NCBI GenBank assembly: GCA_001873135.1
Contig: MNYP01000143.1
Coordinates: 1 to 43,939 of the forward strand
Length of the DNA: 43,939 bases
Origin: Helicobacteraceae bacterium CG2_30_36_10
Lineage (GTDB): Bacteria > Campylobacterota > Campylobacteria > Campylobacterales > Sulfurimonadaceae
Reading direction: 5' to 3'
Below, piece after piece: positions 1 through 43,939 of the stretch. How positions within the stretch are numbered: position 1 is the stretch's first letter; each line of letters begins with the position of its first letter. The notes below the pieces were generated by a model. That model saw only the letters and a program-made list of their open reading frames with translations. It searched no databases and was not told the DNA's origin. Position numbers and translations under genes: made by a program.

Positions 1-162
1 CAAAGACCAGATAAATCCTGCCGGACCCATTATAAGAGGTACGATTGTAATTGATATTTTTTTTAATCGTAAAGATTCACTGTCTGTAGTTAAAACACCA
101 ATCTCAATGTATTTTATAAAATATTTTTTAAAAAAATTTGCAACTCTTATCATGATTTTCAT
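1..162 (-). CDS. N-terminal fragment of a membrane protein, truncated by the window edge
   Basis: Own translation of the minus strand from ATG at 162: MKIMIRVANFFKKYFIKYIEIGVLTTDSESLRLKKISITIVPLIMGPAGFIWSL, open to the window edge; hydrophobic segment at the end. Confidence 0.5.
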   Translation of the reverse strand, partial: MKIMIRVANFFKKYFIKYIEIGVLTTDSESLRLKKISITIVPLIMGPAGFIWSL

Positions 163-253
163 ACTGCCTTAGTACCATTTCTCTGTGACATTTATGTGAT
201 AATTGTATCATAAAAATTAATATTTTAGTTGTTATTTATAATAGAAATTTATA

Positions 254-748
254 TTAAATGTTCCTGTCATTGCGATGAAGCTTTTTATCTCTATGTACGG
301 AACCTCTCCAAAAATGGTTGACAGCCCAGTAAGCCAAAGATGAGACACTCACCGAATAAAAAAGTGTTCCAGTATAAAGGGGTATAAAAATATTATCTAA
401 ATTTTCACTAAACCATGCCAGCGTCATCTCAACGGGGGCCATCTCGGTGCCGAGAAAAAAAGCACCGGTCATGTACTCTGCATAATACATCAGCGGCATG
501 GTAAAAGGGTTGCTTAGCCAACATATAAGCAGTGCGATAGGTATGTTAAACCTGAAAAAAGGCATGAGAGCTAGTACCAAAGCCATCTGCATCGGCATGG
601 GTATAAAAGCTATGAAAACACCTATAAAAACTGCTCTTGAAACCATTCTTCTATTTGTTGAAAGGTACTCTCTAGGAATTTTGTATTTTTCTATAAATGC
701 TTTTAGTTTTTCACTTTTGCTTGTTTTTTTGAAAGTCTTTCTTATCAT
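254..748 (-). CDS. DUF2062-type small membrane protein
   Basis: ORF 164 aa; pattern FIGVFIAFIPMPMQMALVLALMPFFRFNIPIALLICWLSNPFTMPLMYY typical of DUF2062. Confidence 0.8.
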   Translation of the reverse strand: MIRKTFKKTSKSEKLKAFIEKYKIPREYLSTNRRMVSRAVFIGVFIAFIPMPMQMALVLALMPFFRFNIPIALLICWLSNPFTMPLMYYAEYMTGAFFLGTEMAPVEMTLAWFSENLDNIFIPLYTGTLFYSVSVSSLAYWAVNHFWRGSVHRDKKLHRNDRNI

Positions 749-849
749 TTTATATTCTTGTATTAATGTATAGCGATTATATCAATAAGCAACTTATATT
801 TTTAATAATATGCTAAAATTCCACATATATTTTATGAGGTTGTTTATTT

Positions 850-2124
850 ATGTCATTTGAAAAATTAGGGCTTATTAAGCCATTGCTAGGAGCTATAGGC
901 GAATTAGGCTATAAACATCCTACGACTATCCAAAAAAGAGCTATACCTTTAGTGTTGGCCAAAAGTGACGTATTTGCTACTGCACAAACGGGAACGGGTA
1001 AAACTGCAGCGTTTGGACTTCCGATTTTGCAAAAACTTAGAAATACTGAGGGGACCCAGGAGAGAGCGGTACGGGCTGTTATTTTGTCACCTACAAGAGA
1101 ACTCTCTATCCAAATATTTGAAGACATTACAGGCTTTGCAAAACACATGAGTGTGAATTGTGCTGTTTTAGTCGGCGGTAAAGACATTGTTGCCCAGCAG
1201 CGAGAGCTAAAAAAAGGCGTTGACATAATCATAGCAACTCCGGGACGATTTTTAGAGCATGTGGAATCAGGTCTTGATATCTCTCATATAGAAATTTTTG
1301 TACTCGATGAAGCAGACAGAATGCTCGATATGGGTTTTGCAAAGGAAATAAGAAGGGTTCATCCGCTTTTACCAAAACGCCACCAAACGCTTCTGTTCTC
1401 AGCAACATACAGTGACAAGGTGAGAAAACTCTCAAAACTTGTTCTTACCAAACCGGCTTTTGTAGAAACTTCTAAGAAAAATTCAACTGTTGACACCATA
1501 AACCAGATTGCTTATTTGGTCGATACCCAGAGGAAAGCTGCACTTTTAGCTTATCTTATCGGCTCTAGAAATTATCCGCAGGTTTTAGTTTTTACAAGAA
1601 CAAAAGCAAGTGCAGATGTGCTTGTGCTTGAACTGAAAAAAGATGGTTTGAAGTGCGGCATCATCCACGGTGACAAAACACAGGCAAACAGACTTAAAAC
1701 ACTTACTCAGTTTAAAGAGGGTGAAATAAGAGTTTTAGTTGCTACAGATATAGCATCACGCGGTTTGGACATAGAGAATCTCCCTTATGTTATAAACTAC
1801 GAACTCCCTGCAGTTGCTGAAGATTATATTCACAGAGTAGGACGAACAGGGCGTGCAGGACGAAATGGCGAGGCTATTTCTCTTATAGATATTTATGAAA
1901 AATATGATATTAAAGAGATAGAGAAATTGATTGGTCTAAAAATAGAGCAACAAACAGTAGACGGCTTTGAGCCGGATCCGACTATTAGAAGATTGGATCA
2001 AGATGAGTTTAAAGCAAAGAGTGAACATAAAAAAGCAGAAGTGAAGCATGTGAAAAAACCGACTAAGACTCCTTTTGTAAAGCCTACTTCAAAGAAAAAA
2101 AGAAAGACTACTAAGAGAGATTAA
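850..2124 (+). CDS. rhlE: DEAD-box ATP-dependent RNA helicase (RhlE-type)
   Basis: Motifs AQTGTGKT, PTRELSIQI, DEAD, SAT, HRVGRTGRAG; basic C-terminal tail. Confidence 0.9.
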   Translation: MSFEKLGLIKPLLGAIGELGYKHPTTIQKRAIPLVLAKSDVFATAQTGTGKTAAFGLPILQKLRNTEGTQERAVRAVILSPTRELSIQIFEDITGFAKHMSVNCAVLVGGKDIVAQQRELKKGVDIIIATPGRFLEHVESGLDISHIEIFVLDEADRMLDMGFAKEIRRVHPLLPKRHQTLLFSATYSDKVRKLSKLVLTKPAFVETSKKNSTVDTINQIAYLVDTQRKAALLAYLIGSRNYPQVLVFTRTKASADVLVLELKKDGLKCGIIHGDKTQANRLKTLTQFKEGEIRVLVATDIASRGLDIENLPYVINYELPAVAEDYIHRVGRTGRAGRNGEAISLIDIYEKYDIKEIEKLIGLKIEQQTVDGFEPDPTIRRLDQDEFKAKSEHKKAEVKHVKKPTKTPFVKPTSKKKRKTTKRD

Positions 2125-2445
2125 TCAGGAATAATGGACTGCCAGCCAGATAGTTTTACTCTGGGGAGTTGTCCATGAAACTTTATGTCTAGTATGTGCC
2201 GGTATATTTATATAGTCGCCACTTTTAAGCTTTACATCTTTACCGCTCTCAAAACTTAAAATCGCTTTACCTTGAAGTATAATCACCCATTCATGATTCT
2301 CTTGGTCATACCATTCATTCTCAGCAGAGTTGTGTCCATTTGAGACAATCCGCTCTATTTTCAAGCCATCTCTACAAAGCAACTCTTCAAATAACTCTTC
2401 TTTGACTTGTGATGGAATATCTTTAAATATATTTGATGTTTTCAT
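2125..2445 (-). CDS. Cupin-domain protein
   Basis: ORF 106 aa; cupin pattern HEWVIILQGKAILSFESGKDVKLKSGDYINIPAHTRHKV. Confidence 0.75.
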   Translation of the reverse strand: MKTSNIFKDIPSQVKEELFEELLCRDGLKIERIVSNGHNSAENEWYDQENHEWVIILQGKAILSFESGKDVKLKSGDYINIPAHTRHKVSWTTPQSKTIWLAVHYS

Positions 2446-2478
2446 TCTTTTATTATATACGAAAAACGGTATTATTTT

Positions 2479-2489
2479 GGCATGTGGAA
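2479..2489 (+). repeat. GGCATGTGGAA motif, exact
   Basis: Exact 11-mer; overlaps the ATG start of the RluA-type gene. Confidence 0.9.
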
Positions 2490-3225
2490 TAATTATGAAT
2501 TAGAGATTTTATACAAAGATGAAAGCCTTGTCGCCATAAACAAACCCTCGGGGCTTTTAGTGCATAAGTCCATGATAGATAAGCATGAGATATATTTTGC
2601 TAATAAGATGCTGCGTGATCAAATAGCTCAATGGGTTTATCCTGTTCACAGGCTTGACAAACCAACGTCGGGAGTACTGCTCTTTGCCCTTAACAAAGAT
2701 ACGGCAAGAGTAATGTCCAAGCAGTTTAAAGAGCATACTATTGAAAAAACTTATTTGGCTGTTGTCCGAGGCTATCCAGAGGAGAGTGGCATAATAGAGT
2801 ATGCTTTAAGCGTGAAACTAGACAAGATTGCAGACAAAGATTCAAGTGAAGAAAAAGAAGCCCAGAGTGCTGTGACTGAGTATAAACGACTTGGCAGTGT
2901 TGAACTTCCACATGCCATAGGCAAATATGAGACTACCCGCTATTCACTTGTAAAACTTCTGCCAAAAACTGGACGAAAACACCAGTTACGCAGGCATATG
3001 AAACATATCTCTCATCATATTTTAGGTGATACAAAATATGGCAGGGGAGAGCATAATAAATTTATAAGAGAAAAATTTGATTGTCACAGATTACTCTTGC
3101 ATGCCCACTCATTGAAGTTTACCCATCCATATAGAGATGAGACAGTTGTTATAAAAGCAGAAGTGGATGAGACTTTTAACTCAATTTTTAAGAATTTTTC
3201 TTGGGATAGAATAAAGTTGGAGTAA
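2482..3225 (+). CDS. RluA-family pseudouridine synthase (TruC-like)
   Basis: HRLDKPTSGVLLFA catalytic motif, KTGRKHQLRRHM, LLLHAHSLKFTHP. Confidence 0.88.
   Translation: MWNNYELEILYKDESLVAINKPSGLLVHKSMIDKHEIYFANKMLRDQIAQWVYPVHRLDKPTSGVLLFALNKDTARVMSKQFKEHTIEKTYLAVVRGYPEESGIIEYALSVKLDKIADKDSSEEKEAQSAVTEYKRLGSVELPHAIGKYETTRYSLVKLLPKTGRKHQLRRHMKHISHHILGDTKYGRGEHNKFIREKFDCHRLLLHAHSLKFTHPYRDETVVIKAEVDETFNSIFKNFSWDRIKLE
2906..2916 (-). repeat. GGCATGTGGAA motif, exact
   Basis: TTCCACATGCC on + strand, within CDS. Confidence 0.9.
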
Positions 3226-3282
3226 AAAGAGTGTTATATGATTGGCACTAGACTTTGAACTTGAAAGTAAATATTTTAGGGG

Positions 3283-3357
3283 TGGCTCCGAATACTGGAT
3301 TCGAACCAGTGACCAAGTGATTAACAGTCACCTACTCTACCGCTGAGCTAATTCGGA
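3283..3357 (-). tRNA. tRNA-Asn (GTT)
   Basis: Minus strand TCCGAATTAGCTCAGCGGTAGAGTAGGTGACTGTTAATCACTTGGTCACTGGTTCGAATCCAGTATTCGGAGCCA; cloverleaf, GTT anticodon, encoded CCA. Confidence 0.95.
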
Positions 3358-3388
3358 TTGTGATAAAAAGTTGTAAGTTTCAAATAAA

Positions 3389-3463
3389 TGGCTCCGAATA
3401 CTGGATTCGAACCAGTGACCAAGTGATTAACAGTCACCTACTCTACCGCTGAGCTAATTCGGA
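3389..3463 (-). tRNA. tRNA-Asn (GTT), second identical copy
   Basis: Identical 75-nt tRNA sequence 31 nt from the first copy. Confidence 0.95.
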
Positions 3464-3519
3464 TTATTTATTGAGCCGAAATTATACTTTATGAGACCCT
3501 AAAAGTCAAGCTATTTAGG

Positions 3520-4452
3520 CTAGTTCTTACGTTTTCTTTTTATGTTGGCATGTGGAATTAAAAATTCCAGATTTCCAACTCTTTTTTTTACGATTTGCTC
3601 TTCATTTATGAGTCTGTTTAGGCTTATTTTACTCTCTTCATCAAAAAGTAGATTTATATCATCCATCGTTAAAGGTCTTTTGTCTAATGTGTTGAGTATA
3701 TCGTCATCACTATAGTAAGCGTTGTTGGGCTCGGCGTGAACTCTTGAGGCTATATGTATTGGTAAAGAGTTGTTAAACATTAAAGAGATGTCGTGGAGTT
3801 CTTTATAGCTTATTCCCATAACTGGATAGGCTGGAGGTCTGTCTATGGTTCCTAGGTCTATTCTTGTGCAGTTTAGCGTCATTAATATATTGTTTAGTTT
3901 AGCGACTTCTTCTACAGTATCGTTTAGTCCGTGCACGAAAAGTATTTCTATAAAAAGTTTCCCTTTATAAACTTTACTGAACTCTTGCACTTTTTGTACA
4001 ACTTCTTCTATCTTTATACTCTCATGCGGTCTGTCAATCTTTTTGAAAATATCACTGCTGATGGCGTCAAGAGAGAGTTTTACCCAGTCAAGTTTTAAGA
4101 GGGTATTAAAAACTTTTTCATCAACCAAGGCAGCACTGTTTGTAAGGATGAGAGTTTGGGTGTTGTTTTTGATTTTATCTATTTCATCTATGAGTTGGCT
4201 CAGGTGAGGGTAGAGTGATGGTTCACCGTTAGCAGTAAGGGTTATGACATCTATTTTTGTGCTTAAGTGATTTTTTAACTCTTTAATAATCTCATTAACT
4301 TCTACAACTTGCGTCTGTTTGTCTACTGTTGCCGTTGGGGCTAGTTCACAGTAAAGGCAGTCAAAGTTACACTGTTTGGCGGAAGGAGAGAGATCTATGC
4401 CCAAAGATGTTCCAAAGCGACGAGAATTTACGGGACCGAAAATTATTTGCAT
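3520..4452 (-). CDS. Radical SAM protein
   Basis: CNFDCLYCEL (CxxxCxxC-type motif), LTANGEPSLYPHL, SLDAISSDIFKKIDRPH. Confidence 0.85.
   Translation of the reverse strand: MQIIFGPVNSRRFGTSLGIDLSPSAKQCNFDCLYCELAPTATVDKQTQVVEVNEIIKELKNHLSTKIDVITLTANGEPSLYPHLSQLIDEIDKIKNNTQTLILTNSAALVDEKVFNTLLKLDWVKLSLDAISSDIFKKIDRPHESIKIEEVVQKVQEFSKVYKGKLFIEILFVHGLNDTVEEVAKLNNILMTLNCTRIDLGTIDRPPAYPVMGISYKELHDISLMFNNSLPIHIASRVHAEPNNAYYSDDDILNTLDKRPLTMDDINLLFDEESKISLNRLINEEQIVKKRVGNLEFLIPHANIKRKRKN
3547..3557 (+). repeat. GGCATGTGGAA motif, exact
   Basis: Exact 11-mer within radical SAM CDS (antisense to the gene). Confidence 0.9.
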
Positions 4453-4477
4453 ACGTTATTTCCATGTTTTTGGGTGC

Positions 4478-4505
4478 TGGCATGTGGATTGGTTTCCACA
4501 TGCCA
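4478..4505. repeat. Inverted pair of the GGCATGTGGAA motif
   Basis: TGGCATGTGGA-ttggtt-TCCACATGCCA, perfect 11-bp arms, between hemE 3' end and radical SAM gene start. Confidence 0.9.
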
Positions 4506-4514
4506 AGAGGCGGA

Positions 4515-5549
4515 TTAGATTTTTGTGCTTACTCTGTGACATTCGTTTATAAAGTGTATTGCATTTTCAACAGGAACATCGGGAAGAATTCCGTGTCCAA
4601 GGTTAAAGATATGGCGTTTGCCTTGCATAGTCTCTTGAATCACCTCTACACATTTAGTCGTAGCTTCTTTGGAGTAGAGACGGCATGGCTCCATGTTTCC
4701 TTGAAGAACATATTTGTCACCAAGTTTTTCTTTTGCCAAAGCCATCGGGGTTGACCAGTCAACACCGAAAACATCAAAGTTTCCGTAGACTTTGTCTAAA
4801 AATGCGGGGATTCCTTTTGGGAAGATGATGATAGGGATGTTTGGATGCTTCTCTTTTAGATAGTCTGCAATTTCTATCATATATTTCCAAGAAAATTCAT
4901 CATACATTCCCGGTTCAATCGCCGCCGCCCAAGAGTCAAAAATCTGAACTACATCTATGCCGGCTTCTATCTGTTTTTCCATATAGAGTTTTACAACTTC
5001 GGTTACTTTTGCGAGTATCTTGTGTAAAAGGGCAGGGTTTGAGTACATCATCTTTTTACAAACATTGTAAGTTTTTGTGCCCTCTCCCTCTATCATATAT
5101 GTTGCCAACGTCCAAGGAGCACCCGTAAAACCGATAAGGGCTTTGTCCTGTGCCAACTCTTGTTTTACAAGCTTAATGGTCTCATACACATAGGTTAGTT
5201 TTGACGCTGCCTCTTCACCGCCTATGAGTCTTTCAAGGTCAGCTTCAGTTGCGATAGGGTCATTAAATTTTGGTCCAGAGCCCGATATAAACTCTAAATC
5301 CATACCCATCTCATCGGGAATAACTAAGATGTCACTAAAGATAATGGCGGCATCTACCCCGACAATATCGACTGGCTGAAGTGTTACTTCGCAAGCTTTT
5401 TTAGGGTCATGGCAAAGGTTTAAAAAGTTGCCTGTCTCGGCTCTTACAGCTTTGTACTGTGGAAGGTAACGACCCGCTTGTCTCATCATCCAAACCGGAG
5501 TGTAGGGAGTCTCTTTTCCCAAACATGCATCTACAAATATTTTACTCAA
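4515..5549 (-). CDS. hemE: Uroporphyrinogen decarboxylase
   Basis: [56 protein letters not shown]. Confidence 0.97.
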
Positions 5550-5575
5550 ATTAAATCCTTTATTTTATTAAAAAG

Positions 5576-6094
5576 TTAGTGCGCTTTTCCTACTTTACTT
5601 AAAAAGTATAAACCAACTGAAACAGCTGTTATAGAAAAGGCAAGATAAAGCAAGTCTAGTGCACCGACATAGTTGGTGTGTCCTACTTTTTGAAAAAATC
5701 CTACAACTAAAACCATTACAATTACTTTGGAGATTTTAACTTTAAGCTGATCAAGAGAGTGAATCGCCAAAAGTTGATTTTCCTGACCATTTGAATCCTT
5801 AGCTGCATCTATTTCTGAGATAAAGAGTTCGTAAAGTCCAAAAGAAAAAAGTAACATAACTACACCAATTAGGTACAAATCAACCGCGCCGATTATTCCA
5901 CCAACAACATCTTCGTGAAAATTTTCAGGATGCGCATGTGTCATGTAGGTATTTATAACGAATTTAGCTGTCTCATATACGTCATAACTTGCTACAATAA
6001 ATAAAATTACAGCTCCGATAAGACCAAAAACTACAGCAAGAATAATAATGAATCGTGAATTCCAAAGAGTGTTTTCAAATATTTTTTCTAACAT
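5576..6094 (-). CDS. yqhA: YqhA/UPF0114 family membrane protein
   Basis: ORF 172 aa; several TM segments; YELFISEIDAA pattern typical of UPF0114. Confidence 0.75.
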   Translation of the reverse strand: MLEKIFENTLWNSRFIIILAVVFGLIGAVILFIVASYDVYETAKFVINTYMTHAHPENFHEDVVGGIIGAVDLYLIGVVMLLFSFGLYELFISEIDAAKDSNGQENQLLAIHSLDQLKVKISKVIVMVLVVGFFQKVGHTNYVGALDLLYLAFSITAVSVGLYFLSKVGKAH

Positions 6095-7129
6095 CTATTT
6101 TTCGCCTTCCATCTCTACCCATTTTTGAGCAATACGAACAGCATTTGTAGCCGCCCCGACTCTTAAGTTGTCAGCCACAACAAACATATGAAGCATATTT
6201 TTTCTATATGTGTCATTTCTGATACGACCGATAAAAGTCTGGTTCATCTCAACACAAGTAGTCGGCATTGGGTATAAGCTCTCTGAGGGCTCGTCAAGAA
6301 TCACTATATTTGGAGCACGTGACAAAATGTCTCTCGCTTCATTAGCATCTACATCGCTCTCAAAAGTAAGTGTCAGTGCTTCAGAGTGACCGCGAAGAAC
6401 AGGAACTCGAACACAAGTTGCACTTACTTCGATGTTTTTATGCATGATTTTAGTCGTCTCATTTACCATCTTCATCTCCTCCTTAGTGTATCCGTTTTCC
6501 AGAAACAGATCAATTTGAGGGATTACGTTTAGAGCGATTTGATGAGGGAATTTTTTGTGCTCTGATTCGCTGAGTTTAAAAGCAAAGAAGTCTTGCATCT
6601 GAGTCACTAACTCCTCCATCGCACTTTTTCCGCCACCGGAAGTAGCTTGGTAAGTAGCAACATCGACCCTTATGAGACCATAAGCATCATCTAAAGGTTT
6701 TAAGGCTTGAACCATTTGGATGGTTGAACAGTTTGGGTTAGAAATAATTCCCGTCTCTCTCCATTTGGAGATATCTTGGGGGTTTACCTCCGGTACAACC
6801 AAAGGAACTTTTGGATCCATACGAAAGTGTGAAGTGTTGTCGATGACAACAGCTCCGGCTTCAACTGCAAAAGCCGCATATGCAGCACTTACGTCGCCGC
6901 CGGCACTAAAGAGAGCTATATCTATCTCCTCCTCTTCAAAAACAGTGTTTGTTAACTCTACAATTGGAATCTCTTTGCCGTTAAACTCTACACTTTTTCC
7001 AAGGCTTCTTGAACTTGCAAGAGGCACTAACTTATTGAGTGGAAAATCGATTTCTCCTAAAACAGCTAAAATCTCTTCCCCAACTGCGCCATTTGCTCCA
7101 ACTACTGCTACATTATACTTTCTTGCCAT
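6095..7129 (-). CDS. asd: Aspartate-semialdehyde dehydrogenase
   Basis: VAVVGANGAVGEEIL, ISNPNCSTIQMV, YQATSGGGKSAMEEL, RVPVLRGHSEALT. Confidence 0.96.
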   Translation of the reverse strand: MARKYNVAVVGANGAVGEEILAVLGEIDFPLNKLVPLASSRSLGKSVEFNGKEIPIVELTNTVFEEEEIDIALFSAGGDVSAAYAAFAVEAGAVVIDNTSHFRMDPKVPLVVPEVNPQDISKWRETGIISNPNCSTIQMVQALKPLDDAYGLIRVDVATYQATSGGGKSAMEELVTQMQDFFAFKLSESEHKKFPHQIALNVIPQIDLFLENGYTKEEMKMVNETTKIMHKNIEVSATCVRVPVLRGHSEALTLTFESDVDANEARDILSRAPNIVILDEPSESLYPMPTTCVEMNQTFIGRIRNDTYRKNMLHMFVVADNLRVGAATNAVRIAQKWVEMEGEK

Positions 7130-7142
7130 CTGCCTATTTCCC

Positions 7143-8438
7143 TTATATGTTGTATATTTTAATTTTTTCGCTTATAATTATTTTACTCATGCCTAGAATT
7201 TTTGATGCTTTGTCCACATTGCCATCGGCTGAGCTTAAAACTTCTGAAATAAGTTCTTTTTCCATAGTTTCAATACTTTTGGATTCTTTAAGTCCACGGG
7301 ACTCTAAAAATAGAGCTTCGGGAGTTATTTCATCACCTTCGCTAAGTATGGCAGCTCTCTCAACCACAGAGATTAATTCTCTGATATTTCCCGGCCAACT
7401 ATACATTAGTAGTTGTTCTTTTGCATCTTTTGTAAAACTTTTTTGTTTAAAATCGTATTTTACACAATTTTGCTGCAGAATTTTATCTGCGATTTGCAAA
7501 ATTTCATCTTTTCTTTCACTTAAAGGGGGGATATTCAAAGGAATTGTATTTAAACGGTAATATAAATCTTCCCTAAATTCTCCATCTTTTATTTTATTTA
7601 AGAGGTTTGCATTCGTTGCAGAAACAACTCTTATATCTATTTTAGTCGTTTTTGAAGAACCTAGTCTTCTTACCTCTTTTTCTTGCAAGGCACGAAGCAG
7701 TTTTGCTTGAACTCCGTAAGGCATCTCCCCAATCTCATCTAAAAAGAGTGTCCCGCCGTTAGCTAACTCAAACTGTCCGGCTTTTGCTTCACTAGCATCC
7801 GTAAACGCACCTTTTTCAAACCCAAAGAGTTCGCTCTCTATTAAATTTTCGGGAATTGCCGCCATATTAATAGCAATAAAAGGCTTTTTGGCTCTGGGCG
7901 AATTTTCATGAATGTAAGTTGCGAAAAGTTCTTTTCCTACACCGCTTTGACCAAGAAGCAAGATACTGGCATCAGTTCTAGCTGCCTTGTTTGCTATATT
8001 TAAAGCTGATTCAAGAGCTTTAGAAGTACCTAAAAAGCTACTAATAGATTTTTCTGCCTCAGGTTTTACAGAGATTTTTTTCTTAGCTTCTTGAACTTTA
8101 CTCTCTCTCTTTATAGCTCTAAGCAATGTGTCTACGTCAAACGGCTTGAGTAAAAAGTCTTTAACCCCGAGATGAATAGACTCTATGGCTCTTTGAAGTG
8201 TTGCATTTCCAGTCATAATTATGACTTCATATTTGCCATTTAATGTTTTAACAAATTCTATACCGTCCATTCCAGGCATGTTTATGTCTGTTATGATTAA
8301 ATCGTAACTCTCATCAAGTGCTTTCAGTGCATCTTTTGCATTCTTAAATGTTTTTATTTCAAATTCTACAAAATCGCCCATGGCAATTTCAAGAGATTTT
8401 CTCATATTAATATCATCTTCGACTATTGCAATTTTCAC
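7143..8438 (-). CDS. flgR: Sigma-54-dependent response regulator, FlgR-like
   Basis: Receiver domain (VEDD, ITDINMPG, KPFD), AAA+ sigma54 motifs GQSGVGKELFA, ELFGFEKGAFTDA (GAFTGA-like), GTLFLDEIGE; adjacent to flgQ/flgP-like genes and gyrA. Confidence 0.85.
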   Translation of the reverse strand: MKIAIVEDDINMRKSLEIAMGDFVEFEIKTFKNAKDALKALDESYDLIITDINMPGMDGIEFVKTLNGKYEVIIMTGNATLQRAIESIHLGVKDFLLKPFDVDTLLRAIKRESKVQEAKKKISVKPEAEKSISSFLGTSKALESALNIANKAARTDASILLLGQSGVGKELFATYIHENSPRAKKPFIAINMAAIPENLIESELFGFEKGAFTDASEAKAGQFELANGGTLFLDEIGEMPYGVQAKLLRALQEKEVRRLGSSKTTKIDIRVVSATNANLLNKIKDGEFREDLYYRLNTIPLNIPPLSERKDEILQIADKILQQNCVKYDFKQKSFTKDAKEQLLMYSWPGNIRELISVVERAAILSEGDEITPEALFLESRGLKESKSIETMEKELISEVLSSADGNVDKASKILGMSKIIISEKIKIYNI

Positions 8439-8447
8439 TGAAAACCT

Positions 8448-8864
8448 TTACTTTAAAGCTATGATTCTAGCGAAATTATCATTAAAATCGACTTCGAAGC
8501 ATGTTGTTTTAAGTGTCAATATCGTCGTTGACTTATTTATAAATTTTTTGGTAACTTCTTCATGTTTTATATGAAGACCAAGTTTTTGAAGATACTCTAT
8601 AAACTCAATAGAGTTTGCAGAGATAATTTTTTTTAAATCATCTTCATTGTTATTTTCTAAAATTAGTTCTTTTTGAGGGTTGCCAACACACTTTTTCATA
8701 GCTTTGGCAATATGAAGAGTCTCATTGTAAAGAGTGGCATCTTTTACCACATATCGGTAAGAGATGAGATACTCGTCAGCTTGTAATGTAGATAAACTTA
8801 GGAGAAGAAATACTACTGAGCAAATTGAGAGTGAGAAATTAAGATTTCCATCTCTACTTCGCAT
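8448..8864 (-). CDS. flgQ: Small secreted protein, FlgQ-like by position
   Basis: ORF 138 aa with signal-peptide-like N-terminus; overlaps the 3' end of the upstream gene; lies between flgR- and flgP-like genes. Confidence 0.55.
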   Translation of the reverse strand: MRSRDGNLNFSLSICSVVFLLLSLSTLQADEYLISYRYVVKDATLYNETLHIAKAMKKCVGNPQKELILENNNEDDLKKIISANSIEFIEYLQKLGLHIKHEEVTKKFINKSTTILTLKTTCFEVDFNDNFARIIALK

Positions 8865-9322
8865 AAACCCTCTTTAAATGTAGTCTCAACAACATTGGCA
8901 TTTCTAACCATAGCATTTACTGAAGTACGAATTGTTGAGCGCTGTACCATCATATTTTTGATCAAATCTTGACCTTCAATACGAACACCTTTTACTTTTT
9001 CGGCTATCAGTCTGTAAGCATCTGCCGTTGCCGCACGTTTAGCGAGTGCATAAGCTTGCGCAGGAGAAGCTGTATTCATTGGAGCAACACCTTGACCGCT
9101 TACGCTGATGCGTATATCTTGTCCTTCGGTTAATACTTTTTCAACAGCAGACTTTGACTCTACAAACTGAACTTCTCTGATAGATTCAACTTTAGTACAT
9201 TCAGGGCATACCTTAATATTTTTAGTTGCTTCGTTTAAGCCAGTGTTTTTAGCCATTACAGTTTCTTCAGCCATTAGAGAAGTAGCACTTATAAGCGCTA
9301 CTAAAAGCAGAGAGTATTTCAT
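8813..9322 (-). CDS. flgP: LPP20-family protein, FlgP-like
   Basis: Start trimmed to ATG at 9322 (MKYSLLLVALISATSLMAEE signal peptide) from ORF 8813..9358; AYALAKRAATADAYRLIAEKVKGVRI pattern; between flgQ-like gene and gyrA. Confidence 0.65.
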   Translation of the reverse strand: MKYSLLLVALISATSLMAEETVMAKNTGLNEATKNIKVCPECTKVESIREVQFVESKSAVEKVLTEGQDIRISVSGQGVAPMNTASPAQAYALAKRAATADAYRLIAEKVKGVRIEGQDLIKNMMVQRSTIRTSVNAMVRNANVVETTFKEGLCEVEMEILISHSQFAQ

Positions 9323-9386
9323 ATTTATCCCTTTGTAGGGCACTTTTTTAGTGCCCAAGATTTAATTGCTAGTTACTTAGCAAGTT

Positions 9387-11873
9387 TTATTCCAAATCTA
9401 GTCCTGAAGCTTCAGAGTTTCCAATATCATCATCTTCTTCCTCTTCTTTTTTCGGACAACGAGATATACTAGAAACATCATCACCTTTTACTATATATAC
9501 ACCAGAAGTGTTTCTGCTTGACTTAGAAATAGTTTGCATATCTACGCGAATCATTTTACCGGCATTTGTAAGTGCCATCATATCCATATCTTCATCGACC
9601 ATGAGACAGCCAACAATATTTTTGCCGGTTTTAGCCGTCATTTTCATGGCAATTACACCTGATCCGCCACGGTTTGTAAGACGATACTCTCCGGCATCAG
9701 TTCGTTTACCGATACCTTTTTCTGCAACGATAAGAATTTCTTGTTCGTCATTTGCAATAATGTTAGCATCAACTACTTCATCTTCAGGATGTTTAAACTT
9801 AATACCTCTAACACCACGAGTGCTACGACCCTGTTCACGAGTTTTTTCTATGTCAAATTTAATACATTGTGCAAGTTTTGTTACGATAAAGAGATACTTA
9901 ATACTTCTATCTGCAATTCTGGCCGTAATAAGAGCATCATCATCATCCAGAACAATAGCTCTTACCCCGTTATTTCTAACATTAGAAAATTCACTTAAAT
10001 TTGTACGTTTAACGATACCCTTTTGAGTAAAAAATACAAGACCTTTCTCTTCACTGAAGTCAGTTGTTGGAATAATAGAGCGGATTTTTTCATCGGCTAC
10101 AAGGTTAAGTAGATTTACAACAGCTTTACCTTTAGCAATTCTGCTTCCCTCAGGGATTTTGTAAACTTTCAACCAGTGCAGTTGACCGCGGTCAGTTACA
10201 AATAGTAAGGTATCGTGCGTATTACATGTAAAGAATCTTTCTATAAAATCATCTTCATAAGTGGTAACGGCAGTTTTGCCTTTTCCGCCACGTTTTTGTT
10301 TTTCATAATTTATTAATGGAACTCTTTTTATATAACCACGGTGAGTAATTGTAACTACCATCGGCTCATTAGGAATCAAATCTTCTATATCTATGTCGTC
10401 ATAATCATCTTCGATTTCTGTGCGTCTGCCATCAGTATAAGTAGCAGAAACTTCATCGAACTCATCACGGATAATACCGTGCAAAACCTCTTCACTTTTG
10501 AGGATTGACTCTAAATAAGCGATAAGTTTAATAAGCTCAAGAAGTTCATTTTCAATCTTTTCTCTTTCAAGACCTGTTAATCTACCAAGACGCATATCAA
10601 CAATGCTTTGCGCTTGTATGGTTGAAAAATCAAATTCTGAGACTAAATTGTCTCTAGCATCATCAATGCTTGAACTTGCTTTAATTGTTTTGATAATCTG
10701 ATCAATAATATCAAGTGCTTTTTTCAAACCCTCTAAGATATGAGCTCTTGCTTTAGCTTTTTCAAGGTCAAATATAGTACGACGGATAATAATAGTTTTA
10801 CGGTGATTTATAAAGTGTTTAAGTATCGTAATAATGCCAAAAATTCTAGGCTCTTGATTTAATATAGAGAGCATAATAATACCAAAAGTAGTTTGCATGC
10901 TTGTCTGCTTAAAAAGATTGTTAAGAACTATTTCACTCATTGCATCACGTTTAAGCTCAATTACAACTCTCATCCCGTCGCGGTCTGATTCGTCACGAAT
11001 CTCAGAAACACCGTCAATCATTTTGTCTTTTACAAGATTTGCAATGTTTTCAATAAGACGCGCTTTGTTTACCTGATATGGAAGTTCATCAATAACTATA
11101 ACTTCTTTTTTAGCTTTTTGCTCTATATGCGTTTTTGCCCGAACTTTAATGCGACCACGACCTGTGTCATAGGCATCCGTAATCCCTTTTTTACCAAAGA
11201 TAATACCGCCCGTAGGAAAGTCAGGTGCTTTTATATGTTCCATAATCTCCAAAAGTGTAATGTCTGGATTAGCCAGCAGTGCTTTTAGTCCATTCATTAT
11301 TTCAGTAGGATTATGAGGAGGAATGTTTGTAGCCATACCTACAGCAATACCTGAAGAACCGTTTATTAGAAGGTTAGGAACACGAGTAGGCATAACATCC
11401 GGTTCTTTTGTAGTACCATCATAGTTCTCTATCATGTTAACAGTGTTTTTTTCTAAATCTTTTAGAAGTTCACCTGCATATTTTGTCATACGAGCTTCGG
11501 TATATCTCATCGCAGCCGCACTATCGCCATCAACAGAACCGAAGTTACCCTGACCGTCAACAAGCTGCATTCTCATAGAAAAATCTTGCGCCATACGTAC
11601 AAGTGCATCATATACGGCAGTATCACCGTGCGGATGGTACTGACCGATTACATCACCAACTATACGAGCTGATTTTTTGAACTTTGCACCATGAGAAAGG
11701 TTGAGTTTGTCCATAGCATACAAAATTCTTCTATGCACCGGCTTTAATCCATCTCTTACATCCGGTAAAGCACGTCCGACAATTACGCTCATAGAGTAAT
11801 CAAGGTAGCTGTTTTGAAGAGTCTCTTCAATATTTATGGTTTGTACGTCGTCGTTGTTTAGCAAATTGCTCAT
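9387..11873 (-). CDS. gyrA: DNA gyrase subunit A
   Basis: [43 protein letters not shown], GyrA C-terminal beta-propeller repeats ([13 protein letters not shown]); start trimmed to ATG at 11873. Confidence 0.98.
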
Positions 11874-12096
11874 ATAAAACACCCTAGTAATTTAATTGTT
11901 TAAAATAAAAATTGAATTATAATATCTTAAAATCCCTTAAGCTATTTGTAAACAGGAGTTTATTTTTACATATTCAATATTGATTGCTCTTAAAATTATA
12001 CTGATTAAAAAATAAGCAGAAATATGCTTATTAAGTTGTTGAAAAATTGTTATACTACTCTTCGAAAATAACTCACAAGAGAGATTAAAGGAACAT

Positions 12097-13410
12097 ATGA
12101 TGAAGAAATGGTTACTGTCAGCTTTAATGCTTTTACCATCTTTAGCACTGGCTGAAGATGCACCTACCCTAGATAGTGGTGATACTGCTTGGATGATGAT
12201 GTCTGCGGCACTGGTATTACTAATGACTCCAGCAGGACTTGCACTTTTCTATAGTGGTATGACTCGCTCTAAAAATGTGCTTAATACTTACGCAATGGTA
12301 TTAATGGCATTTACAGTTGCTTTTGTTGTTTGGATAGCTGTTGGTTACTCAATAGCATTTGGTACTGCTGAATCAGCAGGTGTTCAAACTGTTATGGGCG
12401 GATTTGGTAATATGTTCCTTGATGGAATAAAATGGACTGATTTAAGCGGAACCTATCCTACATATGTATTTGTGGTATTTCAAGGTACATTTGCAGCTAT
12501 CACTGTTGCAATTGCTAGTGGTTCTGTAATTGAGAGAATGAAATTTTCAACATGGTTAGTGTTTGTAGCTATTTGGGTTGGAGTTGTATATGCTCCAATT
12601 ACGCATATGGTATGGGGAGGCGAGGGTGCTTACCTTTTTGATTTAGGAGCTCTTGACTTTGCAGGTGGTACGGTTGTTCACATGAATGGTGGTCTTGCCG
12701 GTTTAGTATTGGCTTACTTAGTCGGAAAACGTACAGGCTATCCAAAAATCGCCATGAAACCAATGAGTGTTATGCTTACTGCTTTAGGTGCTGCACTTCT
12801 ATGGTTTGGCTGGTATGGATTTAACGGTGGGTCTGCATTTGGTGCAAACGCCATCGCTGGTTTGGCATATTTGACAACTACTCTTGCTACTGCAGTTGCT
12901 GCCATTACATGGGTACTTATTGAGTGGATTGTTTATAAGAAACCTACACTATTAGGGGCGGCTTCTGGTATTGTTGCCGGTCTAGTTGCAATTACTCCTG
13001 CTGCTGGGTTTGTTGATGTTGGCGGAGCTATGATTATTGGTTCTGTTGGTTCAGCAATCGCTTACTTCGGTGTTGCTGCACTTAAGAAAAAACTTGGTTA
13101 CGATGACTCTTTAGATGCTTTTGGTATTCACTTCTTAGCCGGTTTATGGGGTGCTCTCGCTACTGCTCTATTCGCTCTTAACGATAAAGACTTATTATGG
13201 GATGGTCCACTTAAAGAATCAGGTGACAGAATAGGACAATTCATGGTTCAACTTGAATCGGTTGCTGTTGTCGGTCTCTATACATTGGTTGGTACTGTAA
13301 TAGTTTACTTTATAGCTTCTGCTTTAACCGGTGGCGGTAAAGTGGATGAAGAGACTGAGCAAATTGGTCTTGATGAAGCTTTCCATGGTGAAAAGGCCAT
13401 TAATTTATAA
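12097..13410 (+). CDS. amtB: Ammonium transporter AmtB (first copy)
   Basis: Signal peptide, FAGGTVVHMNGGLAGLV and DAFGIHFLAGLWGALATALFA (twin His), GLDEAFHGE C-terminal tail. Confidence 0.96.
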   Translation: MMKKWLLSALMLLPSLALAEDAPTLDSGDTAWMMMSAALVLLMTPAGLALFYSGMTRSKNVLNTYAMVLMAFTVAFVVWIAVGYSIAFGTAESAGVQTVMGGFGNMFLDGIKWTDLSGTYPTYVFVVFQGTFAAITVAIASGSVIERMKFSTWLVFVAIWVGVVYAPITHMVWGGEGAYLFDLGALDFAGGTVVHMNGGLAGLVLAYLVGKRTGYPKIAMKPMSVMLTALGAALLWFGWYGFNGGSAFGANAIAGLAYLTTTLATAVAAITWVLIEWIVYKKPTLLGAASGIVAGLVAITPAAGFVDVGGAMIIGSVGSAIAYFGVAALKKKLGYDDSLDAFGIHFLAGLWGALATALFALNDKDLLWDGPLKESGDRIGQFMVQLESVAVVGLYTLVGTVIVYFIASALTGGGKVDEETEQIGLDEAFHGEKAINL

Positions 13411-13411
13411 C

Positions 13412-13435
13412 GATAAAGGAAGTAATTCCTTTATC
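13412..13435 (+). repeat. Hairpin immediately after the amtB stop codon
   Basis: GATAAAGGAA-gtaa-TTCCTTTATC perfect 10-bp stem. Confidence 0.7.
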
Positions 13436-13572
13436 TACGCTGTAGCCGCTATGGCTACTCATCGTGGAGAATGCCATTGGTTAGCATTCCTAAAAGCTAA
13501 CTTCCTCTGGAAGTAGAGAATATTGTCTAGTTGATTAAAACCCTAAAAGTGGTTACAATTTGAAAATAAAAT

Positions 13573-13593
13573 TAGAGAGGCAAAGCCTCTCTA
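13573..13593 (+). repeat. Hairpin upstream of the glnK start
   Basis: TAGAGAGGC-aaa-GCCTCTCTA perfect 9-bp stem. Confidence 0.7.
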
Positions 13594-13597
13594 CTAA

Positions 13598-13954
<357 letters not shown>

Positions 13955-13986
13955 TAAAATGCCAAAAGTAATGTAATACCTTCCTG

Positions 13987-14011
13987 TTTCCACATGTCCG
14001 GCATGTGGAAA
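13987..14011. repeat. Inverted pair of the GGCATGTGGAA motif
   Basis: TTTCCACATG-tccgg-CATGTGGAAA, 10-bp arms, 32 nt after glnK. Confidence 0.9.
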
Positions 14012-14104
14012 TCCTCAATAGTGATTAAAATTTAATCAATTTCAGTTTTGTAAAGAGATTTTTTAAGATAAAATTAGCCCTTAATTTAAAAAAAGGTATT
14101 TGCA

Positions 14105-15280
14105 ATGTTAGAAGCTGATTTTAAATACATTATAGACACTTTCTTCACACTCTTCTCAATGGTTTTAATAATTTTTATGGTTCCCGGGTTTGCTATGCTT
14201 GAAGCAGGGCTTGTCCGTACAAAGAATGTCTCAAGTGTTTTAACTATAAACATAATGATATACGCAGTTGCCTCATTGGCTTTTTTACTTATAGGATACA
14301 AGCTGGCATTTGGAAGTTGGGACAACTCTAATATGAGTATATGGGCTGCATTTTTATTCCAGATGGCATTTGTCGGTAAAACCATAAATATTATGAGTGG
14401 CGGCGTTAGTGAAAGAGTCAGAATTATTCCTCTAGCTATTTTTGCCGTGATTATGGGCGGATTAATCTATCCAACCGTAGTAAATATCGGCTGGGGAACT
14501 GACATAATTGCCGGTACTTTTTTAGATATTGATATACATGATTTAGCAGGTTCTACAATTATTCACTCAACGGGCGGTTGGGCACTGCTAGCTGCTATTT
14601 TTATTATTGGTCCGCGTAAAGGGCGTTATGTTCAAGGCGGCATTCGAGTTATTCCTGCTTCAAATATTCCTCTTGTCGTTTTGGGTACATTTTTACTTTG
14701 GATAGGCTGGTTTGGTTTTAACGGCGGAAGTGTCGGCTCAATTTCAAGTATAGAAAATGCAAATATGGTTGCAAAAACTATTATGAACACCAACACGGCA
14801 GGACTCTCAGGTGCACTTATAGCTGGAATGCTTATGTACATTCGATACAGACTTTTTGATATCACTATGATATTAAACGGTGCCTTAGGCGGACTTGTGG
14901 CAATTACGGCCGGTCCTGATTTGTACGATATGTATACGCCTATTTTAATCGGTGCTATCGGCGGTGCTTTGGTCGTTTTTGCTGTACCTGTTTTTGATAA
15001 ACTCAAACTCGATGACCCGGTTGGTGCTTTGTCAGTTCACCTTGTTAACGGTATTTGGGGAACTTTAGCTGTTGGGTTATTTGTGGAGAGTGTCTCTTTT
15101 ACGGCACAGTTAAAAGGAGTAGCAGTAGTCGCTGTTTTTGCCTTTAGCGTCTCTTTTGGAGTTATATATATTATCAATATCTTTAGTAAATTCAGAGCCA
15201 AAGACGAGGCTCAGCTAGAGGGTATGGATATTAATGAGTGTGGCGTTGAAGCGTATCCTGAATTTAGAAGGGCTATATGA
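14105..15280 (+). CDS. Ammonium transporter AmtB (second, divergent copy)
   Basis: VPGFAMLEAGLVRTKNV, DLAGSTIIHSTGGWALL, GALSVHLVNGIWGTLAVGLF. Confidence 0.93.
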   Translation: MLEADFKYIIDTFFTLFSMVLIIFMVPGFAMLEAGLVRTKNVSSVLTINIMIYAVASLAFLLIGYKLAFGSWDNSNMSIWAAFLFQMAFVGKTINIMSGGVSERVRIIPLAIFAVIMGGLIYPTVVNIGWGTDIIAGTFLDIDIHDLAGSTIIHSTGGWALLAAIFIIGPRKGRYVQGGIRVIPASNIPLVVLGTFLLWIGWFGFNGGSVGSISSIENANMVAKTIMNTNTAGLSGALIAGMLMYIRYRLFDITMILNGALGGLVAITAGPDLYDMYTPILIGAIGGALVVFAVPVFDKLKLDDPVGALSVHLVNGIWGTLAVGLFVESVSFTAQLKGVAVVAVFAFSVSFGVIYIINIFSKFRAKDEAQLEGMDINECGVEAYPEFRRAI

Positions 15281-15292
15281 CATATATATTCT

Positions 15293-15322
15293 TGGCATGT
15301 GCAAATTTATTTGCACATGCCA
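15293..15322. repeat. Variant inverted pair of the GGCATGTGGAA motif
   Basis: TGGCATGTGCAAA-ttta-TTTGCACATGCCA, 13-bp perfect arms, 12 nt after the second amtB. Confidence 0.9.
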
Positions 15323-15363
15323 TTTAAAACCTCTCTAACCTTCCTTGGGATATTATTCTCTTC

Positions 15364-16062
15364 ATGATTAGACACAGCAGCTCCTTTTTTATCTCTCTTA
15401 TGATTCACTTAGTTTTATTGATGTTAGTGTTTTATTCATGGAAAAAAATGCCGTCATTTGAAGAGGAAAAAATTCAAGAAAATATATCTGTTAAGTTATG
15501 CTGTGTGGTTGAAAAAAAGCCGGAAGTAAAAGTTATGCAAAAACCCACTCCGCTTCGAAAAGAAGAGATAAAAAAAGTAGTTCCAAAAGAAGTTGTAAAA
15601 AAAGTTATAGTAATAAAAAAAGAGGTACCGCAGTTAGTTGCACCCGTTGTAAAGGAAAAAGTGGAGCTTGTCCTAGAACAAAAAAAAGAAGAAGTGCAAG
15701 AGGCAGTTAAAGAGTCACAAGCGACAGAGGCAGAATCCGACCAAAAAGAGATTCCACATGCCAAAGAAGTGACAATAGCACAGGAATATGTAAACGAGCA
15801 TATAAAGCGTTTGGTCAGACTTTTACAAGAGAACCTTTACTACCCAAGGTCTGCTAGAAAAAGAGGCATTGAAGGCTCTGTTACGGTAAGATTTGTACTC
15901 AAAAAAGATGCCACCGTCGATTCTATAGAAGTTCTCTCATCAAACAGTGAAATACTCTCACGTGCCGCCGTACAAACTATAGAAAATTTGTCAGGAAAAT
16001 TTCCAAGACCAAAAGAAGAACTTGTTTTGAATGTGCCTATAAAGTATGATTTGAAAAGATGA
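15364..16062 (+). CDS. tonB: TonB-like energy transducer
   Basis: N-terminal TM, K/E/V/P-rich linker, C-terminal YYPRSARKRGIEGSVTVRFVLKKDATVDSIEVLSSN. Confidence 0.88.
   Translation: MIRHSSSFFISLMIHLVLLMLVFYSWKKMPSFEEEKIQENISVKLCCVVEKKPEVKVMQKPTPLRKEEIKKVVPKEVVKKVIVIKKEVPQLVAPVVKEKVELVLEQKKEEVQEAVKESQATEAESDQKEIPHAKEVTIAQEYVNEHIKRLVRLLQENLYYPRSARKRGIEGSVTVRFVLKKDATVDSIEVLSSNSEILSRAAVQTIENLSGKFPRPKEELVLNVPIKYDLKR
15752..15762 (-). repeat. GGCATGTGGAA motif, exact
   Basis: TTCCACATGCC on + strand, within tonB. Confidence 0.9.
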
Positions 16063-16078
16063 TTTTTTAAATGAAAGT

Positions 16079-16153
16079 TGGTGACCCCGAGGAGAATTGA
16101 ACTCCTGTGACATGGATGAAAACCATGGATCCTGACCGCTAGACGACGGGGCC
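16079..16153 (-). tRNA. tRNA-Glu (TTC)
   Basis: Minus strand GGCCCCGTCGTCTAGCGGTCAGGATCCATGGTTTTCATCCATG...CGGGGTCACCA; TTC anticodon; encoded CCA. Confidence 0.95.
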
Positions 16154-16168
16154 AACAATATTGTAAAA

Positions 16169-16244
16169 TGGTGTCCTGTGATGGATTCGAACCATCGGCC
16201 ACATCATTAAAAGTGACGTGCTCTACCAGCTGAGCTAACAAGAC
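16169..16244 (-). tRNA. tRNA-Lys (TTT)
   Basis: Minus strand GTCTTGTTAGCTCAGCTGGTAGAGCACGTCACTTTTAATGATGTGGCCGATGGTTCGAATCCATCACAGGACACCA; TTT anticodon; encoded CCA. Confidence 0.95.
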
Positions 16245-16554
16245 TTAAACAAACGTTTTTGTTTGTGGACGGGAATTATAGGCAAATAGTTTTGGTATGT
16301 CAAGAATAATAGCCCTAAATTTATAATGTTTATAAAATTCATCATAAATACTCACAAAATATTGTTTTTTGGTTGAAAAATATATCATATTTAGGTGACG
16401 TCAGGAGAAGTATTTAGCCCATTAACCGGTATAGCAAAGGGACAAATGTAACCTATTTAGACGATGTTAAGAAGAAATTTTAAACTTAGGTAAAACTTAA
16501 TATATAATTAAATATTTTTTAACTAGAATAACTACCTATTTTAAAGGAAACCAA

Positions 16555-17493
16555 ATGCAAAAACTTATTTCGTTGTTTATAGTATCTACTGTAGTTTTAT
16601 TTTTTACCGCTTGCGGGGGTGGTCCAAAAATAGTTATTTCATCCTATACCGCTCCTAAGGAAGCCGCAAAATTAAGTAAAATAGAGACAAAAGATGAGTT
16701 TATATCTAAGGGGGCGTATTTGGCCGTATGGCTGAACCCGGATGTAAAAGGTGCAAAAGAGACTAACTCTAAGTTAAAATCAATGCTAATAGACAGTGTA
16801 AAAGCTAAACTGACAGAGACTAACTTTGTAACAATCGATCCTCTTGGTTCGGATGGTGATGTTGCGCTTAGTATGAAAATTTCAAACTATGAGTATGAAA
16901 ACCTTGGTGAAAAAGTTAGTATGGCACTGGAAGTTACCTTTATTATTTCTCGTGGAAGTGATGAATTTCTAGTTAAAACCTATAGCGATAGAAAAAATCG
17001 CCAATCTAATGACCCAAGTAAGCTGCCAGGTGAGAATGAATTGGCATCGCAGGCTGTATCAAAGGTAGTGAAATATTTTATATCAGATATTTCTCCGCTA
17101 AAAACAAGCCAGCTTCGTGAATTTAAATCTTTACCAAATGAGCTGACTCATGTAGTTTCATATGCACAGCGTAAAAACTATAAGGGTGCTATAAAACTTA
17201 TGGAAAATTATAAAGGTGAAAAAGATTTGAATTATCACTATGATTTGGCTATTTTGTATGAGGCAGAAGCAAGTGTAAATGAGGATATGAAACTTTTAGA
17301 CTCAGCACAAAGCAATTATGAGCAAGCTATGAATTTAGGTGGTTTTAATGATGAGCTTGTGGTGAGTGCAAAGGCAAGATTCGATAATTTTTACGATCTT
17401 TTAAGTAAAACAAAGAAACAAGACAAAGCAAACCAGGCATTAAGAGATGACAGAGATTCCTTAACCGGCAGTTCTGCAAGCGAGTATCAGTAG
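16555..17493 (+). CDS. Hypothetical lipoprotein with possible TPR-like C-terminal part
   Basis: Lipobox FFTACGG; helical repeat-like YKGAIKLMENYKG...YHYDLAILYEAE; first of three lipoprotein genes. Confidence 0.7.
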   Translation: MQKLISLFIVSTVVLFFTACGGGPKIVISSYTAPKEAAKLSKIETKDEFISKGAYLAVWLNPDVKGAKETNSKLKSMLIDSVKAKLTETNFVTIDPLGSDGDVALSMKISNYEYENLGEKVSMALEVTFIISRGSDEFLVKTYSDRKNRQSNDPSKLPGENELASQAVSKVVKYFISDISPLKTSQLREFKSLPNELTHVVSYAQRKNYKGAIKLMENYKGEKDLNYHYDLAILYEAEASVNEDMKLLDSAQSNYEQAMNLGGFNDELVVSAKARFDNFYDLLSKTKKQDKANQALRDDRDSLTGSSASEYQ

Positions 17494-17575
17494 TAAATAT
17501 TAATAGGTTTCAAGAGACAAGTACGGGTACCATTTTCTCTTGATGAAACATAAACTTGAATCAAAAGTGAAAAAT

Positions 17576-18916
17576 ATGAAAATAAGTCAAAAATTAGTTA
17601 TAGTTGCAACTGCAATCGCTGCTTTTACAATGACAGGGTGTAATGCGCTACAAGAGGGTCTTGCTTCACAAATGGAAGTTCCAACTTTAGAAAACCAGGC
17701 TAATCGTGTTGCTATTGGTATGACTATAGTAAGAGAAAATAATATTATGGCATTTAAAATGCCAATTTCTGCAGATGCAAAATGGCCGGCGATGGTTGCA
17801 AAAGATATAAATGATACTGAGAAAACATTTATAAACAATGCACTTATGGAAGGCCCTTACTTCTCAACAGTACACTATACAAAACCTATTCAAAGAAAAA
17901 TGCTTGGTAGTGGGGCACTTATGAGTCAGCTAGGCGACTATGGAAATATCACATCACAGCTTTTAGACCAAACAGTCTCTCCTCTAACGTATAGAGCCAT
18001 TCAAAAAATTACTATTTTTTATGGTGACAAGAAACAAAACTGGCCAAATGTGTTTGACTATGACGGTTCACTAAGTAATTTTCTAGAATTTAAAGATGGT
18101 AAAATGCAAGATATAGACTCTCCAACAGGTGATGTTTATAAGACTATCGGTGACGCCGTAATATCTTTAGCTCCGGTAAATATGCAAAAAGATTTAACTT
18201 TAGCAAATGAAGAGATGCTTCAAGGATTTGCAGAAGTTGCAGCGGTTCAGGCAACGAAGGGTGAGTTGGAGACTAAGTTAAAAGTGAATATGGTAAAAAA
18301 TAATGATAAAAAAGAGTATGCTGGTTTTGCTCCGTTAACAGCAGAAGAAAAGCTTGACATTGAGTATGAAATAGCTGCAACAGAAACCATAATCAAAGAA
18401 AAGGAATCAATTGCTAACGAAAAAGAAGCAATCTACTTTGAGTTGTTAGACCAGGCAGTTATTGCACTTGAATCTGATATCAATGTTGATGATGAAAACT
18501 ATGTTAAGTTAGCCAGAAATGTAAATTTAGTAGCTAATGAAATTCAGGTTTCTTCTACTGAAGCATATACTACATTTGGTTTAGCTTTAGGAAATATTGG
18601 GGCAAACAACGTTGTTCTAAAGTTCCCAACAGAACTTGAAAGTTTAGTAGTAGCTAAAGCTTACATTCCATTGAACTTACAGTCTAAGTATGATGAAAGA
18701 GTTGCAAGACTTGTGAAAAATGCAGTCTACCTTTTACCAAATATTTTTATCGGTACATACTATGCTAACAAGCAGTCTAACTTAGCTGAAAAATATGAGA
18801 GTGTTACTAAGATAATTTTACTTGCTTATGAAGTCAAAGCAGAGCAAGAAGCAGAAGCTAAAAAAGCTGCTGATGAAGCCGCAGAAGCTGCAGCAGAAGA
18901 ATCAAAATTGCAGTAA
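17576..18916 (+). CDS. Hypothetical lipoprotein
   Basis: Lipobox FTMTGCN; start trimmed from TTG at 17540 to ATG at 17576; Ala/Glu/Lys-rich C-terminus. Confidence 0.7.
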   Translation: MKISQKLVIVATAIAAFTMTGCNALQEGLASQMEVPTLENQANRVAIGMTIVRENNIMAFKMPISADAKWPAMVAKDINDTEKTFINNALMEGPYFSTVHYTKPIQRKMLGSGALMSQLGDYGNITSQLLDQTVSPLTYRAIQKITIFYGDKKQNWPNVFDYDGSLSNFLEFKDGKMQDIDSPTGDVYKTIGDAVISLAPVNMQKDLTLANEEMLQGFAEVAAVQATKGELETKLKVNMVKNNDKKEYAGFAPLTAEEKLDIEYEIAATETIIKEKESIANEKEAIYFELLDQAVIALESDINVDDENYVKLARNVNLVANEIQVSSTEAYTTFGLALGNIGANNVVLKFPTELESLVVAKAYIPLNLQSKYDERVARLVKNAVYLLPNIFIGTYYANKQSNLAEKYESVTKIILLAYEVKAEQEAEAKKAADEAAEAAAEESKLQ

Positions 18917-18956
18917 ACGGCAAATAAGACAGTTAAAGAACATTAAAAGGATGCTT

Positions 18957-19967
18957 ATGTATATGAAAACGCTCTTTATTTTTTTAGCGCTAACTTTTTT
19001 TAGCGCATGTGGAGCTTCGGCTTCACCATCAAATCAAAATTCCAGTGTGAGTAACGAATGGATGAATAATTCGCCTTCTGATACTGCTAAATATTTTTAT
19101 GCAGTTGGCTACGGAGCGACTCAAAAAGATGCAAAGAGTGATGCATTAGCAACTATTAGTGCAAAGATTTCTGTAGATGTTGCATCTAACTTCAGTTCTT
19201 CAGTTACTGCAAGTAGACAGAGCGATAATGAAGAGGTACTTTCAACCACAAAAAATGAAGTTGTAAGTAAGAGTAAAAATATTGAATACACTGATGTTAA
19301 AGTTGAAGAGAGTTTCAATGATGGCAAACAGTGGATTCTTTTAGTGGAAGTTGATAGAGCAATTTTAAGTGCAACTTATGAGAGAAAACTTGAAAAAGTT
19401 GACTCTCAGTTAAAAGCAGAATGGGCTATTTTTGAAAAAGCTGGTCTCTTTGAGAAGTTGAAACTTACTCCTACTATTGAAAAGTATTTAAAAGAGACAG
19501 ATACATTTTTTCCTCTTTTACATGCCTTGAATGTGAATTATGATGATTCTAAATATACTAAAAGATATTTAGATTACACAAAAGAGATGAGAAAAGCAAA
19601 AAATGACCTTGTTTTTAAAATAAAAGCAGACAAAAACTCAGAAACTTTAGCTTCATTGATTCGCAGTGAACTCAGTGCCCAAAATGCAACTTTTAGCGAT
19701 AGTAACTATAATGTTTTAATCAGCATTACAACAAAAGCTAAAGAAGGCAAAGTTAATTCTACAAATGAGACGTTTAAAAAACTTACAATTGCCTATAGAA
19801 ATACTGTTATAAAAGCTACAGATAAAAATGGAAATGTTGTTTCCAATGTGGAATATAAAACAAAAGAGGGCTCTTCTGAAGGTTTCCAAGATGCAATTTC
19901 CAGAACTGCAAAATATGAAAAGAAAATATCACAGATTGGGATAATATCTTTTATTACCGGTAACTGA
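18957..19967 (+). CDS. LPP20-family lipoprotein
   Basis: Lipobox FFSACGA; YFYAVGYGATQKDAKSDALATISAKISVDVASNFSSS typical of LPP20; ORF 18822 start overlaps the preceding gene, so trimmed to the ATG after AAAAGG. Confidence 0.75.
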   Translation: MYMKTLFIFLALTFFSACGASASPSNQNSSVSNEWMNNSPSDTAKYFYAVGYGATQKDAKSDALATISAKISVDVASNFSSSVTASRQSDNEEVLSTTKNEVVSKSKNIEYTDVKVEESFNDGKQWILLVEVDRAILSATYERKLEKVDSQLKAEWAIFEKAGLFEKLKLTPTIEKYLKETDTFFPLLHALNVNYDDSKYTKRYLDYTKEMRKAKNDLVFKIKADKNSETLASLIRSELSAQNATFSDSNYNVLISITTKAKEGKVNSTNETFKKLTIAYRNTVIKATDKNGNVVSNVEYKTKEGSSEGFQDAISRTAKYEKKISQIGIISFITGN

Positions 19968-19986
19968 TTTAAGTCTATATGATCAT

Positions 19987-19997
19987 TTCCACATGCC
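19987..19997 (-). repeat. GGCATGTGGAA motif, exact
   Basis: TTCCACATGCC on + strand, intergenic, 19 nt after the lipoprotein operon and just before its terminator. Confidence 0.9.
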
Positions 19998-20011
19998 GAG
20001 CCCTCATCATC

Positions 20012-20043
20012 GAAAATAAAGTGAAAATCTTCACTTTATTTTC
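20012..20043 (+). terminator. Bidirectional-type intrinsic terminator after the lipoprotein operon
   Basis: GAAAATAAAGTGAA-aatc-TTCACTTTATTTTC perfect 14-bp stem with A/T tracts. Confidence 0.8.
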
Positions 20044-20118
20044 TCCCTTCTTCCTCATTTTTACCTATTATTTATTCGACTTTGTTATACTTACAAAAGA
20101 TTAAAAATAGGGTGATGT

Positions 20119-21066
20119 ATGAGCAATAAAATAGCAGAAATAAAAAAAGAAGTGAGTAAGGTTGTCGTTGGTCAAGAGAGAATGATTGACGGTTTATTGA
20201 TTGCACTTTTATGTGAAGGACATATTCTTATAGAGGGTGTTCCCGGACTTGCAAAAACTACAACCGTTAATGCACTGGCAAAGTCTTTAGGACTTAACTT
20301 TAAGCGTGCTCAATTTACTCCGGATCTGCTTCCCTCAGACATACTTGGCGCTGAAATTTATGACCCGCAAAATAACAGTTTTAAAATCAAAAAAGGTCCA
20401 ATCTTTACGAACTTGCTTTTAGCAGATGAGATTAATCGTGCTCCCGCAAAAGTACAATCTGCACTCCTTGAAGTCATGCAGGAAAAACAGGTGACTTTAG
20501 GTGATACGACCTTTAAGTTAGAGCTTCCGTTTTTTGTAATGGCTACGCAAAATCCGGTTGAACAAGAGGGTGTTTACCAACTTCCAGAAGCGCAGCTCGA
20601 TAGATTTATGCTCAAAATTTTAGTTGATTACAACACTAAAGAAGAAGAGCTCGAAATTGCAAGACGTATCTCAAGCGGAGCTTACGAAGAGATTCAAGCA
20701 GTTTTAACGCATGATGAACTGATACAGCTTAAAAAAGAGATTAGAGAGGTTCATATTGATGCTGAGGTTGAAGAGTACATTATAGAACTTGTAAATGCAA
20801 CCAGAAACCCAAGTGAATACGGACTTACTGAATTAGCAGATTTTATCCAGTTTGGCGCTTCTCCGCGTGTGAGTATAGATATGTTTAAAGCTGTAAAAGC
20901 GATGGCGTATTTGAGAGGTAAAGACTTTGTAACGCCTGTGGATGTGGCTTTTATAGCAAAAGAGATTATGCGTCACCGTATTGTTTTAACCTATGAAGCA
21001 GAAGCCGAAGGCATTACAACTGATGAAATTATCCAGAGAGTTTTAGAGACGGTTGTTATTCCCTAA
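20119..21066 (+). CDS. MoxR-family AAA+ ATPase
   Basis: EGVPGLAKTTTVNALAKSL, QFTPDLLPSDILG, LLADEINRAPAKVQSALLEVMQE, ATQNPVEQEGVYQLPEAQLDRF. Confidence 0.95.
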   Translation: MSNKIAEIKKEVSKVVVGQERMIDGLLIALLCEGHILIEGVPGLAKTTTVNALAKSLGLNFKRAQFTPDLLPSDILGAEIYDPQNNSFKIKKGPIFTNLLLADEINRAPAKVQSALLEVMQEKQVTLGDTTFKLELPFFVMATQNPVEQEGVYQLPEAQLDRFMLKILVDYNTKEEELEIARRISSGAYEEIQAVLTHDELIQLKKEIREVHIDAEVEEYIIELVNATRNPSEYGLTELADFIQFGASPRVSIDMFKAVKAMAYLRGKDFVTPVDVAFIAKEIMRHRIVLTYEAEAEGITTDEIIQRVLETVVIP

Positions 21067-21896
21067 TGAGTAAACTAAAAAAAATCCTCGTTCGTGCAAG
21101 GCGTCAAGTCTTTAGCGAAATGGTCGGCAATAACCCCTCTATTTTTCAAGGTGAAGGCTACGATTTTATAGAGCTTCGTGAGTATATGCCCGGCGATGAC
21201 ATCCGTCATATTGACTGGAACATCACGGCAAAGATGCAAAAACCCTTTATAAAAATCTTTCGTGAAGAGAGAGAGTTAAATGTGGTTGTGACCTCCATAC
21301 TTAATGGAAGTGTGCACTTTGGCTCTAAAAAATTTAAACAAGAGACTATCGCCGAAGTTATCGCACTTCTAAGTTTTTCAACCATAAAAAATGGAGATTT
21401 ACTAAGCTCTTATATTTTTACGCACAAGATGATTTCTCACCTCAAACCTAGCAAAAAAGTAAGTCAAGTTCATAAGAGTGTTGATGAAATCTTAAGTTTT
21501 AACGCCCTCAATCAAAAAGTTGATTTTAAAGTTTTGGCGGACACTCTCTATAAAAGGCTTAAAAGAAAATCGCTTATTATTGTTGTGGGTGATTTCTTTG
21601 AGATTCCAGACTTTGCACTCCTTGCCCGTAAACACGAAGTTGTTGCCATAATTGTGCGAGATTTACTCGAGGAAAAACCTCCTCAAATGGGCTTTTCATC
21701 TTTGGTTGATCCCGAGAGCGGTGCGGTTTTAGAGGGTGATTTTAATGCCTCAAGCGTGCTTTCTTATGCTAAGAAAGTGCAGGCGCATGACCATCAGCTT
21801 TACGATACACTTAGAAAACACCGGATTCGTTTTACAAAAGTTTATACGACAAGTTCGGCGAGTGTTGAGCTTAAACGACTCTTTGAAGGCAGATGA
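21066..21896 (+). CDS. DUF58-domain protein
   Basis: DFIELREYMPGDDIRHIDWNITAKMQKPFIKIFREERE. Confidence 0.93.
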   Translation: MSKLKKILVRARRQVFSEMVGNNPSIFQGEGYDFIELREYMPGDDIRHIDWNITAKMQKPFIKIFREERELNVVVTSILNGSVHFGSKKFKQETIAEVIALLSFSTIKNGDLLSSYIFTHKMISHLKPSKKVSQVHKSVDEILSFNALNQKVDFKVLADTLYKRLKRKSLIIVVGDFFEIPDFALLARKHEVVAIIVRDLLEEKPPQMGFSSLVDPESGAVLEGDFNASSVLSYAKKVQAHDHQLYDTLRKHRIRFTKVYTTSSASVELKRLFEGR

Positions 21897-22294
21897 TGCA
21901 AAATATTGACATTCCATTACACGACATAAAATCTATTGTTGCTATTGAGGAGCACTCACTCTACTATTTTTTAGGGCTTGTGAGTTTAGCTCTACTCTTG
22001 GCATGTGGAATTATTTATCTCTTATATGTGTGGTTTAAAAGAAGAAAAGCTTTTAACATTAGAAAAGAGCATATGAAGCTTTTAAATGCAGTGGACTTAA
22101 GTGAGACTAAAAAAGCTGCGTATGCCATCACGGCGTATGGGTCAACCTTTTCAGAAGATTCTCCTCGGCATGTGGAAATGTTTAAAAATTTAACAAGCAG
22201 ACTGGAAGCTTACAAATACAAAAAAAGTGTTGATGCTTTTGATGATGAAACCATCGGCTACATAGAACTCTACAGAGGTATGATTGATGTTTGA
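21893..22294 (+). CDS. Bat-operon small membrane protein (DUF4381-like)
   Basis: Single TM near the N-terminus; position between the DUF58 and VWA genes. Confidence 0.65.
   Translation: MMQNIDIPLHDIKSIVAIEEHSLYYFLGLVSLALLLACGIIYLLYVWFKRRKAFNIRKEHMKLLNAVDLSETKKAAYAITAYGSTFSEDSPRHVEMFKNLTSRLEAYKYKKSVDAFDDETIGYIELYRGMIDV
22000..22010 (+). repeat. GGCATGTGGAA motif, exact
   Basis: Exact 11-mer in the Bat-operon small membrane protein CDS (encodes L-A-C-G-I). Confidence 0.9.
22167..22177 (+). repeat. GGCATGTGGAA motif, exact
   Basis: Exact 11-mer in the same CDS, in a different reading frame (encodes R-H-V-E-M). Confidence 0.9.
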
Positions 22295-23216
22295 TGGGCT
22301 TTATTTTGAGTTTCCAAAACTTTTGTTTTTGGTTTTTTTCTTTATAGCGTGTGAGTCACTCTGCAAAATGAGACTGCAATCTCTCTATTTTCCTCATACC
22401 CAGCAGTTCGCAAAGTCTAGCATTTCAAGTTCAAAACTGCTTTTTTTGCTCAAATGGCTTGGAATTGTGATGCTTATTTTGGCTTTGATGTCACCGGTAA
22501 AAGATGAGACTTATGAGCTTGAGCCAAAAAACGGGTATGAAATAGCCCTTATTCTAGATGCTTCACAGTCTATGCAGGCAGAGGGTTTTGATACTTCAAA
22601 TGCGAATTTAAACAGATTTGATGTGGTGAAAAGCATTGTCACTGATTTTATCACGCAGCGAAAAAATGACAACATCGGGCTTGTTGTTTTTGGAGAGTAT
22701 TCGTTTATAGCTTCGCCGCTTACCTATGATGAAAATATCTTAAACAGAATCGTCTCACAGCTTCATATTGGAATGGCGGGAAAATATACCGCACTCTATG
22801 AGTCGCTGGCTCAGGGCGTAAACCTGCTGAAGATGACAGAGTCAAACAGCAAGGTCGCCATACTTCTGACTGATGGTTACAGCACAAGAGAGATAGATAA
22901 AGTTCCTTTTGATGTGGCTCTTGACATGGCAAAAAAAGAGGGTATAAAAGTTTACCCAATCGGCATTGGTCTGCCTCATGAGTACAATAGGGCAGTTTTA
23001 CAAGAGATTGCTAAAGAGACTGGCGGAGTCGCTTTTGGAGCTTCAACGGCGAGAGAACTAAAGCAGGTATATGAGCAGATAGACAAACTTGAAAAATCAG
23101 AGATTAAAAATGAGAGTTTTACATACTTAAACTATTACTATGTCTATCCTCTTTTTACGGCACTGATATCTCTGATGTTATATGTTTTTTTAAGAAACAA
23201 AAGGGGGAAAGCATGA
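22284..23216 (+). CDS. BatA-like von Willebrand factor A domain membrane protein
   Basis: EIALILDASQSMQAEGFD (MIDAS DxSxS), VAILLTDGYSTREID; flanking TM segments. Confidence 0.88.
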   Translation: MMFDGLYFEFPKLLFLVFFFIACESLCKMRLQSLYFPHTQQFAKSSISSSKLLFLLKWLGIVMLILALMSPVKDETYELEPKNGYEIALILDASQSMQAEGFDTSNANLNRFDVVKSIVTDFITQRKNDNIGLVVFGEYSFIASPLTYDENILNRIVSQLHIGMAGKYTALYESLAQGVNLLKMTESNSKVAILLTDGYSTREIDKVPFDVALDMAKKEGIKVYPIGIGLPHEYNRAVLQEIAKETGGVAFGASTARELKQVYEQIDKLEKSEIKNESFTYLNYYYVYPLFTALISLMLYVFLRNKRGKA

Positions 23217-25030
23217 GTTTTTTACATCCTGAGTTTATCTACTATATGCTACCGCCTCTGTTTATACTTTTTACCCTTCTGCTCACGCAAAAAGAGTCAC
23301 AAGCTCATTTTTTTAGCCAAGAGGTTATGAGCAAACTCCGCGTTAGTGCCAATACTTTGACACTAAAAGCCAGAAACGGACTTTTCTTTTTAATGGGCTT
23401 TTTAATGATTTTAGCTCTTGCTCAGCCTGTTATTAACGATGGAGTAGTCGAGGTAAAAGCTAAAAGTGCAGATATTATGATAGCGTTGGATATATCGGAC
23501 TCAATGCTTGCAAGCGATGTTTACCCAGACCGTTTGAAACTTGCAAAGAAAAAAGCATTGGAGCTTATAAAGGCAGCACCAAACGAGAGAGTCGGTGTAA
23601 TTGCCTTTGCCAAAAACTCCTATCTTGTCTCACCTCTGAGTTTTGACCATAGTGTGGTAAGTTTTTTGCTCTTGGGGTTAAGTACTGAATCTATTACAGA
23701 AAAAGGAACTGATTTTTTAAGTATGTTAGACGTGGTAGATAACTCTTTAGAAAATAAAAGTAAAAAGTATCTGCTTGTTATCAGCGACGGCGGTGACAGT
23801 AGCGACTTTTCAAGTGAGATACAGAGTGCAAAAGAGAAAAATATAGCTGTTTTTGTTTTAGGCATCGGTACAAAAAAAGGCGCTCCTATAAAGTTAGAAA
23901 ATGGCAATTTCATAAAACACAAAGGAGCTATAATTGTCTCCAAACTCAACGAAAATATAGCAGAGTTTGCGACTTCAACAGGCGGTGTATATATTCAAAA
24001 TTCAAAATCAGACTCTGATGTAAAAGCCATGCTTCGCGAGATAGAAGCCAACAGTGAGCAAAAGGAGTTAAAGAGCGAAGAGGTGCAAAGGTACATTCCG
24101 CTCTTTTACTTTCCAGCTGGGATGGCACTGCTGATATTGTTAATCGCTACGAGTTCTATGAGTAAAAGAGAGAGAGTCAGTCTGCCCTCAGCTTTTATGC
24201 TCTTTGCACTTTTGTTTGTAAATCCACATGCCGAAGCAGGAGTCTTAGATTTTATGGATTTAAAAGAGGCCAAAGAGGCCTATGAAGCCAAAGATTATGA
24301 GAGTGCAACTAAGATATATCAAGAGTATGCGCAGACAAATGACGATGCTCAAGCGTATTATAATGCAGGAAATTCTCTCTACAAGCAGGAGAAGTATGTT
24401 GAGGCATTAGAAGCGTACGAAAAAGCAAATTTTAAGGGTAAAGAGTTAGAGGCTAAAAAACTTTCAAATATGGGAAATGCACATGCCAAACAAGGAACGC
24501 CAGGGAGCCTGCAAAAGGCTGTAGAGTCTTATGAGAACTCTTTAAAAATCAATGAAGACAAAGAAACAAGAGAGAATATGGAAGAGGTAAAAAAGCTTAT
24601 ACAAAAGCAAAAACAAGAAGAGAAGAAAGAAGACCCAAAAGAGGATAAAAAAGACGATAAAGAGTCAAAAGATAAAAAAGAAGATAAAAATAAAGACTCC
24701 AAAGACGGCGATAAATCAAAAGATACATCTGATGAAGAGAGTCAAAAAGATTCAAAAGATAAATCTGATGAGAAAAAAGATAGTACTAAAAGTGAACAAG
24801 AAAAACAAGAAGAGCAGCAGAAAAAACAGGATAAAGAAAAACAGAATGAAGAAAAAGATAAAAATAAGAGTGATTCAGTCTCTTCGAGTGCAGATGAGCA
24901 AGAGTTTGAAATGAGTGAAGCAGAAGAGCAGAAATGGCTAAAACAGCTTAACTCTGGGCAAAATACATACATGTATCAACTCAACAACGAAGAACCTAAA
25001 GGGGAGAACTTAGATGAAAAACCTTGGTAA
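23213..25030 (+). CDS. BatB/BatC-like fusion: VWA domain, TPRs and charged low-complexity tail
   Basis: DIMIALDISDSMLASDVYPDRLKLAK; TPRs AKEAYEAKDYESATKIYQEYA, AQAYYNAGNSLYKQEKYVEALEAYEKA; K/E/D/S-rich tail. Confidence 0.88.
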   Translation: MSFLHPEFIYYMLPPLFILFTLLLTQKESQAHFFSQEVMSKLRVSANTLTLKARNGLFFLMGFLMILALAQPVINDGVVEVKAKSADIMIALDISDSMLASDVYPDRLKLAKKKALELIKAAPNERVGVIAFAKNSYLVSPLSFDHSVVSFLLLGLSTESITEKGTDFLSMLDVVDNSLENKSKKYLLVISDGGDSSDFSSEIQSAKEKNIAVFVLGIGTKKGAPIKLENGNFIKHKGAIIVSKLNENIAEFATSTGGVYIQNSKSDSDVKAMLREIEANSEQKELKSEEVQRYIPLFYFPAGMALLILLIATSSMSKRERVSLPSAFMLFALLFVNPHAEAGVLDFMDLKEAKEAYEAKDYESATKIYQEYAQTNDDAQAYYNAGNSLYKQEKYVEALEAYEKANFKGKELEAKKLSNMGNAHAKQGTPGSLQKAVESYENSLKINEDKETRENMEEVKKLIQKQKQEEKKEDPKEDKKDDKESKDKKEDKNKDSKDGDKSKDTSDEESQKDSKDKSDEKKDSTKSEQEKQEEQQKKQDKEKQNEEKDKNKSDSVSSSADEQEFEMSEAEEQKWLKQLNSGQNTYMYQLNNEEPKGENLDEKPW

Positions 25031-26432
25031 AATAATACTATTACTATTTTTATGTGCCCCTGCCATATATGCTTCCGTCGTGGCTAGTGTAAGTGACAAA
25101 AGCATCGCTGTTGGGGACATGGTAACTTATAATCTAGCTATTACCGGCGAGAATATTAAAAGACCGCAGATTAACAGACTATGCGAGAGTGATGTCATCT
25201 CTAGCGCTTCTCAAACAAGCATACAGATGATAAATGGCGATTATAAAAAAAACTATACTTTAAGTTATAAGTTTATGCCTCAAAAAAGTTGTGAGATTAC
25301 TCCGATTGAAGTTGAGATTAATGGAAAAACTGAGTTAAGTAATGCAGTAAATATAGAAGTTAAAGCTACAGATGTTGCAAAAGATTCAGACTTTGTTCTA
25401 ACGCTTATAAGCTCTAAAAAAGAGGTTTATGTTGGTGAGCCGTTTGAACTTACCATTCTTTTAAAACAAAAGCAAAATGCCGAGGCAGTGGACAGCAAGT
25501 TTATAGCTCCGGAGTTAAAAGGTTTTTGGATTAAGTCAGAGTCTAAGCCTGAGCGTTTGGAGGAGGATGAATGCACAATAACAAAATTAAGCTATATGAT
25601 GTCGCCCCAAAGAGAAGGAAACATAAAAATAACTCCCGCACAACTACGTATTGCTTCAAGAAGCAACACAAGAGACAGTTGGGGCGCCTGGGTTGCAAAT
25701 TTAAAGTGGCGAACTTACTTCTCTAATGAGATAAGTTTAGATGTTAAACCGCTGCCTGCAGGTCTTGATTTGGTTGGAGATTTTACCATAGAAGCCATTG
25801 CAGACAAAAATGAAATAAATGCAAATGAAGCCGTGAATGTTACGCTCAGAGTAAAAGGAAAGGGCAATTTAGAAGATATAAAAACTTTTAAACCATACAT
25901 AGAGGGCGTGAGCGTTTTTGATGAGAAAATAAATATACAAAACTCAACATTATCCCAAAAAATGGCATTTGTAGCTGACAAAGATTTCGTCATTCCTCCT
26001 TTTGAACTCAGGTTTTTTAACCCAGAAAACAAAGAGATTAAAACTGTTTCAACAAAAGAGATACATATAAAAGTAAAAAATGCTTCACCTCAAGCAGAAC
26101 TGCTTATAAAAAGGGAAGAACAACCAAAAATTGAGCCTGTTCAAACAGTTCAAAAAGAGTTTGACACTCTTTGGGCAGTACTGACTTTTATGCTAGGCTT
26201 GGCATGTGGAATGATTATAGTTTACCTCAAACCATGGAGCTATTTTAGAAAAGAAAAAAAGCTCTCTATTAAAGAGCCAAAAACACTTTTAGTAAAACTT
26301 TTACCCTATAAAAATGATGAAAAGGTAAGAGAAATTATAGAGATTTTGGAAAAAAATATTTATGAAAATGCCAATTTGGAGTATGATAAAAAAGCATTAA
26401 AAGAGTGTTTGAAAAAGTACTCTTTAATCTAA
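25014..26432 (+). CDS. BatD-like protein
   Basis: Signal peptide, VASVSDKSIAVGDMVTYNLAITG, repeated Ig-like segments, C-terminal TM; 17-nt overlap with upstream gene. Confidence 0.85.
   Translation: MKNLGKIILLLFLCAPAIYASVVASVSDKSIAVGDMVTYNLAITGENIKRPQINRLCESDVISSASQTSIQMINGDYKKNYTLSYKFMPQKSCEITPIEVEINGKTELSNAVNIEVKATDVAKDSDFVLTLISSKKEVYVGEPFELTILLKQKQNAEAVDSKFIAPELKGFWIKSESKPERLEEDECTITKLSYMMSPQREGNIKITPAQLRIASRSNTRDSWGAWVANLKWRTYFSNEISLDVKPLPAGLDLVGDFTIEAIADKNEINANEAVNVTLRVKGKGNLEDIKTFKPYIEGVSVFDEKINIQNSTLSQKMAFVADKDFVIPPFELRFFNPENKEIKTVSTKEIHIKVKNASPQAELLIKREEQPKIEPVQTVQKEFDTLWAVLTFMLGLACGMIIVYLKPWSYFRKEKKLSIKEPKTLLVKLLPYKNDEKVREIIEILEKNIYENANLEYDKKALKECLKKYSLI
26201..26211 (+). repeat. 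GGCATGTGGAA motif, exact
   Basis: Exact 11-mer in batD-like CDS (encodes L-A-C-G-M). Confidence 0.9.
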
Positions 26433-27254
26433 AACATCATGAAGCGTGTTCCCTTCTTTCATGAATTTGTTAACTTTTTCCCACTCATCGTTGGCGATGC
26501 TCTCTTTTAGCTTAGAGAGCTCACTCTCAAAAACTGTAATAGCTTCAAGCAAATTTGTTTTGTTTTGTCTGAAAATATCTTCCCACATATGCGGTGAACT
26601 TTTTGCAAGTCTGCTCATTGAACGAAAACCACCGGCTGCAAGTGCTAAAATATTGTTTTTATTTTCTTGTTTCATTACAGCATTCGCAATTGAATAAGAG
26701 ATGGCATGGGGCATGTGGGAAATAAAAGCTGCATGACGGTCATGCTGATGAGATGTCATGAAGTGTTTTTTCATGCCAAGTGCTTTAAACACCTTTTTCG
26801 CTATATTTTTTTGAATCTCTCCACTCTCTTCTAAATCACATAAAACTACAACTTTATTTTCATATAGTTTTTCAATCGCTGCTTGGGGACCAAAGTTTTC
26901 CGTTCCGGTCATTGGATGAGCCGCTACAAAGTTTTTTCTCATTTGGGGAGGTATTGAAGAAACTATGATCTCTTTAGTACTCCCCAAATCTATAATTGTT
27001 GTGTTTTTATTTACGTCAATTAAATTTTGTAGAGCAGATATGATCCCATTTACTGGTATTGCTAAAAAAATAATATCAAAATTTTTAATCTCTTCAAACT
27101 CTACAATTTTATCTACTAGTTTTAATCGTAAGGCATCTTTTATATGCTCTTCATTGTGATCGCTGCCCACAATATTATCAATAAAATCTAAGTGCTTTAA
27201 ACTGAGTGCAAGCGAACCACCCATCAATCCCAACCCTACTATTGCTACATTCAT
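26424..27254 (-). CDS. tyrA: Prephenate dehydrogenase
   Basis: VAIVGLGLMGGSLALSLK, AAHPMTGTENFGPQAA, HDRHAAFISHMPHAISY. Confidence 0.93.
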   Translation of the reverse strand: MNVAIVGLGLMGGSLALSLKHLDFIDNIVGSDHNEEHIKDALRLKLVDKIVEFEEIKNFDIIFLAIPVNGIISALQNLIDVNKNTTIIDLGSTKEIIVSSIPPQMRKNFVAAHPMTGTENFGPQAAIEKLYENKVVVLCDLEESGEIQKNIAKKVFKALGMKKHFMTSHQHDRHAAFISHMPHAISYSIANAVMKQENKNNILALAAGGFRSMSRLAKSSPHMWEDIFRQNKTNLLEAITVFESELSKLKESIANDEWEKVNKFMKEGNTLHDVLD

Positions 27255-27354
27255 ATATCTTCTCTCTTTAAAAGTAGTGAATTATACAGAGTTTACTTAA
27301 CATTAACCTCATAAAAGGTAAAATCATTTCTTATTTTACAATCATGGAATTTTA

Positions 27355-29580
27355 ATGAGAATATTTTTAGCAACAATGCTAACCCTGCTAACTGTGAATT
27401 TGTCCGCAATAACGATTAAATCAATTAAATATGAGGGAATGGTTCATATTTCCCAAACTGTTGCCCTGAGAATGCTAGAGTTTGAAGTTGGTGATACCAT
27501 AGATGACAAAGCTATTGACACATCAATTCAAAAGTATTTTAAGCAAGGTTATTTTGATGATGTTTGGGTTGATGAAGAAGATGGTGCATTGACATTTCAT
27601 TTTAAAGAAAAAGCAATCATTTCAAAAGTAGAATTAAAAGGCTACAAAGAGAACGACAAAGATATAAAAGACAATGTTGTCCAGATTAAAAAAGGCACCT
27701 TATATGATGAGAAAAAATTAGAGGCTGCAAAAAAAAGAATTATTGAGGCTATCTCTCAAGATGGTAAAATTGATACAGTTGTAGAGGTAGAAAAAGAGTA
27801 TTTAGAAAATGGAAGTATAAAAGTTACATTCATTGTAAATGAGGGTGAAAAAATTATCATTAACCATTTGGATTATTCAGGTCTTATCGGACTTGACAGT
27901 GATATGTTTAATGAAGTTATAGCGAACAAAGAGCATCAATTTATGGGCTGGTTCTGGGGACGCAATGATGGAAAGATGAGTCTAACTGATTTACAATACG
28001 ACCCGCTTAGAATACGTGATACGTATATGCAATACGGCTACCTTGATGCTAAAGTCAATGAACCATTTGTTAGAGTTAACTTTGACCATTATACTGCTGA
28101 CATGAGTTATCAAGTAGAAGAGGGCGAAGTTTATATTATCAGCGGAGTTGTTTTAAATCAAGTACAACAAGTTGTTGATAATGCTGTGATAGAAGAAAAT
28201 ATTAAACTAATAAAAGATGAAGTTTTCAATATAAAAACTTTTCGTGAAGATGCAGAAAAAATAAAAACAATTATTGCAGATTTAGGTTACGCTTATGTGC
28301 AAGTTACACCAGACCTGAAAAAAGATAAAGAAAAGCATACTGTTGAGGTTGCTTTTAGAATAACTCCAGGTGAAAAAGTAAAAATAAGAGATGTGATAAT
28401 TTCAGGCAACAACAGAACTTTAGATAGAATTATTAGAAGAGAGCTTTATTTAGGGCCTGGAGATATGTATTCATTGACAGATTTAAAAGATTCTCGTAAC
28501 TCCTTAGGTAGACTCGGTTTCTTTGACGGAAATACTATTGAAGAAAAAAGAATTGACAACCAAACAATGGATTTAATCGTCAAAGTTAAAGAAGCACCAA
28601 CCGGAAACATTCAACTTGGTGGTGGATATGGAAGTTATGGCGGACTTTTAGTGAGCGTTGCAGTTAACGACAGAAATGTTTGGGGTTCAGGAATAAACGT
28701 AGGAGTTAAAGCAGAAAAGTCAGAGATGGCTCAAAACTACTCTTTCAACATCTCTAATCCAAGATTGAATGACAGCGACTTTAGTGGTAACTTTTCAATA
28801 TTTAAATCTATCTCTATATATAATGATTATACTGTAAGTAGTGACGGTGTGAGTGTTGGAGTAGGACATAGATTTTCTAGACATATAAGTGGCTATATGG
28901 GCTATGGCTATTCAAAAAATAGTTATTCAGATGTTAATGCAACCCTTTACCCTAATTTAGAGCCATACGGGAAAAGTTCTGTGACAATAAGTGCTAGTTT
29001 TGATGACACTGATGATTATTACCTTCCTCGTGAAGGTAGTACACTCAGTCAGAGTTTTGAAAAATCCGGTCTTAGTGCTGATGCTGATTTCTTTAAAAGT
29101 AGAACAAACTTTGCAAAATATATAGGTCTAGAAGAGTATCTTAGTTTTGATGCAATCTTTAGATATAAGGCTAGGTTTAATTATGCAGCAGATACAGGTT
29201 ATCTTCCTATTGCTGAGAAGTTTTACATGGGTGGATTAGGGAGTGTTAGAGGCTATGAGTCTTACTCTATTTCTCCAAAGATTGAGGATTTAACAGCAGC
29301 AGATGGTTTCAGAAGAGTGGGTGGTACGCAAACATTTTCAAATAATGTTGAGCTTAGCCTCCCCCTTGTTCCCAAAGCAAAAATGCGTCTAGTAGCTTTT
29401 GTGGACTGGGGTTTTATAGGTGACGATACTTTAAATGAATTTTCTCGTGGTGGTTACGGCTTAGGGCTTGAGTGGTTTTCTCCGGTTGGCCCAATACAAC
29501 TAATGTTTGCTCGTCCACTTAATGAACAAGAGGGCGATAGGACAGCTGGCTTTGAGTTTACAATGGGACAAAGGTTTTAG
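27355..29580 (+). CDS. bamA: Outer-membrane assembly factor BamA
   Basis: Signal peptide, POTRA-like repeats, C-terminal beta-barrel with GGLGSVRGYE motif, terminal aromatic FTMGQRF. Confidence 0.95.
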   Translation: MRIFLATMLTLLTVNLSAITIKSIKYEGMVHISQTVALRMLEFEVGDTIDDKAIDTSIQKYFKQGYFDDVWVDEEDGALTFHFKEKAIISKVELKGYKENDKDIKDNVVQIKKGTLYDEKKLEAAKKRIIEAISQDGKIDTVVEVEKEYLENGSIKVTFIVNEGEKIIINHLDYSGLIGLDSDMFNEVIANKEHQFMGWFWGRNDGKMSLTDLQYDPLRIRDTYMQYGYLDAKVNEPFVRVNFDHYTADMSYQVEEGEVYIISGVVLNQVQQVVDNAVIEENIKLIKDEVFNIKTFREDAEKIKTIIADLGYAYVQVTPDLKKDKEKHTVEVAFRITPGEKVKIRDVIISGNNRTLDRIIRRELYLGPGDMYSLTDLKDSRNSLGRLGFFDGNTIEEKRIDNQTMDLIVKVKEAPTGNIQLGGGYGSYGGLLVSVAVNDRNVWGSGINVGVKAEKSEMAQNYSFNISNPRLNDSDFSGNFSIFKSISIYNDYTVSSDGVSVGVGHRFSRHISGYMGYGYSKNSYSDVNATLYPNLEPYGKSSVTISASFDDTDDYYLPREGSTLSQSFEKSGLSADADFFKSRTNFAKYIGLEEYLSFDAIFRYKARFNYAADTGYLPIAEKFYMGGLGSVRGYESYSISPKIEDLTAADGFRRVGGTQTFSNNVELSLPLVPKAKMRLVAFVDWGFIGDDTLNEFSRGGYGLGLEWFSPVGPIQLMFARPLNEQEGDRTAGFEFTMGQRF

Positions 29581-29583
29581 GGT

Positions 29584-31044
29584 TTAAAATTCAACTTGTA
29601 AATTGTTAATTGTATTTAATTTATTTACAGCTTCTCTGCTTAAATATAAAGTTTTATCTGACTTTATATTTAACACTCCTTCGCTAAAACTCAATTCAAA
29701 ATCAATGTTTAAAGGTCTATGACTAAGCAAGGCAATACTAAGTGACAATAAATAACTTAAAGACTCTATAGTATTGTTATCTGGAAGTAAAATGCTGTAT
29801 TCATTTATGTGGCTACTTGAGGGAAGTTTATATTTTGCATATTTGGACAGAGTTGCTATCAGCATAATCTGACTATGTGTAAACCCATATTCTAAAGCAT
29901 TTTGGAGTATATAATAGCTGTGTTTGTGATTTGAATAAAAATGGATATTGCTTCCTATAGGATAGAGTTTCGCCGCAATCGCCAATTCATATCTGTAGGC
30001 ACTATTTATACCAAGATGCTTATATGTTAAATCAAACAGTTTTTTATTTAGGGCACTTAACTGATTTGAATACGAGCTCTCACTAATATAAGAATCGAGT
30101 AAATATTTTACTGAAGTGTTGTAGTTTGCAGGGAATTTATCTTTAGAATTTCTAAGCAAATCTGCTAAGAAAACACCCTCTCTAACCCCTACACCACTTG
30201 AAATAAGCTTATTTATAGTTAGTTTGTTCAGGACTCTTTCTAAAATCAGAGCACCGGGTTTGATGACATCAAATCTATCGCTTTTGATTCCAAGTTTTTT
30301 TAATTTAGCTTCATTTGCTTTTAAAACTGAGGTTATAAATTTTTTAAAATCTGTATTAGAACATTCAAAACCATGAATTTTATCTAGAGGATATTTTTTT
30401 TTCTGCATCACTGCTGTCGAAATTGCTCTAAAAGTTCCGCCAATACCTATGATTTCAGAAGGGTTAAGATTGTCTAAGGCTTCTAATTTTTTATCTATAT
30501 ATACAACTGCTTCTTTTATCTTACGTTTGTCAAAGAAAAGTTCTTTTAGTCTTACTGTCCCAAGTGCTATAGAGATTGTATTAGTAACATTTTTCCCATT
30601 AATGATTGAAAATTCCGTAGATCCGCCACCGATGTCTATGCTTAGAGCATTAGACTGTTCAGGAAGCAGGTTAGCACAGGCAATAGCACCATAATAGGCT
30701 TCTTGTTGACCATCAATTATACGCATGTTTAATTTTAAATGAGTTTTTACTTTGTCTAAAAAGTATTTTTGGTTTGGGGCATCTCTAAGTGCTGAAGTTG
30801 CAACACAGAGTGTTTTTCTAGCCTTAAATGAGGCGGCAATATTTATAAAACCCTCAAGAGTATCAAAGGTTCTCTGCATGGGAATTTCTTGAAGATTACC
30901 ATTGTTTTTATAAGCATTTTCAGAAATTCTCACCTTACTTTTTGCTTCATGAAGTAGATGAAATGCAAAACGACTCGTTTTTTCATAAATTACCATTCTA
31001 ATCGAGTTAGAACCAATATCTATGACTGCTACTCGTTTTGCCAT
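29584..31044 (-). CDS. ppx: Ppx/GppA-family phosphatase
   Basis: VAVIDIGSNSIRMVIYE, ATSALRDAPN, ALSIDIGGGSTEFSI, GIGGTFRAIS. Confidence 0.92.
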   Translation of the reverse strand: MAKRVAVIDIGSNSIRMVIYEKTSRFAFHLLHEAKSKVRISENAYKNNGNLQEIPMQRTFDTLEGFINIAASFKARKTLCVATSALRDAPNQKYFLDKVKTHLKLNMRIIDGQQEAYYGAIACANLLPEQSNALSIDIGGGSTEFSIINGKNVTNTISIALGTVRLKELFFDKRKIKEAVVYIDKKLEALDNLNPSEIIGIGGTFRAISTAVMQKKKYPLDKIHGFECSNTDFKKFITSVLKANEAKLKKLGIKSDRFDVIKPGALILERVLNKLTINKLISSGVGVREGVFLADLLRNSKDKFPANYNTSVKYLLDSYISESSYSNQLSALNKKLFDLTYKHLGINSAYRYELAIAAKLYPIGSNIHFYSNHKHSYYILQNALEYGFTHSQIMLIATLSKYAKYKLPSSSHINEYSILLPDNNTIESLSYLLSLSIALLSHRPLNIDFELSFSEGVLNIKSDKTLYLSREAVNKLNTINNLQVEF

Positions 31045-31054
31045 TGAGTAGCCT

Positions 31055-31306
31055 TTATTCTTCGTCTTGTAGGTTTCGATACTTAAACTGTAGCTCTGCT
31101 ATTGATTCAACATTGTCTTTGTCTGGGACTATACAGTCAACAGGACAAACTGATATACAGGCGGGTTCGTCATATACATTAACACATTCCGTGCATCTGT
31201 CAGGGTCTATAAAGTAAATCGGATCACCCTCTTCAATCGCTGTAGTTGGGCACTCTTCGCGACAAGCATCACATGCTATACATTCATCATTTATTATCAA
31301 AGCCAT
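31055..31306 (-). CDS. 4Fe-4S ferredoxin (YfhL-type)
   Basis: CIACDACREECPTTAIEEG and CTECVNVYDEPACISVCPVDCI. Confidence 0.93.
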   Translation of the reverse strand: MALIINDECIACDACREECPTTAIEEGDPIYFIDPDRCTECVNVYDEPACISVCPVDCIVPDKDNVESIAELQFKYRNLQDEE

Positions 31307-31392
31307 TGTTAAACCTTATCTATATTATCTATAATTTTTCGTGACCGATTTATATCAGAATATAGCTTTATTATTTTTTAAATTATTTAATT

Positions 31393-32691
31393 CTACTTCT
31401 TTCTTGGAATATTGCATGAAAGTTTTGAATTTAATTGTAAAGAAGCGACTGTCCCATCAACACCATCGGTTCTATTTTTAATTTTAATTTTGGCTCCGAG
31501 TGCATCAGCTCCACTTTTTGCTAAAAAGAGTCCTAGTCCTACCCCAGACTTATTTCCCTGTCTTTTAAAAGGGGCATAGAGGTCTACCGTTTCATCAATT
31601 CCGCACCCTTCATCTATTACTTCTATAAGCAATCCAGCATCATCAAGTGAACTTTTAAGAGTTACCGGTTTATCCGTAGGAGTGAATTTTAAAGCATTTT
31701 GTAAAAAGTTTTGAATTATTTGATTTAAGAGGGTCACCTGAATCATAGTCATAAAACTATTTGGTTGAAAATCAGTGTGTAACTCTTTGCCTTCGCTCTC
31801 TGCTAATAGTTTAAAATCTTCCGCTTTTTGTTTAAGCAGAGCTATTATGTCAGCTTCAACAGGTTTATCAAACTGTGCCCCCTCTTGACGACCAATATTA
31901 AGTATATTAGAGACGATAATATTCATTTCGTCAATAGTCCTGTTAGTTACCTTAAGTGCATCTATATACTCTTCAGGTGAACGTTTTTTAATTAAAGTTA
32001 CTTGGTTCTTTAATTTGATTACAGCTAGTGGAGTTTTAAGTTCATGCGCAGTTCCTATAAAGAGTTCTTTTTGATACTTAACAAAGTTCTGTATTCTAGA
32101 TATTAAATGATTTATAGTGACCCCAAGTGGTTCAAACTCTTCTGGTAGTTCTTTTATTATAATGGGTTTCATAAGATGTTCATTCATATTGGAGAGTCTT
32201 GAGCTAAGAGTTTTAACTGGTATTACTAACATTTTTGAAAGCCCGATAGCATATATAATAACAAGCAAAAAACCTGCAATATTTATTATAAAAATATAGT
32301 GAAGAATTTTATCTAGCAGTATTTTGGTTGGAGTAATCTCTTTTGTAACTTTGAGGTAGCTGATATCTTTTAAATTAAATGGATAAATGAGAGTTAAGTA
32401 TGTTGATTTTTCTACTGTATCTTCATATAAGTCAACATTTACTTCAGGCTTTTTGAGATAAATAATTTCAACACTTAAACTTAATTGTGAGTCTGAAAAT
32501 ATCCCTATTTGCTCAATAGATTTATTGTTGGCTATATTTTTGGCATAGTGAAGCAGTTCTTGACGTTTTTCATCATAAATTGATTTCTCTATATAAAAGT
32601 ATAAAATAGATGAAAATATAAAGATGAGAGAGGCTGATGCAAAGATGAGTTTAATTAAAAAACTACGCCTAATACTTCTTTTTGAAAACAT
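31393..32691 (-). CDS. Sensor histidine kinase
   Basis: Two TM segments, IGTAHELKTPLAVIK (H-box), NFLQNALKFTP (N-box), VIDEGCGI, SGVGLGLFLAK (G-boxes). Confidence 0.93.
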   Translation of the reverse strand: MFSKRSIRRSFLIKLIFASASLIFIFSSILYFYIEKSIYDEKRQELLHYAKNIANNKSIEQIGIFSDSQLSLSVEIIYLKKPEVNVDLYEDTVEKSTYLTLIYPFNLKDISYLKVTKEITPTKILLDKILHYIFIINIAGFLLVIIYAIGLSKMLVIPVKTLSSRLSNMNEHLMKPIIIKELPEEFEPLGVTINHLISRIQNFVKYQKELFIGTAHELKTPLAVIKLKNQVTLIKKRSPEEYIDALKVTNRTIDEMNIIVSNILNIGRQEGAQFDKPVEADIIALLKQKAEDFKLLAESEGKELHTDFQPNSFMTMIQVTLLNQIIQNFLQNALKFTPTDKPVTLKSSLDDAGLLIEVIDEGCGIDETVDLYAPFKRQGNKSGVGLGLFLAKSGADALGAKIKIKNRTDGVDGTVASLQLNSKLSCNIPRKK

Positions 32692-32761
32692 ATTTTTACC
32701 TTACTCACAAGTGTTTGTTATTATAACAAAAGTAGATTTAAAAGATAAGAGTTTGGAGGTT

Positions 32762-32777
32762 CAGCCCAAAAGGGCTG
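32762..32777 (-). repeat. Small GC-rich hairpin between response regulator and kinase genes
   Basis: CAGCCC-aaaa-GGGCTG; 16 nt past the regulator stop; no clear T-tract. Confidence 0.5.
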
Positions 32778-32793
32778 CAGTTTAGAAAAGGAA

Positions 32794-33468
32794 CTAATTA
32801 ACTTCTTTAGGGAAACAAAAACGGTAACCACGACGACGAACAGTTTCAATAGTTGTGATTCCTAATGGCTTATCCATTTTTTGTCTAATTTGGTTAATAG
32901 CAACTTCAATTACGTTTGGAGTAACAAGTTCCGGCTCTTCCCAGATTGCGTCAAGCAGTTGTTCTTTTGAAACAATTTGATCACGGTGACGAGCTAAGTG
33001 AGTGAGAACTTCAAAAGGCTTGCCTTTGAGTTCTATCTCTTGTTCTTTGTATGTAATTTTTTCCTCTTCAGGGTTGATAATCAAGTCATCGATTTCGATG
33101 ATGTTGCTTCCGCCAAAACGTAAACGAGCTTCAATACGAGCAATTAAAACATCAAAATCAAACGGCTTTCTGATATAATCATCAGCACCGCTTCTAAGCG
33201 CTTCAATTTCACTTTCATTATCATCTCTAGCAGATAATACAACGACAACAGTTTTTGGAGTATTTGATTTAATATCACCAATAATGTCAACAGAATTTCC
33301 ATCCGGAAGCATCCAATCCATAAGGACTAAATCGTAATTGCGAATATCTAAGTAATACTCACCATCTTTAAGAGTCTCAACAACATCACTTTGGTAACCA
33401 TATTCTTTAAGGCCCTCAGCAAGCATTTTGTTTAATGTAACTTCATCTTCTATAATTAGAATACGCAT
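32794..33468 (-). CDS. hsrA: OmpR-family response regulator of the HsrA (HP1043)/CosR lineage
   Basis: C-terminal part LKGKPFEVLTHLARHRDQIVSKEQLLDAIWEEPELVTPNVIEVAINQIRQKMDKPLGITTIETVRRRGYRF matches the recalled HP1043/CosR DNA-binding domain almost residue for residue; receiver keeps acidic pair E7/D8, D51 and KP. Confidence 0.88.
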   Translation of the reverse strand: MRILIIEDEVTLNKMLAEGLKEYGYQSDVVETLKDGEYYLDIRNYDLVLMDWMLPDGNSVDIIGDIKSNTPKTVVVVLSARDDNESEIEALRSGADDYIRKPFDFDVLIARIEARLRFGGSNIIEIDDLIINPEEEKITYKEQEIELKGKPFEVLTHLARHRDQIVSKEQLLDAIWEEPELVTPNVIEVAINQIRQKMDKPLGITTIETVRRRGYRFCFPKEVN

Positions 33469-33569
33469 TAATTATTTCCTATATGTATATATTTTGCCGA
33501 AATGATATCATAATTTTAGGAAACTTTAAAGAATAATTCAACTTTATTTAATAAAACTTTAATTTCTAA

Positions 33570-33899
33570 TTAAGATTTGATTTTATAATAATTGCTTACA
33601 CTTACCTTGCAGTCGGGTAAAATAGATGGTTTCGTTATCTTAAGATTGATGTTTTTTATCGCACTGTATTCTTTAACTAACTTTAAATTTAGGTTCTCTA
33701 AAGCATCTTCTATAAGTAAAAATTCATTTTCTATCATGTTTGTCTTTAGAATTTCTACAATATCAACATAGTTAATAAAGCCGTTTGTATTCTCATATTC
33801 AATGGTAATATTAACTATAACATCCTGCTTTTTCTTTCTTTCAAAATCTAAAATTCCAATAATACATTGAAACTTTAAATCTTCAATATGAATAGTCAT
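33570..33899 (-). CDS. folB: Dihydroneopterin aldolase family protein
   Basis: MTIHIEDLKFQCIIGILDFERKKKQDVIVNITIEY. Confidence 0.85.
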   Translation of the reverse strand: MTIHIEDLKFQCIIGILDFERKKKQDVIVNITIEYENTNGFINYVDIVEILKTNMIENEFLLIEDALENLNLKLVKEYSAIKNINLKITKPSILPDCKVSVSNYYKIKS

Positions 33900-34513
33900 T
33901 AAACTACTCTTTTCTCTTTACCTTTAACTAAACGAATGATATTTGGTATGTGTTTGTAAAAAAGTAAAAACATTATAATTACAACCGGCGCATGAGCCAT
34001 CTCTGGATGGATATAAAAACTCGAAACTAAAAGTGCTGCAACCCCGGTAAGTGATGAGACCGAAGATATACGGATAGTCTTCGCACCGATGGCCCAGACA
34101 ACTAGAGCGATAGTTGTTTCATACGGAAGCATAAACATCATGACACCCATTCCGGTTGCTATGCCTTTGCCGCCTTCAAAATTCAAGTATGGAGAAAAAC
34201 AGTGTCCAACAACGGCTAAAACAGCTATACCCCAAAGAGTAGCTTCACTTAGTCCAAGAAAATAAGCGAGTGCTAAAACAAGAGCACCCTTAAGAGCGTC
34301 AAGAGCTAAAGTGGCTACTCCAAGCTTTTTTGCAAGGGCAGGGTTACTCTCTTTGACAACTCTTAGGACATTCGTAGCACCGATACTGCCGCTTCCACTC
34401 GCCTTAACGTCCACACCGGCAAATTTTTTAGCAAGCAAAAGACCAAAAGGAATTCCACCGACAAGATAAGCTGCTATAAAAAACTGTACATTTGTGTTAA
34501 ATAAAAAATCCAT
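33899..34513 (-). CDS. plsY: Acyl-phosphate glycerol-3-phosphate acyltransferase PlsY
   Basis: YLVGGIPFGLLLAKKFAGVDVKASGSGSIGATNVLR, GHCFSPYLNFEGGKGIATGMGV. Confidence 0.95.
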   Translation of the reverse strand: MDFLFNTNVQFFIAAYLVGGIPFGLLLAKKFAGVDVKASGSGSIGATNVLRVVKESNPALAKKLGVATLALDALKGALVLALAYFLGLSEATLWGIAVLAVVGHCFSPYLNFEGGKGIATGMGVMMFMLPYETTIALVVWAIGAKTIRISSVSSLTGVAALLVSSFYIHPEMAHAPVVIIMFLLFYKHIPNIIRLVKGKEKRVV

Positions 34514-34748
34514 ACAATACCTTCTGATAAATAGTGTCGATATCTTAGTTTAATTATAATTATAAGCATATAAAAATTTATAACTTCAACTGTTTTTTGA
34601 TATTTCTAAAGTTAAATAACTTCTTTTTTAAGCATATTAATGTAATTGAATGAAAAATAACCACTAAATGACATAAACGGTAATAAATAGCTGGTATACT
34701 TCTCATTATGCAATCAATTTCAAAAATTTAGCTTTGACGTTGCCTTAG

Positions 34749-34779
34749 AAATATTTTTATAACAGATATAAAAATATTT
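34749..34779 (+). repeat. AT-rich inverted repeat upstream of gap
   Basis: AAATATTTTTATA-acaga-TATAAAAATATTT, perfect 13-bp arms. Confidence 0.75.
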
Positions 34780-34853
34780 TTATCAATCAAAGATAAATTA
34801 ATCTGAAATAGTATAAAATATTTAAATAAATTAGTAAAAAACGAGGGAGTGTC

Positions 34854-35849
34854 ATGTCACTAAAAGTAGCTATAAACGGAACTGGTAGAATTGGTGTTAT
34901 TGTTGCAAAGATTGTAAGCGAAAGAACGGATGTTGAGTTGGTCGCATTAAATACTACTGCAAAGCCAGAGATGCTCGCATACTTGTTAAAATATGATTCT
35001 GTTCATAAAGGAATCAGTGCAAAAGTTATTGATGACAATACAATTGAAATTAATGGCAAAAACGTAACAATGTTTAGTGAAAGAGATCCTGTTAAAGTTG
35101 ATTTCGGCAGTTGTGGTGCTGAGCTTGTTATTGAGTGCACTGGTGTATTTTTAACGACAGAAAAAGCACAAGCTTTCTTGCAAAATGGCGTTAAAAAAGT
35201 TGTTATGTCGGCTCCTGCAAAAGATGATACTCCAACTTATGTGCTTAATATAAATACAGATGAGTATAAAGGTGAGGCAATTATCTCAAATGCAAGCTGT
35301 ACAACAAACTGTTTAGCGCCTATCTGTAAAGTTTTAGATGATGAATTCGGAATCGTTAATGGACTGATGACAACAATTCACTCATACACAAACGACCAAA
35401 ATGTTTTAGACGTAAAACATAGTTCAGATATGAGAAGAGCAAGAGCTGCTGCTATCAATATGATTCCAACTACAACGGGTGCTGCAAAAGCGATTAGTTT
35501 AGTAATGCCTCAACTTAAAGGTAAACTAAACGGTTACGCTATGAGAGTTCCAACTGCGGATGTTTCTGTAGTTGATTTAACTGCGAACTTAAAAGTAGAT
35601 GTAACAAAAGAAGATATTATCGCCGCTATGGAAAAGGCTGCAGCAGGTAGCTTTAAAGGCTTACTTGAAGTAGATAATGACAAAAGAGTATCAAGCGACT
35701 TCATTGGCAGTACATACAGTTCAACTTTCATTCCCGACATGGTAAGTGTTGTTGATGGAAAAACTGTAAAAGTATTAGCTTGGTACGATAACGAATGGGG
35801 ATACAGCAGTCGCTTAGTTGATATGTGTGTGTTTGTCGGAAATAAATAA
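34854..35849 (+). CDS. gap: Glyceraldehyde-3-phosphate dehydrogenase
   Basis: KVAINGTGRIGVIVAKI, SNASCTTNCLAPICKVL, WYDNEWGYSSRLVDM. Confidence 0.97.
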   Translation: MSLKVAINGTGRIGVIVAKIVSERTDVELVALNTTAKPEMLAYLLKYDSVHKGISAKVIDDNTIEINGKNVTMFSERDPVKVDFGSCGAELVIECTGVFLTTEKAQAFLQNGVKKVVMSAPAKDDTPTYVLNINTDEYKGEAIISNASCTTNCLAPICKVLDDEFGIVNGLMTTIHSYTNDQNVLDVKHSSDMRRARAAAINMIPTTTGAAKAISLVMPQLKGKLNGYAMRVPTADVSVVDLTANLKVDVTKEDIIAAMEKAAAGSFKGLLEVDNDKRVSSDFIGSTYSSTFIPDMVSVVDGKTVKVLAWYDNEWGYSSRLVDMCVFVGNK

Positions 35850-37090
35850 TGTTAATATTCAACAAGCATTTTTTAGCTACTCAGTCCTCTGAGTCTAAAA
35901 AGATAATAAATGATGCCGTTGAAGTTGTAAATGATGAAATAAAAAGTGACAGAGTTGGGTATTATAAACTACCAACTCTGTCATTACAGCTCATTGAACA
36001 GTTAAAAGAGATTGATACATCTTCTTTTGAACAGATAGTAATTATGGGTATTGGTGGCTCATCTTTAGGTATAAAAGCTATAAACACTATTCTTCGTCCT
36101 ATCACTCCACATGCCAAAGAAATTATTTTTTTTGAAAACTCTGACCCTCTTACTATTACGGAAAATCTGATTAAAATCAAAAAAGAAAAAGCTTGCTTTT
36201 TCCTTATTTCTAAATCTGGCTCAACCATTGAAACAACTTCTACATTTAAGACAATTGTTGATTATTGTAAAATAGATATGGATGCTGATAATAATCGCAT
36301 TTTTGCTATTACAGACAAAGGCTCTTCACTTTCAGTTTTTGCACAGCACCATAAATTTCATGAGTTTAATATTCCAGATAATGTTGGTGGTCGTTTTTCA
36401 GTTTTAAGTGCTGTTGGCGTCGTTCCTCTTGCCCTTGCCGGATACGATATGACTAAATTACTCAATGGCGCAGAGGGTTTTATATCAAGATTTTTCGAAG
36501 GTAAAGAAGACCACCTTTTAGAAAAAGCATATTCTTTTTATGAAAACTCAAAAACGCAAAGCATAAATGTTGTGTTTTCGTATGCTGACAGACTTGAAGA
36601 TTTGACAAAATGGTACGTTCAACTTTGGGGTGAATCTCTAGGCAAAATAGACCAAGATGGCAACAGAGTAGGGCTTACACCTATCGGTATTATAGGCGCT
36701 GTTGATCAGCACTCTTTTTTACAGTTAGTTATAGAAGGTCCAAAAGATAAAAGTTTAACTTTTATAAATATAGAAGATTTTAAAAACAATCTTTTAGTGC
36801 CGGATATTACACTTTATGGAATTGAGAAAACTAATTTTATTAATAACAAAAGTTTTAACACTCTTATAAATGCACAGTGCGAAGCAACTATGCAAAGTGT
36901 AATCCAATCTGGCGTAAATACAGATGCCATTACTTTAGACTTTATTTCAGAGAATAATATTGGAGAATTGATAGTTTATTTTGAGCTATTGACATCACTG
37001 CTCGGCGCAATGTTTAAAGTAAATACTTATAATCAACCGGGTGTTGAATTAGGTAAACAAATTTTATATAAAAATTTAGAAAACTCTTAA
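35849..37090 (+). CDS. pgi: Glucose-6-phosphate isomerase
   Basis: IMGIGGSSLGIKAI, ISKSGSTIETTSTF, NVGGRFSVLSAVGVVPLALAG, QLWGESLGK. Confidence 0.94.
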   Translation: MLIFNKHFLATQSSESKKIINDAVEVVNDEIKSDRVGYYKLPTLSLQLIEQLKEIDTSSFEQIVIMGIGGSSLGIKAINTILRPITPHAKEIIFFENSDPLTITENLIKIKKEKACFFLISKSGSTIETTSTFKTIVDYCKIDMDADNNRIFAITDKGSSLSVFAQHHKFHEFNIPDNVGGRFSVLSAVGVVPLALAGYDMTKLLNGAEGFISRFFEGKEDHLLEKAYSFYENSKTQSINVVFSYADRLEDLTKWYVQLWGESLGKIDQDGNRVGLTPIGIIGAVDQHSFLQLVIEGPKDKSLTFINIEDFKNNLLVPDITLYGIEKTNFINNKSFNTLINAQCEATMQSVIQSGVNTDAITLDFISENNIGELIVYFELLTSLLGAMFKVNTYNQPGVELGKQILYKNLENS

Positions 37091-37099
37091 GGTAAATTA

Positions 37100-38749
37100 A
37101 TGAAACTTCATACATACGACATCGATAAAAAATATGCTACTAGCGTAGCTTACTTCTCAATGGAATTTGCGATTGACCAAGCTCTTAAAATATACTCTGG
37201 CGGCTTAGGCTTTCTTGCAGGGTCACATATGCGAAGTGTATATGATTTACAACAAAATGTAGTCGGAGTTGGAATGTTGTGGAGCTTTGCTTATTATGAC
37301 CAAACTCGCAATGAAGACCGTACTCTTAAACCGATGTATACAAGAAAATTCTATTCATTTTTAGAAGAATTACCTATAAAAGTGGTTATTAAAATTAATC
37401 ATCAAGATGTAAGAATAAAAGCATTCTTGCTTCGTCCAGAAATTTTTGGCTCAGCTCCAATGATTTTACTCTCAACAGATACTGACGAAAATGACTATTT
37501 GTCTCGTGCTATTACCCATAGGCTTTATGATGGAGACGAAAAAACTCGTATAGCGCAAGAGATAGTTCTTGGGATAGGCGGAACTAAAGTCCTTGAAGCT
37601 ATAAATCATAAAGTAGATATTTATCATATGAATGAGGGACACGCTCTTCCTCTTGTATATGAACTATACAGTCGTTTTAACGATATTAAAGAGTTAAGAA
37701 AGCATGTAGTTTTCACTACTCACACACCAGAGGCTGCCGGTAATGAAGTACATAATATACAGGTACTTCATGATATGGGTTTCTTTGCCGGCAATAGTTT
37801 AAATACTGTTCGTAATATTAGTGGTTATGAACATGACGATAACTTTAGTCTAACTGTAGGCGCACTTCGAAGCGCTAAAAGGTCAAATGCTGTTTCAAAA
37901 ATACATGGTATTGTTTCTCAAGATATGTGGAAGGATATAGAGGGTAAATGTGAGATTATATCTATCACAAATGCTCAAAATAAGAAATACTGGACAGATA
38001 AACCACTTCTACGTGCCTTAGATGAACATGAAGATTATGAATTAGTGGCTAGAAAGAAACACCTTAAAAAGAAACTATTTGAGGAAGTGGCTGACCAAAC
38101 CGGTAAATTATTTGACCCAGAAATATTAACAATAGTTTGGGCAAGACGATTTGCTGAGTACAAGCGTCCAGGTTTATTGAAATATGACTTTGATAGATTT
38201 ATCGGCTTAATTGAAAATACCAAAAAGCCTGTTCAGATAATATGGGCCGGTAAACCATACCCGACTGATTATGGTGCAATGGATATTTTTAATGAATTAG
38301 TTCATCTTGGTCATAGATACAAAAATATAGCTATTTTAGTAGGGTATGAATTGGCTCTATCTAAATTGATGAAGCAAGGGAGCGATATTTGGTTAAATAC
38401 TCCAAGAATTACGAGAGAGGCTAGTGGTACAAGTGGTATGACAGCAAGCATGAATGGCTCAATCCACTTTTCAATTAATGACGGATGGCATCCAGAATTT
38501 GCAAAAGACGGTAAAAATGCATTCACAATTCCTGAAGTTGATTATAAGCTAAGCTCGGCTGAACAAGATAAACAAGACAACAAAAACATGATGGATATTC
38601 TAGAAAATACGATAATTCCTATCTATTATGATAAACCGGAAGAATGGGTCAAAATAATGAAAAGTGCAATGAAAGAGATTGTTCCAGAATTTGATTCAGG
38701 AAGAATGGCAAATGAATATTATGTTGAAATGTTTGATTATAAGGCTTAA
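37100..38749 (+). CDS. glgP: Alpha-glucan (glycogen) phosphorylase, short GT35 type
   Basis: VAYFSMEFAIDQALKIYSGGLGFLAGSHMRS, HMNEGHALPLVYEL, VWARRFAEYKRPGLL, GTSGMTASMNGSIHFSINDGWHPEF. Confidence 0.94.
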   Translation: MKLHTYDIDKKYATSVAYFSMEFAIDQALKIYSGGLGFLAGSHMRSVYDLQQNVVGVGMLWSFAYYDQTRNEDRTLKPMYTRKFYSFLEELPIKVVIKINHQDVRIKAFLLRPEIFGSAPMILLSTDTDENDYLSRAITHRLYDGDEKTRIAQEIVLGIGGTKVLEAINHKVDIYHMNEGHALPLVYELYSRFNDIKELRKHVVFTTHTPEAAGNEVHNIQVLHDMGFFAGNSLNTVRNISGYEHDDNFSLTVGALRSAKRSNAVSKIHGIVSQDMWKDIEGKCEIISITNAQNKKYWTDKPLLRALDEHEDYELVARKKHLKKKLFEEVADQTGKLFDPEILTIVWARRFAEYKRPGLLKYDFDRFIGLIENTKKPVQIIWAGKPYPTDYGAMDIFNELVHLGHRYKNIAILVGYELALSKLMKQGSDIWLNTPRITREASGTSGMTASMNGSIHFSINDGWHPEFAKDGKNAFTIPEVDYKLSSAEQDKQDNKNMMDILENTIIPIYYDKPEEWVKIMKSAMKEIVPEFDSGRMANEYYVEMFDYKA

Positions 38750-38779
38750 TGAAATGACCCAAAAGACAAGGCTGAAACA

Positions 38780-39739
38780 ATGGCATTAGCAGTGATGTGC
38801 TCAGGTGGCGATGCACCAGGAATGAACCCGGCTATAAAAAAATTTGTTGATTATTCGCAAAAAAAAGGTGAAGAGTCCTATCTGATTTATGACGGTTTAG
38901 AGGGCTTAATTGATAATAAAATAAAAAAAGCAACGCATCAAGCTGTGGCAGGAATAGTTCACATTGGCGGAACTATTATTCGCTCTTCCCGCTCAAAACG
39001 TTTTTTTGAATATGAATACCGTCTTCAAGCATTTAATAATCTTAAAGCTCATGATATTCAAGGCATAGTGGTCCTTGGCGGAGATGGTTCTTTTCGTGCA
39101 ATGCAAAGGTTTAGCTCAGAATTCGATATAAATTTCGTTGGAATACCAAGTACTATAGATAATGACATTTATGGAACAGAGTATTGTCTAGGAGTTGATA
39201 CGGCATTAAATGTAATTAGAGATGCCCTTGATAAAATACGAGATACGGCAGCATCGTTTAATCGTGCTTTTTTAATTGAAGTTATGGGAAGAGATTGCGG
39301 TTATTTAGCTGTGTTGTCTTCTGTGACTAGTGGAGCTGAAATTTGTATTATTCCAGAAGTTGAATTTAAGCGTGATGAATTAGAAAAGAAATTAATCCAA
39401 GAAATAAAAGATGGGCGAAATTATATTCTAGCTATTATCTCGGAGGGCTCTAAAAAAACATCTGAGACCCATGCATGGATTCAAGATAAATTAGGACTAG
39501 AGACGAGAGTAAGTATTTTAGGACATATTCAAAGAGGGGGAAACCCTACCGTATATGATAGAATGATGGCTTTTGATTTTACAATTCAGGCTGTTGATTA
39601 TTTACTTTCTCACAACGACTCTAACAAAGTTGTTGTATTTAATAAGGGTGAATTTAGTTTTATGGAGATTGAAGATGTGGTATCTAATAAATATCAGTTA
39701 CCTGAGCATCTTTTAAATGCGATAAATTATTTAGATTAA
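38780..39739 (+). CDS. pfkA: 6-phosphofructokinase
   Basis: CSGGDAPGMNPAIKKFV, VLGGDGSFRAMQ, GIPSTIDNDIYGTEYCLGVDTALNVI, VMGRDCGYLAV. Confidence 0.95.
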   Translation: MALAVMCSGGDAPGMNPAIKKFVDYSQKKGEESYLIYDGLEGLIDNKIKKATHQAVAGIVHIGGTIIRSSRSKRFFEYEYRLQAFNNLKAHDIQGIVVLGGDGSFRAMQRFSSEFDINFVGIPSTIDNDIYGTEYCLGVDTALNVIRDALDKIRDTAASFNRAFLIEVMGRDCGYLAVLSSVTSGAEICIIPEVEFKRDELEKKLIQEIKDGRNYILAIISEGSKKTSETHAWIQDKLGLETRVSILGHIQRGGNPTVYDRMMAFDFTIQAVDYLLSHNDSNKVVVFNKGEFSFMEIEDVVSNKYQLPEHLLNAINYLD

Positions 39740-39750
39740 AAAGGAGTTAA

Positions 39751-42252
39751 ATGAAAGCAGTAGTAATGGCAGGTGGATTTGGAACAAGAATACAACCACT
39801 TACACACTCAAGACCAAAGCCAATGTTGCCAATCGTAGATAAACCTATGATGGAACACACAATGATGATGCTTAAAGATTTAGGCATAACTGAGTTTATT
39901 GTACTTTTGTATTTTAAACCTGAAATTATTCAAGACCATTTTAAAGATGGCAGTGATTTTGGTATTAAAATCAGCTATGTTGTTCCAGATGATGATTATG
40001 GGACGGCAGGTGCTGTTAAATTGGCTCAGAATCTTATTGATGATGAAAATTTTATTATCATCAGTGGTGACTTGGTCACAGACTTTGATTTTAAAAAGTT
40101 AATGGACTTTCATGAGTCTAAAAAATCTAAACTTTCTATCGGTCTTACTTCTGTCGAGAACCCTTTACAGTTTGGTGTTGTTATTGCAAATGAAGATAAT
40201 ATTATTGAAAAATTTTTAGAAAAGCCAAGTTGGGGTGAAGTTTTTAGTGACACTATTAATACCGGTATATATATTATTGAACCGGAAATTTTAGATTTTA
40301 TTCCTAAAAATGAAGATTTTGATTTTGCAAAAGATCTGTTTCCTTCACTTATGAAAAAAGGAATTCCTTTAATGGCTTATAATTTAAGCGGATACTGGCG
40401 TGATGTCGGTAACCCTGAGAGCTATAGAGAAGTTTATGAGGATATTTTAAACAATAGAGTTAATCTTAAAATATCAGGGGTACAAACAAAGTATTCAGAT
40501 GGAATTTTATATGCTTTGGGTGAATGTACTTTAGATTCTTCGGTTGAAATTATTGGAACGGTAGTTTTAGGCAAAAATGTAAAAGTCGGAAAAAATACAA
40601 AACTAAATAATGTTGTTTTAGGCGAAAACGTTACTATAGGCGAATCTTGTAAAATACGAAATAGTGTTTTTTGGGAAGATATCGTTGTCGAAAAAAATGT
40701 TTCCTTAGACAACTGCGTAATATGCAACAACAATGTGATTGGTAAAAATGTAACAGCCAAAGCAGGGCTCATTTTGGCACAAGGCTGTGAAGTGGGTGAA
40801 TTGACCTCATTTGAGCAAGATGTTACAATTTGGCCAGACAAAAAAATTGAACCTGCTTCGATTGTTAGCCATAACCTTATTTTAGGCAGCAAATATAAAA
40901 ATTCTATTTTTGAAAGCGGAAGCGTGAACGGTAAAAGCAATGTTGAACTTTCATGCGAGATGGCTACAAAATTAGCCGAAGCATTTGCCGCACAGCTCCC
41001 TGTAAACTCTACAGTTATAGTTGGTCGTGACGAAGATAAAAGTTCTCGTATGCTTAAACGTGCCTTTTTAGGAGGTTTACTCTCTGCGGGAATAAATGTT
41101 TTAGATATCAAGAGTGCAGCACCTTCAGTACTGAGATTTACTCTTGCTAATGATGATAACTTAATCGGGGGAGTTCATTTTAAAAGATGTATAACAGATA
41201 CTACAAGTTCTGAAATTACACTCTTTAATGAAGAAGCTATAAGAATAGATTCTAACTCTGCAAAAGGGATAGAAAAAGCATTTTTTACAGAAAAATTTCG
41301 TCGGGTAGATTTTACTAAAATCGGTACCATTATAGACAGTACTTATAATATTGAGTGTGCAAATTATAAAAATGCAATAGAGAAAAAGATTGATAACGGA
41401 ATTATAAAATGCGGAAACTTTAAAGTAGTAGTTGATTTAATGCATGGAACTACCTCTGATATTTTCCCAGTAATGCTCAATGAATTGGGCCTTGAAAATA
41501 TAGTTTTAAATGCATACTATGATGAGAAAAAATTAGCGAATGTTTCAGGTTTGGAAAAACATGCACAGGCTAATATATCTAAAATTGTACAGAGTTTAGA
41601 GTACGATATGGGTTTGATTATTTTCCCAAATGCTCAAAAACTTACTTTAATCACCGAAGAAGGAGATGTTCTTAATAAAATACAAGCGCTTTATAGTGTT
41701 CTCGGTCTTTTAAATATAGATGCTAAAGAGAGTGAAAAAAGAGTATTTTTACCAACATGGGCTCCAGATATAAAAGAGTTTGCAAACTTAGATATCACAA
41801 GAGGTAAATACAGCAATCTCAAAGCGGCAGAGCTTAAAGAGTATGATTTGATTGCTACAGTAGACGGAAACTTTGCTTTTACAGATTTTGGATATACGCG
41901 TGATGCAATGTATGCAAGTCTTAAAATTATGGAACTATTAAGTTGCCATAACATAAAAATATCAGATCTTTCAAAAGTTATTGATGATTTTTACTATAAA
42001 ACTTTTAAAATAGATTGTTGGCAAGCCTTAAAAGGTAAAATGATGAGGAAATTTCTTGAAGATTCTAAGGGTAAAAAGTCATCTTCAGAGGATGGTGTTA
42101 AGATTTGGGAAGATAAAAATGATTGGATTTTAATGATTCCAGACCAGTATAGTGACCATTTAAATATATATATACAAGCTATAGACGAGAGCAATGGAGT
42201 AGCTATTTATGAAAAATATAGCGCCAAAATAGCTGAATGGTCAGCAAAGTAA
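39751..42252 (+). CDS. NDP-sugar pyrophosphorylase / left-handed beta-helix / phosphomannomutase-like fusion
   Basis: MKAVVMAGGFGTRIQPLTHSRPKPMLPI; hexapeptide-repeat region (VVLGKNVKVGKNTKLNNVVLGENVTIGES); C-terminal phosphohexomutase-like domain (VVDLMHGTTSDIFP, ATVDGNFAFTDF). Confidence 0.9.
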   Translation: MKAVVMAGGFGTRIQPLTHSRPKPMLPIVDKPMMEHTMMMLKDLGITEFIVLLYFKPEIIQDHFKDGSDFGIKISYVVPDDDYGTAGAVKLAQNLIDDENFIIISGDLVTDFDFKKLMDFHESKKSKLSIGLTSVENPLQFGVVIANEDNIIEKFLEKPSWGEVFSDTINTGIYIIEPEILDFIPKNEDFDFAKDLFPSLMKKGIPLMAYNLSGYWRDVGNPESYREVYEDILNNRVNLKISGVQTKYSDGILYALGECTLDSSVEIIGTVVLGKNVKVGKNTKLNNVVLGENVTIGESCKIRNSVFWEDIVVEKNVSLDNCVICNNNVIGKNVTAKAGLILAQGCEVGELTSFEQDVTIWPDKKIEPASIVSHNLILGSKYKNSIFESGSVNGKSNVELSCEMATKLAEAFAAQLPVNSTVIVGRDEDKSSRMLKRAFLGGLLSAGINVLDIKSAAPSVLRFTLANDDNLIGGVHFKRCITDTTSSEITLFNEEAIRIDSNSAKGIEKAFFTEKFRRVDFTKIGTIIDSTYNIECANYKNAIEKKIDNGIIKCGNFKVVVDLMHGTTSDIFPVMLNELGLENIVLNAYYDEKKLANVSGLEKHAQANISKIVQSLEYDMGLIIFPNAQKLTLITEEGDVLNKIQALYSVLGLLNIDAKESEKRVFLPTWAPDIKEFANLDITRGKYSNLKAAELKEYDLIATVDGNFAFTDFGYTRDAMYASLKIMELLSCHNIKISDLSKVIDDFYYKTFKIDCWQALKGKMMRKFLEDSKGKKSSSEDGVKIWEDKNDWILMIPDQYSDHLNIYIQAIDESNGVAIYEKYSAKIAEWSAK

Positions 42253-42261
42253 GGAAATATA

Positions 42262-43896
42262 TTGAAACTTAGTTTTATATGGCATATGCATCAGCCGGAT
42301 TATCGTGATTCAAGTGGTATTATACAAATGCCGTGGGTATTTTTACATGCAATAAAAGATTATTATGATATGCCGTGGATGATGGCCAGGCATGAGACTT
42401 TGAAGGCTACCTTTAACATAACTGCACCTCTTATACAGCAGTTAAAACTTTATTATAACAATCCACAAGAGTCAGATAAATTTTTGGCCCTGTGGCTAAA
42501 AAATGCTTCATTATTAGAAGAAGAGGAGAGAAATTGGGTTATTAAAATTTGTAAAAGCACTCAGTTTGATACTATGGTTCAACCATTTGAAAGATATGCT
42601 GAACTTCACTCTCAAGAGCGTTTTAATAATACAGAGTTAATTGATTTAGAAGTTCTTTTTATCCTGTCATGGTGTGGGGTTTATTTACGTACCAATAATG
42701 AGATAGTTATAAATTTAATAAAAAAGCAAAGAAATTATTCAAACGAAGATAAGCATCTCTTATTGAAGGAGTTGTCTAATTTTGTGTCAGGTATTTTTGA
42801 TTATTATGCTAACCTTCATAAAGATGGGATTGTAACTATTTCAACAACTCCTCTTAATCATCCTATTCTGCCACTTCTTATGGATATGGGAAATGCCGTA
42901 AAGGCTAATATTAATACAAATATACCCAAAGAATATGTCAAACTTGAAGAGGATGCTCTTTTACAAGTTCAACGGGCACAGGAACTATTTAAAGAGACCT
43001 TTGGATATGACGCTGTTGGCTTTTGGCCTGCAGAAGGTGCCGTTGATGAGAGTAGTGTTAAATTACTAAAATCATGTGGAATTAAGTGGATTGCTACAGA
43101 TGAAGAGGTATTGTTTAAATCTTTAAATTCCAATCATAGAGAAGCTTTATACAGTTCTTATGATTACAATGGTATGACTATTGGTTTTAGAGACCACAAT
43201 TTAAGCGATTTAATCGGGTTTAACTATAGACATCAAGACTCATACAGTGCTTCTAAACATTTTATGAGTGAATTAGAAAAAATTCAACATTTAAATCAAG
43301 ACAGTACCGTATTTATTATACTAGACGGTGAGAATGCTTGGGAGTTTTTTGACAACAATGGGTTTGATTTTTTTAATGCACTGTATAGTGATTTAAAATA
43401 TTGTACTTGGTGTGAGACCGTTCATATGGATGATGTTGTAAAACAACCTTCCAGAGAACTCTCATATTTGGCTCCCGGAAGCTGGATCCATGGTTCATTT
43501 AATACATGGGTAGGTCACAGCGAAAAAACAAGAGCATGGGAACTTATATTTACAACAAAAAGAGATTATGAACATCATAAGGTTACTTTAGATGAAACAA
43601 CTAAATCAAAAATTGTAGAACATTTTTTAGCAGCTGAGTGTTCAGATTGGTTTTGGTGGTATGGAGATGATCACTATACAGATTTCGGTGTTGAATTTGA
43701 TGAATTGTTCCGTTCTCACCTAATTAATATTTATTACTTAATGGCAATTCCTGCCCCTGCCGATCTCTTTGTCGCAATTATAAAAAATAGAAGTTCTGAG
43801 AAGTTTTGGATTAAACCTCAATCAGATATATCTCCAGGCATCAATGGAAAACACGACTCATTTTTTGAATGGATTGGCTGCGGAGTGGTTGATTAA
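42262..43896 (+). CDS. Glycoside hydrolase family 57 protein
   Basis: LSFIWHMHQPDYRD, GFWPAEGAVDESSVKLLKSCGIKWIATDE, ILDGENAWEFF; TTG start. Confidence 0.92.
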   Translation: MKLSFIWHMHQPDYRDSSGIIQMPWVFLHAIKDYYDMPWMMARHETLKATFNITAPLIQQLKLYYNNPQESDKFLALWLKNASLLEEEERNWVIKICKSTQFDTMVQPFERYAELHSQERFNNTELIDLEVLFILSWCGVYLRTNNEIVINLIKKQRNYSNEDKHLLLKELSNFVSGIFDYYANLHKDGIVTISTTPLNHPILPLLMDMGNAVKANINTNIPKEYVKLEEDALLQVQRAQELFKETFGYDAVGFWPAEGAVDESSVKLLKSCGIKWIATDEEVLFKSLNSNHREALYSSYDYNGMTIGFRDHNLSDLIGFNYRHQDSYSASKHFMSELEKIQHLNQDSTVFIILDGENAWEFFDNNGFDFFNALYSDLKYCTWCETVHMDDVVKQPSRELSYLAPGSWIHGSFNTWVGHSEKTRAWELIFTTKRDYEHHKVTLDETTKSKIVEHFLAAECSDWFWWYGDDHYTDFGVEFDELFRSHLINIYYLMAIPAPADLFVAIIKNRSSEKFWIKPQSDISPGINGKHDSFFEWIGCGVVD

Positions 43897-43939
43897 ACTA
43901 AACATTTTTCAACTATGGATAAACAAAGAGGTCCAGTAG

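Follow-up and report, generated by a model that had tools for sequence, protein, structure and literature searches.

The amtB gene of the Sulfurimonas genome represented by assembly GCA_001873135.1 (contig MNYP01000143.1) encodes an ammonium transporter and is followed, about 40 nt ahead of a gene of TonB type in the same direction, by an inverted repeat made from two copies of an 11-letter word. In the window, i.e., the whole 43,939-nt stretch of DNA analysed, GGCATGTGCAA and its reverse complement TTGCACATGCC form together with the flanking T/A and the inner A/T 13 perfect pairs closed by a 4-nt loop, with a calculated stability of -20.5 kcal/mol (z = -7.1 against shuffles). Both arms carry C at position 9, where the parent word GGCATGTGGAA has G. 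Hence, the observation in the preliminary description of a matched G-to-C change leaving the stem intact is exact. The parent word occurs 10 times exactly in the window, and allowing for up to one mismatch GGCATGTGSAA gives 20 hits against 1.1 expected. Although the hairpin is stable, its tail AUUUAAAACC does not contain a U-run and a simple terminator scan did not find a terminator-like site at this position, so that classification as an intrinsic terminator was rejected.

Features of the window around the amtB hairpin and further copies of the word.
Position	Strand	Feature	Remarks
15294..15304	+	Word copy GGCATGTGCAA, left arm	C at position 9
15311..15321	-	Second, inverted word copy (TTGCACATGCC on +), right arm	Same C variant
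15293..15322	+	13-bp stem with UUUA loop, inferred 3' hairpin of the amtB transcript	No T-run after it by the simple terminator scan
14105..15280	+	Ammonium transporter gene (AmtB family, PF00909)	Directly upstream; stem starts 13 nt after its stop codon
15364..16062	+	TonB C-terminal-domain protein (PF03544)	Downstream gene in the same direction
14000..14010	+	Single word GGCATGTGGAA upstream of amtB	A word also lies about 105-140 nt upstream of amtB in G033, G050, G052 and G054
15752..15762	-	Single word GGCATGTGGAA	Inside the tonB-like gene
4479..4504	.	Another convergent pair (GGCATGTGGAT / TTCCACATGCC)	Arms not identical
2479..2489	+	Single word GGCATGTGGAA	
2906..2916	-	Single word GGCATGTGGAA	
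3547..3557	+	Single word GGCATGTGGAA	
19987..19997	-	Single word GGCATGTGGAA	
22000..22010	+	Single word GGCATGTGGAA	
22167..22177	+	Single word GGCATGTGGAA	
26201..26211	+	Single word GGCATGTGGAA	

Throughout the 1.99-Mb genome (167 contigs), 666 exact copies of GGCATGTGSAA were counted, whereas the reversed control gave none. In 326 kb of sampled sequence, GGCATGTGGAA is the most over-represented 11-mer, exceeding the expectation from an order-3 Markov model about 1200-fold. The extended consensus is TTGGCATGTGGAAAT, with GGCATGTG as the firm inner core and position 9 being mostly G and in about 14% C. GGCATGTGCAA alone is present in 93 copies (reversed control 0, about 0.7 expected under the Markov model), and C at position 9 is the commonest one-base variant of the inner word in six of the word-rich genomes examined, G000, G066, G033, G049, G050 and G061 (G numbers designate genomes of the comparison set, C numbers their contigs and L numbers individual sequences; G049 corresponds to the marine rock biofilm MAG mb.55). 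In contrast, word-rich G030 does not show GGCATGTGCAA in 220 kb (L147-L151, L214-L219), its commonest variant being AGCATGTGGA. The proposal that the C form might be found only in pairs is wrong, as 12 of the 93 copies sit in close matched pairs (6 pairs) and 9 more in close mismatched pairs, while the remaining ones have no close inverted partner. The words are evenly distributed over both strands (326 forward, 340 reverse), about 70% lie inside ORFs, and their density is about three times higher between ORFs.

Of 135 Sulfurimonas genomes, eight possess 331-1032 copies and eleven intermediate numbers (22-163), whereas the rest are at background level. In a sample of 399 genomes from 87 genera of the order, the 370 genomes of other genera have only 0-6 copies. 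A looser pattern, TGGCATGTGNNNT, revealed that four of the intermediate genomes (G052, G054, G095 and G108) are rich in the inner word but with another tail, indicating a second dialect (GGGATT type, in contrast to the GAA type of the eight word-rich genomes). Its consensus of about TTGGCATGTGGGATT is read from a 33-kb sample of one genome only, G054 (L178-L180, L024; Sulfurimonas sp. AUK118), while G052, G095 and G108 show the same excess of core over GAA-type words. At sites alignable between the sampled own sequence and six word-rich genomes, 57 of 94 own words are still words, although control 10-mers of the same G+C are identical at only 5-7% of sites (about 6%). In stark contrast, only 1 of 40 is kept in four low-copy genomes. 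In an AmtB tree, low-copy G132 and G067 group with word-rich G066, and low-copy G025 and G131 with the own genome, so that the low numbers look like loss, albeit this tree is based on a single gene with moderate support and several weak forks.

For relating word abundance to competence, comEC was searched and found in the own genome and in 28 of 29 other genomes tested, and pseudopilins are encoded within about 10 kb of it in most genomes where both were located. Full-length or contig-cut comEC was found in 11 of 12 word-rich or dialect-2 genomes, the exception being G052 at 71% completeness. A comEC match was not found in low-copy G132 (99% complete), and in low-copy G067 the gene is split into an N-terminal and a C-terminal part about 8 kb apart (L289 and L291, G067:C15:14716-24113) with foreign ORFs at both joints, as from a mobile insertion. 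However, G025 and G131 have few words yet a full-length comEC. Consequently, loss of comEC is not a general accompaniment of low copy number and does not alone explain it, and while maintenance and decay of the word are clear, their link to competence is only partial. Candidates for a receptor are the comEC-linked pseudopilins. A type II secretion operon that looks complete by eye was seen in word-rich genomes (L209:4733-14894 in G033:C1, also G000:C42, G030:C44, G049:C26, G066:C54/C38, and in G132:C2). Its pseudopilus was rejected as the obligate uptake device, since GspG is present in all eight GAA-type genomes but also in many genomes without the word, being patchy elsewhere in the genus, and was not found in the four dialect-2 genomes.

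Hundreds of short dispersed copies are also typical of Chi-like, segregation or nucleoid-protein sites. However, the words do not show polarity with GC skew over stretches of 60-280 kb, unlike Chi or segregation motifs. Together with the frequent inverted pairs, the strong intergenic enrichment, the patchy presence within one genus with dialects and the loss in two relatives with comEC missing or interrupted, this makes such a role quite unlikely, and a Chi or segregation site was rejected. Even less probable is a mobile palindromic repeat family (REP/MITE-like) spreading by copying with the hairpin as the unit. In the own genome and in relatives, convergent pairs strongly favor spacings of 6 and 2 nt, so that AAAT/ATTT flanks complete or overlap in the stem, and some pairs look alike across genomes. 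Nevertheless, most copies are single, flanks beyond about 4 nt are not conserved, 70% of the copies lie inside ORFs and many sites are orthologous and gapless in relatives, and this reading was rejected.

In the own genome, 27 convergent and about 27 divergent close pairs were found, where about two of each would be expected by arithmetic from copy number (about 54 in total against about 3-4 expected). Among the convergent pairs, position 9 is G/G in 18, C with non-C in five, C/C in one (the pair behind amtB) and other in three, whereas the divergent pairs comprise 18 G/G, four C/G and five C/C. Matched C/C is thus at chance level for convergent pairs (1 against 0.4-0.5 expected), with five of the six C-containing ones breaking the stem at position 9, but in excess for divergent pairs (5 against 1.7 expected, p = 0.003) and, carried by the latter, for all inverted pairs together (6 against 2.0 expected, p = 0.002). 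In sampled relatives, two matched and eight mixed inverted pairs were counted. Genome-wide, mismatched pairs are as common as matched ones. Therefore, a perfect stem is not generally required, and the interpretation in the preliminary description, a compensatory change or motif dialect with the hairpin itself under selection, is only partly supported: the C form is a true variant and the locus is conserved as a hairpin by position, but that one matched pair by itself implies selection on the hairpin is not supported. The idea of selection on the hairpin holds for this locus, not as a rule. The uptake-sequence-like behavior of the word had not been recognized there. Chance remains possible for the individual C/C pair, as C at position 9 is a common, nearly equivalent form of the word, so that a few pairs will have it in both arms without any selection on the stem. 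This is, however, considered rather unlikely in view of the excess over all inverted pairs and of the comparison across relatives at this locus.

Directly behind amtB, a stem-loop is present in most Sulfurimonas examined, in many of them with unrelated sequence, while G025 and several non-word relatives do not show a convincing hairpin. In G033, G132 and G030, it is a word pair with G in both arms, in G061 one arm is decayed, and in low-copy G131 the arms have changed to TTAGCATGTGGA and TCTACATGCTAA, so that the word is gone but the stem remains. Over these six sequences, three of 12 stem pairs show changes on both sides, including C-G here for G-C in relatives, whereas sliding the partner gives at most one. 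Due to the small number of sequences, the shuffle control is only moderately strong, with 15 of 500 shuffles reaching three two-sided pairs. In G132, without a comEC match, six of seven sampled words are in inverted pairs (L175:350, L176:19319, L136:2692), compared to 14-31% in word-rich genomes. Although resting on seven words, two of which are from this very locus, this is as expected if hairpins are kept for another reason, and single words seem to have decayed first. Alternatively, the second arm might have been copied from the first by template switching within the imperfect palindrome (quasipalindrome correction) or by recombination with another C/C element, making the match mutational and not selected. 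This would explain an excess of matched pairs next to persisting mixed ones, and a near-identical C/C hairpin, GGCATGTGCAAATTGATTTGCACATGCC, sits in a different place in word-rich G063 (G063:C89:6109-6142; L145, L243). However, such copying does not explain the hairpin behind amtB in relatives with unrelated arm sequences or the surviving stem in G131, and is thus possible for the individual pair but unlikely.

Taken together, the word is, with reasonable though not high confidence, most likely a self-recognition DNA uptake sequence of a Sulfurimonas sub-lineage. In this view, a surface receptor of the competence machinery would prefer DNA carrying it, and preferential import followed by recombination would build up and maintain hundreds of copies. 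Inverted pairs would have been recruited as transcript 3' hairpins, and at the amtB locus a stem-loop is retained while its sequence turns over, being formed by two words in word-rich species. The C/C pair is best read as a matched replacement of the G/G seen in relatives, with C at position 9 being tolerated as a word and the second change keeping the stem. While the analysis directly demonstrates abundance, strand balance, dialects, maintenance at orthologous sites, loss in low-copy relatives, the presence of comEC and nearby pseudopilins as well as G/G in relatives, C/C here and the conserved hairpin position, receptor binding and uptake itself, the order of events and the job of the hairpin (3' end or termination between amtB and the tonB-like gene) are inferred from sequence alone.

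The genomic profile resembles the DNA uptake sequence (DUS) of Neisseriaceae and its dialects (Frye et al., 2013, PMC3630211; Treangen et al., 2008, PMC2397512), likewise a short word in hundreds to thousands of copies on both strands with frequent close inverted pairs forming stem-loops at transcript ends, several dialects and maintenance in the conserved genome. However, the inner core GGCATGTG is unrelated, the phylum is another one (Campylobacterota) and a ComP-type receptor was not identified. The uptake signal sequence (USS) of Pasteurellaceae (PMC1626085) is also an over-represented short word linked to competence and present in a group of related species, but differs in sequence and phylum, and for the Sulfurimonas word uptake specificity is only inferred. 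High copy number, strand balance, intergenic enrichment, close inverted pairs, dialects, maintenance at orthologous sites and decay in some relatives with damaged competence genes are together the profile of the DUS and USS. Within the same phylum, uptake discrimination in Campylobacter jejuni by methylated RAATTY (described in PMC10046745) relies on methylation of a short common site and not on an enriched dispersed word, and is thus a different principle of recognition. In the open-licence literature, not covering most subscription journals, no paper holding both 'uptake sequence' and Campylobacterota and none giving the word as an uptake sequence was found. Self-specific uptake words are described from two groups only, Neisseria and Pasteurellaceae being called unique in this (Frye et al., 2013). 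Somewhat more likely than not, the Sulfurimonas word might represent a third, independently evolved case and the first outside Pseudomonadota, with at least two dialects and with inverted pairs that were exapted as mRNA 3' hairpins, are kept by compensatory change and outlive the loss of competence. Such a case in free-living sulfur oxidizers of another phylum would make the question of why uptake words evolve testable by comparison, as word-rich, word-poor and comEC-broken related species lie in one genus. Moreover, the paired hairpins would allow selection on the word and selection on RNA structure to be separated, because the hairpin appears to survive where the word's first role has gone. 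Besides, a record titled Desulfosporosinus (L071, DYPS01000057.1) carries a Campylobacterota-type AmtB at 69% identity and is probably mislabelled or a mixed bin.
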